This document shows positions 1 through 64,000 of a stretch of DNA of 64,000 nt, piece by piece. Source of the DNA: Methylococcaceae bacterium (GTDB lineage: Bacteria > Pseudomonadota > Gammaproteobacteria > Methylococcales > Methylomonadaceae); NCBI GenBank assembly GCA_013140705.1, contig JABFSH010000008.1, positions 124,001 to 188,000 on the forward strand. The letters are read 5' to 3'. The notes beneath the pieces are model-generated. The model saw only the letters and a list, made by a program, of their open reading frames with translations, searched no databases and was not told the DNA's origin. How positions within the stretch are numbered: position 1 is the first letter of the stretch; every line of letters starts with the position of its first letter. A program made the translations under genes and the position numbers.

Positions 1-2
1 AT

Positions 3-776
3 ATTTACATTACGCTTCCCCTGCGGGCCGAACAACGTATTAGTCAGTTGATCCAACAACTGGCCGACAGTACGGTTTCCGTTAACATTGTCCCCGATTT
101 TTTTACCTTCAACCTGATCCAGTCCAAATGGAGCAACGTACAGGGCATCCCTGTTGTCAGCGTGTACGACACACCCTTTAATGCCGTAGACGGCATCACC
201 AAACGCATTGAAGACCTGGTTTTGTGCCTGATCATCATACCGATCATTCTCGTTCCAATGATCTTCCTGGCCATTGCCATCAAAATCACCTCGCCGGGAC
301 CGGTCATTTTCAGACAGCAGCGTTATGGCGTAAAAGGCGAAAAAATTGAAGTGTGGAAGTTCCGTTCCATGACGGTCTGCGAAAATGGCGACCAGATCAA
401 ACAGGCCACCACGAATGACAGCCGGGTGACGCGACTCGGAGCTTTTATGCGTCGAACCTCGCTGGATGAACTGCCTCAGTTTTTTAACGTGTTGCAGGGC
501 ACCATGTCGGTCGTCGGCCCACGACCTCATGCTGTTGCTCATAACGAATACTATCGCAAGCAGATACAGGGCTACATGCTGCGCCATAAAGTAAAACCCG
601 GCATTACCGGTCAGGCACAGATCAACGGCTGTCGCGGCGAAACCGACACGCTGGACAAAATGCAGGCCCGCATCCATTACGATCTGGAATACATGAAACA
701 ATGGTCTTTGTGGCTGGATTTAAAAATAGTAATCGTCACCATCTTTAAAGGCTTTATCAGCAAGCAAGCCTACTAA
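3..776 (+). CDS. Undecaprenyl-phosphate sugar-1-phosphate transferase (WcaJ type), 5'-truncated
   Basis: The reading frame is open from base 3, so the true start lies before the window; a TTG at 48 is internal. The visible part has the end of the linker region, one hydrophobic helix (about residues 75-100 of the visible part), then a complete bacterial sugar transferase domain. Family motifs are visible: SPGPVIFRQQR, VWKFRSM, RRTSLDELPQFFNVL, SVVGPRP and KPGITGQAQ. Members of this family move a hexose-1-phosphate from a UDP-sugar to undecaprenyl phosphate on the inner face of the cytoplasmic membrane, the first step of EPS repeat-unit assembly. It is the only initiating transferase in the window, so it probably primes the polymer made by the genes downstream. 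Which sugar is loaded cannot be read from the sequence. It is followed directly by a repeat element. Confidence 0.93.
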   Translation: MYITLPLRAEQRISQLIQQLADSTVSVNIVPDFFTFNLIQSKWSNVQGIPVVSVYDTPFNAVDGITKRIEDLVLCLIIIPIILVPMIFLAIAIKITSPGPVIFRQQRYGVKGEKIEVWKFRSMTVCENGDQIKQATTNDSRVTRLGAFMRRTSLDELPQFFNVLQGTMSVVGPRPHAVAHNEYYRKQIQGYMLRHKVKPGITGQAQINGCRGETDTLDKMQARIHYDLEYMKQWSLWLDLKIVIVTIFKGFISKQAY

Positions 777-962
777 GGATATGGCAAAAAATAACTTACC
801 GGTCCGGCATCAAAAAAAGTTTTCCGTTCATCCTGAGCCTGTCGAAGGACGGACGGAAAAATTCCACTCCGTAGCGGCAATTCGTTCATACTTCGACAGG
901 CTCAGCACGAACGGATTGCCGCGCGACTTTGCTATTTCGGGAAGATATTTTTAACGGAATCC
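776..962. repeat. ~190-bp composite repeat element, terminal-inverted-repeat type
   Basis: The outer arms are AAAAAATAACTTACCG (from 785) and the inverse, CGGGAAGATATTTTTAACGG (near 937-956). They flank two convergent REP hairpins that carry CCTGAGCCTGTCGAAGGA and CTTCGACAGGCTCAGCACGA. The same architecture recurs at 31177, 35955, 41626 and 42729, with partial copies elsewhere. It abuts the stop codon of the preceding gene. Confidence 0.8.
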
Positions 963-964
963 TA

Positions 965-1150
965 ATTCTACTTTGTCAGATTACCTAATCACTATTTTCC
1001 ACTATCGTCTTTCCGGCATGGATTGCCGGACCCGTTAGAGCGCGAAGCGAATCCAGGTGTCATGGATGAATTTAAGCCCGCCATCCATGGCACTGGATAC
1101 CCGCTCCAGGCGAGTATGACGAGCTTGAGCATAATCTGACAAAGTAGAAC
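965..1150. mobile_element. MITE-like element, copy A (18-bp perfect terminal inverted repeats)
   Basis: The left end reads TTCTACTTTGTCAGATTA (967-984) and the right end TAATCTGACAAAGTAGAA (1132-1149), a perfect 18-bp inverted repeat. Between them lie about 150 bp without coding capacity and with internal palindromic segments (ATGGATTGCCGGACC, CACTGGATACCCGCTCC). The same ends and interior recur at 11236-11419 and 29444-29654. It encodes no transposase, so it would have to be mobilised in trans. I could not define a target-site duplication with certainty. Confidence 0.8.
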
Positions 1151-1151
1151 T

Positions 1152-1262
1152 AAGGACATGGCAAAGAATAACTTACCGATCTGTTGCCGTGAAAATTTTT
1201 CCGCTAGTCCTGAGCCCTTCGACTGCGCTCAGGACGAACGGGATTTGGTGGGAAGGTCTTGC
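1152..1262. repeat. Partial copy of the composite repeat element
   Basis: It contains ATGGCAAAGAATAACTTACC followed by a diverged REP hairpin (CTGAGCCCTTCGACTGCGCT ... AGGACGAACGGG). Only one outer arm is present. A reading frame across it (1158-1352) only translates the repeat and is not called. Confidence 0.65.
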
Positions 1263-1266
1263 AGCC

Positions 1267-1545
1267 TTACTGTTTTGACCCATTCTCCCAGCCAGTATTT
1301 TTATCAACCCATCTCAGACACAACATATACCACAGCACCATTGGCAACATGAAGGCAAACCAGCTCCAGTCATCAATTAAAAACAGTTTGGCAACCCAGC
1401 CATTGCCATCAAAATATTTTACCCACGGAATGCAGTAAACACTAAAAAGCGTGCTACTCCAAATTAATAGCAGAGCACCCTTTCGCGTTTGAATACTTGA
1501 AAAGGCTAAAACTACCCACAGTGGCATTGAACTTTTCATTGTCAT
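1267..1545 (-). CDS. Small hypothetical membrane protein, 92 aa
   Basis: I do not recognise a named family. The protein has two hydrophobic stretches (about residues 24-42 and 60-80) separated by a short polar loop containing VAKLFLIDDWSW, and it is rich in tryptophan. It looks like a two-pass inner-membrane protein with both ends on the same side. A weak ribosome binding site (AAGAAG) precedes the ATG. Unlike the repeat-derived frames around it, its body does not read through REP sequence; only the last few residues approach a repeat. It stands alone between repeat blocks and points towards the sugar transferase, so its link to EPS synthesis is only positional. An orphan remnant is the alternative. 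Confidence 0.6.
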   Translation of the reverse strand: MTMKSSMPLWVVLAFSSIQTRKGALLLIWSSTLFSVYCIPWVKYFDGNGWVAKLFLIDDWSWFAFMLPMVLWYMLCLRWVDKNTGWENGSKQ

Positions 1546-1994
1546 CGTTCTTCTTACCCGTTATTTTCAATATTTAACATTAAATCAATTGAGGAATTTG
1601 TCCTTCGACAGACTCAGTGCGAACGAATGCCGTTATGAAATACCAATCCCAAAATATTTTCTGATTACTTAGAACTTTCAGCTAAAGTAGCAATGTCTGA
1701 ACTTACCGTCATACCGGCATGGATTGCCGGTATCCAGAACACAAGTACGTGGCCTGAAGTGAATTTTGTTTACATCCATGTAATCAATCCATGCCGGGGT
1801 GACGCAGCGTAAGCATCGCAGAAGTAGTTTTGCTCCTGGCTTGGCTGAAACTTATACGTAATCAGGAAATGTTTTGATCCAAATCTCCTCATCCTGACCT
1901 TCTCGGCAACTGCTCCTGCGTTGCCCTGCTTACCTACATCCATGTTGGTATCCTGCGGGAGAAGGCATAATTGTCGACCATATCGGGATTGGTA
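1546..1994. repeat. Gene-free 450-bp spacer with mixed repeats
   Basis: No gene is visible. It holds a REP half (TCCTTCGACAGACTCAGTGC at about 1602) and a palindromic segment around 1706-1812 with CCGGCATGGATTGCCGGTAT and an inverse copy near 1785. It also has a CCTTCTCCCGCAG-type hairpin at 1897-1965, which is split by a ~50-bp module related to those at 29491, 33402 and 34669. Confidence 0.6.
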
Positions 1995-3194
1995 TTACTC
2001 GTCATCAAACAAAACATCGTAAGCTTCAAGCAATTTTGGCGCTTCATACTTCCATTCCAGTTCATTTTCGACGCGATAACGGCCATATTGACCCATGACT
2101 ATGCGCTGTGCCGGATTATCCAGGAGCTGGACAATTTTTATGGCCATATCCACCGCATCATTATCAGCCGCGTAAAGAGACGCCTCCTGCGCTGAAAAAC
2201 GGCCTTCAGTCAAATCAAACTGCACAATCGGTTTTCCTAGCGCCATGTATTCCATAATCTTGTTCATGGTCGACTTGTCGTTCATTTCATTGGCCACATC
2301 CGGATTGACACAGACATCCGCCGTATTCAACATCTCCAGCATATCCTGATCCGGCACGCGCCCGGTGAACGTCACATAATCAGCAATTCCCAACTCGGCG
2401 GCATAGGCTTTCATTTCCTCAAGTGACGTGCCACCACCGACCAGTCCGAAATGCACATCGGTGCGCTTCAAGTCGAAAATAATATGCCGCGCAGCTTGCA
2501 ACAGATAATCGATGCCTTCCTGCTTACCCATGACACCGACATAACCCACCAGGAATTGACGTCCCTTTTTTAGCGCAGCAACCGGTGGAATGATTTTCAA
2601 CCGGTCCAGTTTTGGCCCGCTGCGAACCACAAATACCCGCTCCGGCGCCATGCCACCGCGCTCGATGGCAATCTTCTTATAGGATTCATTGGTGGCAATT
2701 GAAACCCCTGCTGTTTTAAATGTCCAACGTTCCCAGGCCAGCATCACTTTATAGAAGAAATCACGACGGCCAAATTTCGCTTCATACAATTCGGGATTGA
2801 TGTCATGGTGATCAAACAAAAATTTTTTGCCGAGCAGCTTGAAAAATCCGCCGATAATAAAAATGTTATCGGGCGGATTACAGGCATGGATGACATCGAA
2901 TCCCCGAGTGAGCAAGACCTTCCAGGCCAGTACAAACTCCCAGAATAGCGCCGTCGAATATTCAAGCGCATAGCCCAGCGCACCTTCGGCTTCGAAGGGC
3001 AGGTCATGCCGGTAGATGTGAATGCCGTCAATACACTCGTAAGTCTTCTCATAACCTTTGCCGGTCGGGCAGATGATCGAAACTTCATAGCCTGCACCTA
3101 CCAACGTCGTGGCTTCCTGCCAGACTCTGCGATCAAAGGGAGATGGCAGATTTTCAACAATAATCAGCACTCGCCTCGGCCAGTTTTTACGCAT
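1995..3194 (-). CDS. Glycosyltransferase family 4 (EPS)
   Basis: This is a retaining GT-B-fold transferase of about 399 residues. The N-terminal domain begins with VLIIVENLPSPFDRRVWQEA, a form common in EPS GT4 enzymes. The C-terminal nucleotide-sugar domain has VGYVGVMGKQEGIDYLL and the loop NKIMEYMALGKPIVQFD, which carries the acidic residue (E in IMEYMA) contacting the donor ribose. An upstream TTG gives a frame seven residues longer, but the ATG at 3194 has a GGTGAGG ribosome binding site at the right distance, so I prefer it. That site overlaps the stop of the upstream dehydrogenase gene (TGA at 3206-3208), suggesting translational coupling. It should add a sugar to the lipid-linked repeat unit in the cytoplasm. 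Donor and linkage are unknown. Confidence 0.9.
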   Translation of the reverse strand: MRKNWPRRVLIIVENLPSPFDRRVWQEATTLVGAGYEVSIICPTGKGYEKTYECIDGIHIYRHDLPFEAEGALGYALEYSTALFWEFVLAWKVLLTRGFDVIHACNPPDNIFIIGGFFKLLGKKFLFDHHDINPELYEAKFGRRDFFYKVMLAWERWTFKTAGVSIATNESYKKIAIERGGMAPERVFVVRSGPKLDRLKIIPPVAALKKGRQFLVGYVGVMGKQEGIDYLLQAARHIIFDLKRTDVHFGLVGGGTSLEEMKAYAAELGIADYVTFTGRVPDQDMLEMLNTADVCVNPDVANEMNDKSTMNKIMEYMALGKPIVQFDLTEGRFSAQEASLYAADNDAVDMAIKIVQLLDNPAQRIVMGQYGRYRVENELEWKYEAPKLLEAYDVLFDDE

Positions 3195-3205
3195 CAAACC
3201 AGCCC

Positions 3206-4516
3206 TCACCAGCAAATGCCATCGTAACAGTCGCTGCTGCGTTCCCTGATGATTCTGACCAGGTCAACCACCACCTGCCCTGCCTTAAGATTCGTAGGTA
3301 CGGTGCGGAATTCATCTGCGCCATTGCCAATGACCAGCGTCTCGGCATGAGCTAAAACCTCGTCCAGACTTGTCACCATCAGTTTTGAAATATGTGGGAT
3401 ATGGTTAAGAATATAATCACGGTTGGCGCCAGTCAGTGCGGCAAGATTGACATTCCTGTCGTACAATTTCAAATCATAGCCCTTGCCGATCAGGTATTCG
3501 ATTACATCGACGATGGGCGACTCCCGCAAATCGTCGGTACCGGCCTTGAAGGCGAAACCCAAAATACCAATCTTGCGATGGCCTTTATCGGCAATCATCG
3601 TGATGGCCTTGTCAATCTGACGCTGATTGGACGGCATTATGGCATTCAGAACCGGCAGATCCAGATCCAGACTTCGGCCTTTGTAAGTAAGAGCACGAAC
3701 ATCCTTGGGCAGACAGGAACCGCCAAAAGCAAATCCGGGTTTCATGTAATAGGGTGAAAGATTGAGTTTGGTATCCTGACAAAAAATATCCATGACTCGG
3801 TGGCCATCAATGCCCACGGCCTTGCAAATATTGCCGATTTCGTTGGCAAACGTAACTTTCAGGGCGTGCCAGTTGTTGTCTGTGTATTTCACCATCTCCG
3901 CTGTTTCGATATCGGTTCGAATCAACGGTGCATTCATATATTTATAAAGCTCGACCAGCTGATCGCCGGCCCTGGAATCCGATTCCCCAATAACGGTCTT
4001 GGGTGGATGATAATAATCATACACCGCTGTTCCTTCACGCAAAAATTCGGGGTTGTTACAGACCCCAAAATCCACACCGGCCGTTTTGCCGGAACTGGCT
4101 TCCAGTGTTGGAATAACAACCCCCCGCATGGTGCCCGGCAGCACCGTGGATCGTCCCACCACAACATGGAAATTTTCCTTGTCCTTGAGCGCCAGACCAA
4201 TTTCCTCGCACACGCGGCGCACATACGACAAGTCAAGATTACCGTTGAGCTGCGAAGGAGTGCCGACACAAATCAGCGAAATATCCGAGCTCATGACTGC
4301 GTCACGTACATTGGTCGTCGCCCGTAAGCGCCCTTCGGCAACCGTTCTGGCAATCATTTCACCAATATCTTTTTCGATAATTGGTGTCAAACCCTGGTTA
4401 ATCAGGTCTACCTTCGTCTGATTCGGGTCAAGGCCGATGACAGTGTGACCATCTGACGCCAAACAGCCTGCCGATACGGCACCCACATAACCCAAACCAA
4501 ATATGCTAATTTTCAT
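3206..4516 (-). CDS. algD: GDP-mannose 6-dehydrogenase-like nucleotide-sugar dehydrogenase
   Basis: The protein oxidises a nucleotide sugar twice, C6 alcohol to carboxylate, using NAD. The N-terminal Rossmann motif is FGLGYVGAVSAGCLA and the catalytic cysteine lies in FAFGGSCLPKDVRALTY (about Cys267). The C-terminal domain has LGFAFKAGTDDLRESP. From memory, the start (MKISIFGLGYVGAVSAGC), the NLSPYYMKPGFAFGGSC segment and the terminal EGICW-like ending (here DGICW) match AlgD of alginate producers better than UDP-glucose dehydrogenases. The product would then be GDP-mannuronate. The ATG at 4516 follows AGGAAAAAGGCG; the longer frame to 4570 adds 18 unrelated residues. Its length of 436 aa matches AlgD. 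No alginate polymerase (alg8/alg44) is seen, so the uronate probably feeds this heteropolysaccharide. UDP-glucose specificity remains possible. Confidence 0.88.
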   Translation of the reverse strand: MKISIFGLGYVGAVSAGCLASDGHTVIGLDPNQTKVDLINQGLTPIIEKDIGEMIARTVAEGRLRATTNVRDAVMSSDISLICVGTPSQLNGNLDLSYVRRVCEEIGLALKDKENFHVVVGRSTVLPGTMRGVVIPTLEASSGKTAGVDFGVCNNPEFLREGTAVYDYYHPPKTVIGESDSRAGDQLVELYKYMNAPLIRTDIETAEMVKYTDNNWHALKVTFANEIGNICKAVGIDGHRVMDIFCQDTKLNLSPYYMKPGFAFGGSCLPKDVRALTYKGRSLDLDLPVLNAIMPSNQRQIDKAITMIADKGHRKIGILGFAFKAGTDDLRESPIVDVIEYLIGKGYDLKLYDRNVNLAALTGANRDYILNHIPHISKLMVTSLDEVLAHAETLVIGNGADEFRTVPTNLKAGQVVVDLVRIIRERSSDCYDGICW

Positions 4517-4639
4517 ATAACGCCTTTTTCCTACTATTAATTGAATGTTCTGCAAAGCTCTCGCGGGCAAGGCCCGCTCCTACAACGTAGGACTTAGTGA
4601 CAGTAGGCCGCATCTTGAGTCAGGCCAGTTCCATCGATG

Positions 4640-7438
4640 TCATTGCACCACCAACCGAGTTACCAACTTTGTCGGCAAATGACCTCGCCAGACACCCCGC
4701 AAGGTACAGGACGGAACCTTACTACCCAAAGCCGGCGAAAACCAGCCCGACCTTGGCGAGTCACTCCCCCTAAACACGTCCCAGTGCCAACTTGCATCGA
4801 CAAATACCGTCATTCGGCGCTCAGAACCGAGTTTCGTGACTTGCCATGTTCCCGGATGAACACCAGGCACTACGTCAATATCCGGCGCAAAATGAAAATG
4901 TATGGCCACATCATGTGCACCATGCCCTTGAATCTCGTCATAGAGGTTCATTTCAGCATCCGAACCCTGCAGAACCACACGACGTTTGTGGATGCCTGCG
5001 GCCTTCCTATAACCATCATGTTCGCCGGTCACCCATTGCGTGCCATCGGCATCCTCTCCCTGAGCGATTATTTTTCCCTGAGCATGCCGCAACCACAGGA
5101 AGGGACCGCCGATTTCTGACTGATTCCTACCGTCAATCACTAAGGTGTTGTGCGCTGCCGTTCCCCGAAAATAATCCCGCCAGCCATGATCACTGTGATA
5201 GGCGTAGGTACCGGGATCCACCAACCACCAGAAGCCATCAACTGCAAGGCAGACACTTAGTGCATCGGCATGCCCATGCGCAGCAATAGACGGATAACCT
5301 AAAGACCCGGCATCAAACACCAGATGCAAAACCGAATTGCCCAAAACAGCATAGCCGCCTTTCGGAAATAACCTGGGATAAGTTGCCTGGGTGACCTGCC
5401 TTGGCCTGATCGGCAATGGCTTATTATCAAAGCACAATGTGTACCAAAATGCTTTTTGGGAGAATGTGGTCGGTGTGGATACGTTATCAAAAACCGCTTC
5501 AACCGCCGCTAAAACGTCGCGATAGGGATTTTGAGGCCATGCAACACTGAAGCGCGTGACAAACCCATCATCAGCATCACCAATTTGAGGTGGGAGACAG
5601 TCTATCAATGCTGTTGACTTTAGTTGTTCGTCCTGAGCCTGTCGAAGTGCAGGCTGATCAGATTCCCCTTTCCGTTCGTCCTGAGCCTGTCGAAGGGCAA
5701 ACTGATCAGACTCCCTTTCCCGTTCGTCCTGAGCTTGTCGAAGGGCAAACTCCCTTTCCCGTTCGTCCTGAGCTTGTCGAAGGGCGGAAAAACTAGTCGA
5801 GTCGTTTGGTTCATGCTTCGACAAGCTCAGCACGAACGGCTTGAATTTCGACAAACTCGGCACCGACGGTTCAAACTCCCCTTTCCGTTCGCCCTGAGCC
5901 TGTCGAAGGGCAAACTCCCTTGCCCGCTCGTCCTGAGCTTGTCGAAGGGCAAACTGATCAAATTCACTTTCCCGTTCGTCCTGAGCTTGTCGAAGGGCGG
6001 AAAAACTAGTCGATTCGTTTGGTTCATGCTTCGACAAGCTCAGCACGAACGGCTTGAATTTCGACAAACTCGGCACCGACGGTTCAAACTCCCCTTTCCG
6101 TTCGCCCTGAGCCTGTCGAAGGGCAAACTCCCTTGCCCGCTCGTCCTGAGCTTGTCGAAGGGCAAACTGATCAAATTCCCTTTCCCGTTCGTCCTGAGCC
6201 TGTCGAAGGGCAAACTGATCAGACTCCCTTTCCCGTTCGTCCTGAGCTTGTCGAAGGACTGTCAAATTCATCGACTCGGCTCGTTCATGCTTCGACAAGC
6301 TCAGCACGAACGGCTTGAATTTCGACAGGCTCAGCACGAACGGTTTGGACTTCGACAAGCTCGGGACGGACGGGTTTGGCGTTGTCTCCACACTACATCC
6401 TGGTGAAATGGCTTGCAGAAACCCGGCCATTGAAACAATGCGTTCGGCAAAAGCCTCCGAAAAATGTTGCCCCCGGCGCAATCCAACAAGCCAGGCAAAC
6501 AGAAAATAGTCCAGAACCCATAAGTGATAATAACTGGCCTGTTCCTTATTTACGCCGTCATCGAAAACCTGCAAGCGTGCTTCGCGCTCAAGTGCCTCTT
6601 GTGCAAAAAGGGCCCAGCGGTCGCCATGTCGGCCCAGATCAAAAACACTGCAGGCAACCCAAATTCCGGTTAATTCACCAATTAAATGATTATTGGCCGA
6701 CGAATCACGGGATAGGAAATGACGCACAAAATGAGTTTGCTGGTAAATGGCCTGGCCCAGTTTGACTGGATCGGAAACAGCTGAGAACAATCCGGCTTCA
6801 CCGTCCCGCAGCGTCAGCAAACTGTGTATGACCGCCCAGGAAATCAGCCGTAACGCCGGCTCCAGTGCGCTGCACCAGTGAATTCCCATGCCATAAGGGT
6901 TCTGTTGCATCCAGCTTTCAATCTGCTTTATAACGGCATCGCGATATCGAAGTTCGCCGGTACAGGCATAAGCCGCAGCGAGCGGAATCAAATGCTGGTG
7001 CCTGCCCAGTTCCCACAAAAACTTGATATTACCTACCAGACGATCATCCCGGTAATTCAACGTTTTACCAAAGGTGAGCGGCGCTTCAATGCCTGTCAGG
7101 GGATCGCGATGCCAATTAATCGATTCCCCCATATCCAGCGGAGCCTGCCCAAAAAAACCTATACGACCTTTCAATAATTCATTTAATGATTCCAGCTCCA
7201 GACTGAAATGTTCCTGCCAGGTCTTCATCCAGTCTTCCGGAGCTACAAACAATGACAGACGGGGCTTGACGGGACATGCCGGTTTAGGCATCCAGGCCCG
7301 TGCAACCGCCCATTGCTCCAGACGCTGACTGGCCATATCGGTCACGCGATGTATGACCTCAAGCACCGTCATTGCCCGCAGACGGTTGATTTTCCAGAGA
7401 AAACCGCTTACTTTTCGACGAGATACTGACGATGCCAT
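4640..7438 (-). CDS. Heparinase II/III-family polysaccharide lyase with a ~250-residue REP-encoded insertion
   Basis: The N-terminal alpha-helical toroid domain starts with KINRLRAMTVLEVIHRV, typical of EPS-locus heparinase II/III proteins. The C-terminal beta-sandwich has AHGHADALSV (about residue 720), DPGTYAYHSDHGWRDYFRG and AHNTLVIDG. Between them, just before PPQIGDADDG, sits an insertion translated from REP copies (about 5617-6376; repeated ALRQAQDERE, FVLSLSKHE, PSVPSLSK). Without it the protein would be about 690 residues, the family norm. The frame is open throughout, so every repeat unit kept the phase. No signal peptide is evident. I chose ATG 7438; ATG 7462 is an alternative eight residues upstream. 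Both overlap the end of the upstream amidotransferase gene. It may cleave or edit the uronate-containing polymer. Whether the inserted protein is active is unknown. Confidence 0.85.
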   Translation of the reverse strand: MASSVSRRKVSGFLWKINRLRAMTVLEVIHRVTDMASQRLEQWAVARAWMPKPACPVKPRLSLFVAPEDWMKTWQEHFSLELESLNELLKGRIGFFGQAPLDMGESINWHRDPLTGIEAPLTFGKTLNYRDDRLVGNIKFLWELGRHQHLIPLAAAYACTGELRYRDAVIKQIESWMQQNPYGMGIHWCSALEPALRLISWAVIHSLLTLRDGEAGLFSAVSDPVKLGQAIYQQTHFVRHFLSRDSSANNHLIGELTGIWVACSVFDLGRHGDRWALFAQEALEREARLQVFDDGVNKEQASYYHLWVLDYFLFAWLVGLRRGQHFSEAFAERIVSMAGFLQAISPGCSVETTPNPSVPSLSKSKPFVLSLSKFKPFVLSLSKHERAESMNLTVLRQAQDERERESDQFALRQAQDEREREFDQFALRQAQDERAREFALRQAQGERKGEFEPSVPSLSKFKPFVLSLSKHEPNESTSFSALRQAQDERESEFDQFALRQAQDERAREFALRQAQGERKGEFEPSVPSLSKFKPFVLSLSKHEPNDSTSFSALRQAQDEREREFALRQAQDERERESDQFALRQAQDERKGESDQPALRQAQDEQLKSTALIDCLPPQIGDADDGFVTRFSVAWPQNPYRDVLAAVEAVFDNVSTPTTFSQKAFWYTLCFDNKPLPIRPRQVTQATYPRLFPKGGYAVLGNSVLHLVFDAGSLGYPSIAAHGHADALSVCLAVDGFWWLVDPGTYAYHSDHGWRDYFRGTAAHNTLVIDGRNQSEIGGPFLWLRHAQGKIIAQGEDADGTQWVTGEHDGYRKAAGIHKRRVVLQGSDAEMNLYDEIQGHGAHDVAIHFHFAPDIDVVPGVHPGTWQVTKLGSERRMTVFVDASWHWDVFRGSDSPRSGWFSPALGSKVPSCTLRGVWRGHLPTKLVTRLVVQ
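5617..6376. repeat. REP cluster inside the heparinase coding sequence
   Basis: About 16 half or full copies of the TTCGTCCTGAGCCTGTCGAA type repeat lie in alternating orientations, spaced by short segments such as GGGCAAACTCCCTTTCCCG. A 210-bp segment (5787-5996) is tandemly duplicated at 5997-6206. The duplicated length is 70 codons, and the reading frame of the lyase is uninterrupted across the cluster. Confidence 0.92.
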
Positions 7439-9285
7439 AATTCCAGATTCAGTAGCGTCCATAATAATTTTTCATGATTCTGACGTCCCTTGATATGCTC
7501 GTTCAACACACGCTCCAGCACATCGCGCCGGTAATAACGAACGGTCAGGGAATCATTGCCGGTCAGATGATCGTATAAATAATCGCGCATCGGACCGCGA
7601 AACCACTCATTAACCGGCACTCGAAATCCAACTTTCGGGCGCTTCAGAATTGCCGCCGGCAACAGCCGCTTCATGGCTTCACGTAAAATCCATTTGGTTT
7701 GCCGCCCACGCACCCGGAAATTGTCCGGAAGCGAAGACACATACGCCGCCAATTCGTGATCCATAAAAGGCATCCGCGCTTCAATGGAGGCCGCCATCGT
7801 CATGCGATCACCGCGTTCCAGCAGATTATCCGGCAACCAGCTGGTCTGATCAAAATACAGAATATTGCGCAAGGCGCTGTTGCCTGCCCGCGTGTCGAAT
7901 TGTACACCGCCCTGCCGCTCCGTTACAGGCCGGAAAGCGACCAGTTCATCACGCTCCTTGCCAGAGAGAGCGCCAAACCATCTTGGCAGACGATCTTTCC
8001 GGTCTTCGAGGCCCAGATTGACGATAGCGGTTTTTGCCCGTCTGAAGCGATAAGGCAAGGCATGGATCAGAGGCTCGATTAGCCCATGTCTCAGCATCCC
8101 GGGCAGTATCCGGTAGCCTGCGGCATAGCGTTCATACACATGCTTTGGATAACCGCCCAGGAATTCATCGCTACCCTCTCCGGTCAGCACCATCTTAACG
8201 GAACGACTCGCCTCTTTGGCAAGCAGATAAATGGGAATGTCCGACGGCTCGGCAACGGGTGCATCACGAAAATGCACCAATGCCGGCAGTTCGTCCATCA
8301 GATGTTGTTGCGAAATCGTCAGTTCGTGATGCTCCGTTTCAAACTGACGGGCAATCGCTGCTGCATAGCCAAGCTCGCTATATTGGGCCTCAGCAAAGCC
8401 AACAGAAAAAGTTTTCACCGGCAACGAACTGTGGCGCGCCATCAAACCCACCACGGCCGATGAATCAATCCCACCAGAAAGAAATGCACCAAACGGCACA
8501 TCACTGATCATTCTGATTCTTACAGCCTCATCCAGCAATTCCAGAAATCGACCGACCGGATCGGATGGTGGCATCAAACCACCCCAGGGTTTCTGATCAG
8601 GCGGCGAATAATACGGCTGTTCGTGCAACTCACCCTTCTCCCACACTGCGAAGCTACCCGGCGGCAGCTTGCGAATGCCGGAAAACAGCGTGGCAGGCCC
8701 CGGCACATAACGATAAGCCAGATAATCCCATACCGCTCCATGATCAACATCAACGGTGATACCTGGAAAAGCCAATATCGACTTGATTTCGGAAGCAAAC
8801 ACTAAAGTGCCGTTTTGTTGAGCAATAAACAGAGGCTTCTTACCAAAACGATCGCGCGCCAGAAACAGTCTTTCACGATCGGCATCCCAGATGGCAAATG
8901 CAAACATCCCGCGAAACTTTTCAACACACGCCTCGCCGAACTCTTCGTAAGCATGCACGATGGTTTCGGTGTCGGATGCGGTAGCAAAGCGATGACCTCG
9001 CGCAATCAAATCATTTCTAAGTGCTTCGAAGTTATATATCTCGCCATTAAAAACAATCTGAATACTGCCATCCTCATTGCCGATCGGCTGATGACCGGTA
9101 TTCAGATCAATGATTGCAAGCCGGCGATGTCCCAAACCAACACCATGGCGGCCATCCCGAGTATTTGTTTCATAAAAGCCTTCGTCGTCAGGCCCACGAT
9201 GAGCAATCCGGACCGTCATGCCTCTTAAGATGACAGGCAAATCCTGAGTGGCTTCGCAGGCCACAAAACCGGCTATTCCGCACAT
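7408..9285 (-). CDS. Asparagine synthase-like amidotransferase 1 (exosortase/EPS associated)
   Basis: The protein has an N-terminal class II glutamine amidotransferase domain starting MCGIAGF (nucleophile Cys2 after Met removal), with HRGPDDEG, GHRRLAIIDL and FNGEIYN. A C-terminal synthetase domain follows, with the PP-loop SGGIDSSAV at about residue 270 and EGSDEFLGGYPKH. At 625 aa it matches the amidotransferase commonly found in exosortase-linked EPS loci. Both active sites look intact. The family makes amides from glutamine nitrogen and ATP-activated carboxylates. In an EPS locus the acceptor may be a sugar uronate rather than aspartate, which would fit the nearby AlgD-like enzyme. That acceptor is inference. 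It lies 3 bp downstream of a GT4 gene and overlaps the lyase gene, so it is probably co-transcribed with both. Confidence 0.93.
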   Translation of the reverse strand: MCGIAGFVACEATQDLPVILRGMTVRIAHRGPDDEGFYETNTRDGRHGVGLGHRRLAIIDLNTGHQPIGNEDGSIQIVFNGEIYNFEALRNDLIARGHRFATASDTETIVHAYEEFGEACVEKFRGMFAFAIWDADRERLFLARDRFGKKPLFIAQQNGTLVFASEIKSILAFPGITVDVDHGAVWDYLAYRYVPGPATLFSGIRKLPPGSFAVWEKGELHEQPYYSPPDQKPWGGLMPPSDPVGRFLELLDEAVRIRMISDVPFGAFLSGGIDSSAVVGLMARHSSLPVKTFSVGFAEAQYSELGYAAAIARQFETEHHELTISQQHLMDELPALVHFRDAPVAEPSDIPIYLLAKEASRSVKMVLTGEGSDEFLGGYPKHVYERYAAGYRILPGMLRHGLIEPLIHALPYRFRRAKTAIVNLGLEDRKDRLPRWFGALSGKERDELVAFRPVTERQGGVQFDTRAGNSALRNILYFDQTSWLPDNLLERGDRMTMAASIEARMPFMDHELAAYVSSLPDNFRVRGRQTKWILREAMKRLLPAAILKRPKVGFRVPVNEWFRGPMRDYLYDHLTGNDSLTVRYYRRDVLERVLNEHIKGRQNHEKLLWTLLNLELWHRQYLVEK

Positions 9286-9288
9286 AAT

Positions 9289-10377
9289 TTAGCTCAGTAT
9301 CGATTGATATAAATCATTGAACTGACTGGCCAAACGCTCGACACTGTAAAACTCCCGGGCGCGAGCAACACACTTTGCAGCCATTCTCTGCGTGGCTATC
9401 CGATCATCAGTCATGCGTTTTATTGCTGCCGCAACACCTGCGGCATCATGCGGTTCAACAAAAATGCCATGCACACCATCTTTTATGACATCGGAAATGC
9501 CGCCGACACGCGTGGTTACCATGGGCGTACCGGAAGCCAGACTTTCAAGCACGGTATAGGGCAGACCCTCCCGATGAAAGGTCGGAAACACAAAAATATC
9601 GGTCTGCTGCCAGAAAGCCATTTTTTGCTGGCCAAACAATGCACCGGAAAAGCAGACCACGTTATCCAGGCCCAAGGCTTTGACCTGTTCACGCAGATCA
9701 AGTTCTGCCGGACCCGACCCGGCGATAGTAAGGGTAAACTGTTGATCACCTGATTTGTGCAACAGGTTTATGGCCTCAATGGATTCGAATACACCTTTAT
9801 TATGCGCCAGGCGGCCAATATACCCGAGATGAACAAGCTCGGAAGCCATTGGCCTTTTAGTCTGATCACGATACGCATCCAGATCAATCGCATTGGCAAT
9901 GATCGACAGAGATTTGAAACAGGCAAATTGCTGATAGGCGTCGCGTTCAACAGACGCCAACAGAACAACAGCCTCCGACCCACTAAGCACGCAGCGTAAA
10001 ATAGCGCTAAAGAATCGATTGTTTTTAAAAAACTGTTGTGGCAAATCGCCTCCATGTACCTGATAGACCACCTTTTTCTGGCAAATTTTTGCGATCATGA
10101 AGTACACGGCATCACGCCAGAAGGCTTTCTGTTCCAGGGAAGTATTCAGATGCACGATATCCGGCGATTCCGAAATAATTTTTGCTGCCAGAGCAAAGGG
10201 ACTGAACATGAATCGCCAGATTTTATGTGCTTTTCCTTCCTGCCTGCCTTCACTACCAACCTGAAAATGAAGCAGCCTATAGTTTGCGGCCAGCGATGAG
10301 CCCATCAGTTGATTGATGTGTGTTGAGACGCCACTGACGGCCGAAAGAGAAGGACCCAATAGAAGAATGGAAGGCAT
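9289..10377 (-). CDS. Glycosyltransferase family 4
   Basis: This GT-B enzyme has the N-terminal acceptor domain starting MPSILLLGPSLSAVSGVSTH. The C-terminal donor domain has LGYIGRLAHNKGVFESIEAI, FVFPTFHREGLPYTVLESLA (E-x7-E motif) and TTRVGGISDVIKDG. The longer frame from 10392 adds only MINAT; the Met at 10377 is the usual family start. The stop is 3 bp before the amidotransferase gene. It should act on the cytoplasmic side, adding one sugar to the lipid carrier. Donor and acceptor cannot be deduced. Confidence 0.9.
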   Translation of the reverse strand: MPSILLLGPSLSAVSGVSTHINQLMGSSLAANYRLLHFQVGSEGRQEGKAHKIWRFMFSPFALAAKIISESPDIVHLNTSLEQKAFWRDAVYFMIAKICQKKVVYQVHGGDLPQQFFKNNRFFSAILRCVLSGSEAVVLLASVERDAYQQFACFKSLSIIANAIDLDAYRDQTKRPMASELVHLGYIGRLAHNKGVFESIEAINLLHKSGDQQFTLTIAGSGPAELDLREQVKALGLDNVVCFSGALFGQQKMAFWQQTDIFVFPTFHREGLPYTVLESLASGTPMVTTRVGGISDVIKDGVHGIFVEPHDAAGVAAAIKRMTDDRIATQRMAAKCVARAREFYSVERLASQFNDLYQSILS

Positions 10378-10410
10378 GGTAGCGTTGATCAAGGATATTA
10401 TTGACGTGAG

Positions 10411-11124
10411 TTACGGAATGCGCATCAGGACGCGTTTGTGATCTTCTTTTGGAAACGGCCATTTTGAAGTCTTGCTAAAAACGTAGGTGCCAAATTTTTC
10501 ATACGGCAAACCGGATTCCATGGTACTGACTGTAGGGCCTTTATAATCGACAATCTGCACGCCGTCCAGAAACACCTTGGCATAGCCTGTCATGTCCTTG
10601 GCGACCCGCTCTTCCAGACGGAAATCGTACAGATGATCAATTATCAAGGGTATTCTTACACTGACCACATCAAAAATATTGCCGACAGCATCGGGGGCCT
10701 GGCCCTTGGGGTTATCAACGGACAAAGTGAACCATATTTTATTGAAATCGATGAACATTGCCCAGGGCCCCGCCTTCAGGTTAACAGTATGGGCACCCGC
10801 GATGAAAACCGGTTGCAGGCTGGTTTTCCAGTCATCCGGTATTAAAAAATGAAATCTGACATCTTTTATTGAGCCCAACGCATCACGGTGCAGCGGGACA
10901 TATTGCGCACGCTTGCGTAAGGTATTACCCACACCATCACCCCACTGCGGCTGCGCGGGATCATTGGCGCGAACCAGAAACTGCTGATATTTTTCACCTT
11001 TATATTCTACCCAGCTGATTGAATCGGGAAGTGGTGCATGAATATCATAAGCTGTTTCTGCACATGAAAGACCGGGGTTTAAAGCCAGCAGGCTTATACA
11101 TATTAATACTCTATGCATCATCAT
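10411..11124 (-). CDS. Secreted heparin-lyase-I-like (jelly-roll) polysaccharide lyase
   Basis: The protein has a cleavable signal peptide (MHRVLICISLLALNPGLSCA, cleavage near SCA/ET), so it acts in the periplasm or outside. The mature part of about 215 residues has an all-beta look with WVEYKGEKYQQF, RFHFLIPDDWK and KVFLDGVQIVDYKGPT. The last motif resembles the 'G..vvdY.GP' signature of heparin lyase I / polysaccharide lyase jelly-rolls. I therefore call a lyase-like fold with moderate confidence; catalytic residues cannot be assigned by eye. The ATG at 11124 has GGA at a 9-base distance; an ATG at 11133 is an alternative but directly abuts that GGA. It may trim exported polymer, complementing the cytoplasmic heparinase II/III-like protein two genes downstream. 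Confidence 0.68.
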   Translation of the reverse strand: MMMHRVLICISLLALNPGLSCAETAYDIHAPLPDSISWVEYKGEKYQQFLVRANDPAQPQWGDGVGNTLRKRAQYVPLHRDALGSIKDVRFHFLIPDDWKTSLQPVFIAGAHTVNLKAGPWAMFIDFNKIWFTLSVDNPKGQAPDAVGNIFDVVSVRIPLIIDHLYDFRLEERVAKDMTGYAKVFLDGVQIVDYKGPTVSTMESGLPYEKFGTYVFSKTSKWPFPKEDHKRVLMRIP

Positions 11125-11140
11125 AAAAACCATTCCATTT

Positions 11141-11235
11141 TGGATTTGGTAAAAATAACTTCCCGAAATAGCTCGGCTGGTTTTTGTAGTAGCGACGCCC
11201 TCGTCGCTCCTATGGTTTTCTCTGTGAGTGTTTAA
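11141..11235. repeat. Fragment of the composite repeat and short spacer
   Basis: It has a single outer arm AAAAATAACTTCCCGAAATA at about 11151 followed by GTAGCGACGCCCTCGTCGCT, a small palindrome. No gene is seen. Confidence 0.5.
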
Positions 11236-11419
11236 CTCAACTTTGTCAGATTATATTAAGACTCGTCATGCTCGCCGGGAGCGGGCATCCAGTGCCATGG
11301 ACGGCATGCTCAAATCCATCCATGGAGCCTGGATTCGCTTCGCGCTCTAACGGGTCCGGCAATCCGTGCCGGAATGACGGGCCTGGAAAATAATTAATCT
11401 GTAATCTGACAAAGTAGAA
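11236..11419. mobile_element. MITE-like element, copy B
   Basis: The left end is CTCAACTTTGTCAGATTA (three mismatches to copy A) and the right end is TAATCTGACAAAGTAGAA. The interior contains CTCGCCGGGAGCGGGCATCC and GGATTCGCTTCGCGCTCTAA, shared in inverse order with copy A. It has no coding capacity. Confidence 0.8.
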
Positions 11420-11512
11420 TTAATCATTCAAGGAAGTTATTATCGGCCTTATCCTTATCGTTCAAAACACGCGTTTCATGGTTCCCTTTTTTTCTATAGT
11501 AAATATCTAATT

Positions 11513-11893
11513 CTACTTTACCCTAGCATGAGGAATATTAGGGCTACCGGGATCAACCGTGATCTCGTGCCGACCGGGTGATAGCACCAGATCCATATCT
11601 TCCATAGGTACAGCACCCAATAACACTTCATCACCTAATACCAGTGCCCCCACATAACAAAAACGGTCCCGAAAACCTACTTTTATCGGACCCACGTAAG
11701 GTATGTTCATAGAACGACCATCTGCCACGGGAACTTCCCGTTTTGACTCCATTTCAAGATCAAGCTGAATGGCAACATGCTCTGGTATACAAAGCATTAA
11801 GGCACCGGTATCAGCCAAAGCTTGTGTGACAATAGGTGTCAAATTCAGATTACGCGGGTTACTAAGTGAAATTTCCGCAAAGATATGTCCCAT
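11513..11893 (-). CDS. Retropepsin-like (clan AA) aspartic protease
   Basis: This is a single-domain protein of 126 aa. The catalytic D-T-G motif is in QALADTGALMLCIP (about residues 27-30). It is followed by MNIPYVGPIKVGF and GALVLGDEVLLGAVPMEDMDLVL, whose LLGxxxMEDMDL pattern is typical of bacterial clan AA proteases, which work as dimers. The AGGACATAAA leader gives a good ribosome binding site for ATG 11893. The last codons and stop (GTA AAG TAG) fall in a sequence resembling the end of the MITE (TTCTACTTT). No partner gene is obvious and its substrate is unknown. It seems a passenger between two EPS operon segments rather than an EPS enzyme. Confidence 0.82.
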   Translation of the reverse strand: MGHIFAEISLSNPRNLNLTPIVTQALADTGALMLCIPEHVAIQLDLEMESKREVPVADGRSMNIPYVGPIKVGFRDRFCYVGALVLGDEVLLGAVPMEDMDLVLSPGRHEITVDPGSPNIPHARVK

Positions 11894-11916
11894 TTTATGT
11901 CCTATTTCTTATAATT

Positions 11917-13893
11917 CTACTTTATCAGATTCTGTGCAAGCCAACGTTCTGTACAAAACACTTTCCACATCATATTATCGAAACGCGCAGTGCCAGAGAG
12001 AAACTGATCAAACTGGTTTTGTACTTGAAGTTTGTGGTAGGGCGCGTCGGCTGAAATCTGACTAAATGCATCGACAAAGGTCTTCTTTGCATCCTGTTGC
12101 AGCCATTCCGGCTCGGCGGTAACAAAGCCCAGCTTGCTGGTTCGATCGCGAATTTTATCCGGCATGATGCCACTGAGGGCTCTTCGGTAAACCTGCTTCG
12201 CGGTTGCACCCAGCAGTTTCTGTTCGTTGGGCAATGAAAACGTATATTCGACCAAGCGATAATCCAGAAAAGGTAGTCGGGATTCGATGGAAAACGCCAT
12301 CGAATTACGATCAACCTGGCGCAAAATACCGGGCAGTGAATCATGGCGGGTATATCGATAGAGCAGTTGATCGAATCGACCGCCACCGACGCGACGTTTC
12401 CAGTCGGCAAGCTGCGAACGTTCTTTAAGAAAGACCGACTCTCTAACGGCCTGATCAAAAAAATCAGACTGAAACAGTTCTCGGGCTTTCCGGAGAGAAG
12501 GCATCATTGACACGGGAAGCACGCCCTTCCCCCATTCGCCGAGCAAATCGCGGGCGATTTTTGGGTAGGACAATCCCAACGTCTGATGAATGCCCTGTGC
12601 ATTTCGCAGCGCAGCGCCCCAGTGCAATCCCGTGATATTGTCGGCCAGGCAGGCCTTATACATGAACGGTACATAGCCCCCGAGCATTTCGTCGGGCCCT
12701 TGTCCATCCAGAGTCACGGTAACACCTTTCTCTCGGGCGAGGCTGTAGACACACCAACCGGCAAATATACTAGTACTTAAAAAAGGCTCATCCTGGTGCC
12801 AGATAAGTTTATCCAGATCCTGAAGCAGGCGTCCGGCCGTTGGCAATACAAACGAGGGTTCAACCTGCGTAACGTCAATCACTGCTTGCGCATACTCCCG
12901 TTCATCGAAAGCAGCACTATCCGAAATGGCCGTAAACGTTTTTTGCAGGCCTGTGACGCCCTGATTCTGTAGCAAGCGATCCACGACACACACAATCCCG
13001 CTCGAATCCAGCCCGCCCGAAAGGCAGGTTCCCAGCGGAACATCGCTTCGCAATCTGAGCCTTACGGCATCCTCAAACAATTCCAGATAACGATCGGCAT
13101 ACTGCTTGTCACTCCAGTCCAGGTTTTTGTTGCGTAAATCAATATCCCACCATTGCACCGGGCGGGGCGACCAACTCGCCTGGGCATTCAGCGGTACCAT
13201 CATGTAATGCCCACCTCTCATGTCCAGGATATCACGATAGAAGGTGTGCTCCGAATTGCAACCGTAGGTATTGAAGGTAAAAAAATCAAACAGCACACCG
13301 GCATGCATGGCCGTACTAACGCGATCAAGCGCGACAAGCTGTTTAATCTCCGAGCCAAACGACAACGTGGTGCCGTCCCAGTGATAATAAAAGGGTTTAA
13401 CTCCCAGTCTGTCTCGTGCGCAAAACAGAATGTTCCTTTCAACATCAAGGAGCGCGAATGACCACATGCCGTTCAGTCGTTGCAGGCAATGCACACCCCA
13501 GGCGCGATAGGCCGCCAATATGACTTCAGTATCTGTGCCGGTGGTAAAGACATAGCCTAGACCTCTCAATTCCTCGCGCAGTTCGATATAGTTATAGACT
13601 TCGCCGTTGTAGGTAATCCAGAGTCCGCCATTGTCATAGGACATGGGGCAACGTCCGGATTCGCTGAGATCCAGTATCGAAAGACGGCGATGACCCAGTA
13701 ATACATCGAAACCTCGATCAGACTGCTGCAACTGATCGATGTCTTTCGTAAAGTGCGCGTGGCGGTTAGTGCTGTTAAAACCCAGATAGCCATGATCATT
13801 GGGACCGCGGTGAACGATGAGCCCGGTCATCGAATCAATTTCATCAGGCTCTGCCCGACCATTAACAGCAACAATCCCTGCAATTCCACACAT
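11917..13893 (-). CDS. Asparagine synthase-like amidotransferase 2
   Basis: This 658-aa protein has the same two-domain layout as the other two in the locus: MCGIAGI with Cys2, HRGPNDHG and YNGEVYNYIEL, then the PP-loop SGGLDSSGI at about residue 292, DGQGPDEMLGGYVPF, and a C-terminal PFLDYRLVEY / RTSKLGFVTAEPEW segment. Active-site motifs are intact. It differs enough from copies 1 and 3 that a different acceptor is likely. Its start codon overlaps by one base (TAATG) the stop of a small repeat-containing frame upstream. Its last codons (AAT CTG ATA AAG TAG) coincide with a MITE-end-like sequence at 11911-11930, so the C-terminus may have been remodelled by an element end. It probably amidates a sugar acid of the EPS; true asparagine synthesis is possible. 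Confidence 0.92.
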   Translation of the reverse strand: MCGIAGIVAVNGRAEPDEIDSMTGLIVHRGPNDHGYLGFNSTNRHAHFTKDIDQLQQSDRGFDVLLGHRRLSILDLSESGRCPMSYDNGGLWITYNGEVYNYIELREELRGLGYVFTTGTDTEVILAAYRAWGVHCLQRLNGMWSFALLDVERNILFCARDRLGVKPFYYHWDGTTLSFGSEIKQLVALDRVSTAMHAGVLFDFFTFNTYGCNSEHTFYRDILDMRGGHYMMVPLNAQASWSPRPVQWWDIDLRNKNLDWSDKQYADRYLELFEDAVRLRLRSDVPLGTCLSGGLDSSGIVCVVDRLLQNQGVTGLQKTFTAISDSAAFDEREYAQAVIDVTQVEPSFVLPTAGRLLQDLDKLIWHQDEPFLSTSIFAGWCVYSLAREKGVTVTLDGQGPDEMLGGYVPFMYKACLADNITGLHWGAALRNAQGIHQTLGLSYPKIARDLLGEWGKGVLPVSMMPSLRKARELFQSDFFDQAVRESVFLKERSQLADWKRRVGGGRFDQLLYRYTRHDSLPGILRQVDRNSMAFSIESRLPFLDYRLVEYTFSLPNEQKLLGATAKQVYRRALSGIMPDKIRDRTSKLGFVTAEPEWLQQDAKKTFVDAFSQISADAPYHKLQVQNQFDQFLSGTARFDNMMWKVFCTERWLAQNLIK

Positions 13894-14156
13894 TAGTTCT
13901 TACCTTCATAAAAGGGATCTACTGAAAACAGACTCAGCCAATCGTGGTGAGCCTGTCGAACCATACTCGCATCACACCGTTCGTGGTGAGCCTGTCGAAC
14001 CATACTCGCATCACACCGTTCGTGGTGAGCCTGTCGAACCATACTCGCATCACACCGTTCGTGGTGAGCCTGTCGAACCATGAACGGATTAACCATCCTT
14101 GCAACAAGGGCAGAAATTAACTTGTCCATGCCCAAAATACCCAGCGCATTTTTCAT
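13893..14156 (-). other. Doubtful 87-codon frame containing a 13-residue tandem repeat
   Basis: The frame reads MKNALGILGMDKLISALVAR, then four copies of a 13-residue unit (MVRQAHHERCDAS), then DWLSLFSVDPFYEGKN. The middle is REP-derived. The non-repeat ends and the TAATG overlap with the amidotransferase start are what one expects of a small coupled gene invaded by a repeat. The ribosome binding site is poor. It could equally be a chance frame. Confidence 0.3.
13941..14087. repeat. Tandem 39-bp repeat, 3.8 copies
   Basis: The unit is TTCGTGGTGAGCCTGTCGAA followed by CCATACTCGCATCACACCG. Three full copies start at 13941 (first base pair variant), 13980 and 14019, and a partial copy at 14058. 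Copies are essentially identical, which points to recent expansion. The core is a variant of the locus-wide REP. Confidence 0.92.
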
Positions 14157-14219
14157 AGTGATATTTTCTTGCCTAAAAACCTTACACCCATTCTTGATAA
14201 AACAGAGCCTACACTTTGC

Positions 14220-15443
14220 CTAAACATTCCTGCTTCCTTCGGTTTTTCGTTGAATAAATTGAGCCACCTGGACAACATGGTTTCGATAATCAAAAAATTG
14301 CCGAGCAACATCCGCACCCTTGCGGCCAATATGCTTGGCTCGTAATGGATCAGCAAGAAGTTTGCCAAGTGCCGAAGCAATACTCTCCACATTTTCAGGT
14401 TCGGCTAGAAGGGCATTCTCGCCATCGCTCAGATACTCCTCGACATCACCGACTCGCGTAGCGATAACCGGGCTGCCTGAAGCCAGATATTCAGCCAGTT
14501 TGGTGGGAAAACCGAAATTGGCATAGCTACTGTTGGAGCGGCAGGACAACAAGCCCACGGCATTTTTATAACACCAGATGAGTTCATCCCGAGATAAAAA
14601 ACCTGTAAATAAAAGCCAATCAGCCCCTTCTGAACCCGCCATGCCTGTTAATTTTTCCCGAACAGATTGCGTGGCGCCGCCGGTAAAAACCAGCTTGATA
14701 TCGGGATGTTGCACACGAAGCATAGCAACCGCCGCCACCAAAAACGATAATCCGTCTTTTTCACTAAACGAACCGGAGTTAAGCAGAAACCTCTGACCCT
14801 GTAGCGCTGCAATGGGACTTCCCTCGCTACCGGCATAGCGATCATAATCGATTAAAACCGGTAGAAGGTAGACATCATGCTTCGCCAAACCCATCGTCTC
14901 GTAGTAACGCCTGATGCCGCCTGAGATCGCCAGCATACCCACAGCCAGCTTGGGAATCAGATGTTCCATAAGAATTTCACCGCTATTGGCCCAGCGCCGG
15001 ATTAATCCCAGGTTAAGACGATCGACGGATTCACTGGGAATTTCACAGGACTCGACAATGAGCGGTATGCGCAAATAGCTTGCCACCAGCATGGGAACAA
15101 TGTATTTCAAAAAAACTGGCGTATAAACCACCAGAATATCCGGTCGGGTTTCACGTCGGATTAACAGTCGCAAGCTGGCAACAATGCCCTTTAGCGTATC
15201 GATCAAGGCCCCTGACACCGTTGAAGGCCGCACCGTGCTGCCACTGAGATAGCGAAAGCTAACACCACCCCAAACGCCGGTGATTGAGGTGTTGTCCTGC
15301 AACTGATGTTTAGTGGTTGGCTGCAAAATCCACAGCGCGGTTTCACCCACGCCTTCATTCAACAGCTTTGCCAATAAAAACAAACGCTGGGAGGTCGCCC
15401 CACCTTCGGGGAAATCTCCGACTGCCAGAATACTGCAACGCAT
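14220..15443 (-). CDS. Glycosyltransferase family 4
   Basis: This 407-aa GT-B enzyme has an N-terminal acceptor domain with MRCSILAVGDFPEGGATSQR and a hydrophobic membrane-associated patch (YIVPMLVASYLRIPLIVESC). The donor domain has FLLNSGSFSEKDGLSFL, LLFTGFLSRDELIWCYKNA, FGFPTKLAEYLASGSPVIAT and TRVGDVEEYLSDGENALLAEP. Catalytic region and E-containing loop are intact. The ATG at 15443 comes 2 bp after the stop of the small gene upstream, so the two are probably co-translated. Sugar specificity is unknown. The following ~60 bp before the tandem repeat contain no gene. Confidence 0.9.
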   Translation of the reverse strand: MRCSILAVGDFPEGGATSQRLFLLAKLLNEGVGETALWILQPTTKHQLQDNTSITGVWGGVSFRYLSGSTVRPSTVSGALIDTLKGIVASLRLLIRRETRPDILVVYTPVFLKYIVPMLVASYLRIPLIVESCEIPSESVDRLNLGLIRRWANSGEILMEHLIPKLAVGMLAISGGIRRYYETMGLAKHDVYLLPVLIDYDRYAGSEGSPIAALQGQRFLLNSGSFSEKDGLSFLVAAVAMLRVQHPDIKLVFTGGATQSVREKLTGMAGSEGADWLLFTGFLSRDELIWCYKNAVGLLSCRSNSSYANFGFPTKLAEYLASGSPVIATRVGDVEEYLSDGENALLAEPENVESIASALGKLLADPLRAKHIGRKGADVARQFFDYRNHVVQVAQFIQRKTEGSRNV

Positions 15444-15445
15444 TA

Positions 15446-15760
15446 TCAGATTTTTGGCTTACGCGATAAAAACAGAATGGCGGCTGCAAAACGGACATCA
15501 TCCTCTTCCAGGAATTGCAAGCGTTGCTGCTTCTTGTCGGCATTGTTGAAATGCAAAAGCTTGATCAATGTGGGGAATACGGTTTTTCGAATCCAGGCGA
15601 GAGCACTACCATAAATGGACAACGCCTTGCCCACACCGGCAAATGGCGAAGGAAACATTTGCTGAATCAGATAGGGTACGCCATGATCCTCGCCGGCCCG
15701 AATATCCAGGATCTCAAAACCGGTTGTGCGCGGTGCAATTTGAGCGTTCAAAGCAGACAT
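15446..15760 (-). CDS. Hypothetical protein, 104 aa, in carbamoyltransferase operon
   Basis: I do not recognise a family with confidence. The N-terminus is polar (APRTTGFEILDIRAGEDHGVPY), followed by a moderately hydrophobic amphipathic stretch (FAGVGKALSIYGSALAWIRKTVFPTLIKLL) and a charged end with DDVRFAAAILFLSRKP. There is no signal peptide and no clear transmembrane segment. An AGGAAGG ribosome binding site supports ATG 15760. It lies 19 bp after the carbamoyltransferase gene and 2 bp before a glycosyltransferase gene. Small genes commonly accompany NodU-type carbamoyltransferases, so it could be an accessory of that reaction; this is inference only. Confidence 0.75.
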   Translation of the reverse strand: MSALNAQIAPRTTGFEILDIRAGEDHGVPYLIQQMFPSPFAGVGKALSIYGSALAWIRKTVFPTLIKLLHFNNADKKQQRLQFLEEDDVRFAAAILFLSRKPKI

Positions 15761-15779
15761 TTAATCCTTCCTTACCACT

Positions 15780-17501
15780 TTAAAGCTGCGGTGCACGCGG
15801 CTTGGTCAGTTTATAGTTACCCAGAATCAAGACATCCAGGCCCGTATCAAAGAAACAGCGAATGGCTTCGCGGGGATGGCAGACAACGGGTTCACCCTTG
15901 ACATTGAATGATGTGTTGAGAATGACATACTCGCCGGTGATATCACCAAAAGCCTTGATCAAATCATAGTATCGCGGGTTATAGGAATGCTTGACCATCT
16001 GTGGTCGTGCCGTGCCATCCACATGCACAACGGCAGGGATTTTAGCCTTCTTGTCTTCGCGAACCGCAAATGAAGTCACCATAAAGCGTTCGTCGCGGCT
16101 ATTGATAAGGTAATCCGTACTTTTTTCGTAAAGCATCGAAGGACAGAAAGGACGGAAGGCTTCACGATATTTTACGCAGCGATTGATGATGTCCTTGTTT
16201 TCGTTTCTCAGAGGACTCATCAAGATGGATCGATTACCCAAGGCTCTGGGGCCCGATTCCATCCGTCCCTGAAACCAGCCAAGAATCTTGTTGTCTGCCA
16301 GATCCTGTGCCGCAACCGAAGAAGGATTCTCGACGAATTCGTACTCCAGACCGCGCTGATCCAGTATCAGTTGAATCTCTTCATTGCTAAACGAAGGACC
16401 AAAATAGGCATCATGTAACAGTTCATGTTTATGATCGGGTAATGCCTCATAGTACACACACAAGGCCGCACCAACAGCCAGTCCGGCATCACCCGGGTTT
16501 GGGTAGATCCACTGCGTATCAAGTTTGCCGGAATTCCAGATATCCTGATTCGACTTCACATTCAAAAATGCGCCACCGGCAACACACAAATGCCGGGTAT
16601 TGACCCTTTCCAGCCAGGGCAAAATGATTTCGCTCGTCTGCTCCTGAAAAACTCGCTGCGCTTCAGCTGAAAAATCTTCACGACCCAGGCGCATGGCAAT
16701 AGGCTCCAAACTGTAGGCATCATCAAAATGGTAATGATAGGCAGAATGATCCAGCCATGCCCCCCCGTTGATGTATTCATGGGGGGTTACCAGCTCACCG
16801 TCCTTGAATACCGGATGGAATCCATCCAGCGCGCCGGGATGCGTTTTTCCGTAGGGCGCCAGGCCCATGGTTTTCCATTCATCACTGCCATGACGCCAGC
16901 CCAGGGCCTCGGTGCAGTTCGAATAAAACCAGCCCAGTGATGCTTCACCACCCCAAGACCTTAATGCTTCCAGATGATTCGCTTCGCCTTTCCAAATGGT
17001 AACGGAAGACGAATCGCCGATACCATCCATGGTCACCACCAGCACACGTTCCTCATTCAGACCGGATGTATAATAGGCTGACCCGGCATGCGCCTTATGG
17101 TGGTCTACCAAAATAATCTGACAGGTCGGTGAGATTTTTAAAGGTTTTTGATAGAGCGGCAGAACGGTATCGGTCCGTTTGGTGTTCATGACATACTGCA
17201 GAACCTTTCCCTTTAACTTCGACTGTATCGAACGCTTCTCCTTGGGGAGCTGCTTATCAGAAATATCAAAAAACACCTGCACCGAAGGATGAAGATATTC
17301 ATTTGGCAACGCAATTGCGTCAAGATCCTCGGTTGTAATTCCTGCAAAATCCAAACAGTAAGCGATTGCATTCAAGGGGAAGGATGAATCGTTTTTAACA
17401 CGCGTCAGTCTTTCCTCCGCCACATCGGCCACAATCTTTCCATCAACAACCAATGAAGCCGCAGCGTCATGGCCTGTTTGAATACCTAAAACATATTTCA
17501 T
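15780..17501 (-). CDS. Carbamoyltransferase, NodU/CmcH family
   Basis: The enzyme transfers a carbamoyl group from carbamoyl phosphate, via carbamoyl-AMP, to a hydroxyl of its substrate. The N-terminal Kae1-like domain shows LGIQTGHDAAASL, the metal-binding DHHKAHAGSAYY, TMDGIGDSSS and CVAGGAFLNVKSN. The C-terminal YrdC-like-type domain shows GWFQGRMESGPRALGNRSIL, REAFRPFCPSML and LNTSFNVKGEPVVCHP. At 573 aa it has the normal length and every conserved histidine block is present. In an EPS locus the acceptor is most likely a sugar hydroxyl, as with NodU on Nod factors. It heads a group with the small hypothetical gene and a GT4 gene. Confidence 0.94.
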   Translation of the reverse strand: MKYVLGIQTGHDAAASLVVDGKIVADVAEERLTRVKNDSSFPLNAIAYCLDFAGITTEDLDAIALPNEYLHPSVQVFFDISDKQLPKEKRSIQSKLKGKVLQYVMNTKRTDTVLPLYQKPLKISPTCQIILVDHHKAHAGSAYYTSGLNEERVLVVTMDGIGDSSSVTIWKGEANHLEALRSWGGEASLGWFYSNCTEALGWRHGSDEWKTMGLAPYGKTHPGALDGFHPVFKDGELVTPHEYINGGAWLDHSAYHYHFDDAYSLEPIAMRLGREDFSAEAQRVFQEQTSEIILPWLERVNTRHLCVAGGAFLNVKSNQDIWNSGKLDTQWIYPNPGDAGLAVGAALCVYYEALPDHKHELLHDAYFGPSFSNEEIQLILDQRGLEYEFVENPSSVAAQDLADNKILGWFQGRMESGPRALGNRSILMSPLRNENKDIINRCVKYREAFRPFCPSMLYEKSTDYLINSRDERFMVTSFAVREDKKAKIPAVVHVDGTARPQMVKHSYNPRYYDLIKAFGDITGEYVILNTSFNVKGEPVVCHPREAIRCFFDTGLDVLILGNYKLTKPRAPQL

Positions 17502-17661
17502 AAAACTCCTCTTAGTTGAAGCACTTAGGATAAGGCAAAAAATAACTTACCGATTGGGTGCCGAGAAAATCTTTTCGTTTGTCCTGCCACCCTACATGAA
17601 ATGGGCAGGCGCTATAATTAAAAACCGCACTTTTAATCACACCTTCGGCGCACCAGTCACT
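17502..17661. repeat. Partial composite repeat in spacer
   Basis: It has one outer arm (AAGGCAAAAAATAACTTACC at about 17532) followed by TGGGTGCCGAGAAAATCTTT, as in the right half of the ~215-bp element. The rest is degraded. Confidence 0.55.
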
Positions 17662-18909
17662 TTACTCGGCGGACAACACACGATTGTAAGCCGCCATCAA
17701 TTGTCCCACCACCGTCTCGGGATTGTGCCGGACTGCGGCCGCCGTGCTGGCTCCTCGCCCCAGCTTCACGGCCAGTTCATCATCCCGAAAAATTCGCCGG
17801 ATGTTATCTGCCAGAACGGGTATATCGCCTACTGGCGTTAGCAGACCGGATTCACCATCCTGCATCATGCCGGGAATTCCACCGGTAAAACTGGCGACAC
17901 AGGGCAAACCTACCTGCATGGCTTCTGCCAGGCTATTGGGGCTGTTTTCAATATACGAAGTAATCGTAAACACATGCGCCCGAGTCAACTCCCTGGCCAT
18001 CGTTTCATCATCGATATAGCCCAGAAATTCGACGCAATCGCTCAAACCCAGACTTTTGATTCTGCGCCGTACAAAACGCCCATAGCCGTTACGAGTGCTT
18101 ACAGTGCCTGCCAGACGCAATTTGATATCGGGGAATTCATCACGCAGCAGTGCCATCGCAGCCAGCAGATTTTCCGTGCCGCGATTGGGATGGCCGGCAT
18201 TTGTGTAAATCAGGGTATGGCGATCACAATTTTCGAGCGACCAGCGGATTCGATCAAACGCTGGTCTGAGCAATTCGCCAACATGGCAGTAAAAAGCGTT
18301 AGGGTTGTACACCCTGGTGTGGGCATGATCCCATGCCGTCCGTCCCAGAAACCCATCGGCAGACGCCAATATTTTTGCCTCACGGATTGCGCCACGCCTG
18401 GCATCCAGAAATTGCCAAAGCAAGCCAAGCCGAACCGGCAATTCGATCAGACGACAGCTTTCAATAATCTCACGGAACGACAATGCACCGAAAAAAATAT
18501 GTGCCTTTGAAAAACTGCCGAGCAGACCCTGTATCGAAATAATCACGGGAGTTTCGGTTAGGCCCAGAGACTTGAACATTCCATAAAAGCGTTCACTGCC
18601 GTGTATGTGAATAATATCCGGCTTGAACTGATCCATGATGTCTGCACACTTGTCCAGGTCGGCTGAACGCATAGCAAAGGCAGGAAAGCGTCCTGGTTGC
18701 CCTATGACGAAGTAATCGATATCGCCTTCCCTGAACTGCGTATCTCGCAAGCCCGGATAGGCAGTTACAATGCCCAGTTCAAGTTTGCTTAATGCCGATA
18801 CATGGCGAGCCAATTGATCTATCCAGTGCCCCCCGTACCCTTCACTACCCGTACCCGCCCGCTGCGCCATCACGGGCGTTGGTACATTCGAAAACCACAA
18901 AACCCTCAA
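17662..18909 (-). CDS. Glycosyltransferase family 4
   Basis: This 415-aa GT-B enzyme begins MRVLWFSNVPTPVMAQRAGT with a GYGGHWIDQL loop. The acceptor domain contains DIIHIHGSERFYGMFKSL. The donor domain has TLIYTNAGHPNRGTENLLAA, VEFLGYIDDETMARELTRAH, SYIENSPNSLAEAMQVGLPC and ASFTGGIPGMMQDGESG. The NSLAEAM loop supplies the glutamate that binds donor ribose. It overlaps the upstream polymerase-like gene by four bases (ATGA), which argues for one operon. Specificity is unknown. Confidence 0.92.
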   Translation of the reverse strand: MRVLWFSNVPTPVMAQRAGTGSEGYGGHWIDQLARHVSALSKLELGIVTAYPGLRDTQFREGDIDYFVIGQPGRFPAFAMRSADLDKCADIMDQFKPDIIHIHGSERFYGMFKSLGLTETPVIISIQGLLGSFSKAHIFFGALSFREIIESCRLIELPVRLGLLWQFLDARRGAIREAKILASADGFLGRTAWDHAHTRVYNPNAFYCHVGELLRPAFDRIRWSLENCDRHTLIYTNAGHPNRGTENLLAAMALLRDEFPDIKLRLAGTVSTRNGYGRFVRRRIKSLGLSDCVEFLGYIDDETMARELTRAHVFTITSYIENSPNSLAEAMQVGLPCVASFTGGIPGMMQDGESGLLTPVGDIPVLADNIRRIFRDDELAVKLGRGASTAAAVRHNPETVVGQLMAAYNRVLSAE

Positions 18910-20468
18910 ATTGTCTTGCTCCTGTTACTGAACTGAAAGGGTAAGGGAGACAATTGAACACTGCTCAATTTCTCCAGGTAAATGGTTTTGACCAGCGAGT
19001 TCGACAAGCCCAGCCAGATCCAGAACAACATTTGATAATTGGGGTTGCGAAAGATACTGATCTTGTATTCATTCACCAAAAACACCCCCCAGAACATCGT
19101 AAATCCGAGCGCCAGAACCAGCAAAAACGAATTTTTTCTCCGGTATTTCAGCGACACGATAAACAATCGAAACTCTGTGATTACAATCATGCTGACAAAT
19201 GCCAGGGACCCTACCCAACCGAACAATTCAGGCAAGGACAGATACAGACTGTGAAGGTCCGTGACACCCACATCATGTTTAAACGTATCGACGCCGAACC
19301 AGGCCCATTGGTTGGACTGTGGAATGCCATAACCGTAACCAAACATCCAGGATTCGCTTTTAAGACGCAGCGCCCCGGCTGACACCAGTTCGCCCCGGTT
19401 AATATCTTCCCCCGAGACAACGCCTCCAATTGATAGCTTCGCCAGTCTTGGCGCCAGGTCGGAAAAATCCTTGATAATTTGATCAAGACCTACATACACG
19501 CCAATTATTGGCACCAGGACCGCCACGACAATAATGACTTTGGCCTGGTTTCCCACCCTGTCTATTGATGAAAACAAGCGAATGGCAAACAGTACATAAA
19601 AAAACGCAATCGCTAAAACCAGCAGAACCGCAGCCGCGCGGTTTGAAGTCAGCATGATGAAGGCAATGCACAGAAAAATCATGATGACCACGCGGTTGCT
19701 GCCAAAACGAATCACTTTCTGCGTCGTCGATGCCGACAGCAACGGCAATAGCAAACAGGTTAACAACAGACCGTATTCGCCGAACAGTTCAAAATGGCGG
19801 AGGGTTCCACTGGTAATCGCTTCTTTATTGTCAAGCTCATCACCCTCAAGTAAAGAACCGAATTTCGAATAATTCCCGATTAATGGCGTATTCCAGTCCA
19901 CCAACATATAACGCTGGTTCAGTGCCACCGCAAACTGATAAAGCACCATAAAAAATGAGACCGTCAAAAACAGGCGTACCCTATCCGGGGTAATACGCAC
20001 ATTACTGGACAGCTTGAACATCAGCAAAAAACCCAAAAGGGCTGCAATGCCCTCAAGCATCGAAACCAGCGGCATGGGATTTTTTATGGCCCATCCAGCA
20101 AAATTCCATAACAGAAAAATTCCGATAAGAATCGACATCGGATAGTCTTTCTGAAGAAATCCTTCCTGCTTTTGAATATCCGAAACAAAGAAAAAAATCA
20201 CCAGCACACCAAAGGTCATTAAATTCCAGAGACCGCCCTGATTGTCCGCATAACTGAAATGGCTGCAGATATAGACAATGAGAATAAACCCGAAAACATC
20301 GCGCCTAATAAACAATACATAGGTGAAAAGCAGTGCCACCAGCACAAATCCAACGCCGCCTACCGCGGCATTGGGCATATAATTTTTCAGTAACAAATGA
20401 CCGAAAATCTGTGCCAAAAACGTGAGAATTAAAATCCCAACTGCTGTCAACGTTTTAATCTTTGCCAT
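18906..20468 (-). CDS. O-antigen ligase / Wzy polymerase-like membrane protein
   Basis: This 520-aa protein has roughly 11-13 hydrophobic segments from residue 8 onward and a large periplasmic loop (about residues 340-410: DFSDLAPRLAKLSIGGVVSG ... GYGYGIPQSNQWAW). The many helices plus one long loop late in the sequence is the hallmark of the Wzy/WaaL/O-antigen ligase superfamily. Sequence conservation is low, so the call rests on topology and context. It is the only such protein here, and a flippase lies upstream. It is therefore the best candidate for the polymerase that joins flipped repeat units at the periplasmic face. Confidence 0.8.
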   Translation of the reverse strand: MAKIKTLTAVGILILTFLAQIFGHLLLKNYMPNAAVGGVGFVLVALLFTYVLFIRRDVFGFILIVYICSHFSYADNQGGLWNLMTFGVLVIFFFVSDIQKQEGFLQKDYPMSILIGIFLLWNFAGWAIKNPMPLVSMLEGIAALLGFLLMFKLSSNVRITPDRVRLFLTVSFFMVLYQFAVALNQRYMLVDWNTPLIGNYSKFGSLLEGDELDNKEAITSGTLRHFELFGEYGLLLTCLLLPLLSASTTQKVIRFGSNRVVIMIFLCIAFIMLTSNRAAAVLLVLAIAFFYVLFAIRLFSSIDRVGNQAKVIIVVAVLVPIIGVYVGLDQIIKDFSDLAPRLAKLSIGGVVSGEDINRGELVSAGALRLKSESWMFGYGYGIPQSNQWAWFGVDTFKHDVGVTDLHSLYLSLPELFGWVGSLAFVSMIVITEFRLFIVSLKYRRKNSFLLVLALGFTMFWGVFLVNEYKISIFRNPNYQMLFWIWLGLSNSLVKTIYLEKLSSVQLSPLPFQFSNRSKTI

Positions 20469-20474
20469 ACCTGC

Positions 20475-21707
20475 TTAATTCCGCTTGTTCATCATATCCG
20501 TTTCATCGGTCGTCACCACAAGGTCACGAAATTCCGGTTCTGCAAATATTGCCTGCCTGAATCCCTCAACCATTTGGCCCACGTTGATTTTATCCTGCAT
20601 CGTTGCAATTCCGCCTTGACCGATACGCGTACTTAATGCTTCTGACTGCAATAATTCAAGCAATTTTTCAGCCAAAATGTCCACATTATCCATCGGGAAG
20701 ATAAAGCCGTTATGTCCTTCCCTGACATCATGAACCTCTAGTCCATAATCTACCGTAACGACAGGCTTACCAAAAAACATGGCCATCTTGATGGCCAAAC
20801 TGGAAACGCCAGGGGTTACAAAGATATCTGAAATCATGAAATATTTGCTCAGTTCCATCTCGTCATAAATGGCTCCTTCAAAAAATACGGGTGATAAGTT
20901 CAATTGTCGGGCCATGGACTCCAAATGATTTCGTTCACTGCCATCACCCACCAAAACCAGTGACACATTTAAGCCTTTCTGATGCAAACAACTGAGCGCC
21001 TGCATTAAAACATCGACTTTTCTGTCCCTGTTAAGACGACCCAATAAAAAAATAACGTTTTGCCCTTGCGGTGAAAATCGCTTTCTCTCGGATGCCAAGA
21101 TTTCAGATCGCTCTAACCACGTTTGTCGATACCTGCCAAGTGCTTCCGTATCAGGCGAATTGGGCGCCACCCAAACTTGTTCCTCACGAAAACCCTCTTC
21201 CCGCATCACATAGTGTTTCGCATGCTCGGAATACGCAATCACACCGTCTGCCAGCGATACCAGCCAACGTTTGGGATTATAAGTTCCAAACCAGCGATTG
21301 AAGCGACCTCTATTAGCAAATGCCTGAATTTTCTTCTCATCAATAAAAGGCACGCCGCCCTGAAACCATAAAACCCTAATTAAAAGCAATTTACAGACCA
21401 ACAATAGCGCCAATCTATCCAGACAATCGGCATTTCCGGCAATCACGACATCAGGCCGTCCAAGCAAAATTCGCCAGCAGATACCAAACTGATACGCACT
21501 GGACCCCACTTCCCAAAGACCGATTTTGACACTGCGAAAGCCATCCAATATCGCCGCGCTTTTCAGGTTTTCGCTCAGCATGGCTTTGGACGAGCGGCTA
21601 TAAAACACGGTCAGGTCAATACCATCGAGTTGCGCCAGGCGCTTGAATATGGGTACGCGGTAGCTGGGGATGATTTCCTGCAGCAAATATACTTTCTTTT
21701 TATTCAT
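20475..21707 (-). CDS. Glycosyltransferase family 4
   Basis: This 410-aa GT-B enzyme starts KKKVYLLQEIIPSYRVPIFKRLAQ, a form typical of GT4 enzymes that read 'YRvpiF'. It has LLRGR-type motifs replaced by VIFLLGRLNRDRKVDVLM, VLVGDGSERNHLESMA and FVTPGVSSLAIKMAMFFGKP. The usual E-x7-E loop is altered: SSLAIKMAM instead of a glutamate-bearing LxExM, so the ribose-binding acid may be missing or displaced. It comes first in the minus-strand group ending at 15446 and is preceded by a 2.3-kb repeat array. Confidence 0.88.
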   Translation of the reverse strand: MNKKKVYLLQEIIPSYRVPIFKRLAQLDGIDLTVFYSRSSKAMLSENLKSAAILDGFRSVKIGLWEVGSSAYQFGICWRILLGRPDVVIAGNADCLDRLALLLVCKLLLIRVLWFQGGVPFIDEKKIQAFANRGRFNRWFGTYNPKRWLVSLADGVIAYSEHAKHYVMREEGFREEQVWVAPNSPDTEALGRYRQTWLERSEILASERKRFSPQGQNVIFLLGRLNRDRKVDVLMQALSCLHQKGLNVSLVLVGDGSERNHLESMARQLNLSPVFFEGAIYDEMELSKYFMISDIFVTPGVSSLAIKMAMFFGKPVVTVDYGLEVHDVREGHNGFIFPMDNVDILAEKLLELLQSEALSTRIGQGGIATMQDKINVGQMVEGFRQAIFAEPEFRDLVVTTDETDMMNKRN

Positions 21708-21779
21708 GTCTTTAATTCTAACTATTCATTGTTATGACATCATTACATCATCTTTGCCTTTTTAGTCCCCTTACGCCGA

Positions 21780-24050
21780 GCATCTACTTCAGACTTTACA
21801 CAGAGAAATCTTGTCAATATAAATCCGCTGCATAATCTGGCAAGAGTCAATCCACAGGCAGAACTTAAATGTTAATCCGCAAGTGAATACGGCAAAAATC
21901 AATCCACAAGTGAGCCCACCTAAAGTCAATTCACAGACAGCGTAAAAGTCAATCCGTTCGTACTGAGCCTGTCGAAGTATGAACGGATTGACTTTGGGCC
22001 TAGCAACATGCAACTCCCCAGTCTCCCGCCATTTTCTCCTTTCATCCTTCGACAGGCTCAGGACGAACGGAGAAAATGGTGAATCACCATCTACCCACAT
22101 TCTTTAGACTTTGCTCAGGAAAGCCTGGTAAAAATATCCATACCCTCACAAATTTCCTGCTGTCCTGTGCATACCGCAAGTGAATACTGCCAATGTAAAT
22201 CCGAAGCAGAACCCACCAAAAGTCAATCCACAGGCAGAATTTAAATATTTATCCACAAGTGAGCCCACCTAAAGCCAATTCACAGGCAGAGTAAAAGTCA
22301 ATCCGTTCGTACTGAGCCTGTCGAAGTATGAGCGGATTGACTTTGGGCCAATCGACTGACGACTTCCCAATCACCCCGCATCATGGCTTCCTTTTTATTA
22401 CGACTCCAGCCTTTTATTTGCCTCTCTGCCGACAAGGCTTCTTCTCGGGTTACCGTCTCTTGAGACCAGACAAACTCTACAGGAAGGCGCTTTGCAGTAT
22501 ATCCGGTGCACTCTCCTGCCTGATATTGAGCCATTCTCCTTTCAAGATCATCGGTATGTCCCGTGTAGTAACTGCCATCAGCACAACGAAGAATATAAAC
22601 CCAAAACATGTTTCCCCTCATTTTTCTGGAATAGAAGTCGCGTCGACTCCCGCCATTTTCTCCTTTCATCCTTCGACAGGCTCAGGACGAACGGAGAAAA
22701 TGTAAATCACCCTCTACCCACACTCTTTAGACTTTGCTCAGGATAGCCTTGTAAAAATATCCATACCCTCACAAATTTCCTGCTGTCCTGTGCATACCGC
22801 AAGTGAATACTGCCAATGTAAATCCGAAGCAGAACCCACCAAAAGTCAATCCACAGGCAGAATTTAAATATTTATCCACAAGTGAGCCCGACAAAAGCCA
22901 ATTCACAGGCAGCGTAAAAGTCAATCCGTTCGTACTGAGCCTGTCGAAGTATGAACGGATTGACTTTGGGCCTAGCAACATGAAACTCCCCAGTCTCCCG
23001 CCATTTTCTCCTTTCATCCTTCGACAGGCTCAGGACGAACGGAGAAAATGGTAAATCACCATCTACCCACACTCTTTAGACTTTGCTCAGGATAGCCTGG
23101 TAAAAATATCCATACCCTCACAAATTTCCTGCTGTCCTGTGCATACCGCAAGTGAATACGGCAAAAATCAATCCGCAACTGAGCCCACCTAAAGCCAATT
23201 CACAGGCAGCGTAAAAGTCAATCCGTTCGTACTGAGCCTGTCGAAGTATGAGCGGATTGACTTTGGGCCTAGCAACATGAAACTCCCCAGTCTCCCGCCA
23301 TTTTCTCCTTTCATCCTTCGACAGGCTCAGGACGAACGGAGAAAATGGTGAATCACCATCTACTCACATTCTTTAGACTTTGCTCAGGAAAGCCTGGTAA
23401 AAATATCCATACCCTCACAAATTTCCTGCTGTCCTGTGCATACCGCAAGTGAATACTGCCAATGTAAATCCGAAGCAGAACCCTTCAAAAGTCATTCCGC
23501 AACTGAGCCCACCTAAAGCCAATTCACAGGCAGCGTAAAAGTCAATCCGTTCGTGCTGAGCCTGTCGAAGTATGAACGGATTGACTTTGGGCCTAGCAAC
23601 ATGCAACTTCCCAGTCTCCCGCCATTTTCTCCATTCATCCTTCGACAGGCTCAGGACGAACGGAGAAAATGGTGAATCACCCTCTACCCACACTCTTTAG
23701 ACTTTGCTCAGGATAGCCTTGTAAAAATATCCATACCCTCACAAATTTCCTGCTGTCCTGTGCATACCGCAAGTGAATACGGCAAAAATCAATCCGCAAC
23801 TGAGCCCACCTAAAGCCAATTCACAGGCAGCGTAAAAGTCAATCCGTTCGTACTGAGCCTGTCGAAGTATGAGCGGATTGACTTTGGGCCTAGCAACATG
23901 AAACTCCCCAGTCTCCCGCCATTTTCTCCTTTCATCCTTCGACAGGCTCAGGACGAACGGAGAAAATGGTGTATCACCATCTACCACACTCTTTAGATTT
24001 TACTCAGGACGAACGAAAAAATGTTTCACCGTATCGTGGCTAAAGTCAGT
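21780..24050. repeat. Array of six ~300-bp repeat units
   Basis: Each unit contains two hairpins: one built on GTCAATCCGTTCGTACTGAG with its inverse AGTATGAACGGATTGACT, and one built on CCATTTTCTCCTTTCATCC with its inverse. The first hairpin occurs at about 21948, 22295, 22918, 23215, 23543 and 23838. Most units also share CATACCCTCACAAATTTCCT and TGTGCATACCGCAAGTGAAT. Spacing is about 295-350 bp except for the second unit, which is lengthened by a nuclease gene inserted between its two hairpins. Within units a ~25-bp degenerate motif (AAAGTCAATCCACAGGCAG) recurs. Copies are near identical. This is not CRISPR: there are no unique spacers and no cas genes. Confidence 0.93.
22298..22609 (-). 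CDS. GIY-YIG single-domain nuclease embedded in a repeat unit
   Basis: This 103-aa protein starts MFWVYILRCADGSYYTGHTD, with the GIY...YIG positions as VYI and YTG. It also has the catalytic arginine region LERRMAQYQAGEC and the metal-binding glutamate in ALSAERQIKGWSR. All catalytic positions of the UvrC-N-like small GIY-YIG family are present. The ATG at 22609 is preceded by GAGGGG; the frame extends to 22669 only by reading repeat sequence. The C-terminal dozen residues (about SAHTSTGSVRTD) are also translated from repeat DNA. The gene sits between the two hairpins of one unit of a six-unit array. A role in spreading or maintaining the repeat is attractive but unproven; DNA repair is the alternative. 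Confidence 0.9.
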   Translation of the reverse strand: MFWVYILRCADGSYYTGHTDDLERRMAQYQAGECTGYTAKRLPVEFVWSQETVTREEALSAERQIKGWSRNKKEAMMRGDWEVVSRLAQSQSAHTSTGSVRTD

Positions 24051-24056
24051 TACCTC

Positions 24057-25505
24057 TCATTTAACCTGTGTCGCCAGGCTGGCGCGAGCCCGACCGAGCA
24101 ACCTAGGATCCAGCTTTATATCCAGTAATCGTGCAAAAAATAGCAGAACAACCAGAATCAAGCCGATTTTGGCCAGTTCATCTCTAACCGTCAGTTCAAA
24201 ATCAACCATAAAGACCAGATTGGATACCATAACGGCCACAACAGCTGCCGTAATAATTTTTCGCCAGCGATAGGGTACATGATAATAGCGCTGACTCAGT
24301 GCCAATCCCACTACTGTTAAAAAAACAAAAGCCAGCACGGTTGCCAGGGCCGCGCCCATCATGCCGAAACGTGGAATCAATACATAAACCAAGACCGCAT
24401 TAATCACGAGCGCCATCAAGTTCAGGTAAAGACGCAGGCCGGATTTCTTGGCAATTAAAATACCGTAGGTAAAATATTGGCCGATTGAGGACAAAATGGC
24501 CGCCAGCAATAGCAGAGGAATGACAATAAATCCCTGACTGAAAGTCCTGGTAGTCAGCACTAACAAAATTTCCTTTCCGAACAAGGATAGCCCAACCAGG
24601 ATGGCACAAACAACAAACAGATAATAATTAAAGACCACCCGAAATTTTTTCGGCGCGCCGGGTTCCCGGTAGGTGCTCATGATGACCGGATTCCATGCGC
24701 CCTGAAAGCCCATCAGAAACAGATTGATCAGCGATGCAACGCGAGCGCCGATTCCGTAAAGCCCCACTTCGTCAAGGCCGCTCATCTGATTGATTGCATA
24801 ACGATCCACATATTGCATCAGGTAAAAAGCCAGCGTCCCCGGCACCAAAGGCAGACTAAATGCCATCATCCTCCTTAAGGTTTTCCAGTCAAAATGCAGG
24901 CTGTAATTTATTCGACCAAAATACAGTGACAACAAGGTAAAAACGCTTATCCCCAGTAATTGGCCCAACAAGATGCCATGCACCCCCAGCCTGAATTTGG
25001 CGACCAATAAAAAACCGGTGCTGACGCTGAACACGGTATTGCCAATGCTGCAGATGGCAAACTGCCTGGATTTAAAACTATAGATAAGTTGGTTATTGGT
25101 AATCGTATAGATGGCGTTTATCCAGATCAGCAGGAAGACCAATAAAATGGTGGCTTCCTTGACCTGACCCTTCAGCCAGCCATGCGCCAGTTCCGAGGAC
25201 AAGGGCAGTGCCAGCGGAATGAAAGGTACAAAAATAAAAACGGTGTAGAGCAGAATACTGGATGAAATGCGTTTTCTTTCATTGTCGTCGGCCGCATCAT
25301 TGTAAAATCGCGCCAGCGCCTGATCCAGAGCCGCCCCCATTATTAAGGGAACCAGAATAACCAGATAGCTCAACAAATCCAGCGCACCATAATCCGCTGG
25401 TTTCAACAGTCGGGTATAGATCGGAACAGTAATCAGCGAAAAACCGCGCGCAATCAGCGAACTGATCGAATACAGCGAAGCGTCTTTAAGCAGGCTTTTA
25501 TACAT
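24057..25505 (-). CDS. Polysaccharide flippase, Wzx/MATE-like (oligosaccharide flippase)
   Basis: This 482-aa protein has about 12-14 transmembrane segments. The N-terminal pattern (YSISSLIARGFSLITVPIYT, RLLKPADYGALDLLSYL) is the signature of the polysaccharide biosynthesis/flippase family, where 'LxPxDYG' follows the first helix. A central YAINQMSGLDEVGLYGIGAR is also characteristic. It should move undecaprenyl-linked repeat units from the cytoplasmic to the periplasmic leaflet, feeding the Wzy-like protein at 18906. It is the last gene of the minus-strand group from 29318 and lies next to the repeat array. Confidence 0.92.
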   Translation of the reverse strand: MYKSLLKDASLYSISSLIARGFSLITVPIYTRLLKPADYGALDLLSYLVILVPLIMGAALDQALARFYNDAADDNERKRISSSILLYTVFIFVPFIPLALPLSSELAHGWLKGQVKEATILLVFLLIWINAIYTITNNQLIYSFKSRQFAICSIGNTVFSVSTGFLLVAKFRLGVHGILLGQLLGISVFTLLSLYFGRINYSLHFDWKTLRRMMAFSLPLVPGTLAFYLMQYVDRYAINQMSGLDEVGLYGIGARVASLINLFLMGFQGAWNPVIMSTYREPGAPKKFRVVFNYYLFVVCAILVGLSLFGKEILLVLTTRTFSQGFIVIPLLLLAAILSSIGQYFTYGILIAKKSGLRLYLNLMALVINAVLVYVLIPRFGMMGAALATVLAFVFLTVVGLALSQRYYHVPYRWRKIITAAVVAVMVSNLVFMVDFELTVRDELAKIGLILVVLLFFARLLDIKLDPRLLGRARASLATQVK

Positions 25506-25545
25506 TCAAGAAGAGTAAGGAATCGGGTTGCAATGAATAAGCAAT

Positions 25546-26187
25546 TTATCCCTTCAGCACTTCCAGCAGCACACAGGTCTGCTTCCAACGTAAGGGTTTG
25601 ATATACCACCTGATCAACCAACGCGGCGAGCGTAACAACAAGTAATCAAGAATTCTGCCGGGTTTAAAAACGTAGTATGCTTTTTCAGTAATTTCAATTT
25701 CATTGGACTTAATGATCTTGTACTTTACATAGGAACCAATAAAATTGACCAACTCCCTGACTGTAGGCCTGAACATGGTATCTATCGGGTCATTATGTTT
25801 TGGATATACAAGTGGTACCGTAACCATCAGCAATGTACCTGGATGAGTAAACCTAAGCAGGTTTTGCATAAAAACGTTCCGTTCGACGATATGCTCGAGT
25901 ATGTTGCAGCAAATAATCAGATCATAGGTCACCTTAAACAAATCATCCGGCAAATCCTTCGCCGCCAAATCCATTACAATATCAACACCCTCGTGATCCT
26001 TGATATCAAGAAAACTGAAAGTAGCGCCCTTTTCCAGTAACGGTTTGTGAATATTTTCATTGATATGCGGTTGTGTCGATGTTCTATATTCGATATCCGA
26101 TGCGCCAACATCCAATATTTTTGTAGCCGAATCGATGGCAACTTCATCAAGTACACTTTTAATCCAGAGCGCCTCTTCTGTAAACAT
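25546..26187 (-). CDS. Class I SAM-dependent methyltransferase
   Basis: This 213-aa protein has SAM motif I TKILDVGASDIEYR, an acidic post-motif (FSFLDIKDHEGVDIVMDLAA), motif II YDLIICCNILEHI and motif III HPGTLLMVTVPLVY. The C-terminal third (KPGRILDYLLLRSPRWLIRW) is hydrophobic and may dock to the membrane. Position between a flippase and a glycosyltransferase suggests it methylates a sugar of the repeat unit. The substrate cannot be determined. Confidence 0.86.
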   Translation of the reverse strand: MFTEEALWIKSVLDEVAIDSATKILDVGASDIEYRTSTQPHINENIHKPLLEKGATFSFLDIKDHEGVDIVMDLAAKDLPDDLFKVTYDLIICCNILEHIVERNVFMQNLLRFTHPGTLLMVTVPLVYPKHNDPIDTMFRPTVRELVNFIGSYVKYKIIKSNEIEITEKAYYVFKPGRILDYLLLRSPRWLIRWYIKPLRWKQTCVLLEVLKG

Positions 26188-26190
26188 ATT

Positions 26191-27375
26191 CTACCTGCTG
26201 TAATGTGTGATTTTTCGTTGAATGCGATACAACAAAAATATCGCCTTAAAAACTAGCTGTGCAACACGTGAAGCCGGCTGGATGTTTGTCAGACTCTGTT
26301 TGAGTCGATAACTGAACCGAATGCCATTCTTTTTTATATCAGCAAACTTCATTGCAGTGGCATAAGCCGCATCGACGATGGCGGCCCGGTTAGTCGCATC
26401 GCCCAGCACGGCCAGAATGGCTGTTGCAATGGCCTGTGGGTTCTTTTCGCATATCCAGGCATTGCGGTTATTTTCCAAGAGTTCATCAATATGCGGAATA
26501 TTGCCAACCACGACCGGCACTTTACAGGCCATGACTTCCAGAACCGTATTGGGAAAGCCTTCGCATTGGGCAACAGAAACAACACAGTCCGATGCCTGAT
26601 AATACTGAAGCAGGGCATCTTGCGATACATCACCACGAAATGAAATCCGATCGGCCAGATTCAAGCGACTCACAGTGTCTTCAACCTGCCGTTTATAATC
26701 CGGACTGGAGCGTCCAAGTATAATCAGTGATGCATTGCTGTAACTTTGCAGAATTTCTGGAAAAGCCTCAACGATCAGATGAATGTTAAGGCGTGGCTCC
26801 AGGGCCCGGGAACTCAGAATCAAGATGGCCTTTTCATCCAGTCCCAACTGACGTCTGGCTTCCAAACGATGACCGGGGCTAAAGCGAGTCATGTCGGCAC
26901 CCCAATAATTCACATCGATTGGCGCCGTCACGCCGTAACGTTTAAGGCATTGCGCCAGCAATTCCGATTTTGCGCTGAGATAATAGGAACGCCGTAGCGA
27001 CATTCTAACCAACAGTTTCGCCAAAAAAGGCACAACCATGTCGCCTTCATCATAAAAAGCATCATTCCCCATCACAATACTCGCAACCGGACATTGTCCA
27101 TAACCGATGGCGTTAAAATAATGATCGCCCGAGGCATAATGACAGACAATAACATCGGGACGAATCGTGCCAAGTAAATGCTGGAGCACGCGGCCACGAT
27201 TGAGAGATTTTCCCTCCCGATCGCTTGAATGATAAACAACACCGTGCGCCAATAATGGCCTGCTATCGGAATTGCCTTCGATATCAATGAAGTGGACTTC
27301 ATCGAACTGATCGGCAATCGCGACGGTTCTCGGAACTGCATGCACAACGCCGGGCGAAATAACACAAACTCTCAT
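26191..27375 (-). CDS. Glycosyltransferase family 4
   Basis: The GT-B enzyme starts MRVCVISPGVVHAVPRTVAI. The donor domain has AILILSSRALEPRLNIHLIV, LIILGRSSPDYKRQVEDTV, ISFRGDVSQDALLQYYQASD and AQCEGFPNTVLEVMACKVPV, with an intact E-x7-E motif. A frame five residues longer starts at 27390 and overlaps the upstream amidotransferase stop by one base (TAATG). Either start implies tight coupling. It contains a short membrane-proximal patch at the C-terminus (QLVFKAIFLLYRIQRK). Sugar specificity is unknown. Confidence 0.9.
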   Translation of the reverse strand: MRVCVISPGVVHAVPRTVAIADQFDEVHFIDIEGNSDSRPLLAHGVVYHSSDREGKSLNRGRVLQHLLGTIRPDVIVCHYASGDHYFNAIGYGQCPVASIVMGNDAFYDEGDMVVPFLAKLLVRMSLRRSYYLSAKSELLAQCLKRYGVTAPIDVNYWGADMTRFSPGHRLEARRQLGLDEKAILILSSRALEPRLNIHLIVEAFPEILQSYSNASLIILGRSSPDYKRQVEDTVSRLNLADRISFRGDVSQDALLQYYQASDCVVSVAQCEGFPNTVLEVMACKVPVVVGNIPHIDELLENNRNAWICEKNPQAIATAILAVLGDATNRAAIVDAAYATAMKFADIKKNGIRFSYRLKQSLTNIQPASRVAQLVFKAIFLLYRIQRKITHYSR

Positions 27376-27389
27376 TTTATGTATCGCCA

Positions 27390-29318
27390 TTAATTGATGG
27401 TAACGTTACCAACACGTTTCTTATAGACATCGAGCCAGCTCTCAAACGCCAAAAGCACAGAAAGCAGGCTGTTATAATTGTGATGCGTAGCGGATTGCAG
27501 GTGCATCAGCTTTTCAACGCCACCCTTATCAATCACGCCCAGTTTGCACAGGCTTCCATTCAGTACCTTATCGCCTACCAGTTGCAGAAATTCTCCCTTA
27601 AACCAGTCCTTGACCGGGATATCAAAACCCTGTTTGCGACGATAGATCAGTTCGTGGGGAAGGTATTTTTCCATGGATTTTTTCAGAATATACTTTGTAA
27701 CAGGGCCCTGCGCACTGTTGCGCAACTTCATCGCCGAAGGAAGACGAAAGGCAAATTCAACCACCTGATGATCCAGAAGTGGAACGCGGGCTTCCAGAGA
27801 ATGGGCCATCGTCATTCTATCGACTTTCATCAGCATTTCATCGACCAGACGGGTTTTGAATTCGGCGTAAAGTTTCTTCTGAAGGTTGTCATTGCTTGAA
27901 AGTTGATCGTAATAATGCGCCATGAGATTGTTTTCCCAGGCTTTCAGGCAATGCAGAAAAATATCGCGACGAAAAACCCCGCTGGCGGCCAGTAAACTGC
28001 TTTGCGCCACCTGTTCGCTATATCTGAGACCTTCCGAACCACTGCGCCTGCCAAATCCTGTAAGCAGCTTGTTAAACACCGTGTTGTTGTTTCCAGCCAT
28101 TGTCGATAACGCGCCCATTACCAGATAACCCGCCGAAAATAATCCGTTTGTCATGGGATGGCGCAGATAGTCATTGTTTGTGTACCCCTGGTATCCGGCA
28201 AACAATTCGTCGCCACCATCGCCGGTTAAAACAACCTTGGTTTTTCGTGCCGCATTTTGCGCCAAATAAAAGGTAGCGTAGGCCGAACTGATGGCAAAGG
28301 GTTCATCCAGATGCCAGGCCATGCGTTCCAGATCATCCATAAAATTTTCATCGATGGTATCTGCATGATAATTCAAGTCCTTTAGGCGCGCGACTTCGCG
28401 TGCATAGCGATCCTCATCATAGTCGGCCTGTCCGGGGAAGGTCATCGAAAACGCATCGATTTGCTGACCGGGCGCCTGTTGGCGCATCAGGGATACGATC
28501 GAACTGGAATCCAGTCCGCCACTTAAAAAAGCACCCACCGGGACATCGGCAACCATGTGAAAACGAACACTGTCATTCAGCACGTCATCCAGCGCAGCGA
28601 TCTGGTTCAGCTCCTCCTGGGCATTTGTATCAATGGATGGCGCTGGTGGCGCCCAGTAGGCTTGCTCACTGACCGATCCATCCGCCGTGACCAGCAGATA
28701 ATGACCGGGAGCAAGCTTTTTGATATCGGTAAAAATACTGTCAGGCTGAGGCACCACAAGAAAACGTATGAAGCCTGCCAGCGCATTCAAATCAACATTA
28801 AGCGCAGAATAACCCGACACGGCAACGGCCTTGATTTCGGAAGCAAACACAAAAGCCTTTGCCGCCAACAGGTAATAAAAGGGCTTGATACCCACTCTGT
28901 CCCTGGCGGCAAAAAGACAATTTCTATCCCTGTCCCAGATCGCAAATGCGAACATGCCTCGCAAGTATTTCAGGCAGTCCACCCCATAAAGTCGATACAA
29001 ATTAATGATGACTTCCGTGTCGGAATGGGTTCTGCAAGGCAGGCCTTTGGCTTCAAGGTCTCTAGCCAATTCCTTATAATTGTAAATCTCGCCATTGAAG
29101 ACAATGATGACCCTGCCGTCAGCACTGATCATGGGTTGATCGGCTTCACGGGACAAATCAATGATTGACAGGCGTCGATGCCCCAAAGCCACCGAGCCCT
29201 TTAACCAATGGCCCGCGCTATCGGGCCCGCGGTGGGCAATGGCATCGGTCATTGCGGTAATGACTCCCTGGTCAGCGGGAGTCCCATCAAAATTCAATAT
29301 TCCTGCTATACCACACAT
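27390..29318 (-). CDS. Asparagine synthase-like amidotransferase 3
   Basis: This 642-aa protein has MCGIAGI with Cys2, HRGPDSAGHW, GHRRLSIIDLSREADQPM and FNGEIYNYKEL. The PP-loop is SGGLDSSSI at about residue 266, followed by GDGGDELFAGYQGY, VPLLDHQVVEFAFRLP and YRRKQGFDIPVKDWF. Both glutaminase and synthetase motifs are complete. It is the closest of the three to standard bacterial AsnB, so genuine asparagine synthesis is possible, but location at the head of a flippase/GT/methyltransferase operon favours sugar-acid amidation. Upstream is a MITE and repeat region, so the operon promoter probably lies within 29319-29450. Confidence 0.92.
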   Translation of the reverse strand: MCGIAGILNFDGTPADQGVITAMTDAIAHRGPDSAGHWLKGSVALGHRRLSIIDLSREADQPMISADGRVIIVFNGEIYNYKELARDLEAKGLPCRTHSDTEVIINLYRLYGVDCLKYLRGMFAFAIWDRDRNCLFAARDRVGIKPFYYLLAAKAFVFASEIKAVAVSGYSALNVDLNALAGFIRFLVVPQPDSIFTDIKKLAPGHYLLVTADGSVSEQAYWAPPAPSIDTNAQEELNQIAALDDVLNDSVRFHMVADVPVGAFLSGGLDSSSIVSLMRQQAPGQQIDAFSMTFPGQADYDEDRYAREVARLKDLNYHADTIDENFMDDLERMAWHLDEPFAISSAYATFYLAQNAARKTKVVLTGDGGDELFAGYQGYTNNDYLRHPMTNGLFSAGYLVMGALSTMAGNNNTVFNKLLTGFGRRSGSEGLRYSEQVAQSSLLAASGVFRRDIFLHCLKAWENNLMAHYYDQLSSNDNLQKKLYAEFKTRLVDEMLMKVDRMTMAHSLEARVPLLDHQVVEFAFRLPSAMKLRNSAQGPVTKYILKKSMEKYLPHELIYRRKQGFDIPVKDWFKGEFLQLVGDKVLNGSLCKLGVIDKGGVEKLMHLQSATHHNYNSLLSVLLAFESWLDVYKKRVGNVTIN

Positions 29319-29443
29319 AATCGGCTACTATGTTTAACTATTTGGTTTCATGCCTGTTCTATTTGCTCAGAACTCTTCGGCTACCCTCAGGAGAGCCTAC
29401 TGGAAGAGTGATAAAATCGAGCGTTAAATCAACAGCATTTTAA

Positions 29444-29654
29444 TTCTACTTTGTCAGATTTACACAGGCTCGTCATACTCGCCGGGAAGCGGGTCGACTG
29501 CATGGATGCAGGAGGTAGGGCAACGCAGGAGCAGTAGCCGAATCCAGTGCCATGGATGGCAAGCTCAAATCCATCCATGGAGTCTGGATTCCGGCAATCC
29601 ATGCCCGAATGACGATCTTGGAAAATAGTTAACATCTAATCTGACAAAGTAGAA
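29444..29654. mobile_element. MITE-like element, copy C, carrying a nested ~48-bp module
   Basis: The ends are TTCTACTTTGTCAGATTT and TAATCTGACAAAGTAGAA. Compared with copy B, a segment CGACTGCATGGATGCAGGAG ... AGTAGCCGA (about 29494-29541) is inserted between CGCCGGGAAGCGGGT and ATCCAGTGCC. Removing it restores the length and order of copy B. Confidence 0.82.
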
Positions 29655-29689
29655 TTAAGAACTTGGTAAAATAACTTAGGATAAGGATC

Positions 29690-29910
29690 CCTTTAAAAAT
29701 AACTTCCCGAAATCGCCAAACCGTTCGTGCTGAGCTTGTCGAAGCATGAATGGCTTGTCGCTACAGAGTGGAATTTTTCTGTCCATCCTTCGACAAGGCT
29801 ATCCTGAGCACAGTCGAAGGGCTCAGCACGAATGGATCAGTAACTGATTTAACTTAACACCCGTTCGCACTGAGCTTGTCGAAGTGCAATTTTTAGAGGT
29901 CTCCTTAAGA
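29690..29910. repeat. Composite repeat, left part, plus REP half with TTTTTAGAGG end
   Basis: AAAAATAACTTCCCGAAATC (29694) is followed by REP hairpins and ATCCTTCGACAAGGCTATCC, then GTTCGCACTGAGCTTGTCGA and TTTTTAGAGGTCTCCTTAAG at about 29892. The last motif also ends repeats at 33490, 34913, 40200 and 45356. The remaining spacer up to 30067 shows no gene. Confidence 0.65.
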
Positions 29911-30067
29911 TTTAGGGGGTCAGATAAAGTATTCGCCCTGTTTTGGCGGCCTTTTTCCCATCCCTCTCCCTCTGGGCTTTTAGCGCAACACGCGAATAGT
30001 TAATCCTAACACTGACACGCAATCCAAATTTAAAAGCAATAACTGTTCCATCACTAACATCCATCTA

Positions 30068-31153
30068 ATGATTAATTTAGGCACAGCAACTTTTAACACA
30101 GCCATTTTGCTGGCACTTACCCTTGGCACCATACTGTTTTTCAATTATTACCAGAGATTTGTTGTTTCTGGAGCAGAATTAGTGAAAGACAATCAGTTCC
30201 TTGAAAACTTCGGAGAGTGGGAACATTCCATCCACGCCATGACGACCGGACCCGGCATTGCCAGCCTGCATTCCGAGAATAGCTCGGAAATTGTTAATCT
30301 TAGCCAGAAAATTTCCAATATCGGCCAATACCGCCTACTCAGGCTCGCCTGTGATATCAAGGCGTCTAATGTAACACATCATAAAAATAGTTGGAATACA
30401 GCGCGGGTTATTCTGATTTTTTATAACCCGCAGGCCCAAGCCATGTATCACCTGCCGCATACATTGGCCACTTTTGAGGGCACACAGGACTGGACACATT
30501 ACGAAGGCATTTTTCAAGTCCCGGCTAACGCTTCAGCAACCGAAGTTGGCGTGCAACTGACACAGATCACAGGCACACTGAACGTCAAAAAAATCAGTTT
30601 GCGACCTGTTGCAGAAACTGAATCTTTCGGCAACATACGGAAACTTGGTCTGTTCGTATGGAGCACTGTATTATTCTGGATAACACTGCCCTTGCTGCGA
30701 TCAGCCCGGGGAAATTGCCACCGAACACTTATAATAGCGCTGGGAATCGCCATCATGTTCGGCGTACTGATGCCGGACGACATTAAAAAAGGTATTGGCA
30801 TATTTCTGTCGCCTTCCCGCATCATGGTCCCCGAATCATCACTGACAACGGCCTTTAAATTCACGCCTTTACTACCACCGCTGGATATATTCAAACTTGG
30901 GCACTTTGTTCTTTTCACCGCCCTCGCCGTTGCTGCGCGTTTCGGCAACCCCTACCCGGCATCAAGAACCGCCATACCGGCTTATTTATTTGTCTTTGCG
31001 TTGGTTACCGAGGTTCTGCAACTGTTCGTTTCTGCCCGCAGTGCACAGATGGGTGATGTTCTGATTGACAGTATGGGCATTACGCTGGGTGTTTTACTGG
31101 CGTATGTCATGCAGGTCGTTCTGGCGCACATGCCGATTAATCGTTCTCGCTGA
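30068..31153 (+). CDS. VanZ-domain membrane protein with N-terminal carbohydrate-binding-like domain
   Basis: An N-terminal helix (residues 9-27) is followed by about 150 residues of beta-rich periplasmic sequence (NQFLENFGEWEHS, DWTHYEGIFQVPANASATEV), which resembles a carbohydrate-binding jelly-roll. The C-terminus has four or five helices with the VanZ pattern: IFKLGHFVLFTALAVAARF, VTEVLQLFVSARSAQMGDVL and DSMGITLGVLLAY. VanZ-domain proteins are frequent in exosortase EPS loci but their biochemical role is not established. A membrane protein sensing or holding nascent polymer is a reasonable guess. It is monocistronic and flanked by repeats on both sides. Confidence 0.87.
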   Translation: MINLGTATFNTAILLALTLGTILFFNYYQRFVVSGAELVKDNQFLENFGEWEHSIHAMTTGPGIASLHSENSSEIVNLSQKISNIGQYRLLRLACDIKASNVTHHKNSWNTARVILIFYNPQAQAMYHLPHTLATFEGTQDWTHYEGIFQVPANASATEVGVQLTQITGTLNVKKISLRPVAETESFGNIRKLGLFVWSTVLFWITLPLLRSARGNCHRTLIIALGIAIMFGVLMPDDIKKGIGIFLSPSRIMVPESSLTTAFKFTPLLPPLDIFKLGHFVLFTALAVAARFGNPYPASRTAIPAYLFVFALVTEVLQLFVSARSAQMGDVLIDSMGITLGVLLAYVMQVVLAHMPINRSR

Positions 31154-31176
31154 AAGCGAAGGTTTCCTTGAAAACA

Positions 31177-31490
31177 TGGATTCCGTTAAAAATAACTTCC
31201 CGAAATCGTAAAAATAGCCCGGCAAGCCGTTCGTGCTGAGCCCTTCGACTGCGCTCAGGAGAGCCTTGTAGAAGCATGAATGGCTTGCCGTTTCGGAGTG
31301 AAATTTTTCCGTCCATCCTTCGACATACTCAGGACGAACGGAAAAATTTTCTCGGCACCCAATCGGTAAGATATTTTTTGCCATATCCATGGCCAATATC
31401 TTTGATGACTATCTTCCTCGCTGGAACTATAGAGCCATCCCTTAAAATAGGTTTTCGGGAAGTTATTTTTTACCAGATCCTTAGGGTATA
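31177..31490. repeat. Full composite repeat element followed by a partial one
   Basis: The full element runs about 31177-31387, from TTAAAAATAACTTCCCGAAA to CGGTAAGATATTTTTTGCCA. A second partial copy follows at 31427-31488 (AGCCATCCCTTAAAATAGGT, TTCGGGAAGTTATTTTTTAC). That ~55-bp piece recurs at 33219-33275. No gene. Confidence 0.75.
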
Positions 31491-31496
31491 ATTCTT

Positions 31497-32873
31497 TTAT
31501 TTGTTTCTCTTACGTTCTGGTGCTAACCAGCGATCGCGTAGCCAGATCGCGCCATAAGCCGCCAACAATACAATGGCAGCTTCTGCTGGAGCGCGATTAC
31601 GTGATTGCAGTGCATTAACCACTTGAGAAAAAACCCATATATAAAAAGGCAAAGCAGTAATAACTATTGCCATAGAACGTTGCAGGGAGTTTAGCAGCCT
31701 CCAATCAACAATCATTCGTAGGCTGCCTAAGAGTGCCAACAAAGTCAGAGCCGCCATAAGCATAGCGCCCACCAAAGATATTAGAAGAATTAGTCCCTGG
31801 GTTTCCAGCATGAACATAATCGTTGTTACCATGCCTTTTTTTTCAAACATAGGCCGCCACCCACCGGCACTATCAGCCTGCAAAAATTTTCGATCCACAT
31901 TACCAATCACGAAATAATCAATTGTGATGCGTTCAATACCGGATTTAAATGCAAAAACTAAAGTATCTCGGATTGTCTGGCTAATAACCGGGATTGGATG
32001 GTCGATCACAAAACGAAGATACTGCTGCGGAGAAATGCTACCTTCTTTTCCTTGCGTGAGAAACTCCTCTCTAACATGAGAGGCGCTGGCAATATCCATA
32101 GTGTCACTAATTCGCCCAATACGATTATACAAGTGATGCCTCAAATCGCGACTACCTTCACCCATGGTAAAATGGCCTGTATTTGCCAACATAAAAAGCA
32201 TCCAAACAAGGATGGGGAGAAATGCGAGTAAAAAATACTGTATCGCAGGCGTTATTTTCTTGCTTAAAAAAAGTACTAGTGTTGGAACAACCGCCCAAAG
32301 CAAAGTAATCGGCCTTGCAAAAGTAGCCAATCCGAGGGCAATTGCGCTGCCAGCAAGAAACGAATTTTTTTGTTGATCCAAGAAACGAACGAGTAACCAC
32401 AGTGAAATGACCAGCAATGGGCAGTGGATGGCTTCGGTTGAAAGCTGGTGAGGAAAAATCAAAGTATGCGGCAAAGCAAGATAAATCGTGCTGGTAGTAG
32501 CGGCCACGCCCGTTGTGAACCCCCAAAAACGCGCGATTCCATAGACTGTATAACCGGAAAAAAGCGTAAGCAAGATTTGAAAAATAATAAGTCCGTCTTT
32601 ACCTATTAAAAAAAAAAGCAAGCCATGAAATAGATAGTCTCCACCCAGTCCATTGGATAATAAGAACTCGGCATCGATACTATCGCCTTTGCTTAATGCC
32701 AACGCAACATGTTGACTTGTACCCCACCGTTCAATGGCTCGATCTGCGTTAAGAAAAACTTCAGGGTGGGTAACGTCATAAGCAAACATCAAGAGGTGTA
32801 TCACCAAGAACACGACCATAACCCTCCATGGCAAATCTTGATTTACACCAAAATCTTTTTTTGTCAGCGTCAT
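31497..32873 (-). CDS. GT-C-like integral membrane glycosyltransferase
   Basis: This 458-aa protein has about ten membrane helices. After the first helix comes a periplasmic loop with VFLNADRAIERWGTSQHVAL, whose acidic residues sit where GT-C enzymes carry the catalytic aspartate. Later segments (STIYLALPHTLIFPHQLSTE, LATFARPITLLWAVVPTLVL) fit the GT39/PMT-like architecture. Such enzymes use polyprenyl-phosphate sugars in the periplasm. No specific family motif was certain. It converges with the VanZ gene. Confidence 0.75.
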   Translation of the reverse strand: MTLTKKDFGVNQDLPWRVMVVFLVIHLLMFAYDVTHPEVFLNADRAIERWGTSQHVALALSKGDSIDAEFLLSNGLGGDYLFHGLLFFLIGKDGLIIFQILLTLFSGYTVYGIARFWGFTTGVAATTSTIYLALPHTLIFPHQLSTEAIHCPLLVISLWLLVRFLDQQKNSFLAGSAIALGLATFARPITLLWAVVPTLVLFLSKKITPAIQYFLLAFLPILVWMLFMLANTGHFTMGEGSRDLRHHLYNRIGRISDTMDIASASHVREEFLTQGKEGSISPQQYLRFVIDHPIPVISQTIRDTLVFAFKSGIERITIDYFVIGNVDRKFLQADSAGGWRPMFEKKGMVTTIMFMLETQGLILLISLVGAMLMAALTLLALLGSLRMIVDWRLLNSLQRSMAIVITALPFYIWVFSQVVNALQSRNRAPAEAAIVLLAAYGAIWLRDRWLAPERKRNK

Positions 32874-33561
32874 GTCTTAAACCTCATTTAAACTTACATT
32901 TGTAGAATACATAGAACAAACTCACTATATTGTGAATTAACAGCTGACCCGTCAGTAATTCAAAAAAACAGAACGACCGCTAACTTACCAAAGACATGAA
33001 CCATCAATCCGTTGTAGGAATGCACTTTGCCTGCGCATTCAATCCCCGTTTTTCTTCAACTCATTTGAATAATGATATTTAGTTAGAGTCTTTTCTCATA
33101 TCTTAAGCATAACCCAATGAACTGGCTATCTTTTAGCTTTTAAATCGCATTATAGTCCACTTAATGAAGATTAAGCACAGTAACCTTCATTTTATGTTAA
33201 ACCACACCACACGTGACCGGGCCATCCCTTAAAAATAGGATTTCGGGAAGTTATTTTTTTACCAGATTCATAGAGTTGTTTTATATACAACTGACTGGTA
33301 TCCTTCAAGCTTAAAAATCTATTATGACACATGAGGGCATTAGTAATGCAAAGCTACTCCGGACGAAGTAAATAATTGATTTAATCAAATAACCGTTCGC
33401 ACTCGACTGCATGGATGCAGGAAGTAGAGCACCGACAGTAGGCGCTTTAGGCGACGCATGGAGCAGTTGCCGAGAGCTTGTCGAAGTGCATTTTTTAGAG
33501 GCTCCCTTAATGTGATGGCAGCGGGGTTATCCACCCCATAAATTTATTTGGTGAATAAAAT
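32874..33561. other. Gene-free ~690-bp spacer
   Basis: It is AT-rich with no credible reading frame. It contains a ~55-bp repeat fragment at 33219-33275 shared with 31427, and a REP hairpin at 33391-33515 interrupted by a nested ~68-bp module. It must hold promoters for the divergent genes on either side, but I see no convincing boxes. Confidence 0.6.
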
Positions 33562-34548
33562 ATGCATGTAATGCAACACAACAATTCTCTTACACAAATT
33601 CCATGTCCCGCTTGTGGAACACTGCTTGCGAAAACTTTGGAAGAAATTGACCTTGATGAAGAGTTTTCTCTGTATTTCCCCAATGACAAGGAAAAAATTG
33701 ACCGGCTTAAACCCCTGTCCGCACTTGATGTTTCCAGTTATTCGATCAATCTATGCAACCAATGCAGCTTGACTTATTCAACTCCAATGAAGGGCGCGGC
33801 TTCTCCCTGGTATGAGTTCGTTTATCTTAAACTGGACTTTCATGCCAGCTATCGATGGGAATTTGATCATGTCATCGACAATGTCGACACCGGACTTTCG
33901 GTTGGTGAAATAGGCTGTGGCACCGGCATTTTCCTGGATGCCTGCCAGAAAAAGAAACTACCGGCAAGAGGCGTTGATTTTGCCAATGCATCAGTCAATA
34001 TCTGCTTAACGAAAGGACTGGATGCGGTGGCTTTGAGTGTTGAAACTGACTATTCGGAATTTATTGCCAATGACAAAAGGGATGTCATTGCTTCCTTCCA
34101 TGTCCTCGAACACCTGGAAAATCCGAACAGCCTTTTTGAACTGGCGAACCTGTGGTCAAAACCTGAAGCCACCTTATGGGTTGCAGTGCCCAGCGACACC
34201 CGCATTGATCGTTTGCTAGGGAAAAAGGATATTTTCGATGAACCACCCCACCACTTGACAAAATGGTCAAAGGAATCACTAAGGGTAATTGGCGAAAAAA
34301 ATGGTTGGGAAATGCTTGAACTGATCTATGAAACCCGCCCCTTTCGCCAACGCCTCTATGATCTTCTTGTAGAAAAGCGAGGCAACAACGAGACACCTAG
34401 TTTGAGCAATCATCCAACCCTCGGTAAATGGCTTGATCGAATCTCACGTTATGCCCAATACCCATGGCTTTATATCAACAACAAAGCCATCGTTGACTCA
34501 ATAACCGGACACTCTATGCTGGTTAGATACAGGAAATTAAAACAATAA
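33562..34548 (+). CDS. Methyltransferase with N-terminal zinc-finger-like domain
   Basis: This 328-aa protein has four cysteines in two pairs, IPCPACGT and LCNQCSL, likely binding zinc. A class I SAM domain follows with VGEIGCGTGIFLDACQ, RGVDFANASVNICLTKG, DVIASFHVLEHLENP and PEATLWVAVP. The layout (zinc ribbon + SAM domain + C-terminal extension) matches sugar C-methyltransferase-like families and the Methyltransf_13/23 group found in polysaccharide clusters. FDEPPHHLTKWSKESL is the usual post-motif segment. It is a lone plus-strand gene between repeats. The likely target is a nucleotide sugar or glycan, which is inference. Confidence 0.85.
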   Translation: MHVMQHNNSLTQIPCPACGTLLAKTLEEIDLDEEFSLYFPNDKEKIDRLKPLSALDVSSYSINLCNQCSLTYSTPMKGAASPWYEFVYLKLDFHASYRWEFDHVIDNVDTGLSVGEIGCGTGIFLDACQKKKLPARGVDFANASVNICLTKGLDAVALSVETDYSEFIANDKRDVIASFHVLEHLENPNSLFELANLWSKPEATLWVAVPSDTRIDRLLGKKDIFDEPPHHLTKWSKESLRVIGEKNGWEMLELIYETRPFRQRLYDLLVEKRGNNETPSLSNHPTLGKWLDRISRYAQYPWLYINNKAIVDSITGHSMLVRYRKLKQ

Positions 34549-34585
34549 ACACGGTTAGCGGTCTGGATCAACCGAGTTACCTATA

Positions 34586-34930
34586 AAGGGAAACTCTAAA
34601 AATTGCACTTCGACAAGCTCAGTGCGAACGGTAGTCTTTTTAAATCAGTGACTTGTCCGTTCGTACTCGACTGCAGGGATGCAGGAGGTAGAACAATGCA
34701 TGGAGCAGTTGCCAAGAGCTTGTTTAAGCATGAACCTAAAAAAATCAGTTGAAAGGCGTGAAATCCGTTCGTGCTGAGTTTATCGAAGCATGAGCTGATT
34801 TCACGACCAACCCACTGGGTAAGCATTCCAAATCCCGTACATCCTTCGACTGCGCTCAGACGAACGGGATTTGGAATGCTCAACTGATTTTTCTAGGATG
34901 AATGGATAATTTTTAGAGGTTCCCTAAAAG
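34586..34930. repeat. ~340-bp repeat block bounded by inverted TTTTTAGAGG ends
   Basis: The left end AGGGAAACTCTAAAAATT (34588) and the right end AATTTTTAGAGGTTCCCT (34909) form an inverted repeat. Inside are several REP halves and a module inserted at 34669-34716 (CGACTGCAGGGATGCAGGAG ... AGTTGCCAA). No gene; the block abuts the next coding region. Confidence 0.75.
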
Positions 34931-34991
34931 TATTAATGTATTCGACATGATCAAGGCGAACGAATTTCCTCATTTTCAACTGCTCTGATAT

Positions 34992-35813
34992 CTATGCACC
35001 CGAAGGTGGGTTGTAAAGCCCAAAACAGGCTCGAAAAAGTACTTCCAGAACGGACAGATTGCCTTTGAAGCTGCTAATTTTGGTCGGCACTTCGCCTCTC
35101 GGATAACGTCGAATCGTTGGTAGTTCCAGGCAACGATACTGCAGTTTAGGTGCTCGGTAGGACAGATAGGCGAGCAACTCATAGGTCAAAAAACAGTCAC
35201 GGAAGGGGGACACTTGTGAGTCCAGCAGCAGTTTCCGACTGTAGGCGCGAAAACCCTGGGTTGTATCGGTCCAATGAAATCCCGAGAACAGACTCAGCAT
35301 CGGCGCATGGATAAAGCGGATGGCAAAGTCCCTCGACCGGGGTGTATTTTCTGCGATACCGCCGGCTATGAAACGTGAAGCCTGAACAAAATCCACCCCT
35401 TGTGTCAAGGCATCGATGAAGCGGGGTATCGCTTCAGGATCATCCTTGTCATTACCGTCAATCGTGATAATCCCTTCATAACCCTGGCCAAGTGCAAACG
35501 CATAGGCGCAACGCAGCTGGGCGCTCAATTTCCCGGGCCCCGTCTTGACAATTAGTCCACGAACGCCGTTCTCTTGCAGTGATATCAGTTCAAGCGAACC
35601 GTCATTACTGCCACCATCGATGATTATGATGTCGGCGATCCTGTCAATTTCGAGAGCGGACATTCTTGCAAGCAGGCTTTTGATTCTTTCCCCTTCATTA
35701 ATGACGGGGATGACAATGCAGAACGAATGCAGTCGTCCGCTCCATAGTTGAATATCAAAGGCAGGAACCTGCCAGCGTGTGCGATCATCCGGGTTAATAA
35801 TGTCAGGGTTCAT
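34992..35813 (-). CDS. Glycosyltransferase family 2 (dolichyl-phosphate-mannose-synthase-like)
   Basis: This GT-A enzyme has FCIVIPVINEGERIKSLLAR, DIIIIDGGSNDGSLEL, IITIDGNDKDDPEAIPRFID (DxD region) and DTTQGFRAYSRKLL. No C-terminal membrane helices are seen. The pattern fits DPM1-type enzymes that make polyprenyl-phosphate sugars. The ATG at 35813 (MNPDIINPDD) is preferred; the frame extends to 35900 only through repeat DNA. Together with the GT-C proteins nearby it could supply lipid-linked monosaccharides for periplasmic transfer. Confidence 0.85.
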   Translation of the reverse strand: MNPDIINPDDRTRWQVPAFDIQLWSGRLHSFCIVIPVINEGERIKSLLARMSALEIDRIADIIIIDGGSNDGSLELISLQENGVRGLIVKTGPGKLSAQLRCAYAFALGQGYEGIITIDGNDKDDPEAIPRFIDALTQGVDFVQASRFIAGGIAENTPRSRDFAIRFIHAPMLSLFSGFHWTDTTQGFRAYSRKLLLDSQVSPFRDCFLTYELLAYLSYRAPKLQYRCLELPTIRRYPRGEVPTKISSFKGNLSVLEVLFRACFGLYNPPSGA

Positions 35814-35879
35814 TGGTCTTTCATTCTCTAGGTAAACTATAACTTCCTGATACAGGATCTCCTGCGGCAAGTCGTTCCA

Positions 35880-36190
35880 TACTTGAACTTTTCCATTCAT
35901 CCTTCGACAAGGCTCTCCAGAGCACAGTTGAAGGACGAACGGAAAATTTGTCTCTTAGGATTCCGTTAAAAATAACTTCCCGAAATCGCAAAAATCGCCC
36001 GGCAAGCCGTTCGTGCAGAGCTTGTCGAAGCATGAATGGCTTGCCGCTACGAAGTGGAATTTTTCCGTCCATCCTTCGACATGGCTCTCCTGAGCGCAGT
36101 CGAAGGACTCAGATATAAGGACGAACGGAAAAATTTTCTCGGCACCCAATCGGTAAGTTATTTATTGCTATATCCTTACTTTATCGTGAA
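35880..36190. repeat. REP fragment and full composite repeat element
   Basis: A REP half at 35895-35945 is followed by a full element at 35955-36176, from TTAAAAATAACTTCCCGAAA to CGGTAAGTTATTTATTGCTA. It carries the usual inner pair GCCGTTCGTGCAGAGCTTGT and its inverse. Confidence 0.8.
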
Positions 36191-36222
36191 GTTATTTTAT
36201 GGCATATCCCTTTCCCTGGTTA

Positions 36223-36582
36223 TCAAGCGACACGAGCCGTGATCAAAGCAACACCTGCGATCACCAAGGCAATTCCTGCTGCTGTAGTCCAGTAAAAGGG
36301 CTCTCGGAAAATCAACACAGAAAATAATGCAACGGTTGCAACTGCGCCTGAGGTTAACACCGGGTGCGCAACATTCAAGGGTAATCGCGCCAGCGCGGCG
36401 GCATACAGAATAAAGGCCAAACCATAAAGTCCCAAGCCCAGCCAAAACGGCCAGTTGCAAACCACGGACCGGATGGAATCGTTTAGGGAAGGGAATTTTC
36501 GCGGTGGCATCATTGCCATCTTCACCAGGACACTGGCCGACGCATTGGAGGCAATACCAAAAATCAGAATGAGCCATTTCAT
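36223..36582 (-). CDS. Small DMT/SMR-type transporter (EamA-like), 119 aa
   Basis: Four transmembrane helices are visible: WLILIFGIASNASASVLVKM, WLGLGLYGLAFILYAAALAR, HPVLTSGAVATVALFSVLIF and WTTAAGIALVIAGVALITAR. This is the SMR/EamA half-size fold, as in ArnE/ArnF, which flip undecaprenyl-phosphate-aminoarabinose. LPLNVAHPVLTSG matches the 'lpls.ayp' motif at the start of helix 3. It overlaps the isomerase gene upstream by four bases (ATGA), so it is in that operon. Flipping a lipid-linked sugar made by the nearby GT2 enzyme is a reasonable model; drug efflux is less likely here. An overlapping frame at 36197-36577 is a shadow. Confidence 0.82.
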   Translation of the reverse strand: MKWLILIFGIASNASASVLVKMAMMPPRKFPSLNDSIRSVVCNWPFWLGLGLYGLAFILYAAALARLPLNVAHPVLTSGAVATVALFSVLIFREPFYWTTAAGIALVIAGVALITARVA

Positions 36583-37415
36583 AGAGTGAGTTCCTGGCCG
36601 GAATTGCGGTAAAAACGATCCGCCACCGCCAATGCCCGCGCTATTGATACTACATGCGGTTCATTCGAGGTTGCCAGCATTTCAATGGTGACTACCTGTT
36701 CAGGTAGATGTTTTAGCAATGCTGTCATGACTTTCGCATGTTCAGCACCCCCATCTCCCAGGGGCAGCAAATTGGGTTCACTGGCATGAATATGTCCAAT
36801 CAAGGCCCGGCAGCCTTCCAGCACCGCTTCGGGTTCTTCGCCGTTAATGGCAATGGCGCCGCTATCCAGTTGCATTCTGATGGCCGGGTGGTCAATCAGT
36901 CTTACCACCTCAGCAGTGTCGGCACTGGTAGTCATGAAATTAGTACCATAGCAGACGGGGTTGGGCTCAAGACAGATCGTCACATCATAAGTCTGGGCAA
37001 GCCCGCCAAGACGACGAAAAAAAGGCACTGCAATATCCAGCGTTTCCTGATCATTCAGGCCGGTGCGGTCACGATTTTTCGGTGAGCCAAAAACCAGGCG
37101 TCTGGCACCCAAACCGGCGCCGATGCGACAAACGGATTGCAGATGGTTCAGCATGGCATTCTGGACATCGGGAGCGCCAAACAGGTTCAAGCCAGTGGTG
37201 CCAAACAACAAAGCCTGCATGCCGGTGATCTCGAAACCACGTTCTGCCCACCATTCCCTGACCCCCTTGATATCATTTTCTGTCGCTGCAGGCGGATCCG
37301 GAAAATATTTACCCGGCGCAATATCAATTGCATCCACATCAAATCGCGTCAGTAGTGCGGCGATTGTCTCATCTTCGCCGACATCCCAGGCAATGTTGGA
37401 AATTGCCAGCCTCAT
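36579..37415 (-). CDS. Sugar phosphate isomerase/epimerase-like TIM-barrel protein
   Basis: This 278-aa xylose-isomerase-like barrel has IDIAPGKYFP near strand 2, ARRLVFGSPKNRDR, TICLEPNPVCYG (metal-binding Glu), MQLDSGAIAINGE (Asp), LIGHIHASEPNL (His) and VVTIEMLAT (Glu). The metal-site order E-D-H-E is preserved, so an active divalent-metal enzyme is likely. Overlaps of four bases with both neighbours place it in one operon with the SDR and the SMR transporter. It probably isomerises or epimerises the sugar used by this module; the substrate is unknown. Confidence 0.86.
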   Translation of the reverse strand: MRLAISNIAWDVGEDETIAALLTRFDVDAIDIAPGKYFPDPPAATENDIKGVREWWAERGFEITGMQALLFGTTGLNLFGAPDVQNAMLNHLQSVCRIGAGLGARRLVFGSPKNRDRTGLNDQETLDIAVPFFRRLGGLAQTYDVTICLEPNPVCYGTNFMTTSADTAEVVRLIDHPAIRMQLDSGAIAINGEEPEAVLEGCRALIGHIHASEPNLLPLGDGGAEHAKVMTALLKHLPEQVVTIEMLATSNEPHVVSIARALAVADRFYRNSGQELTL

Positions 37416-38221
37416 ACGATCACCTCGGAAGTAACTTTGCTTTTGGTTGGCTCCGACTGTGCATAGGCGCGTATGGCCTGGATGGTTTCACGTTTGCTGT
37501 ATTGGTATTTGCCATCACCCCCAAAAATGTCGGCATATCGGGACTGCATGTCATAAATAGCTGGCGCATTCGATAAAAACTGATCAAACGACAAGCCGAA
37601 TCCCTCTCTGGCAACCTCCGCCACACTGATGGGTTCAGCCGTGAGATGAATTAATTTCAAACCGGCATTGAGCGCAGTTTGAATGTCATACCAAAGGTTA
37701 ACCATGGGATAAAACTGGAACACGCCGCGACTGTCAATCGCATGAAGATTATTGTCGTTCAAGAAATCAAAAATGACATTCTTGCGCAAACCCGGACCCA
37801 CCAGGCCAGGAAGTCGAACGATCAGATGTGCGGGAAAATGACTTTCAACAAATTTTTCCAGCAAACGGCGGTGCAGGCCATAGGCGTGAAGACCTGCTTC
37901 ATCAACGCGTGTGGCTTCATCCGTCCCTACGGAATTATTGAAAACGTCGACAGTACTGATCAGAATAAAGGTTTTGCACTGAACTGTTTTCAGGTGATCG
38001 ATTAACGCGTTAATATTCTGCCGATCCGCGTCGGGTTCCCGATTGGCGATCCATTTTTGTGCCGGGGCTGCCGAGCAAACCACGGTATCAAATTTTTTCC
38101 CGTAAATATCATCAATGTTCTGTGAACGAAACAATGATCCAAATTCTGTCTGTTTAAGAAGCGTTGAACCCACAAATCCACTGTAACCAATTAACGCACT
38201 GGCATTATCTAACTGGGGCAT
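37412..38221 (-). CDS. NAD-dependent epimerase/dehydratase-like SDR
   Basis: This 269-aa extended-SDR-like protein has a nucleotide motif ALIGYSGFVGSTLL, VVCSAAPAQKW and LISTVDVF. The usual YxxxK pair appears as YGLHR, with arginine in place of the catalytic lysine, so activity is uncertain. LIVRLPGLVGPGL follows as in NAD-epimerases. It overlaps the isomerase gene by four bases (ATGA) and, at its start, the tail of the frameshifted membrane protein gene by 13 bases. A modified sugar-nucleotide reductase or epimerase is likely. Confidence 0.83.
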   Translation of the reverse strand: MPQLDNASALIGYSGFVGSTLLKQTEFGSLFRSQNIDDIYGKKFDTVVCSAAPAQKWIANREPDADRQNINALIDHLKTVQCKTFILISTVDVFNNSVGTDEATRVDEAGLHAYGLHRRLLEKFVESHFPAHLIVRLPGLVGPGLRKNVIFDFLNDNNLHAIDSRGVFQFYPMVNLWYDIQTALNAGLKLIHLTAEPISVAEVAREGFGLSFDQFLSNAPAIYDMQSRYADIFGGDGKYQYSKRETIQAIRAYAQSEPTKSKVTSEVIV

Positions 38222-38562
38222 TTGCCCTTCTCCTTAAGATTATTAATTGCCACAAAAGGCACCATTTGCTTGAAATAAGCATTTTTCTCCATAGCACTCA
38301 TTCCGCTAAAGTTATGAGGAATAAAAGCAGATTTCATGCCGGTTAATGCCCCATACTTTGGGGCCAAATCGACTGTATCTGGCATAAACAGATAGGTTTT
38401 ATCGGCATTAGCTGAGTGGCAAGCCTGCAATGCCTGAATCTGTGTAAATTCAGCAATCATTTGCTGTCTTTTATGCTGTGCAAGCAGGATATCTTGGTAA
38501 TAAAACCAGCTACCCATCAACAAGGTCCCAGTAATTGCTATAAATGAAATCCCACAAGTATT
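38209..38562 (-). pseudogene. Out-of-frame C-terminal part of the GT-C-like membrane protein
   Basis: Reading on from the G9 tract at 38565-38573 in the +1-corrected frame gives NTCGISFIAITGTLLMGSWF, a last membrane helix, and then about 95 residues of soluble tail ending at 38209. It has no start codon with a ribosome binding site of its own. It overlaps the SDR start. I interpret it as the 3' part of the upstream gene, separated by one missing G. Confidence 0.75.
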
Positions 38563-39698
38563 CCCCCCCCCGGGGGTATTAAAATCGTCGCATAAAACAA
38601 AATAAAGCTTGTCATTAGCCAGAGCAGACTAAAGTACCGATTAACCATATAGCCGGTCAATATATAAGGAAGCATGCATACCAGGAGAATAAAAAAAAGT
38701 ACGGCTACCCTCAATTTTACAACAGTTTTAATTTTGAACCAGTTAGCCAAAACGAAAACCGATAGACATATGACCAAGGGGAAATTAATGATGGAGTGTT
38801 TGATTGCTCGTATTAGATAACGAAAATTAACCAGTAATTTTGTTATCCACATAAGCGGATCATCTGAGGCACTAACCACGGCAGCCGGTGGAAAATCGAG
38901 AACATGGGCGGGTAAAGCCGACATCGCAACCCATGAATTATCCGATATCCAGAGTTTTCCAAAATGGCTGTAGCTATAAATGGACCATGGCAGTGTACCC
39001 AGCCAAAAACCAATAAACAGGTATGAAGAATTGCTCCGCTTTTTTTTACGAACAACACAAACGGCAACCTGAAATAGCAATCCATAAATTAAATAATCAA
39101 ACCGGACTAGCGCTGCGCAACCCAGTAAGACACCAGCTATAAGAGGATATCTCAAAGCCCAGGCATAACTCGCAGCCAAAAACGTCAGGACGGCCAGTGG
39201 CATGGCTGTGCCACCCAATACCTCTTCTGAATAGCCGGGAAAAAATAGCAACCCACTGGCAATGGCAAAGCTGGAAATCGGTGGTAATTGCAATACCGCA
39301 CCGATTTTGAAAATCAACCATACAGTAGATATTGCCAAACAAATATTGACACCTACAGCAACCATCGGACTCAGTCCGACAACATGATGCGCCAGCGCAA
39401 TTAATACCGGGTACCCGAACGGAAAGGAAGCGGAATACTCATTCGAAAAATAACTGCGAAAGGTATTAAATTTATAAAAGTTATCGGTAAATACTGTTTT
39501 AGCGAGTTCGAAATATGCCCAACTATCAGGATTAAATAGAGCGATTCCAATGTAATGACTGACGCTGAACAATGAAACTGAAAAAAACACTAAAACATAT
39601 AAAACCGAATATCGCTGCCCAAGCCTGTTATTTATATGAAGTCCTGCATAATTGATTATGTTTACAAAGCCAGAAATTCCTTTTGATATATGAGCCAT
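38538..39698 (-). CDS. GT-C-like membrane glycosyltransferase, frameshifted at a G9 tract
   Basis: About ten membrane helices are visible. The first periplasmic loop has ALFNPDSWAYFELAKTVFTD, with an acidic residue in the position typical of GT39-like enzymes, and FPFGYPVLIALAHHVVGLSP follows. The frame runs into CCCCCGGGGGGGGG (minus strand, 38560-38573) and stops soon after (ILVGFHL). One extra G would fuse it to the 38209-38562 segment, giving a protein of about 500 residues. I prefer ATG 39698 (GGAAAAATTG before it); ATG 39710 is possible and 39809 is too long. Sequencing error and phase variation are both possible. Confidence 0.78.
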   Translation of the reverse strand: MAHISKGISGFVNIINYAGLHINNRLGQRYSVLYVLVFFSVSLFSVSHYIGIALFNPDSWAYFELAKTVFTDNFYKFNTFRSYFSNEYSASFPFGYPVLIALAHHVVGLSPMVAVGVNICLAISTVWLIFKIGAVLQLPPISSFAIASGLLFFPGYSEEVLGGTAMPLAVLTFLAASYAWALRYPLIAGVLLGCAALVRFDYLIYGLLFQVAVCVVRKKKRSNSSYLFIGFWLGTLPWSIYSYSHFGKLWISDNSWVAMSALPAHVLDFPPAAVVSASDDPLMWITKLLVNFRYLIRAIKHSIINFPLVICLSVFVLANWFKIKTVVKLRVAVLFFILLVCMLPYILTGYMVNRYFSLLWLMTSFILFYATILIPPGGGILVGFHL

Positions 39699-39809
39699 CA
39701 ATTTTTCCATTTTTGTCAGAACAATTAGTTGGAGTGTTACGATAAATTTTGAGACGGCAAAAGGTAATTTTTCCGTAGGGTAAACCATATAAAGCATGCA
39801 CTGCGGCAC

Positions 39810-40264
39810 CGACTACACCCGCACTTGTGCCAGCCTTAGGTCATAGTAGCGAAGGTGATGGCATGCTCAACCGCGTTTTTATTTTTATGGAATGGCATTA
39901 TACTGCTCCACGCCATTTCCTGCCCCCATTTTTGGAATACGGAATGTTGGCATCTGATCCGAAAAATTAGTCATCTACGATGTTGCCAATACTACCTTAC
40001 TTCAGTATCTTAACATTCACGCAGGCGCGGCGGCGCCCCTACGAAGATTTCAGGATACCGCAACTTCGGAAGTTATTTTTTACCATATCCTTAGCGACTG
40101 GGTGCCGAGAAAATTTTTCCGTTCGTTCTGAGCCCTTCGACTGCGCTCTGAAGAGCCTTGTCAAAGCCTGTCCTGAGCATACGAAGGGCATGATCGGATA
40201 ATTTTAGAGGTCCCCTTAATAAGAACCTATACGTTCAGCCATGCTTGAGCATGAAGGAGTTTTA
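39810..40264. repeat. Spacer with partial composite repeat
   Basis: No gene is seen. 40068-40150 holds TTCGGAAGTTATTTTTTACC then TGGGTGCCGAGAAAATTTTT and a REP half. It ends at 40199 with ATTTTAGAGGTCCCCTTAAT. The promoter for the next gene must lie here but is not recognisable. Confidence 0.55.
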
Positions 40265-41626
40265 ATGAATACCCTCAAAAATCAACAGATGCTTCTGATC
40301 CTGACGCTGGCGTTTGTCCTTCGCCTGACTGTTTTCTTGCTCTTTCGGCCGTGGGACATTCAGGTTCAGACAGACAGCGTCCTTGTCGACGACGCGACTG
40401 GATATCATAGGCTCGCAAATTGCCTCGTCGATCATTTTAGCTTCTGCGGGGATACCTTCAGAACGCCGGGCTATCCATTCTTCATGGCTATTTTCTACGC
40501 GCTTTTTGGCGCCAAGCCCTGGCTGGTTTTGTTTGCGCAAATTTTTGCCGATCTGGTTTCGGTATTTTTCGTTTTTCGAATTGGTGAAATGGTTTTTTCC
40601 AGACGTGTCGCCATAATCGCCGCGATATTTTTTGCGATCGATCCAAACTCGATTTTCACTTCGGCAAGCCTTTTAAGCGACAGTCTTTTTGTTACGTTTC
40701 TATTGGCTTCGCTAAACTTCTATCTGCGTGGCTTGAAGCAGGGAGAAGGACGGGGCTTTCTAATCGCCGGGGTCCTGCTGGCACTGGCCGCCTTGGTCAG
40801 ACCAATCGCCCAGTATTATTTTTTAATTTTACTTTTTTTCACCTTGCCGTGGCCGACAAGAAATCTGAAGACCCGACTTAAATGGGGACTTGTTTTTGCA
40901 CTTGCCTTTACAGTCACCGTCAGTCCCTGGTTATATCGAAATTACTCGCTCTACGATAAAGTCAAACTTTCGTCGGTTCAGGGTGAGGTTCTTCTGTTCT
41001 GGCAAGTTGCCTATACCCGCGGCTGGGAAACGAACCAGTCCCGCGAAGCCATTGCTGCCGAATTCAAGTCGCAAGCCAGGGCACTGGGCTACTCAGAAGA
41101 TGGCAATCCTTTTGCCAACGAGGTGATTGAACAGCAACTCGCGGTTCAATACATAAAATCGCACCCGCTAATTTTCGCGTCACGCTGGATCAGCGGCATG
41201 ATAAACACATGTGCCAATCTTGGGACCTACGATTTCGCTCAAAAGTTGGGCTTGACCCATAATTTGATACCCACGGATGCCTTCGTCAATGCGAGTAAGC
41301 TCGAACTTGTCTCCATCTTCTTTCGCTTGAAGAGCCTGCCTGAGATCGCGTTGGGATTGATCGTGCTGGCTCTGCTCCTGACAAATTATTTAACGTTCTT
41401 GCTGGGTTCCTGTCTCTTGATAAAACGTCAACAGTGGTCCATTTTTGCTTTATTCGTCGTCAGTATCATGTATTTCATATTCACTGGCGGCCAGATGGGG
41501 CTTGCACGTTATAAATTGCCCATTGAACCGTTTTATCTACTTATCGGTGCATATTTTATTGACCATTTGTTGAATCATCGAACTTCACGATCCCAAACCA
41601 AACAGATGAAATACCAAACCCAATAA
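40265..41626 (+). CDS. GT39-like (PMT/ArnT-type) membrane glycosyltransferase
   Basis: This 453-aa protein starts at ATG 40265 behind AAGGAG; an upstream ATG at 40241 lacks a site. Helix 1 is followed by a periplasmic loop with SVLVDDATGYHRLANCLVDH, an acidic DD pair where GT-C enzymes bind metal/donor, and then FRTPGYPFFMAIFYALFG, a motif typical of the GT39 family ('RtPgyPlf'). About ten more helices follow. It should transfer a sugar from a polyprenyl-phosphate donor in the periplasm. It is monocistronic. Confidence 0.86.
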   Translation: MNTLKNQQMLLILTLAFVLRLTVFLLFRPWDIQVQTDSVLVDDATGYHRLANCLVDHFSFCGDTFRTPGYPFFMAIFYALFGAKPWLVLFAQIFADLVSVFFVFRIGEMVFSRRVAIIAAIFFAIDPNSIFTSASLLSDSLFVTFLLASLNFYLRGLKQGEGRGFLIAGVLLALAALVRPIAQYYFLILLFFTLPWPTRNLKTRLKWGLVFALAFTVTVSPWLYRNYSLYDKVKLSSVQGEVLLFWQVAYTRGWETNQSREAIAAEFKSQARALGYSEDGNPFANEVIEQQLAVQYIKSHPLIFASRWISGMINTCANLGTYDFAQKLGLTHNLIPTDAFVNASKLELVSIFFRLKSLPEIALGLIVLALLLTNYLTFLLGSCLLIKRQQWSIFALFVVSIMYFIFTGGQMGLARYKLPIEPFYLLIGAYFIDHLLNHRTSRSQTKQMKYQTQ

Positions 41627-41833
41627 GGATTCGGTTAAAAATAACTTCCCAAAATCGCAAAATCGCCCGGCAATCCGTTCGTGCTGAGCTTGTCGAAGCA
41701 TGAATGGCTTGCCGCTACGGAGTGGAATTTTTCCGTCCATCCTTCGACAAGTCTCTCCTGAGCGCAGTCGAAGGGCGAACGGAAAAATTTTCTCGGCACC
41801 AGATCGGTAAGTTATTTTTTTCCATATTCTAAG
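41626..41833. repeat. Full composite repeat element
   Basis: Runs from TTAAAAATAACTTCCCAAAA to CGGTAAGTTATTTTTTTCCA with the standard pair of REP hairpins. The spacer from 41834 to 41947 contains nothing recognisable. Confidence 0.82.
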
Positions 41834-41947
41834 TCCGTCTATCCTTCTTTGACCTGCGGGAGATAGTTTGGGCGGGGGAGATTCTGATAACAATATTTTG
41901 GCTTGGTATAACCGCTTGTATTGGATTTACGCTGCAACCTCAGAGGG

Positions 41948-42724
41948 TTAACGATCCTGAACCAAACGAAAGCCGATCAGGAAACTACGGAAATCGGAGC
42001 TATTCCAGCCACGGTAATCTGCGTGAAGATATTCCGGACTGTAGTACCAGGAACCGCCACGAAAAACCCGCTTTGCGCAATCGCCTTCGTAACAGGTATC
42101 CACCCATTCCCACACATTACCTGACATGTCATATAAACCATAGGCATTGGCCTGCTTACCACCAACAGCATGTGTACTATTGCCGGAGTTGCCACTAAAC
42201 CAGGCTACCGCATCAATATCTTTGGAGCCGCAATATTCGATGGGGGAACTTGCCTGACAGGCGTTGTACCATTCCTCTTCAGTTGGAAGACGATATATGT
42301 GGCCGCTTAACTTGTTGAGTTTACCAATAAAGTTTTGTATGTCATCCCAGCTTACCTGCTCTACAGGGCAAGCATTCCCACAACTGTTAAATTGAGAAGG
42401 ATTACTACCCATTACCGCCTGCCACTGACCCTGGGTAACCTCATATTTCCCCATTTTTAATCCGGAAGGCAATTGCACCATGTCAATCCTGGCGGAAGGC
42501 TGTTCGCTTGATTCTGCATCAGTCTTTTGGGCTATTATCCGAATTTGATTTTTCATCTCTTGCATTTCTTTTTTTATCTGCTCGATTTCAAGCTCCAGCC
42601 GGCTTTTTGGGTAATGTTTACTTTTGACTGAGGATTTGTGGGATTCGTCACCCTTAGCAAAAGCCGACACAGGTAAGAAAATTAAAATACAAAAGACTAA
42701 AAAATGTCCAAATAAATTTTTCAT
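41948..42724 (-). CDS. Secreted FGE/SUMF1-like domain protein
   Basis: This 258-aa protein has a signal peptide (MKNLFGHFLVFCILIFLPVS, cleavage after AFA). A charged coiled-coil-like stretch (about residues 42-68, LELEIEQIKKEMQEMKNQI) follows, then a formylglycine-generating-enzyme-like C-lectin-type domain: GKYEVTQGQWQAVMGSNPSQ, PVEQVSWDDIQNFI, YRLPTEEEWYNACQ, DMSGNVWEWVDTCY and FRGGSWYYSPEYL. The two copper-binding active-site cysteines of true FGE (in the region after RGGSW) are absent. It is therefore probably not a sulfatase activator but a member of the wide FGE-like group. Periplasmic location is likely; function is unknown. Confidence 0.86.
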   Translation of the reverse strand: MKNLFGHFLVFCILIFLPVSAFAKGDESHKSSVKSKHYPKSRLELEIEQIKKEMQEMKNQIRIIAQKTDAESSEQPSARIDMVQLPSGLKMGKYEVTQGQWQAVMGSNPSQFNSCGNACPVEQVSWDDIQNFIGKLNKLSGHIYRLPTEEEWYNACQASSPIEYCGSKDIDAVAWFSGNSGNSTHAVGGKQANAYGLYDMSGNVWEWVDTCYEGDCAKRVFRGGSWYYSPEYLHADYRGWNSSDFRSFLIGFRLVQDR

Positions 42725-42728
42725 GCTT

Positions 42729-42947
42729 GCTTAGGATTCCGTTAAAAATAACTTCCCGAAAACGCAAAATCGCCCGGCAAGCCGTTCGTGCTGAGCTTGT
42801 CGAAGCATGAATGGCTTGCCGCTACGGAGTGGAATTTTTCAGTCCATCCTTCGACAAGGCTCTCCTGAGCCCAGTCGAAGGGCTCAGGACGAACAGAAAA
42901 ATTTTCTCGGCACCAGATCGGTAAGTTATTTTTTGCCATAGCCTTAG
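42729..42947. repeat. Full composite repeat element
   Basis: From TTAAAAATAACTTCCCGAAA to CGGTAAGTTATTTTTTGCCA. It lies immediately upstream of the FGE-like gene, so that gene's promoter must be inside or overlap the element. The rest of the spacer to 43077 is empty. Confidence 0.82.
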
Positions 42948-43077
42948 ACCTAATAAATCAACTGTGACTTCAAATGAATAAACCTAGGAAGAACCGTTGA
43001 GCCGACCAGCATTCCGTTCCCCGGAACTTGAAGGGTAACGTGATTTTGGTTGACTCTCCCGATGGTGAAAATAACGA

Positions 43078-44220
43078 TCAACATGCCTTTCCAACGGTAA
43101 ACGCCTCGCTTTCCAACTGCTCAAATACGTCATAGATATTGTCTACTTTTCCACCCAGCACCGAATAACAGCCCGGCAATTGTGAGTGTTTTTCAAACAG
43201 GATGGGCCTGCCGTCATCACCTTCATTTTTCATAAGCACTGTTTTGACCTCAAAGAGGGATTCAACATACTCGGCATCCAAAACGGCTGGAATGTAGCGA
43301 CTGACATCCCTTACCATGCGATCGACTCGTGTTGCGCGATCATGATCTTGTAATTTCTGGTATGGACTGATCCCCGACTGGTCCTGCCAGTTCATATGCG
43401 GTGTATAACGAACATGCGAAAGCGTGTGCAGCCCGCGTGCTGGAAAAGGCATCATCGAGAAGAACGGGCCATCCATCACCGTGACACCTAAATTCTCAAG
43501 GGCAGGCGACACCTTTATCAGGGCCATTTCAGTGATTTCCTGTTTGAGGCGCATGGTAGTGCCAGGAAAATCGCCCTTCAACTGGTTGAGTCCACTGTAT
43601 GAACAATTAAACACGTAACGACTGGAAATAAATTCCTCACTGCCGCCTTTGGGCTGAACGGTGAGCAACAAAGGATCATTACTGCCTTTTGAAATGGCTG
43701 TTACCACTGTGTTTAACAGAATCTGCACATCACAGGCCTGCAGTTCATGCTCGGCCCAGCTGGCCAGTTTGGTTGAATCAAAGGCATATTCCTCGACCAG
43801 AAAGACCGCTTCGATCAGGCGCGGTTCAAATAACTCGCGTAATGTTGAATCTACTGGTTGAATGTTGGCGCCAATGTCGTGACAAAAGCGCTCGAACTGT
43901 TTGGCCGTGACTTTGGAGTTACGACGGGCGATTGCGTATAACTTGGTAAAATCCTGCTTGACGGCTTGCGGCCAATCCTGCACGAATCTTGGAAAATTAA
44001 TCCGGCTCCGATACGCTGTGGTAAAACTGCGCGGATAATGATAGCCATTGTGTATTCGCGCCTGATTATTGTAAGAAGCCCTCGTTAGAAGCGCAGATTC
44101 TCGCTCCACCAGAATAATGCGTTTAAACCCTCGTTGCCTGCTCAAATAGATGGCTATGGCGGTACCATAAAAGCCGCCTCCGATAATTACAGCGTCCTGA
44201 TTCCTGTCCTGTCCCGTCAT
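43078..44220 (-). CDS. FAD-dependent oxidoreductase (DAO fold)
   Basis: This 380-aa protein has an N-terminal dinucleotide motif AVIIGGGFYGTAIAIYLSRQ followed by IILVERESALLTRASYNNQA, where the acidic residue (E) binds ADP-ribose. RYVFNCSYSGLNQL and the C-terminal LPGCYSVLGGKVDNIYDV close the FAD domain. This fits the glycine oxidase/DAO superfamily. It lies 13 bp after a GT2 gene, so they are probably co-transcribed. Oxidation of a sugar or lipid intermediate is likely, but nothing in the sequence gives the substrate. Confidence 0.85.
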   Translation of the reverse strand: MTGQDRNQDAVIIGGGFYGTAIAIYLSRQRGFKRIILVERESALLTRASYNNQARIHNGYHYPRSFTTAYRSRINFPRFVQDWPQAVKQDFTKLYAIARRNSKVTAKQFERFCHDIGANIQPVDSTLRELFEPRLIEAVFLVEEYAFDSTKLASWAEHELQACDVQILLNTVVTAISKGSNDPLLLTVQPKGGSEEFISSRYVFNCSYSGLNQLKGDFPGTTMRLKQEITEMALIKVSPALENLGVTVMDGPFFSMMPFPARGLHTLSHVRYTPHMNWQDQSGISPYQKLQDHDRATRVDRMVRDVSRYIPAVLDAEYVESLFEVKTVLMKNEGDDGRPILFEKHSQLPGCYSVLGGKVDNIYDVFEQLESEAFTVGKAC

Positions 44221-44233
44221 CAGTTGGATTAAT

Positions 44234-45244
44234 CTAGCGGTTTACAGGGCTGTTGGGTTTAGCCGTGACGACTTCTACATTCAACTTCTCTCGACGGGTC
44301 ATGCGGGCACTGGTGAACTCCTGCCCCACATGGTAAAGCGGGCCTTCATTTGACAAACTGGCCATTTGCAGAATGTACTCGCCAAGAACAAAGAGCACCA
44401 ATGAAATCAAGAAGAACATTCCGGATTGCTGTAATGACAAACTGATCCAGCCCGGTGCGACATCGGCTTTGATGAATCCGATAGCAACAACATAAAATGA
44501 ATAAAAAACATTTGCAATTGCGCCAAATAATGACAACGAAGTAACCAGTCGCATCGGGGCGCGCGTTGTCGAAACCAGCAGGCGGGTACCTCTATCGATA
44601 CTTTCTCCCAGTCGCGTGACATGCATTTTTTTAGGTTTCGCGCTGTACGTCAAATTTACGCGTGTAAAGCCGCCGGTGGCTGGCAGGTGCCGGTAGATTA
44701 TGGCGGGTTGCGGGTGTTGAAGAATGAAGTTAACGACGCTCCTGCTCAGGATGCGGTACTGCGGAGCGTCTTTGGCTAAATGGATGCCATTAATGGATTT
44801 ATAGAGCTTATTGAACAGTGTACGAGCTATCCAGTACGGTATGCTCTGGGCAGGCTTATTTTTTAAATTGTTGGCAAACACCACATCCGCACCGCAGACC
44901 GCCTTATCAAGCATTTCTGGCAGAAAATTGATGCTGTCAGTCAGAGGATCAATGACTACAACAAAATCACCCAGCGCATTTTCCAATCCTACCCATGAAG
45001 CGGTATCACTATCCACTTCCTTGGTTAGTGCATACACCTGTAAATTGGGCAGACCATTTTCTGCGGTTAATTTCTTTAGAATATTGACGCTGTCGTCTCT
45101 TGATGAATTGTCCACGATTATCAGTTCATAATCGCTGACAAGAGTGGAAAGGCAGGATCCGGCTTGCAGAAGTATGTCTTCCAGATAGTTTGACTGGTTG
45201 CGTACAACGAACACAACAGACAAAAAAACAGGGTAAAAAGCCAT
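44234..45244 (-). CDS. Membrane-anchored glycosyltransferase family 2 (GtrB/ArnC-like)
   Basis: The N-terminal GT-A domain has LSVVFVVRNQSNYLEDIL, YELIIVDNSSRDDSVNIL and DFVVVIDPLTDS (DxD-like position occupied by DPLTD). Two C-terminal helices follow (LFGAIANVFYSFYVVAIGFI and MFFLISLVLFVLGEYILQMA). This topology matches GtrB/ArnC/DPM1-type enzymes that make undecaprenyl-phosphate sugars. ATG 45244 follows GAGGA; the longer frame from 45259 adds MRGLR. It heads a two-gene group with the FAD oxidoreductase. Confidence 0.86.
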   Translation of the reverse strand: MAFYPVFLSVVFVVRNQSNYLEDILLQAGSCLSTLVSDYELIIVDNSSRDDSVNILKKLTAENGLPNLQVYALTKEVDSDTASWVGLENALGDFVVVIDPLTDSINFLPEMLDKAVCGADVVFANNLKNKPAQSIPYWIARTLFNKLYKSINGIHLAKDAPQYRILSRSVVNFILQHPQPAIIYRHLPATGGFTRVNLTYSAKPKKMHVTRLGESIDRGTRLLVSTTRAPMRLVTSLSLFGAIANVFYSFYVVAIGFIKADVAPGWISLSLQQSGMFFLISLVLFVLGEYILQMASLSNEGPLYHVGQEFTSARMTRREKLNVEVVTAKPNSPVNR

Positions 45245-45352
45245 TCGAAGTCCTCTCAAATGCTTGCACTGAATTAGCGCGATAAATTTAGAAAGCGCTC
45301 ATGCTAATCTTAAAAAAAGAGGGACGCAACTTTTTTATCGTTAGGATATGGC

Positions 45353-45376
45353 AATTTTTTAGAGGCTCCATTAATT
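45353..45376. repeat. Short TTTTTAGAGG repeat end
   Basis: The sequence TTTTTTAGAGGCTCCATTAA matches the ends of repeat blocks at 29892, 33490, 34913 and 40200 but stands alone, without a REP hairpin. Confidence 0.5.
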
Positions 45377-45429
45377 CGGGTGATACCGCCAAAGCCTGAA
45401 TAATCGGACCCCGGAAAGTCCATCATGCG

Positions 45430-46404
45430 CTATTGCGCCTTAAACTCACTCTGATGCTCTACAAACCAGCGATAGGTATTGGTTAAACCTTCGGCTAATG
45501 CAATCTGCGGCTGCCAGCCCAAGGATTTCAATTTATTGACATCCATCAGTTTTCTGGGCGTACCATCCGGCTTGCTGCTATCCCAGATGATTTCACCGTC
45601 AAAACCGACCACTTTCTGGATGGTTTCGGCTAGTTCACGAATGGTGACATCTTCACCGGTACCGACATTAATATGTGACAGCATCGGCTCTGTTTGAGAC
45701 TGATAGCGTTGATTGCTTAAACTCATCACAAACAGGCAGGCTGCGGCCATGTCATCGACATGCAGAAATTCGCGCATCGCTTTGCCCGTTCCCCATAAGG
45801 AAACTGTCGGCGATTGAGCCGTTTTTGCATCGTGAAATTTTCTGAGCATGGCAGGAATCACATGGCTGTTTTCCAGATGAAAATTATCGTTCTGTCCATA
45901 CAGGTTGGTCGGCATGACGGATCGGTAATCCGTGCCGTATTGGCGGTTATAGGATTCACACAACTTGATGCCGGCAATTTTGGCAATCGCATAAGGCTCG
46001 TTGGTGGTTTCCAGTACGCCGGTCAGCAAGGCGGATTCCTGCATTGGTTGTTGGGCAAGCTTTGGGTAAATGCAGGAACTGCCCAAAAACAGCAGCTGAT
46101 GACATCCGGACGCCCAGGCCTGATGAACGACATTGGCTTCCATCATCAGGTTCTGATAGATAAATTCGGCCGGATAGACATTGTTGGCATGAATGCCGCC
46201 TACTTTGGCAGCGGCCAGAATGACCTGCTCCGGTTTTTCCTGTTGAAAAAAATTCCTGACGGCAGCTTGATCCGTCAAGTCCAGTTCGGCATGCGTGCGC
46301 ACAATAATATTTTGATAGCCGGCATCGCTCAGTTGTTTGACGAGGGCCGAACCCACCATGCCCCGATGCCCGGCCACATAGATTTTTTTTTGTTTATCCG
46401 GCAT
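45430..46404 (-). CDS. fcl: GDP-L-fucose synthase
   Basis: This 324-aa SDR catalyses the two-step epimerase/reductase conversion of GDP-4-keto-6-deoxymannose to GDP-L-fucose with NADPH. Motifs: [48 protein letters not shown] with the serine, and the [16 protein letters not shown]-x3-K pair. [13 protein letters not shown] is also diagnostic of this family. It lies 4 bp after gmd, which makes its substrate, so the two form an operon together with xrtD upstream. Confidence 0.96.
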
Positions 46405-46408
46405 AACC

Positions 46409-47530
46409 TTATTCCCTGCAGACGGCGATGTGATAGCCTTGGTTCGCTAATAATGCGTGCTTTTTGGCTTCTTCATAATCATAGGCGACCATCTCGGAAA
46501 CCATTTCCTGCAAGGTTATTTTGGGCACCCAGCCCAGTTTTTCCTTGGCTTTGGTCGGATCACCCAGCAGTGTTTCAACTTCAGCGGGTCTGAAATAGCG
46601 CGGATCGATGGCAACCACCTTCTGCCCAATCTGCAAGGCGCTGGCCTTATCGCCCTCAATTGAAGCAACATAACCTTTTTCCTCGACACCATTCCCTTCC
46701 CAACGCAAGCTAATGCCAAGTTCCTTTGCGGTCATTTCAATAAATTGACGAACGGAATACTGCACACCGGTAGCGATAACAAAATCATCCGGTTGATCCT
46801 GTTGCAACATCATCCATTGCATCCGTACATAATCCTTGGCATGCCCCCAGTCTCTGAGAGAGTCAATGTTTCCCATGTACAGACACTGATCCAGGCCGAT
46901 GGCGATATTGCTGAGGCCTCGGGTAATTTTTCGGGTCACAAAGGTTTCACCCCGACGCGGCGATTCGTGATTGAACAGTATGCCGTTGCAGGCGTACATA
47001 CCGTAGGCTTCACGATAATTCACCGTGATCCAGTAGGCGTACAATTTGGCAACCGCATACGGTGAGCGCGGATAAAACGGCGTGGTTTCTTTTTGCGGCG
47101 TTTCCTGCACCAGTCCGTACAATTCCGAAGTAGACGCCTGATAAAACCGTGAGTTTTTTTCCATACCCAAAAAGCGCATGGCTTCCAGCAAGCGCAATGT
47201 GCCTAGGGCATCAACGTCGGCCGTATACTCCGGCGATTCAAACGACACGGCGACATGGCTCATGGCCCCGAGGTTATAGACTTCGGTGGGTTTGGTTTCG
47301 CTGAGTATCCGCGTCAGGTTGGAACTGTCGGTTAAATCACCGTAGTGCAGATGAAACTTCGGCTCCTTGATATGCGGATCTTGATAGATATGATCGACAC
47401 GCTGTGTATTGAACAGCGACGAACGCCGTTTGATGCCGTGGACTTCATAACCTTTTTCCAGTAAAAACTCGGCCAGGTATGAGCCATCCTGCCCTGTGAT
47501 GCCGGTGATTAACGCAATTTTTTTACTCAC
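46409..47530 (-). CDS. gmd: GDP-mannose 4,6-dehydratase
   Basis: This 373-aa protein has the NADP motif [19 protein letters not shown] and the family-specific [43 protein letters not shown] and [13 protein letters not shown] (Y-x3-K) follow. It makes GDP-4-keto-6-deoxymannose from GDP-mannose, the first step to GDP-fucose (or rhamnose). Together with fcl downstream, GDP-L-fucose is the expected product. An AlgD-like enzyme 43 kb away would compete for GDP-mannose. Confidence 0.97.
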
Positions 47531-47568
47531 AATCGCTCCTTGTTAAATGTAACGTGTTCGCTGGTTAT

Positions 47569-49185
47569 TTATGTTGCCTGTTCGGTAAGTTCTTTACCGG
47601 GTATATAAGCTGGCACCAGTGGCGCCAGGTCTTTCATAAAGGCGTGCAAACGTTGATCCGCTTTATTGATATCTTCGGCATTTTCTACGGTGGTCACCAA
47701 TCTGATCAGGGAACCATCGGTCCGATTCATGGAAATGGCATCATAAAACAGATACCATTTGACCAGGTATTCATTGGTAATTGAGCGTCCACGTTGTTGA
47801 AACCAGTAATAGACCAACTGTCTGTTTTCACCTTTTTGAATGATGGCTCGATTAACTTTTAGCCCCCTACCCTCCAGGTTTATATCCGGGAAGTCTTTTT
47901 GACCAAATTCAGTAATTTGCCAGCCGTCACCCGGGATACAACCTTTCGGCGAATGGACAGAAACACCCTTTCGTTGCGATTGATAATAGGCACTGTAAAA
48001 ATTAACATTTCGACCGGATTCTGGCTGCAGGTAATTGATGATGGCGTAATCGGTCAGCTTCAATTGATCCAGATAATCCTGGCTGAGATAGTCGTTACGA
48101 CCCTGCCAGTTTCCAATCTGTAATGGAAAAGTTAGAAAGGCTTTACGTTCGGGTATGATATCTTCACGTTCCTGGATATAGGTCGACGCCAGCGCACTGC
48201 CGGACAGAAAGAATAACAACAGCAGGAGGGATTTATTGTAAGCAATTTCAGGACTAGTGTCAGTTGCGCTATTTGCCCATTCACTCGGAATCATGACCAA
48301 TTCGTTCATGGGAACCTTTTTTCCACTGAGCCTTGAAAAAAGCCACATTTCCATAAACAGAAGTACCATGCAGAGTAAAAAGACTATCCAGCCCTCGAAA
48401 TCATGCAAAAAGCCTTCTGCCATATCTGTTCCCCAATTATCGACGAGGATACCAATCACGCCGACGCGGAAACTGTTCATGAAGATGGTCAGCGGCGCTG
48501 ATGACAGAAAAACCAGGGTCTTTTGCCAAAAAGGGCCCTTGAACAAATAGGCACACAAAAAAGAAAGACTGGCCAGGGGGAACAGGTAACGAAGTCCACT
48601 ACAGGCATCGACAACCTGCAATTTATAATTCCCTAAATCTATGACGTTACCTTCAAGGTACACCATGATGTTACAGGCTCGTATGAACTCCACGCCCAGC
48701 CAGGATGAAATCAATTGCAATTTTGATGACAGGTTATTGAGTATGAAAGCCGGAAATGGCACCATAAAAATCAGAAACAGCAGCGGTATCGCTCCAATCC
48801 GTAAGCCAGGCAAGCCAAACGCTATCGTGAACATGCCCGTTAATGTAACAATAAAGGCATATTGCTCAATGGTTTTTAATGTTGCTAGGCCTCCCAGGAC
48901 AAACAGCAGCAAGCCGATACCGACTATCAACAATCCAATAACCGAGTCTCTGAATTGCTGGTTAAAAGTTAATTCTCCCTTACGAATCCATAGGAAATAG
49001 ATGCTGATAAGCGGTATAAAAAAGCCGTGGCTATATTCTTCGACGTTTATCCATATATCCACCATTTCATTCATGCTGCTTTTAAAGGTAAATAAAAGTA
49101 ATAACAGCGCAAAAATCCAGAGTATTAAAATCATGGCCGGCGATTTCAACTGTAAAGGTGAGTTGGACGTAGCAAGTGAAGTCAT
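47569..49185 (-). CDS. xrtD: VPLPA-CTERM-specific exosortase XrtD (EpsH-EpsI fusion)
   Basis: This 538-aa protein has an N-terminal exosortase domain with about eight helices. The catalytic triad is visible as Cys in VVDACSGLRYLFPL (about 193), Arg in MNSFRVGVIGILVDN (about 238) and His in AEGFLHDFEGWIVF (about 259). From about residue 310 a periplasmic EpsI-type domain follows (LTFPLQIGNWQGRNDYLSQD, YYQSQRKGVSVHSPKGCIPG, LVYYWFQQRGR). Fusion of both domains and the neighbouring VPLPA-CTERM protein at 54968 point to the XrtD class. Exosortases are transpeptidase-like membrane proteases that process PEP-CTERM-type sorting signals at the periplasmic side. It is divergent from the export operon and upstream of gmd-fcl. 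Confidence 0.92.
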   Translation of the reverse strand: MTSLATSNSPLQLKSPAMILILWIFALLLLLFTFKSSMNEMVDIWINVEEYSHGFFIPLISIYFLWIRKGELTFNQQFRDSVIGLLIVGIGLLLFVLGGLATLKTIEQYAFIVTLTGMFTIAFGLPGLRIGAIPLLFLIFMVPFPAFILNNLSSKLQLISSWLGVEFIRACNIMVYLEGNVIDLGNYKLQVVDACSGLRYLFPLASLSFLCAYLFKGPFWQKTLVFLSSAPLTIFMNSFRVGVIGILVDNWGTDMAEGFLHDFEGWIVFLLCMVLLFMEMWLFSRLSGKKVPMNELVMIPSEWANSATDTSPEIAYNKSLLLLLFFLSGSALASTYIQEREDIIPERKAFLTFPLQIGNWQGRNDYLSQDYLDQLKLTDYAIINYLQPESGRNVNFYSAYYQSQRKGVSVHSPKGCIPGDGWQITEFGQKDFPDINLEGRGLKVNRAIIQKGENRQLVYYWFQQRGRSITNEYLVKWYLFYDAISMNRTDGSLIRLVTTVENAEDINKADQRLHAFMKDLAPLVPAYIPGKELTEQAT

Positions 49186-49739
49186 GGTCTGTAACTGAGT
49201 GTTAGAGGAGCGGTGATAGCCTGTCGATGCGATCCTTTGGTGTTTAAATGATGTTCGCCCTGAGTGTGATCAATAAACAGCGGACCTGGACAGGTTCAGT
49301 CCGAACAGTTTCACACATCATTGAACCGGATTTGTTGTGTTGAATTATATAAACTGTTTTATTGTAATTAATAATTTGGTTTGATCCAAATCTATATCTT
49401 AATGGTATTGACCTGGTTGCAGATTACAATCAGTATTAACATATTGACCAAAGTATCGGGTTAATCAGGAAAAATTTAAATTTTGGCATATACTTGCCCT
49501 TGGCCAAGCAAATTAAACTTATATTTTCTATTGATTAATTATTAAAGGGTGTTTTACAATTGAAGTATCCAGTTAATGAGGAGAACCCTGATATATGGTC
49601 AAATTTGGCATCTAAGTTTACATTATTGCCCTCCCAATATCATCGAGGTTTGTAATCGGCCTCTCTAATTCAATTTCAACTAAAACGTTCAACCGCCCCG
49701 GTACAGGGCTGGCAAATTCTTAAAAGAAAGGAAGTCATT
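49186..49739. promoter_or_regulatory. Divergent 554-bp promoter region between xrtD and the export operon
   Basis: There is no gene and no repeat element. This is the only divergent control region between the two core EPS operons, so promoters for both must lie here. The candidates I see (TTGACC at 49409, and TTGGCATATACTTGCC at 49485) do not fit consensus spacing. AT-rich runs at 49340-49400 and 49500-49560 may be UP elements or binding sites. Confidence 0.5.
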
Positions 49740-50378
49740 TTGAAACAGCTAATCTCGTTCATTGCATTTTCCCTGGTTTTGACTGTATCTACTTTGGCAG
49801 AACCCCAACCGAGTAATCCTGTTAATCCGCTATCCAGCGTTCCGATAAAAACACAAGCGAATACTCCCGTTAAGGAATCGGCCAATAGTAATGCCGATTA
49901 CTTGCTTTCGCCGGGTGATTTGCTTGAAATTTCCGTCTGGAAAGAAGAAGGCATGCAGCAACAGCAGACCCTGGTTGCACCTGATGGCAATATAACCTTT
50001 CCGCTGGCTGGGACCATAATGGCAGCCGGCAAACCCATCTTTGCCCTCGAAGATGCCATTGCCGCAGGACTGGCAGGTTACATTGCGGATCCAGTCGTCA
50101 ACATTAAACTGCTTCAAAACAACGGTAACACCATATTTGTCATCGGCAAAGTTAACAGGCCCGGGCAGTATCCTGCCAATCGCCGAATAGACGTTATGCA
50201 GGCACTTAGCCTGGCAGGTGGCTTGACAACCTTTGCAGACAGCGGTTCCATTCACATTCTTCGTCGTGTGGGCACGGCCGAAAAAGTCTTCAATTTTGAC
50301 TATGATGACGTTCTGGATGGAAAACATTTAGAACAAAATATCATTCTGGAAGCCGGGGACACCGTAACAGTACCATAG
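49740..50378 (+). CDS. Polysaccharide export outer-membrane protein, Wza-like
   Basis: TTG start with AAGGAAG six bases upstream. Signal peptide is MKQLISFIAFSLVLTVSTLA. The Poly_export domain reads YLLSPGDLLEISVWKEEGMQ, VAPDGNITFPLAGTIMAAG and IADPVVNIKLLQNNGN. An SLBB domain follows: FVIGKVNRPGQYPANRRIDV, MQALSLAGGLTTFADSGSIH. The 212-aa length is that of the short exosortase-associated form, lacking the large C-terminal helix domain of E. coli Wza. It forms the periplasm-spanning channel for EPS export and starts an operon of four genes. Confidence 0.93.
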   Translation: MKQLISFIAFSLVLTVSTLAEPQPSNPVNPLSSVPIKTQANTPVKESANSNADYLLSPGDLLEISVWKEEGMQQQQTLVAPDGNITFPLAGTIMAAGKPIFALEDAIAAGLAGYIADPVVNIKLLQNNGNTIFVIGKVNRPGQYPANRRIDVMQALSLAGGLTTFADSGSIHILRRVGTAEKVFNFDYDDVLDGKHLEQNIILEAGDTVTVP

Positions 50379-50410
50379 CTCCAGGACTTTCATCACTTCG
50401 GTAGATCATC

Positions 50411-51673
50411 ATGAAAAAGGGATTTTTAACCTTTCTAACAGTCTGCACGACTTTAACCTGCCAGGCTGAAGAGTATTTTTTTAAGCCCCTCATCAGCGCC
50501 AGCGAACGTTACACCGACAATTTGTTCTTGTTTGTTGATCCCGAACAGGATAACTGGATCACGACGGTATCACCGGGTGTGAATTTTGGTGTTCGCCATG
50601 AGAATGGCGAGTTGAATACCAACTTCACGTGGAATCAACTGTTCTACACCAATCAGTCAGAACTGAACATCGATGAGCAACTGTTTGGCGCCAATTACCA
50701 GCATCAAACGGAACGGTTTAAATGGGAAATGGATGCTTCGTACAATAACAGGGCTAGTTTGAACTCTACCGGCACCGACATTGGACTCGTTTTTCAACAG
50801 GTCATGAGATCGGATTTAACTTTGGCACCTTCGGTAACCTATGCCCTCAGTCCACGTAGCACATTAGCATTTGACTATTCTTACAATGAAGTAACATACG
50901 AAAAAAGCAACAGTTTAGGCAATAACATATTTCTTTCCGATTATGATTACCATCAAGCCTCAGGAACCTTCAATCATTTATATACCGAACTGGACAAGCT
51001 AAGCCTGACGCTTTCAAGCTCGCGCTATCATTCGCCATCTGAATTTGCTCAACAGACAACATACAATAATGTCGCCCAGGTCGGCTGGCAGCACACCTTC
51101 AATGAAAAATGGGTCGCCTTTGCCGCCGTTGGTGCCAATTATTCACAGTCAAATGTAACACAACAAATACCGGACCTTTGTTTTTTTGGTAATGTGTTAG
51201 TTGACATAAGCCCCTGCCCTTCTTTCGCTCCCTTCAGATTTGTGGCGGCCGAAGAAGTCACTACCCAAAAATCCGGATTTGGCCAGGTTTATCGTGGCTT
51301 CGTGCAAAAAACCTTCGACCATGGCGGGTTCTCTGCCTCGGGATCACAAAATCAGACGCCCTCTGCGCAGGGATTGCAAACACAGACCGAACTGGCTGTG
51401 AACGGCTATTACACCATCAATGAACGCTGGTCTTCCAGTATAACCGCCAACTACTCCATCTATGAAATGACCGGTCAACGCAATAGTCAGCTCAATAGAA
51501 CTTACTATACTATTAGTCCTGCTGTTAGCTGGCGCTGGACGCCGGAAATTAACCTGGATTTATCGTACACATACCGACAACAAGAATTCGATGGTGGATC
51601 ACAACCGGCTATAGGCAACAGTGTGCAACTACAATTCAATTATCAACCCCAAACCAATTACCAGGTAAAATAG
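50411..51673 (+). CDS. Outer-membrane beta-barrel protein of the exosortase EPS system
   Basis: This 420-aa protein has a signal peptide ending near CQA/EE. The remainder is dominated by alternating beta strands with aromatic girdles: FKPLISASERYTDNLFLF, WITTVSPGVNFGVRHENGEL, ALSPRSTLAFDYSYNEVTYE, WSSSITANYSIYEM, INLDLSYTYRQQEF. Its N-terminal 'aseryTDNlfl' pattern fits the PEP-CTERM-associated outer-membrane barrel family. It likely provides the outer-membrane pore or anchoring for the exported polymer. It sits between the Wza-like and Wzz-like genes. Confidence 0.88.
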   Translation: MKKGFLTFLTVCTTLTCQAEEYFFKPLISASERYTDNLFLFVDPEQDNWITTVSPGVNFGVRHENGELNTNFTWNQLFYTNQSELNIDEQLFGANYQHQTERFKWEMDASYNNRASLNSTGTDIGLVFQQVMRSDLTLAPSVTYALSPRSTLAFDYSYNEVTYEKSNSLGNNIFLSDYDYHQASGTFNHLYTELDKLSLTLSSSRYHSPSEFAQQTTYNNVAQVGWQHTFNEKWVAFAAVGANYSQSNVTQQIPDLCFFGNVLVDISPCPSFAPFRFVAAEEVTTQKSGFGQVYRGFVQKTFDHGGFSASGSQNQTPSAQGLQTQTELAVNGYYTINERWSSSITANYSIYEMTGQRNSQLNRTYYTISPAVSWRWTPEINLDLSYTYRQQEFDGGSQPAIGNSVQLQFNYQPQTNYQVK

Positions 51674-51674
51674 C

Positions 51675-53420
51675 GTGGAAAATCAAGAGACTGACATTAA
51701 AGATTATTTCAAAATAATCAAACGACGCATCAAATTTTTACTAATCCCGTTTGTGTTGATTTCAATTTTAAGCATTGTGCTGTCTGTATTACTGCCTTCA
51801 GTTTACCGTTCAATGGCGACAATCCTGATTGAAGAGCAGGAAATCCCCCCCGAACTGGTTCGTTCTACCGTGACAACCTTTGCAGATCAGCGCATCCAGG
51901 TAATTAGTCAACGGATTATGACACGTGCCAATTTAATGGATATCATCCAAAAATATGGCCTGTACGCTAAGGAACGAAAATCAAAATCCGAAGAGAATAT
52001 TCTGGAGACCATGCGTGAAAGCATTAAGGTTGAGCCCATCAGTGCCAATGTGAAAGACCCTCGCAATGGCGCGCCCACAAAGGCCACCATTGCGTTCACA
52101 CTAACCTTTGATGATAATGCGCCAGGCACTGCACAAAAGGTAGCCAACGAGTTAACATCATTGTTCCTCAAGGAAAACATCAAATCACGCACAGAATCAG
52201 CCGAAAATGCGACGATGTTTTTGAGAGAGGAAATGCGCCGCTGGAAAGAAAAAATCAACAAAATTCAAACCGAGTTAGCTACATTTAAGGAAAAAAATCA
52301 AAACCAGCTTCCACAGATCAGCGAAGTGAATCAACAGGAACTGACGGCTCATAGTGGACAACTGATGATGCTGGACAGCCAGGAACGCTCTTTGCAGGAA
52401 CGCCGGTTTTATCTCGAAGGTGAACTTGCCCAGATTGATCCTAGTGCCTTTGCAACCAACACCGCCGGCAATCGTGTACTTGGGGTGAAAGAACGGCTTA
52501 AAATGCTGGAATCGCAGTTTCCCACTTTACAGGCCAGTTACTCGGCCAATCACCCGGATGTTATAAGGGCCAAACGCGAAATTGAGTCATTGAAAAAACA
52601 GACCGGCAGCACCGTTGATCTGAATTCATTGAATGCCGATTTGACCGAGAAAAAAAATAGATTGGCATCCTTGTTAAAACAATATTCGGACAAGCATCCT
52701 GACGTATTGAGGCTGCAAAAAGAGATCACCAGTTTGCAGCAATCCCTGTTTAACGCCAGGGAAAGTGACACCACTCAAACATCTGAGACACCTGACAATC
52801 CGGCTTACATCACACTAAAAGCCCAATTGGAATCCATCAATTCCGATCTCAAATCCCTTGCTTTAACACGAAGTCAAATTAACAAAAAAATGGCTGACTT
52901 GCGGCAAAGTCTGCGCCAGGCACCAATGGTTGAAAAGGAATACATCAGTCTCATTCAGGAACTGGAGAACTCAAATATTCGCTATCGTGAAGTGAGTGGA
53001 CGAGAAATGGAAGCGCAAATATCCCAGCAACTCGAAGTTGAACGCAAGGGCGAACGCTTTACACTCATTGATCCTCCTCAAGAACCTATTGAACCGATTA
53101 GCCCCAATCGGATTGCCATCATCATTCTTGGTATTATTCTTGCCTTTGCCAGTGGAATCGGTTGTGTTTTTGTTGTGGAAACGCTGGGATCAACCGTTAA
53201 CAATGAAAAAACAATTGCTGCAATTTTGGGCTCCGCTCCGTTATCCAGTATTCCTTATCTTGAAAGTCAGGATGAACACGAAATCTACTTAAAAAGACGT
53301 TTCATAGTGTTAATCGGTACCGTGATTGCCATTATCGCGGCAATTGTTGCTTTCCATTTCATTGTGATGCCGCTTGACGTTTTTTGGTTCAAACTGTTAC
53401 GTGTTATCAATAGTCACTAA
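51675..53420 (+). CDS. Chain-length determinant (Wzz/EpsF-like)
   Basis: GTG start one base after the barrel gene. Helix 1 at about residues 17-43 (FLLIPFVLISILSIVLSVLL) is followed by the Wzz domain (YRSMATILIEEQEIPPELVR). A long coiled-coil region (residues about 170-440) carries two copies of a 'Y-S-x2-HPDV-x-R/L' motif: YSANHPDVIRAKREIESL and YSDKHPDVLRLQKEITSL. Helix 2 is near 475 (IAIIILGIILAFASGIGC) and a third helix near 545. It has the GNVR-type C-terminal region replaced by a third helix. It controls polymer length with the CpsD-like protein encoded next. Confidence 0.92.
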   Translation: MENQETDIKDYFKIIKRRIKFLLIPFVLISILSIVLSVLLPSVYRSMATILIEEQEIPPELVRSTVTTFADQRIQVISQRIMTRANLMDIIQKYGLYAKERKSKSEENILETMRESIKVEPISANVKDPRNGAPTKATIAFTLTFDDNAPGTAQKVANELTSLFLKENIKSRTESAENATMFLREEMRRWKEKINKIQTELATFKEKNQNQLPQISEVNQQELTAHSGQLMMLDSQERSLQERRFYLEGELAQIDPSAFATNTAGNRVLGVKERLKMLESQFPTLQASYSANHPDVIRAKREIESLKKQTGSTVDLNSLNADLTEKKNRLASLLKQYSDKHPDVLRLQKEITSLQQSLFNARESDTTQTSETPDNPAYITLKAQLESINSDLKSLALTRSQINKKMADLRQSLRQAPMVEKEYISLIQELENSNIRYREVSGREMEAQISQQLEVERKGERFTLIDPPQEPIEPISPNRIAIIILGIILAFASGIGCVFVVETLGSTVNNEKTIAAILGSAPLSSIPYLESQDEHEIYLKRRFIVLIGTVIAIIAAIVAFHFIVMPLDVFWFKLLRVINSH

Positions 53421-53442
53421 TTCAATTTAAAGGTCTTTACGA

Positions 53443-54225
53443 ATGAACTCCAAAGAATCAACGACTGAAATTTTAACCCCGGTAGGCTGCAAGTCTTCGA
53501 CTCTGCCTGCAGATAGCTCGCAATTTTCTTATACACAAACACGCATCCAATCGACGCAGCGTAAGCATCTGCATGAAAATCGAATCATTACCGGTTTTAA
53601 ACCCGGTGAATGGCTTGAGTCTTACAAAATGTTACGAACTCGCTGCTTACGATTAATGGGGGCAATGAACTGGAACACCCTTGCCATCACCAGTCCAAGC
53701 AATCAGACCGGAAATAGCCTGACTGCCGCAAACCTTGCGATCAGCATTTCGATGGAACTGGATCGAAGCGTGCTGTTGGTTGATGCCAACTTTCAAAACC
53801 CCAGTATTTGCAAGCTGTTTGGTATCCAGGCAGAAACAGGACTGGGCGATTATTTATTAAACGATACTCCGTTGAATGAACTATTGATCAACCCTGATTT
53901 GGATCGACTAGTCATTTTACCTGCCGGCAAAGAGATGCTGAATTCAACTGAAATGCTGCGTTCACCCAAGATGATTCGTCTGGTAAATGAGTTAAAAAAC
54001 CGATACCCCTCCAGAATCATCATTTTCGATCTACCACCCTTGCTTTCACAAGCTGACACGCTCGGTTTTTCACCCTATGTTGATTGTGTACTGTTAGTTG
54101 TTGAAGAAGGTCATACCAAAATCGAAGATCTTGAACATGCCGCCTCGCTCCTGAAAGAAGTTAATTTGTTAGGTACCGTGTTGAACAAATCAAGTGACAA
54201 CAAAATCAAATATAAGGCTAATTAG
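53443..54225 (+). CDS. CpsD/CapB-like tyrosine autokinase homologue with a degenerate P-loop
   Basis: This 260-aa BY-kinase-like ATPase reads TLAITSPSNQTGNSLTAANL at the Walker A position (about residues 82-92). The invariant lysine of GKS/T is absent (G-N-S). Walker A' is VLLVDANFQNPSICKLFG and Walker B is IIIFDLPPLLSQADT, both well preserved. There is no C-terminal tyrosine cluster, only a single Tyr in IKYKAN. It is likely an ATPase-dead regulatory partner of the Wzz-like protein. It ends the export operon. Confidence 0.88.
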   Translation: MNSKESTTEILTPVGCKSSTLPADSSQFSYTQTRIQSTQRKHLHENRIITGFKPGEWLESYKMLRTRCLRLMGAMNWNTLAITSPSNQTGNSLTAANLAISISMELDRSVLLVDANFQNPSICKLFGIQAETGLGDYLLNDTPLNELLINPDLDRLVILPAGKEMLNSTEMLRSPKMIRLVNELKNRYPSRIIIFDLPPLLSQADTLGFSPYVDCVLLVVEEGHTKIEDLEHAASLLKEVNLLGTVLNKSSDNKIKYKAN

Positions 54226-54301
54226 AGAACTTGCCAAATGCTGCATCCCACCCCGCTTAACGAAGTTCCATAGCCTATCCAACAAGCCCCTCCATCGTTA
54301 T

Positions 54302-54343
54302 AATGCTCATGGTTGTTGTTATTCTATAGCATGAGCATTTTTA
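54302..54343 (+). terminator. Rho-independent terminator of the export operon
   Basis: The stem AATGCTCATG pairs with CATGAGCATT around a 17-base loop, followed by TTTTA. It lies about 75 bp after the kinase gene stop. Confidence 0.75.
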
Positions 54344-54967
54344 CTTCTCCAAATTACAGCTTTCTCGAACTGAGATAACCTATTTCATGTTTTGCAAGCA
54401 TACCTCGGGAAATTACTTTCTCTCCAATGAATAAGTTTAAATTCAGGAAAGTTATTAATGGCGATATTGATCGCGTTAATGCGAGCCATTTTAAACTTTT
54501 ACAAGGGTAAATAATTATTACGTCATCAGTGGTTTGAATTGACCGCAGTGAATTTTGTTTTATGTCGTTTCCAACTGAAAGCTAATTATAGCTATAGTGA
54601 TTTACATCTTGATTATATTCATTTATTAGTATTGACAACTGATTTATAAGTGTGTTGTGAATTTGAATTGACTTGACTTTATTAAGTCACAGGAATATTT
54701 TAGGAAAAAGCGCGGCAATTTCAGATGCATTTCACACAATTGAACTTGACTTTTTAATGTGTCGTTATTAGTGGAGTTAATTTAAAAAAATTAATAATTA
54801 CACGAAGAATCAATGAAACAATCGTTATTTCATGATCTTGTCATAATTTTTTAATAAACTCAATGTGAAAGCTAAACCTAGTGCAGGGTAGAGATTGAAA
54901 ACTCGGGATCTTGTATGGCTGGAAGATGGCCGAATAAGCAGAAAAATTAAACTATGGAGAAATACCA
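54344..54967. other. Gene-free ~620-bp AT-rich spacer
   Basis: No credible gene and no repeat. It must carry the promoter of the VPLPA-CTERM gene. TTGACT appears at 54669 and 54747 but without matching -10 boxes, so no promoter is called. Confidence 0.55.
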
Positions 54968-55810
54968 ATGAAACTGAATATGCAGGGAAAATGGGCAATT
55001 GCTATATTGCTTCCATTGATTGGAAATATTGGATACGCTTCAAATGATGAAGGTAACCGTAAACAAATTGATTTTAGCGCTTTCGGTTCAAATGCTGGCG
55101 ACATTGGCGCACCCAGTTGGCCGTTGTTTAAGGGTGTTAATGAAGTCATTAAGGTAAAAAAATTTGGCACCGGACCCAATGCCTACTGGACTCTGACCGG
55201 AACGGGATCCAACGCATCGTTTTTAGGCGACTTTTCCAATTACGTCAAGTTAGGCAATGAGAGTGTTAAATACGTGGCTCACTTCAATGCTGCCGGTAAA
55301 TTGATCACGTCAATCGGATCGGGTGCAAATATAAAAACCTTAACTAACTATCTTGAAATCAGTGGCGCTTTACCGGCCGGTGATTTCGGCTTCACATCAT
55401 GGACGAACCAACCCAATCAATTATTGCTTAAAGCAACGTTGCTGGATTCAAATTCCGAAAACGGAACCCCTGATTTAATTGGCACTTATTCTAACACTGC
55501 ATTGGGCTTTAAAACGCTTTTTACGGATGGCTGGGTTGCCGAAAATGCTTCTATAACCGGCGGATCAATCGGTGAAAATTTATGGCTAGTTGGCTTTAGT
55601 TCCGAGTTTAGAAAGTTAATCAGAGCCCTGGATGGCAATAGCAATAACGGCACACTAAATTCCTTGTTTAATTCATCATCCAAAAAGATCAGGAACGTCG
55701 TATCAATCGCTGCTGTCCCATTACCCGCAACCGCTTGGCTGTTTGGAACCGGAATCATGGCGTTTCTGGTTGGTCGGCGTAATAAAAGCGGCTTAAAATT
55801 TTTCGCATAA
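54968..55810 (+). CDS. VPLPA-CTERM sorting-domain secreted protein
   Basis: ATG 54968 has GGAG eight bases upstream. The signal peptide is about 26 residues (WAIAILLPLIGNIGYA). The mature body of about 220 residues has no domain I recognise; it is rich in Gly, Ser, Asn and Thr and contains FWT-like beta-sandwich segments (YWTLTGTGSNASFLGDFSN, YVAHFNAAGKLITSIGSGAN). The C-terminus carries VPLPATAWLFGTGIMAF at about 250-266, then LVGRRNKSG: motif, hydrophobic helix and basic patch, the standard sorting signal. XrtD, encoded 6 kb upstream, should cleave it. It is the only such substrate in the window. Confidence 0.93.
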   Translation: MKLNMQGKWAIAILLPLIGNIGYASNDEGNRKQIDFSAFGSNAGDIGAPSWPLFKGVNEVIKVKKFGTGPNAYWTLTGTGSNASFLGDFSNYVKLGNESVKYVAHFNAAGKLITSIGSGANIKTLTNYLEISGALPAGDFGFTSWTNQPNQLLLKATLLDSNSENGTPDLIGTYSNTALGFKTLFTDGWVAENASITGGSIGENLWLVGFSSEFRKLIRALDGNSNNGTLNSLFNSSSKKIRNVVSIAAVPLPATAWLFGTGIMAFLVGRRNKSGLKFFA

Positions 55811-55829
55811 CGATCAATAATTGCATAAC

Positions 55830-55858
55830 CCACGTTGGCTTGGATTATTCCAACGTGG
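55830..55858. terminator. Hairpin between convergent genes
   Basis: CCACGTTGG and CCAACGTGG form a 9-bp perfect stem with an 11-base loop. No long T-run follows on either strand. It could serve as a bidirectional terminator between the VPLPA-CTERM gene and the lipoprotein gene. Confidence 0.45.
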
Positions 55859-55897
55859 TTACGTCACTACCCCTCCCTGACCTTCGTTCGCAAAACT

Positions 55898-57934
55898 TTA
55901 TTGAAGCTTGGTGAATAATGATGGATCAATTCGACAGCCTCCAATCTCGGGATGATCGATTACGTCTTGTTCAAAATCTCGGAAAGTCGGTAACTGAAAG
56001 GCAATGCGATTGATTTTTCCGCCTGAAAACTGAAATTCCATGGCCCCGCCCTTGGCGCGAGGACTTCCGGCTTTTGTAGTAAATAACACGATACCTTCAT
56101 GACCAATCTGATCACCTTGCTGTTGGGGCGTGGGTCGTGCGCAACTAAGTTCACTGATCTGTAGACTGGAAAAAACCTGTGCTAACTGCCCCGCTTTCAC
56201 AATAAGACCTTCGCCGGGAATGCTTATGGTTTGGGGACTTGTTGCTGTCTGCGACGTATCCTTGTTGGCATTAGCACCGGTATTGTTGACGGGTGGTGCT
56301 AAAGGTGCAGGACTGGGAACAGGCGCTGTTACTGGAGTCGGTGCCGTTGTTGGTGTTGGTGTTGGTGTTGGTGTTGGTGTTGGTGTTGGATTCAGCATCG
56401 CTTCCAAACCAAAATCCCCTAAATGATTTTGTAATAAAACGGTTCCGTCGCCACCTTTTGTCGTCGACAACAAAGGAAACAACTGACGTTCCATTTCTTT
56501 AACATTGACAGTTTTTAAAACTGCCAATAATTGTCGTTCTATTGATTTCAGTGGTGTAAAGGTCTGCTCTTTTTTCTGACTGGATTCGCCCATCAATTCC
56601 CAATCAGCCGGCGAATTAACAAGCAAACCCAATGACTTCATGACACTGTAGTCGTCTGAATTCAGACAATTACCAAAACCTTTGCTGCGATAGTCGCTAA
56701 CGACTTTCGCACTCAATTCACCCGACGTGGCTTTTTGCGGGCTTATATTATAGTTTTTCCAGTCATCGCTGTTGGATAAGAAATAATAAATGAACGCATT
56801 GCGATCAAATTTGTTAAAGCCCAAATCCTTCATGACTAATTTAATCTTTCGGCAGTTGCTTTCCACTTCCGCGTAATTATTCCATTTCGGCATTAAATTC
56901 GGTTTGGCCGGATGCTTGGATTGCTCAATTAACTGCTGTAATTTAATTTCGCCGCTCGCTGACTTGATCGGGGAATAGCTGATTTCATCAAAAGTAAGAT
57001 CTCTGGCATCGGGGATACCGTTTGCGCTGGATTTTAGCAATAACGATGAAATTATTTCGGGGTATATTTTGAGCTCCCCCAGCGGTTGATTGTTTGAACC
57101 GAATACATTTACTCCGCCCTCTTCCACTGCATAGACTTTAAAGATTGTTTGATTTAATACGCCAGTTTTGCCGCCATAACTGACCGTCTCCGGCAGGGTA
57201 TGCGATTCGGAACTGTTTTTTGTCGAATTGATTTTCGGCGCAGTGATGGCGGGTGTCGTTGTTGTCGTAGCAGACGGCGTTTTGCTGTTCGACGATGTCG
57301 GTTCTATGGGAACTATTTTTTTCGCACTTTCAGACCACTGCCCGGCATACTGGCCCAAAATGGAAACACCCAAACCCACGCCAGTAAAGGAAAGTAAATT
57401 GCCAGCCGTCGTGACATCACCTAACAGCCCGGTAACGTCGACATCACTGTTGGCACTGGAATAAAAACTGTAATCCACTGTTGTTTGTTTACCGGTATCC
57501 AGTCGCATCCAGGGCGTCAGCACCAGTTTTTTTGCTTCAAATTTAAAGTTACATTTCCCTGTGGTCGCCTGATAGGAAAATCCAACCGCATCATTATTAA
57601 GTTTAAGCAGATCATTACGAACGCTAAAAATAAGTGCAGACGACATATCATTCTTCTCATACGACGGCCCTACATTGTTACAGCCACTTTTCACAATGTT
57701 GTCACCTTTGAAATCAAATTCGGAAATCAAGCGCACATAATAATCGTCGCCGTCGATAAACTGAAAACCTGGAATGGGTTGGAAATGATGACTTTTCGTC
57801 GTCGGTCCAGACTCATTTTCACTGACGTCTGCAGAAGGAAAATCCACTGCGATTTGCCGGGTTGATGAACAACCCAACAAAATCATGCTAGTGAACAAAC
57901 TAAATTTCAAAGCACCATTAGATCGAATCAACAT
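55898..57934 (-). CDS. Large hypothetical lipoprotein with PT-repeat linker
   Basis: This 678-aa protein has a lipoprotein signal with lipobox LLGC (Cys22), so it is membrane-anchored. Three regions are visible: residues about 40-200 with no known fold; about 230-510 containing FNKFDRNAFIYYFLSNSDDW-like segments; and a C-terminal part after a proline-threonine linker (PTPTPTPTPTPTPTTAPTP, about 510-530). The C-terminal 110 residues have LSCARPTPQQQGDQIGHEGI. I recognise no family. It is convergent with the VPLPA-CTERM gene, a surface-protein neighbourhood, and may be involved in surface attachment; this is inference. Confidence 0.83.
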   Translation of the reverse strand: MLIRSNGALKFSLFTSMILLGCSSTRQIAVDFPSADVSENESGPTTKSHHFQPIPGFQFIDGDDYYVRLISEFDFKGDNIVKSGCNNVGPSYEKNDMSSALIFSVRNDLLKLNNDAVGFSYQATTGKCNFKFEAKKLVLTPWMRLDTGKQTTVDYSFYSSANSDVDVTGLLGDVTTAGNLLSFTGVGLGVSILGQYAGQWSESAKKIVPIEPTSSNSKTPSATTTTTPAITAPKINSTKNSSESHTLPETVSYGGKTGVLNQTIFKVYAVEEGGVNVFGSNNQPLGELKIYPEIISSLLLKSSANGIPDARDLTFDEISYSPIKSASGEIKLQQLIEQSKHPAKPNLMPKWNNYAEVESNCRKIKLVMKDLGFNKFDRNAFIYYFLSNSDDWKNYNISPQKATSGELSAKVVSDYRSKGFGNCLNSDDYSVMKSLGLLVNSPADWELMGESSQKKEQTFTPLKSIERQLLAVLKTVNVKEMERQLFPLLSTTKGGDGTVLLQNHLGDFGLEAMLNPTPTPTPTPTPTPTTAPTPVTAPVPSPAPLAPPVNNTGANANKDTSQTATSPQTISIPGEGLIVKAGQLAQVFSSLQISELSCARPTPQQQGDQIGHEGIVLFTTKAGSPRAKGGAMEFQFSGGKINRIAFQLPTFRDFEQDVIDHPEIGGCRIDPSLFTKLQ
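56345..56392. repeat. Hexanucleotide microsatellite in the lipoprotein gene
   Basis: About seven copies of GGTGTT (plus strand), encoding Thr-Pro dipeptides in the linker. Each unit is two codons, so copy-number changes would alter linker length without a frameshift. Confidence 0.88.
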
Positions 57935-58114
57935 GCAAAAAACCTACGCCTATCCAGGCAATCAAGCAAAATAGAAAATAACGTGGGGGTAAAGATGACC
58001 AATCTGACTATTATCCTATAAAAAACAGTTATTAGAATTTGACCTTGTCAGATCATTGGCGGGGATGTTGCCAATTATACAGGCAATCAACAATTCCACG
58101 TGGTATTACGGACT

Positions 58115-58774
58115 TTACAGGCTCAATTGTTGGGCAAAAAAATCAAAATCCGGCGTTTCCATATACGGTAGAACACCCAGCAAGGGTGCATCACATGCAA
58201 GTTTGATGGTTTGTAAAATTGTTTCACAATACGCTACATCAGGTTCTGAATAGGTGGCGACCCAGCCGGCACACGTTACTCCAGACTGTTGCAAGGCCTG
58301 AAAGGTCAATTTGGCGTGATTGATACAACCCAGTCGAATAGCAACAACCACGATAATCGGCAAAGCCAGTCGTTTCGCCAAGTCTGCCATGTCCTGATCC
58401 TGACTGATGGGGGAATACCAACCGCCCGCGCCTTCAACCAGAATGATTTCGGCCTGTTCTTTTAGCGTAGCAAAACAGGCTGACACCTTATCCAGCACGA
58501 CGGGATTGTGTCGGCCGGCAATATGCGGCGAAACCGGTTCAGCATAGGCATACGGATTGATCAGGTCATAATCGGCCGCCACGGACGCATGAGCCTGGAT
58601 TTGCAACGCATCGTCATTAACAAGCCTGCCATTATGGATCAAGCAACCGGACGCCACCGGTTTCATGCCAACCACTGTTTTACCCTGATTTTTAAAATGA
58701 TGGAGCAGTGACAACGTTACCCAGGTTTTACCTACATCGGTATCCGTACCGGTAATAAAGTAGCCTTTGATCAT
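58115..58774 (-). CDS. bioD: Dethiobiotin synthetase
   Basis: This 219-aa ATP-dependent enzyme closes the ureido ring of 7,8-diaminopelargonate with CO2. The P-loop is ITGTDTDVGKTWVTLSLL, followed by GMKPVASGC and ILVEGAGGWYSPIS, all diagnostic. It is the last gene of the bio operon, 8 bp after bioC. No bioA is present in the operon, although BioD needs its product. Confidence 0.96.
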   Translation of the reverse strand: MIKGYFITGTDTDVGKTWVTLSLLHHFKNQGKTVVGMKPVASGCLIHNGRLVNDDALQIQAHASVAADYDLINPYAYAEPVSPHIAGRHNPVVLDKVSACFATLKEQAEIILVEGAGGWYSPISQDQDMADLAKRLALPIIVVVAIRLGCINHAKLTFQALQQSGVTCAGWVATYSEPDVAYCETILQTIKLACDAPLLGVLPYMETPDFDFFAQQLSL

Positions 58775-58782
58775 GGAATTGA

Positions 58783-59586
58783 TTAAACCTTGGCCGAAAT
58801 CAAAATAGCGCTAAATGTCGCTGGAAGCCTGTTATCGGCACGATGAATGTCATAAGCCATGATCATTTTTTGCAGTTGGGTGTTCGAGGTCAAATGTTTG
58901 TTACTACCTGCTGCCACGTTGTGGGCGCCAATCAATTTAAGTTCTCTCATGAGTTCCACAACAGAACCATAAGTCGGCACGTACAATTTTGTTGTGATTT
59001 GAATTTCCTTGAATCCGGCTCCTGTTAAATAGTGATACAGTTGTAACTCCGTATAAAACTCATTGACATGGCAATAATCATCAACGGTAGCCCAGGCAGC
59101 TTTCAATTCCTGAAGTGTTTGCTGGCCAAAAGTGGAAAACAGCAATTGGCCGCCAGGTTTTATGATGCGTTTGATATCGGCAAACAAGAGTTCAGGATTC
59201 CTGCACCACTGGAAGGCCAGATTGGAAAAAACACAGTCAACGGTTTTTGCAGCCAGCGGCAACCGTTCAGTATCGGCACAGATATAATGCAGCTTTTGTT
59301 GCGGTATCAACTTGATTCTGGCTTGCTCCAGCATGGGCAGTGCAATATCCAGCGCGATCATCGCCATTAAATGTCTGCTTTCCACGCTATTCAGCCATTC
59401 CTTAGTCAGGAAACCCGTTCCGCAACCCAAGTCCAGAAATGTTTCGGCGCATGGATTTACAGTGAACGTACTCAGCAATGCCTTGCCGATATCACGTTGC
59501 AGTACTGCAACGCTATCATAAGTGCTGGATGCAGCAGAAAATGATTGTCTCATTTTTGTTTTATCCAGTTTAAATGCCTGACTCAT
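58783..59586 (-). CDS. bioC: Malonyl-ACP O-methyltransferase
   Basis: This 267-aa SAM-dependent enzyme starts pimelate synthesis by methylating malonyl-ACP. Motifs: FSAASSTYDSVAVLQRDIGK (a BioC-typical N-terminus), FLDLGCGTGFLTKEWL and VDCVFSNLAFQWC. Its ATG overlaps the bioH stop (ATGA). Its pairing with bioH, whose product removes the methyl group, is the usual gammaproteobacterial pathway. Confidence 0.95.
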   Translation of the reverse strand: MSQAFKLDKTKMRQSFSAASSTYDSVAVLQRDIGKALLSTFTVNPCAETFLDLGCGTGFLTKEWLNSVESRHLMAMIALDIALPMLEQARIKLIPQQKLHYICADTERLPLAAKTVDCVFSNLAFQWCRNPELLFADIKRIIKPGGQLLFSTFGQQTLQELKAAWATVDDYCHVNEFYTELQLYHYLTGAGFKEIQITTKLYVPTYGSVVELMRELKLIGAHNVAAGSNKHLTSNTQLQKMIMAYDIHRADNRLPATFSAILISAKV

Positions 59587-60353
59587 TGTTTATCCATAAA
59601 ACCGGCGATAATATTTATAACCTGCTCCGGGTGCGACAAGAAGGGCACATGTCCTGCTTGATCAAGTATATTCAAATCCAGAGTTGGCAACAATTTTTGC
59701 ATTTCATGACCGACAGCCGGTGGCACCAGTGTATCGCCATCGCCGAGAATCGCCAAAACAGGAAGGGTCAGTTGAGCCAACACTTGTCGCAAGTCGGTTT
59801 CTTTCAGTATACTTAAACCCTGATTTAACGTTGCTGTATCAGGCGCATCGCATTCAGTCACCGCTGATTTCAGTATTTTTGAGGTTGTTTTAAAGCCTGG
59901 CAAACCATTGATCTGCAGCGACAAAAATCGGGTTAACGTCATCTCGGCATCAGCCCTTAAACTGTCGGCAAAGGCATTCAGCGCATTTAACCGGACACCC
60001 GGCCAGTGGTCAGTTTGAACAAAATGGGGATTTCCTGCCAACAATATCAACGCACTGCAGCGCTCCGGATAGCGTCTGGCAATTTCCAACACCACTGACG
60101 CCCCCAGAGACCAGCCAAGCCAGCAATACGGTTGATCAGGAACGGCATCGACAAGCGTTGCGCTGATCGTTTCCAGCGTAAAGTCATCCAGTTTTTCACT
60201 TTTTCCATGACCGGGTAAATCAATGCAGGTCACACAATACGAAGCTGCTAACTGATGCGCAAAAGCTCGCCAGATTCCCGTATGCATACCCCACCCATGT
60301 ACCAAAATAATGGGCTTGCCGACACCCAATGTTTCCTGATGAATCGTTTTCAT
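59583..60353 (-). CDS. bioH: Pimeloyl-ACP methyl ester carboxylesterase
   Basis: This 256-aa alpha/beta hydrolase has ILVHGWGMHTGIWRAFAHQL, the nucleophile elbow WLGWSLGASVV, the acid in LGDGDTLVPP and the histidine in DQAGHVPFLSHPE. It cleaves pimeloyl-ACP methyl ester to end chain elongation. Overlaps by four bases with both bioF and bioC support one polycistronic message. Confidence 0.94.
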   Translation of the reverse strand: MKTIHQETLGVGKPIILVHGWGMHTGIWRAFAHQLAASYCVTCIDLPGHGKSEKLDDFTLETISATLVDAVPDQPYCWLGWSLGASVVLEIARRYPERCSALILLAGNPHFVQTDHWPGVRLNALNAFADSLRADAEMTLTRFLSLQINGLPGFKTTSKILKSAVTECDAPDTATLNQGLSILKETDLRQVLAQLTLPVLAILGDGDTLVPPAVGHEMQKLLPTLDLNILDQAGHVPFLSHPEQVINIIAGFMDKQ

Positions 60354-61510
60354 TTCAGGGTATCCGCCAAGACCGAAAGCAGATGTTCAACATGCGCATC
60401 TTCATGCATTGTCGAAAAAGTGATGCGTAACCGTGCACTGTTGCGAGGCACCGTGGGAGGACGTATCGCACTGACTAAAATGCCATTGTCCAGCAAAGCG
60501 TTGCTGATGGCGACAGCTTTATGACTATCTCCAATCATTAACGGCTGAATCGCTGACGTTGATGACATGAGTTGCAAGCCCAGTTGCTGGGCGCCGACTC
60601 GGAATCGTCTGATCACTTGCTCTAGCCTGTCTCGTCGCCAGTGTTCCGTGCTGACCAGTTTTAAGCTGGCTCTTGTCGCTTCTGCCAGGGCTGGCGGCAA
60701 GGCTGTCGTATAAGTATAAGTGCGGACTTTTTGAATAAGGCTTTCAATTAAGGTTTCTGAACCCGCTACAAAGGCCCCAAAAGTGCCCAGCGCTTTACCC
60801 AAGGTCCCCATCAATATCTGCACATCATCCTGTTTGAGTCCATTGTATTGCAACAACCCGCCTCCGTGTTTTCCCAGTACACCAAGACCATGCGCATCAT
60901 CGACCATCAACCAAGCGCCATGATTTTTTGCAAGCACAGCTAATGCGTTTATCGGTGCAAAATCACCGTCCATACTGAATACCCCATCCGTGACAATCAG
61001 CTTGTTGCCTTGCGCTTTTGTCAGTTTGGCATCGAGATCAGCGGCATCGGCATGCGCATAGCGAATGAATTTGGCCCCGGAAGACAAGCCGCCGTCCAAC
61101 AGAGACGCATGATTCAAACGATCTTCCAGCACGGTATCAGTGCGACCCAGCAAAGCCGGTATCGTACCGATATTGGCCATATAGCCGGTCGAAAACAAAA
61201 GCGCGCGATCTCGTCCGGTGAAATCGGCCAGTTCTTCTTCCAGTGCGTGATGGGCAGTAGTGTGCCCGCAGACTAAATGAGCGGAACCGCTGCCGACGCC
61301 ATAGCGGTCGACGGCGGATTTAAAGGCATTAATAATGTTCGGATGATTGGCCAGTCCCAGATAATCATTACTGCAGAAATTCAGGACTTGTCTGCCATCA
61401 AGATTCAGATGAATGCCTTGTGGCGATTCAATGATCCGGCGGGAACGGTACAAGCCCTGCTGTGCAATCGACTCCAGGTTACCGGCCAACTCCGAAAAAG
61501 CAGAAAGCAT
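60350..61510 (-). CDS. bioF: 8-amino-7-oxononanoate synthase
   Basis: This 386-aa PLP-dependent alpha-oxoamine synthase condenses pimeloyl-ACP and L-alanine. Motifs: GRQVLNFCSNDYLGLANHP, VDDAHGLGVLGKHGGG (PLP-ring aspartate and histidine) and MGTLGKALGTFGAFVAG with the Schiff-base lysine. The start overlaps the bioB stop by one base (TGATG). Confidence 0.96.
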   Translation of the reverse strand: MLSAFSELAGNLESIAQQGLYRSRRIIESPQGIHLNLDGRQVLNFCSNDYLGLANHPNIINAFKSAVDRYGVGSGSAHLVCGHTTAHHALEEELADFTGRDRALLFSTGYMANIGTIPALLGRTDTVLEDRLNHASLLDGGLSSGAKFIRYAHADAADLDAKLTKAQGNKLIVTDGVFSMDGDFAPINALAVLAKNHGAWLMVDDAHGLGVLGKHGGGLLQYNGLKQDDVQILMGTLGKALGTFGAFVAGSETLIESLIQKVRTYTYTTALPPALAEATRASLKLVSTEHWRRDRLEQVIRRFRVGAQQLGLQLMSSTSAIQPLMIGDSHKAVAISNALLDNGILVSAIRPPTVPRNSARLRITFSTMHEDAHVEHLLSVLADTLK

Positions 61511-62502
61511 CAGGCGTAACTTGACCCGCCAGAATAAACACCCAGCCGGTTGAATAACACCAGATCACGATTCGTCATGGGATTATCCGTCGTCAACAAT
61601 TTATCGCCATAAAAAATGGAATTGGCTCCGGCCAGGAAGCAAAGTGCCTGCATTTCATCGCTCATGTTGGTGCGTCCTGCCGATAAACGCACACGTGATT
61701 GCGGCATCATGATTCTGGCCACAGCGATGGTTCTAATAAAAATGAACGGATCCAGCGCTTCTGTACCCATTAACGGTGTACCTTCAACCTGCACCAGCAT
61801 GTTAACAGGCACACTTTCAGGATGTTTAGGCATATTCGCCAACTGGATTAGCAGTTTGGCGCGATCCGCATCACTTTCACCCATGCCCAGAATGCCGCCG
61901 CAGCAGACGCTGATACCGGCATTTCTGACGCGAGTCAGGGTATCCAGACGATCCTGATAGGTGCGGGTTGTGATGACTTCTGAATAATAGTCTTCGGACG
62001 TATCCAGATTGTGATTGTAATAATCCAGCCCGCCCTCTTTTAAGCGTTGGGTTTGTTCATCGGTTAGCATGCCGAGCGTGACACAGGTTTCCATGCCCAA
62101 CTCTTTAACGCCCTGTATCATTTCGACCACTCTTTCAACATCTTTATCCTTGGGTTTACGCCAGGCCGCGCCCATACAGAAACGTGACGCACCCTGTTCC
62201 TTGGCGCGCCGCGCAGCCTGTAGAACCTCGTCAACTGGCATTAAGGCTTCTGATTTAAGTCCGGCATCATAACGGGCGCTTTGCGGGCAATAACCGCAGT
62301 CTTCAGAACAGGAGCCTGTTTTGATGCTTAACAAACTGCTGATTTGAATTTCGTTGGGATCAAAATAATTTCTGTGCAGGCTTTGCGCCTTAAACATGAG
62401 ATCATTGAAAGGCAGAGTATAAAGTGCCTCCACTTCGTTCAGTTGCCAGTTATGGCGAATCACTGACGTAAAATGACCGCCAATTACAGGATTTGCTGAC
62501 AT
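61510..62502 (-). CDS. bioB: Biotin synthase
   Basis: This 330-aa radical SAM enzyme inserts sulfur into dethiobiotin. The 4Fe-4S motif [10 protein letters not shown], the [13 protein letters not shown] segment and the arginine-containing [16 protein letters not shown] region (2Fe-2S site) are all present. ATG 62502 follows GGAGA with correct spacing. It is first of the five-gene operon and lies 70 bp from comF, divergently transcribed. A BirA-operator-like sequence sits upstream. Confidence 0.97.
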
Positions 62503-62535
62503 TCTTTTAATCTCCGGCTACAGTATTACAGTTAC

Positions 62536-62590
62536 AATGGGAGGGATGGTAGTTTTTGTCAACCTAAATCAAATGAATACAGGTTACAAC
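62536..62590 (-). promoter_or_regulatory. bioB promoter with a BirA-operator-like site
   Basis: TTGTCAACC (62556-62564) and AGGTTACAA (62581-62589) face each other over 16 bases (TAAATCAAATGAATAC), the same layout and total length (34 bp) as the E. coli bio operator TTGTAAACC-N16-GGTTTACAA. On the minus strand GGTTGACAA in this operator contains TTGACA, a perfect -35 box. A weak -10 (ATTGTA) lies 18 bases downstream, about 30 bases before bioB. Biotin-dependent repression of bioBFHCD is therefore likely. Confidence 0.7.
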
Positions 62591-63280
62591 TGGATCAATA
62601 TTATACAGGATTTCCTGTATCCGCCTACCTGCCTGTTGTGCGGAAGCCCGGGATTTGACTCTCACGACTTGTGTCATTCCTGTTACCACTCGCTGCCCAG
62701 AAATACTCAGTGCTGCTTTCAGTGCGCAAATCTTATGGAACTGCCTGCACCTAGCCCGGCACTGTGCGGTCAATGCCTTGCCACACACCCGGCTTTTGAC
62801 AGAACGTACGCCCCCTTTCTTCATCAAGGCGCTATCCGACACTTGATTACGACTTTAAAATTTAATGCGCATTACCCGAATGCGCGTTTATTGGGTTGTT
62901 TGTTGGCTGAGCATCTGTTACAAACCGCCCAAATGCCTGACCTTATCCTACCCATCCCGCTGCATCCCGCCCGTTATCGCCAGCGCGGCTATAATCAGGC
63001 CATTGAAATTGCCACCATTTTATCCCGGCAGTTACAGATTCCTATGGCACTCGACCATTGTCAACGACACCGGGACACACCCCATCAAACGCGCCTTTCC
63101 GCCAAACAGCGACGGAAAAACATGAAAAACGCCTTTAAACTGGTTAATCCGCTGCATGCACATCACGTTGCCCTGGTTGACGATGTGATGACCACCGGTT
63201 CAACCGCTCACGAACTGGCCGCTGTACTAAAAAGGTCAGGCGTAGCCAAAGTCGATGTCTGGATTTGTGCCCGCGCTTAA
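62573..63280 (+). CDS. comF: ComF-family phosphoribosyltransferase-like protein
   Basis: This ~235-aa protein has an N-terminal zinc-binding region with YPPTCLLCGS, LCHSCYHSLP, CCFQCANLM and LCGQCLATHP, then the phosphoribosyltransferase-type domain with LILPIPLHPARYRQRGYNQA and the PRPP-loop VALVDDVMTTGSTAHELA. It supports DNA uptake in competent bacteria, with the enzymatic role still unclear. I prefer ATG 62573 (family-like NWINIIQDFLYPPTCLL); a 12-residue longer start at 62537 has no better ribosome site. The BirA-like operator overlaps this start, so biotin status might influence comF too. Confidence 0.9.
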   Translation: MNTGYNWINIIQDFLYPPTCLLCGSPGFDSHDLCHSCYHSLPRNTQCCFQCANLMELPAPSPALCGQCLATHPAFDRTYAPFLHQGAIRHLITTLKFNAHYPNARLLGCLLAEHLLQTAQMPDLILPIPLHPARYRQRGYNQAIEIATILSRQLQIPMALDHCQRHRDTPHQTRLSAKQRRKNMKNAFKLVNPLHAHHVALVDDVMTTGSTAHELAAVLKRSGVAKVDVWICARA

Positions 63281-63314
63281 TAACGGTAGTAAACCCACTG
63301 ATTAGTTTCATCTT

Positions 63315-64000
63315 GTGAAGATAAATTTTCTAATCGTCGGCCAGGGACTCGCCGGAAGCCTGCTGGCCTGGGAACTGATGCGACGCGGTTGCCGCGTCGT
63401 TATTATCGACAACGGTCAGGAAAATGCTTCGCGGGTAGCTGCCGGACTGATTAACCCTATGACCGGCATGCGTCTGGTCAAATCAGCCGATGTAGATATT
63501 TTATTACCTGCGGCAATTGATTATTACGCACAGTTGGCCGATTTTTTTAAGCAGTGCTTTTATCACGAAAAACCCCTATTACGAATTTTTCGCAATCAGG
63601 ATGAGTTAATGTACGGCAGACAACGCCTGATACAAACAGATTATCAGCCGTATCTGACCAAGCTGCATGCGCCTGAAGAATTAATCCATCCATTTATGGC
63701 GCCGCTCGGCTTTTTGGAGCAACAAAAAACCGGCTACCTGCTGACTAATCCCCTGTTAAGTTGCCTGAAGCAGTATTTTATTGCCCATTCAAGTTACAGA
63801 CAGGCGACTTTCGATTATCAGGCCATGCAGCTGACGCCGACACTACAATGGAAGGACATGGCTCCTGAACGCATTATTTTTTGCGAAGGGTATCAAGTCG
63901 AACAAAACCCCTGGTTTTCCTGGCTGCCACTGCAACCGGCGAAAGGGGAAATCTTAACGCTGCGACATAAGATACTTTTGCCGGATAAAATCATCAATTT
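63315..64000 (+). CDS. FAD-dependent oxidoreductase (DAO family), 3'-truncated
   Basis: The frame runs from GTG 63315 off the window end, about 228 codons visible. The FAD motif is FLIVGQGLAGSLLAWELMRR with VVIIDNGQENASRVAAGLIN, typical of the glycine/D-amino acid oxidase and MnmC-like group. GLINPMTGMRLVKS after it is a pattern I associate with MnmC2-like or FAD-dependent oxidoreductases of this family. No clear ribosome binding site precedes the GTG. The catalytic C-terminal part lies outside the window, so substrate and exact family are unresolved. Confidence 0.88.
   Translation, partial: MKINFLIVGQGLAGSLLAWELMRRGCRVVIIDNGQENASRVAAGLINPMTGMRLVKSADVDILLPAAIDYYAQLADFFKQCFYHEKPLLRIFRNQDELMYGRQRLIQTDYQPYLTKLHAPEELIHPFMAPLGFLEQQKTGYLLTNPLLSCLKQYFIAHSSYRQATFDYQAMQLTPTLQWKDMAPERIIFCEGYQVEQNPWFSWLPLQPAKGEILTLRHKILLPDKIIN

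Follow-up and report, generated by a model that had tools for sequence, protein, structure and literature searches.

The hairpin array and its nuclease gene

The window, the whole stretch of 64,000 nucleotides from a Methylococcaceae bacterium that was analysed, carries an array of six similar units with their linkers at positions 21780-24050. Each unit is made of two inverted hairpins of about 51 nt around a common 15-nt core, which has the R orientation in the left hairpin (CTGAGCYTGTCGAAG) and the F orientation in the right one (CTTCGACARGCTCAG). Unit 1 (21945-22079) has its R hairpin at 21945-21995 and its F hairpin at 22029-22079, and this arrangement returns in unit 3 (22917-23051; R at 22917-22967, F at 23001-23051), unit 4 (23214-23348; R at 23214-23264, F at 23298-23348), unit 5 (23538-23672; R at 23538-23588, F at 23622-23672) and unit 6 (23835-23969; R at 23835-23885, F at 23919-23969). 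The two hairpins of unit 2 are separated by an intact open reading frame for a GIY-YIG nuclease. The hairpin downstream of this gene, at 22294-22344, overlaps its 3' end (core 22312-22326, R on the plus strand), and the upstream hairpin lies at 22653-22702 (core 22671-22685, F on the plus strand). Along the array the core-to-core spacing is 297, 324, 297 and 348-349 nt, and 623-624 nt where the gene intervenes. The copies of this repeat family (D1) are 95-96% identical, apart from the last one (70%), the right end of which is degenerate. Mapping of the repeat and of the core over 21.8-24.0 kb bears out the original prediction of six units with two hairpins each.

The nuclease gene is found on the minus strand at 22298-22609 and encodes 103 amino acids, as delimited by the reading frame, a Shine-Dalgarno sequence and the alignment of homologues. 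The likely start is Met21 of the listed frame, for which both the alignment and a GAGGGG Shine-Dalgarno sequence just upstream, recognised by eye, speak. The C-terminal residues HTSTGSVRTD are encoded by the hairpin, so the earlier description of an intact gene between the hairpins of unit 2, with a tail translated from the repeat itself, was right. The protein belongs to the GIY-YIG superfamily: the longer frame matches PF01541 with 65 bits (6.8e-18), and Y5, G17, R25 and E62 are invariant in an alignment of 53 rows, i.e. the window protein and 52 of 80 homologue loci. We take the tyrosine, arginine and glutamate to be the expected catalytic residues of the GIY-YIG active site. No further Pfam domain was found in this single small domain, and no family matched it in PHROGs, PADLOC or NCBIfam at E 0.001. 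The structure model has a mean pLDDT of 74.6; in Foldseek its first match is UPF0213, and Slx1 follows only at E 0.03 and weaker. The UPF0213 proteins (PDB 1zg2, 1ywl) have the domain in common with the nuclease and are the nearest solved structures. Slx1 is, according to its PDB title, a processor of branched DNA, and the weak likeness of the model fits an action of the nuclease on the folded hairpin but does not show it.

The spacers of units 1 and 3-6 resemble the nuclease gene, with alignment scores that were matched by 2-15 of 500 shuffles per unit in a test where the array units are not independent of one another, and the spacer of unit 3 aligns at the collinear position at the 3' end of the gene. 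Judged from these alignments, this suggests that the array units may be internal-deletion products of the gene-bearing unit. A second copy of the gene in the source genome (L006) has lost its 5' half and is bounded by the core. The proposed status of the other five units as non-autonomous derivatives gains moderate support from the spacers, which beat most shuffles, and from this truncated gene.

The core repeat in the genome

REP and REPIN sequences are imperfect palindromes of 20-40 nt that occur in many copies per genome, often as inverted pairs. The core CTTCGACARGCTCAG is present in 111 copies (50 + 61) in the 4.28-Mb genome and the backwards-read control in none, and its abundance is therefore not due to chance. 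Hairpin pairs are 47-75 nt apart, mostly 53-63, as measured in stretches chosen for holding pairs. When the flanks of 239 distinct copies were compared, positions -1/+1 were paired in 95% (49% expected) and -2/+2 in 85% (45% expected), and positions -10 to -16 still in 38-46% (25-30% expected), with all four pair types and z values of 4.7-6.3. The expected pairing was obtained by shuffling the partners; kinship among the copies inflates every z, and when the partners were slid one position z was mostly low and reached 4.5. The hairpin thus appears to be conserved as a structure, and the core tends to form the centre of longer palindromes of varied sequence. Many copies, inverted pairs and covarying pairing are all features that this repeat has in common with REPs and REPINs.

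Di Nocera et al. 2013 (PMC3733652) divide REPs into a GTAG and a CGTC class. The repeat of the window lacks the unpaired GTAG tag at one end that marks the first class: GTAG or its complement is found not more than 20 nt from the core in 30 of the 239 copies, and in at most 7 at any single position. Nor does it have the unpaired CGTC tag, the stem of 8-9 bp and the CCA tail of the second class; CGTC adjoins the core in 68 of the 239 copies, but these positions are paired and variable.

Homologous genes and their flanks

Using the 84-residue domain without its tail as query, we obtained 486 confirmed relatives in named genomes and took the best 80, which include Methylococcales, Nitrosomonadales, Thiocapsa, Desulfobulbaceae, Sphingomonadales, Nitrospira and a Zixibacterium. 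An exact core is found within 100 bp of the homologue at 44 of the 80 loci, within 250 bp at 47 (on both sides at 32 of these) and within 1 kb at 51; it is upstream at 39 loci and downstream at 40. The nearest upstream core is in R orientation in 32 of 39 cases and the nearest downstream core in F orientation in 34 of 40, with both at 26 loci. The density of cores over the 80 loci is 1.71/kb in the gene and 250 bp on each side, against 0.067/kb past 500 bp. If up to 3 mismatches are allowed, a core is present at 61 of the 80 loci (4.70/kb near the gene and 0.204/kb far from it), and at 5 of 24 loci of distant GIY-YIG genes, counted anywhere in the locus. Homologues in related genomes had been expected to be flanked by the same hairpins, and 47 of 80 loci, spread over many lineages, do have the core nearby; the pattern that had been named as speaking against it, homologues consistently away from the repeat, is contradicted by the cores beside the gene in these lineages.

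At 33 of the 80 loci no exact core lies within 250 bp; these loci were kept in all counts, and just two of them (L059, L061) lie so near a contig end that a flank is shorter than 250 nt. Most Sphingomonads are among the core-less loci, and there the gene holds one place, before an RNA methyltransferase gene. In L089, L092, L096, L102 and other loci of the Sphingomonad type the GIY-YIG frame is open into this following gene. Another neighbourhood is seen in Methylomicrobium sp. wino1 (L047, 25-2849), where the unit adjoins putative type I restriction-modification genes, which we take from their look to be the subunits of such a system.

A scan of hairpin energy that does not depend on the core gave a median percentile of 0.50 downstream of the homologues, where 12 of 79 fall into the top 5%, and of 0.39 upstream, where 23 of 79 do so; at control loci the figure was 1 of 24 on each side. 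The scan gave little, and the case therefore stands on the sequence of the repeat and not on folding in general.

Specificity was assessed with GIY-YIG loci from the class, from the relatives and from a search for the rluD-JAB locus that is described below, with L148, which repeats L006, counted once. The core is present at 9 of 11 distinct loci with at least 58% identity and at 0 of 52 with less than 50% identity. Two of the 11 (L232, L234) come from the rluD-JAB search, and some are apparently also in the named set, having the same tails. That none of the 52 more distant GIY-YIG loci has an exact core nearby sets the nuclease of the window apart from UPF0213 proteins. When 185 genomes of the class were compared, 10 or more cores were found in 5 of the 6 that have the subfamily and in 2 of the 179 that do not (Fisher 7e-8), G179 being left out as a member (a 28-residue fragment of 54% identity at a contig edge, in a genome with no cores). 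Of the two exceptions, G107 has 87 cores and as its sole GIY-YIG match an 804-aa frame, the size of UvrC, with no subfamily member, and G169 has 14 cores and no GIY-YIG member at 58% identity or more. Several cores of G107 (L287-L296) form R..F pairs with a distance of about 40 nt. For 50 of the 80 named loci the whole genome was searched as well, and 46 of these genomes contain the core, in up to 195 copies, as compared with 3 matches in total for the backwards control in all 50. By these comparisons a single GIY-YIG subfamily is specifically paired with the core, repeatedly across phyla and with a strong orientation bias, and we regard the association of this subfamily with the repeat as almost certain.

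Presence, absence and inversion of the gene-bearing unit

In the family of G263, two genes that we take, from their sequences, to be rluD and a gene for a JAB-domain protein are arranged back to back. The JAB gene was matched in 88 of 99 genomes of this family, and the best 30 of the 88 were compared. The gap between the two genes is empty (25 nt or less) in 18 of the 30, contains hairpin, gene and hairpin in 3, a solo exact core in 1 and a degenerate solo hairpin, judged by eye, in 2; the remaining 6 are of other kinds. The three gaps with a full unit measure 372, 519 and 367 nt. One of them is that of L104 itself, and L234 has a degenerate downstream hairpin. The unit is inverted in L091, where the gene reads towards rluD, and another locus likewise shows an inversion between L117 and L118, with 27 identical hairpin nucleotides. 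The ends of the unit are approximately CCGTTCGYCCTGAGCTTGTCGAAGGRC and its inverse. In L104 and L091 the open GIY-YIG frame continues across the hairpin and into the neighbouring gene, which is the JAB gene in L104 and rluD in L091.

As is the case for insertion sequences, the unit is thus absent from a conserved site in relatives at rluD-JAB, and for the sister subfamily treated below the same is true between sufB and sufC. No target-site duplication is readable for the gene-bearing unit at these two sites, where the intergenic sequence is too diverged. Smaller events were seen when 15 close pairs of loci were compared: L055 differs from L056 by a second hairpin of 23 nt inserted at a hairpin tip that is intact in L056, L069 has a 23-nt tandem copy in two comparisons, and there are one 40-nt and one 93-nt difference that bear hairpins. 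A clean insertion of a whole unit was found in none of the 15 pairs. Presence, absence and inversion at conserved loci lend support to the claim of an autonomous element, and we are quite confident that hairpin, gene and hairpin together behave as a discrete mobile unit.

A sister subfamily beside CGTC REPs

According to PMC3733652, CGTC REPs, among them Neisseria dRS3 and Rickettsia RPE-4/6, show no association with transposase genes, and in H. neapolitanus CGTC dimers are nested in 41-bp palindromes. We searched for a sister subfamily with the GIY-YIG protein of L151 as query, the locus where a CGTC REP was first spotted and which also suggested the strict detector for such repeats. The strict detector was fixed before the flanks were viewed, and a relaxed one was written after viewing them. 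The strict detector finds CGTC REPs at 10 of 36 sister loci, with 1.23/kb near the gene against 0.074/kb far from it, and at 5 of the 80 homologue loci of the core family (0.015/kb). With the relaxed detector they are found at 28 of 38 sister loci (upstream at 25, downstream at 22, on both sides at 19), with a density of 3.96/kb near and 0.312/kb far, and the count is 25 of 35 without the known or picked loci L151, L284 and L285. Other sets of loci gave 16 of 80, 6 of 38, 1 of 30 and 0 of 24 with this detector, or 0 to 0.051/kb; the shuffled control for it is rough, as flanks were cut at oriented coordinates from unoriented loci.

The core CTTCGACA is absent from all 38 sister loci. The nearest upstream REP is in F orientation at 19 of 25 sister loci, and the nearest downstream one in R orientation at just 12 of 22; the weak bias downstream may be due to whole dimers, which often flank the sister gene. 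The stems on the two sides of one gene match each other, with a mean distance of 1.18 against 3.23 after permutation and 0 of 10,000 permutations as low, in a comparison of 17 of the 19 two-sided loci where the stems were typed by hand, L270 and L276 were dropped, orientation was ignored and a pair other than the nearest was used for L263. In Azospirillum lipoferum the sister gene separates sufB from sufC and is flanked on either side by REP dimers, and in five congeners that were compared it is absent from between these two genes. A record of Neisseria gonorrhoeae has the sister gene among CGTC repeats and without annotation in the listed, incomplete table; PMC3733652 equates the CGTC repeats of Neisseriae with dRS3. 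In a tree of 84 columns with weak support, and with the rows L254_B and L274_B to be disregarded as they come from the wrong strand, the core subfamily and the CGTC sister subfamily form separate groups with modest support. The CGTC REPs are, like the repeat of the window, without a RAYT, and they flank the sister subfamily in a similar arrangement, but the sequence of their hairpins is different.

A nuclease as probable partner of the repeat

We consider it probable, from the comparisons above, that the nuclease is the dedicated partner of a REP-like repeat without RAYT, and that gene and hairpins form one compact element. The element would be an inverted hairpin, the GIY-YIG gene and a second hairpin, in total about 350-410 bp. 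Association and mobility are shown by comparison, and cleavage of the hairpin by the nuclease is an inference: the enzyme would recognise it in its folded form, as a cruciform or single-stranded, and nick or cut it there. Host repair would then copy, invert, delete or re-insert hairpins and occasionally the entire unit. The element would have as its non-autonomous derivatives the solo hairpins, the pairs of hairpins and tandem arrays like that of the window. For a spread of the hairpins that is driven by the enzyme we see an even chance, or perhaps slightly better. The sister subfamily has the same place beside REPs with the CGTC tag and may have the same role, and that GIY-YIG nucleases provide the missing mobility enzyme for REPs without RAYT in general, both for the CTTCGACARGCTCAG family and for the CGTC superfamily (Neisseria dRS3 and others), is a tentative extension to which we give a little less than even chances.

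The most serious alternative is that the hairpins are passengers, spread inside MITEs by DDE-type TIR transposases, with the GIY-YIG gene as trapped cargo. In the source genome (G000, L154-L165), 11 of 12 dispersed hairpin pairs examined are indeed part of a MITE, about 121 nt long (120-139) and bounded by TIRs like GGGAACCTCTAAAAATT, and 6 of the 11 copies have an exact 4-bp target duplication of the TNNA type, so a classical transposase probably moved this subset. The proposal of the nuclease as mobilising or maintaining partner is therefore supported in part, by the pairing in many lineages and by the behaviour of the unit at conserved loci, but there is no support for a movement of all copies of the hairpin by this enzyme. 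In G232, several copies of the core share other outer inverted repeats, judged by eye. The outer repeats of the two sampled genomes hence differ, whereas the core and the GIY-YIG gene next to it are constant, and inspection of gene-bearing units by eye revealed no such TIR. Bacterial MITEs are likewise short, inverted and present in many copies, but the gene-bearing unit ends in hairpins and shows no target duplication that can be read. Since chance cargo explains neither the lack of cores at distant GIY-YIG loci nor the R...F bias, we find it unlikely that the hairpins as a whole are passengers.

Homing endonucleases cut the allele that lacks their gene, which is then copied in by repair, and GIY-YIG enzymes such as I-TevI and I-BmoI are homing endonucleases with mobile genes. 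The nuclease could be one of them with the hairpin as its site, so that the gene homes between copies of the repeat and the repeats themselves are not moved. A solo hairpin, an empty site and the full unit all occur at one locus, the gene is found in both orientations, as would be the case for a near-palindromic target, and the second hairpin at the hairpin tip in L055 versus L056 also agrees with this. However, the flanking hairpins are both complete in L104 and L091 and are not the halves of a split site, and the high number of repeats and the co-occurrence across genomes are left unexplained, and we find homing quite unlikely. The GIY-YIG fold and the mobility of the gene are common to I-TevI, I-BmoI and the nuclease of the window, but the latter is a single small domain and lies between hairpins.

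That the gene is an ordinary host repair nuclease, with hairpins favoured nearby as signals for transcription or RNA stability, appears highly unlikely. The hairpins are often found immediately before the start and at the stop codon, the Sphingomonad gene keeps its fixed place, and the upstream folding energy is somewhat enriched, but the presence, absence and inversion of the unit at conserved loci and the many dispersed copies of the hairpin speak against this reading. Finally, movement of the hairpins by a RAYT (a Y1 tyrosine transposase), with the GIY-YIG gene as a mere bystander, is very unlikely, despite 10 Y1_Tnp matches in the source genome. Against it speak 56 of 57 distinct Y1 loci without a core, and also 9 of 39 genomes with core and gene in which Y1_Tnp has no match, among them genomes with 153, 109 and 81 cores. 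The Y1 loci were taken as a first set (core at 0 of 38) and a further one (1 of 20) with one locus in common, and no core was found in the flanks (up to 1.5 kb) of the 8 examined of the 10 Y1_Tnp loci of the source genome. The remark in the original prediction that no RAYT is seen can apply at most to the window, as the genome has its 10 matches. L314 (G128) is the lone core-bearing Y1_Tnp locus among the 57.

Relation to known elements

We read the hairpin-flanked nuclease gene as a REPtron-like element in which a GIY-YIG nuclease replaces the Y1 transposase. REPtrons have a gene flanked by REPs, inverted pairs of REPs and co-occurrence of gene and repeat. These features are in part described in PMC3733652. 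In RAYT-REP REPtrons (TnpA_REP, GTAG REPs, REPINs), too, the gene is of low copy number and has REP-like hairpins at its flanks, hairpins occur elsewhere in numerous inverted pairs, and gene and repeat co-occur across genomes. The enzyme here is a GIY-YIG and not an HUH/Y1 protein, there is no conserved GTAG tag, and the core does not flank Y1/HUH transposase genes in the manner of a RAYT REPtron. Among the matches listed for the openly licensed PMC literature, no title or abstract opening ties GIY-YIG proteins to REPs, and a prior report is possible.

REP repeats are common in bacteria, and those of the GTAG class have a RAYT transposase as their partner. For the CGTC class, for which PMC3733652 reports no dedicated enzyme, the question of origin and upkeep gains a concrete candidate enzyme, as a specific nuclease family is found beside REPs without RAYT in several phyla, with empty and inverted sites. 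Should the nuclease cut the hairpins of its own repeat, the role of the RAYT would have been taken over by a second protein fold that is unrelated to it. Each subfamily with its hairpin ends would then be a class of prokaryotic mobile element with a single GIY-YIG enzyme of about 100 residues, and the hairpins would spread through structure-specific cutting and host repair. Such a unit of about 350 bp would, to our knowledge, be among the smallest autonomous mobile elements.

Other repeats in the window

A second and denser array is located at 5626-6373, with 14 copies of the core in units of about 39 and 48 nt, and 3.6 perfect copies of a 39-nt unit with the variant hairpin core GGTGAGCCTGTCGAACC are found at 13942-14081. 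Single or paired cores also occur at 833-905, 29730-29884, 34608, 41684 and 42791, and near 29800 one hairpin seems, by eye, to carry a second hairpin inserted at its tip. At 56348-56389 the hexamer TGTTGG is repeated in seven perfect copies.
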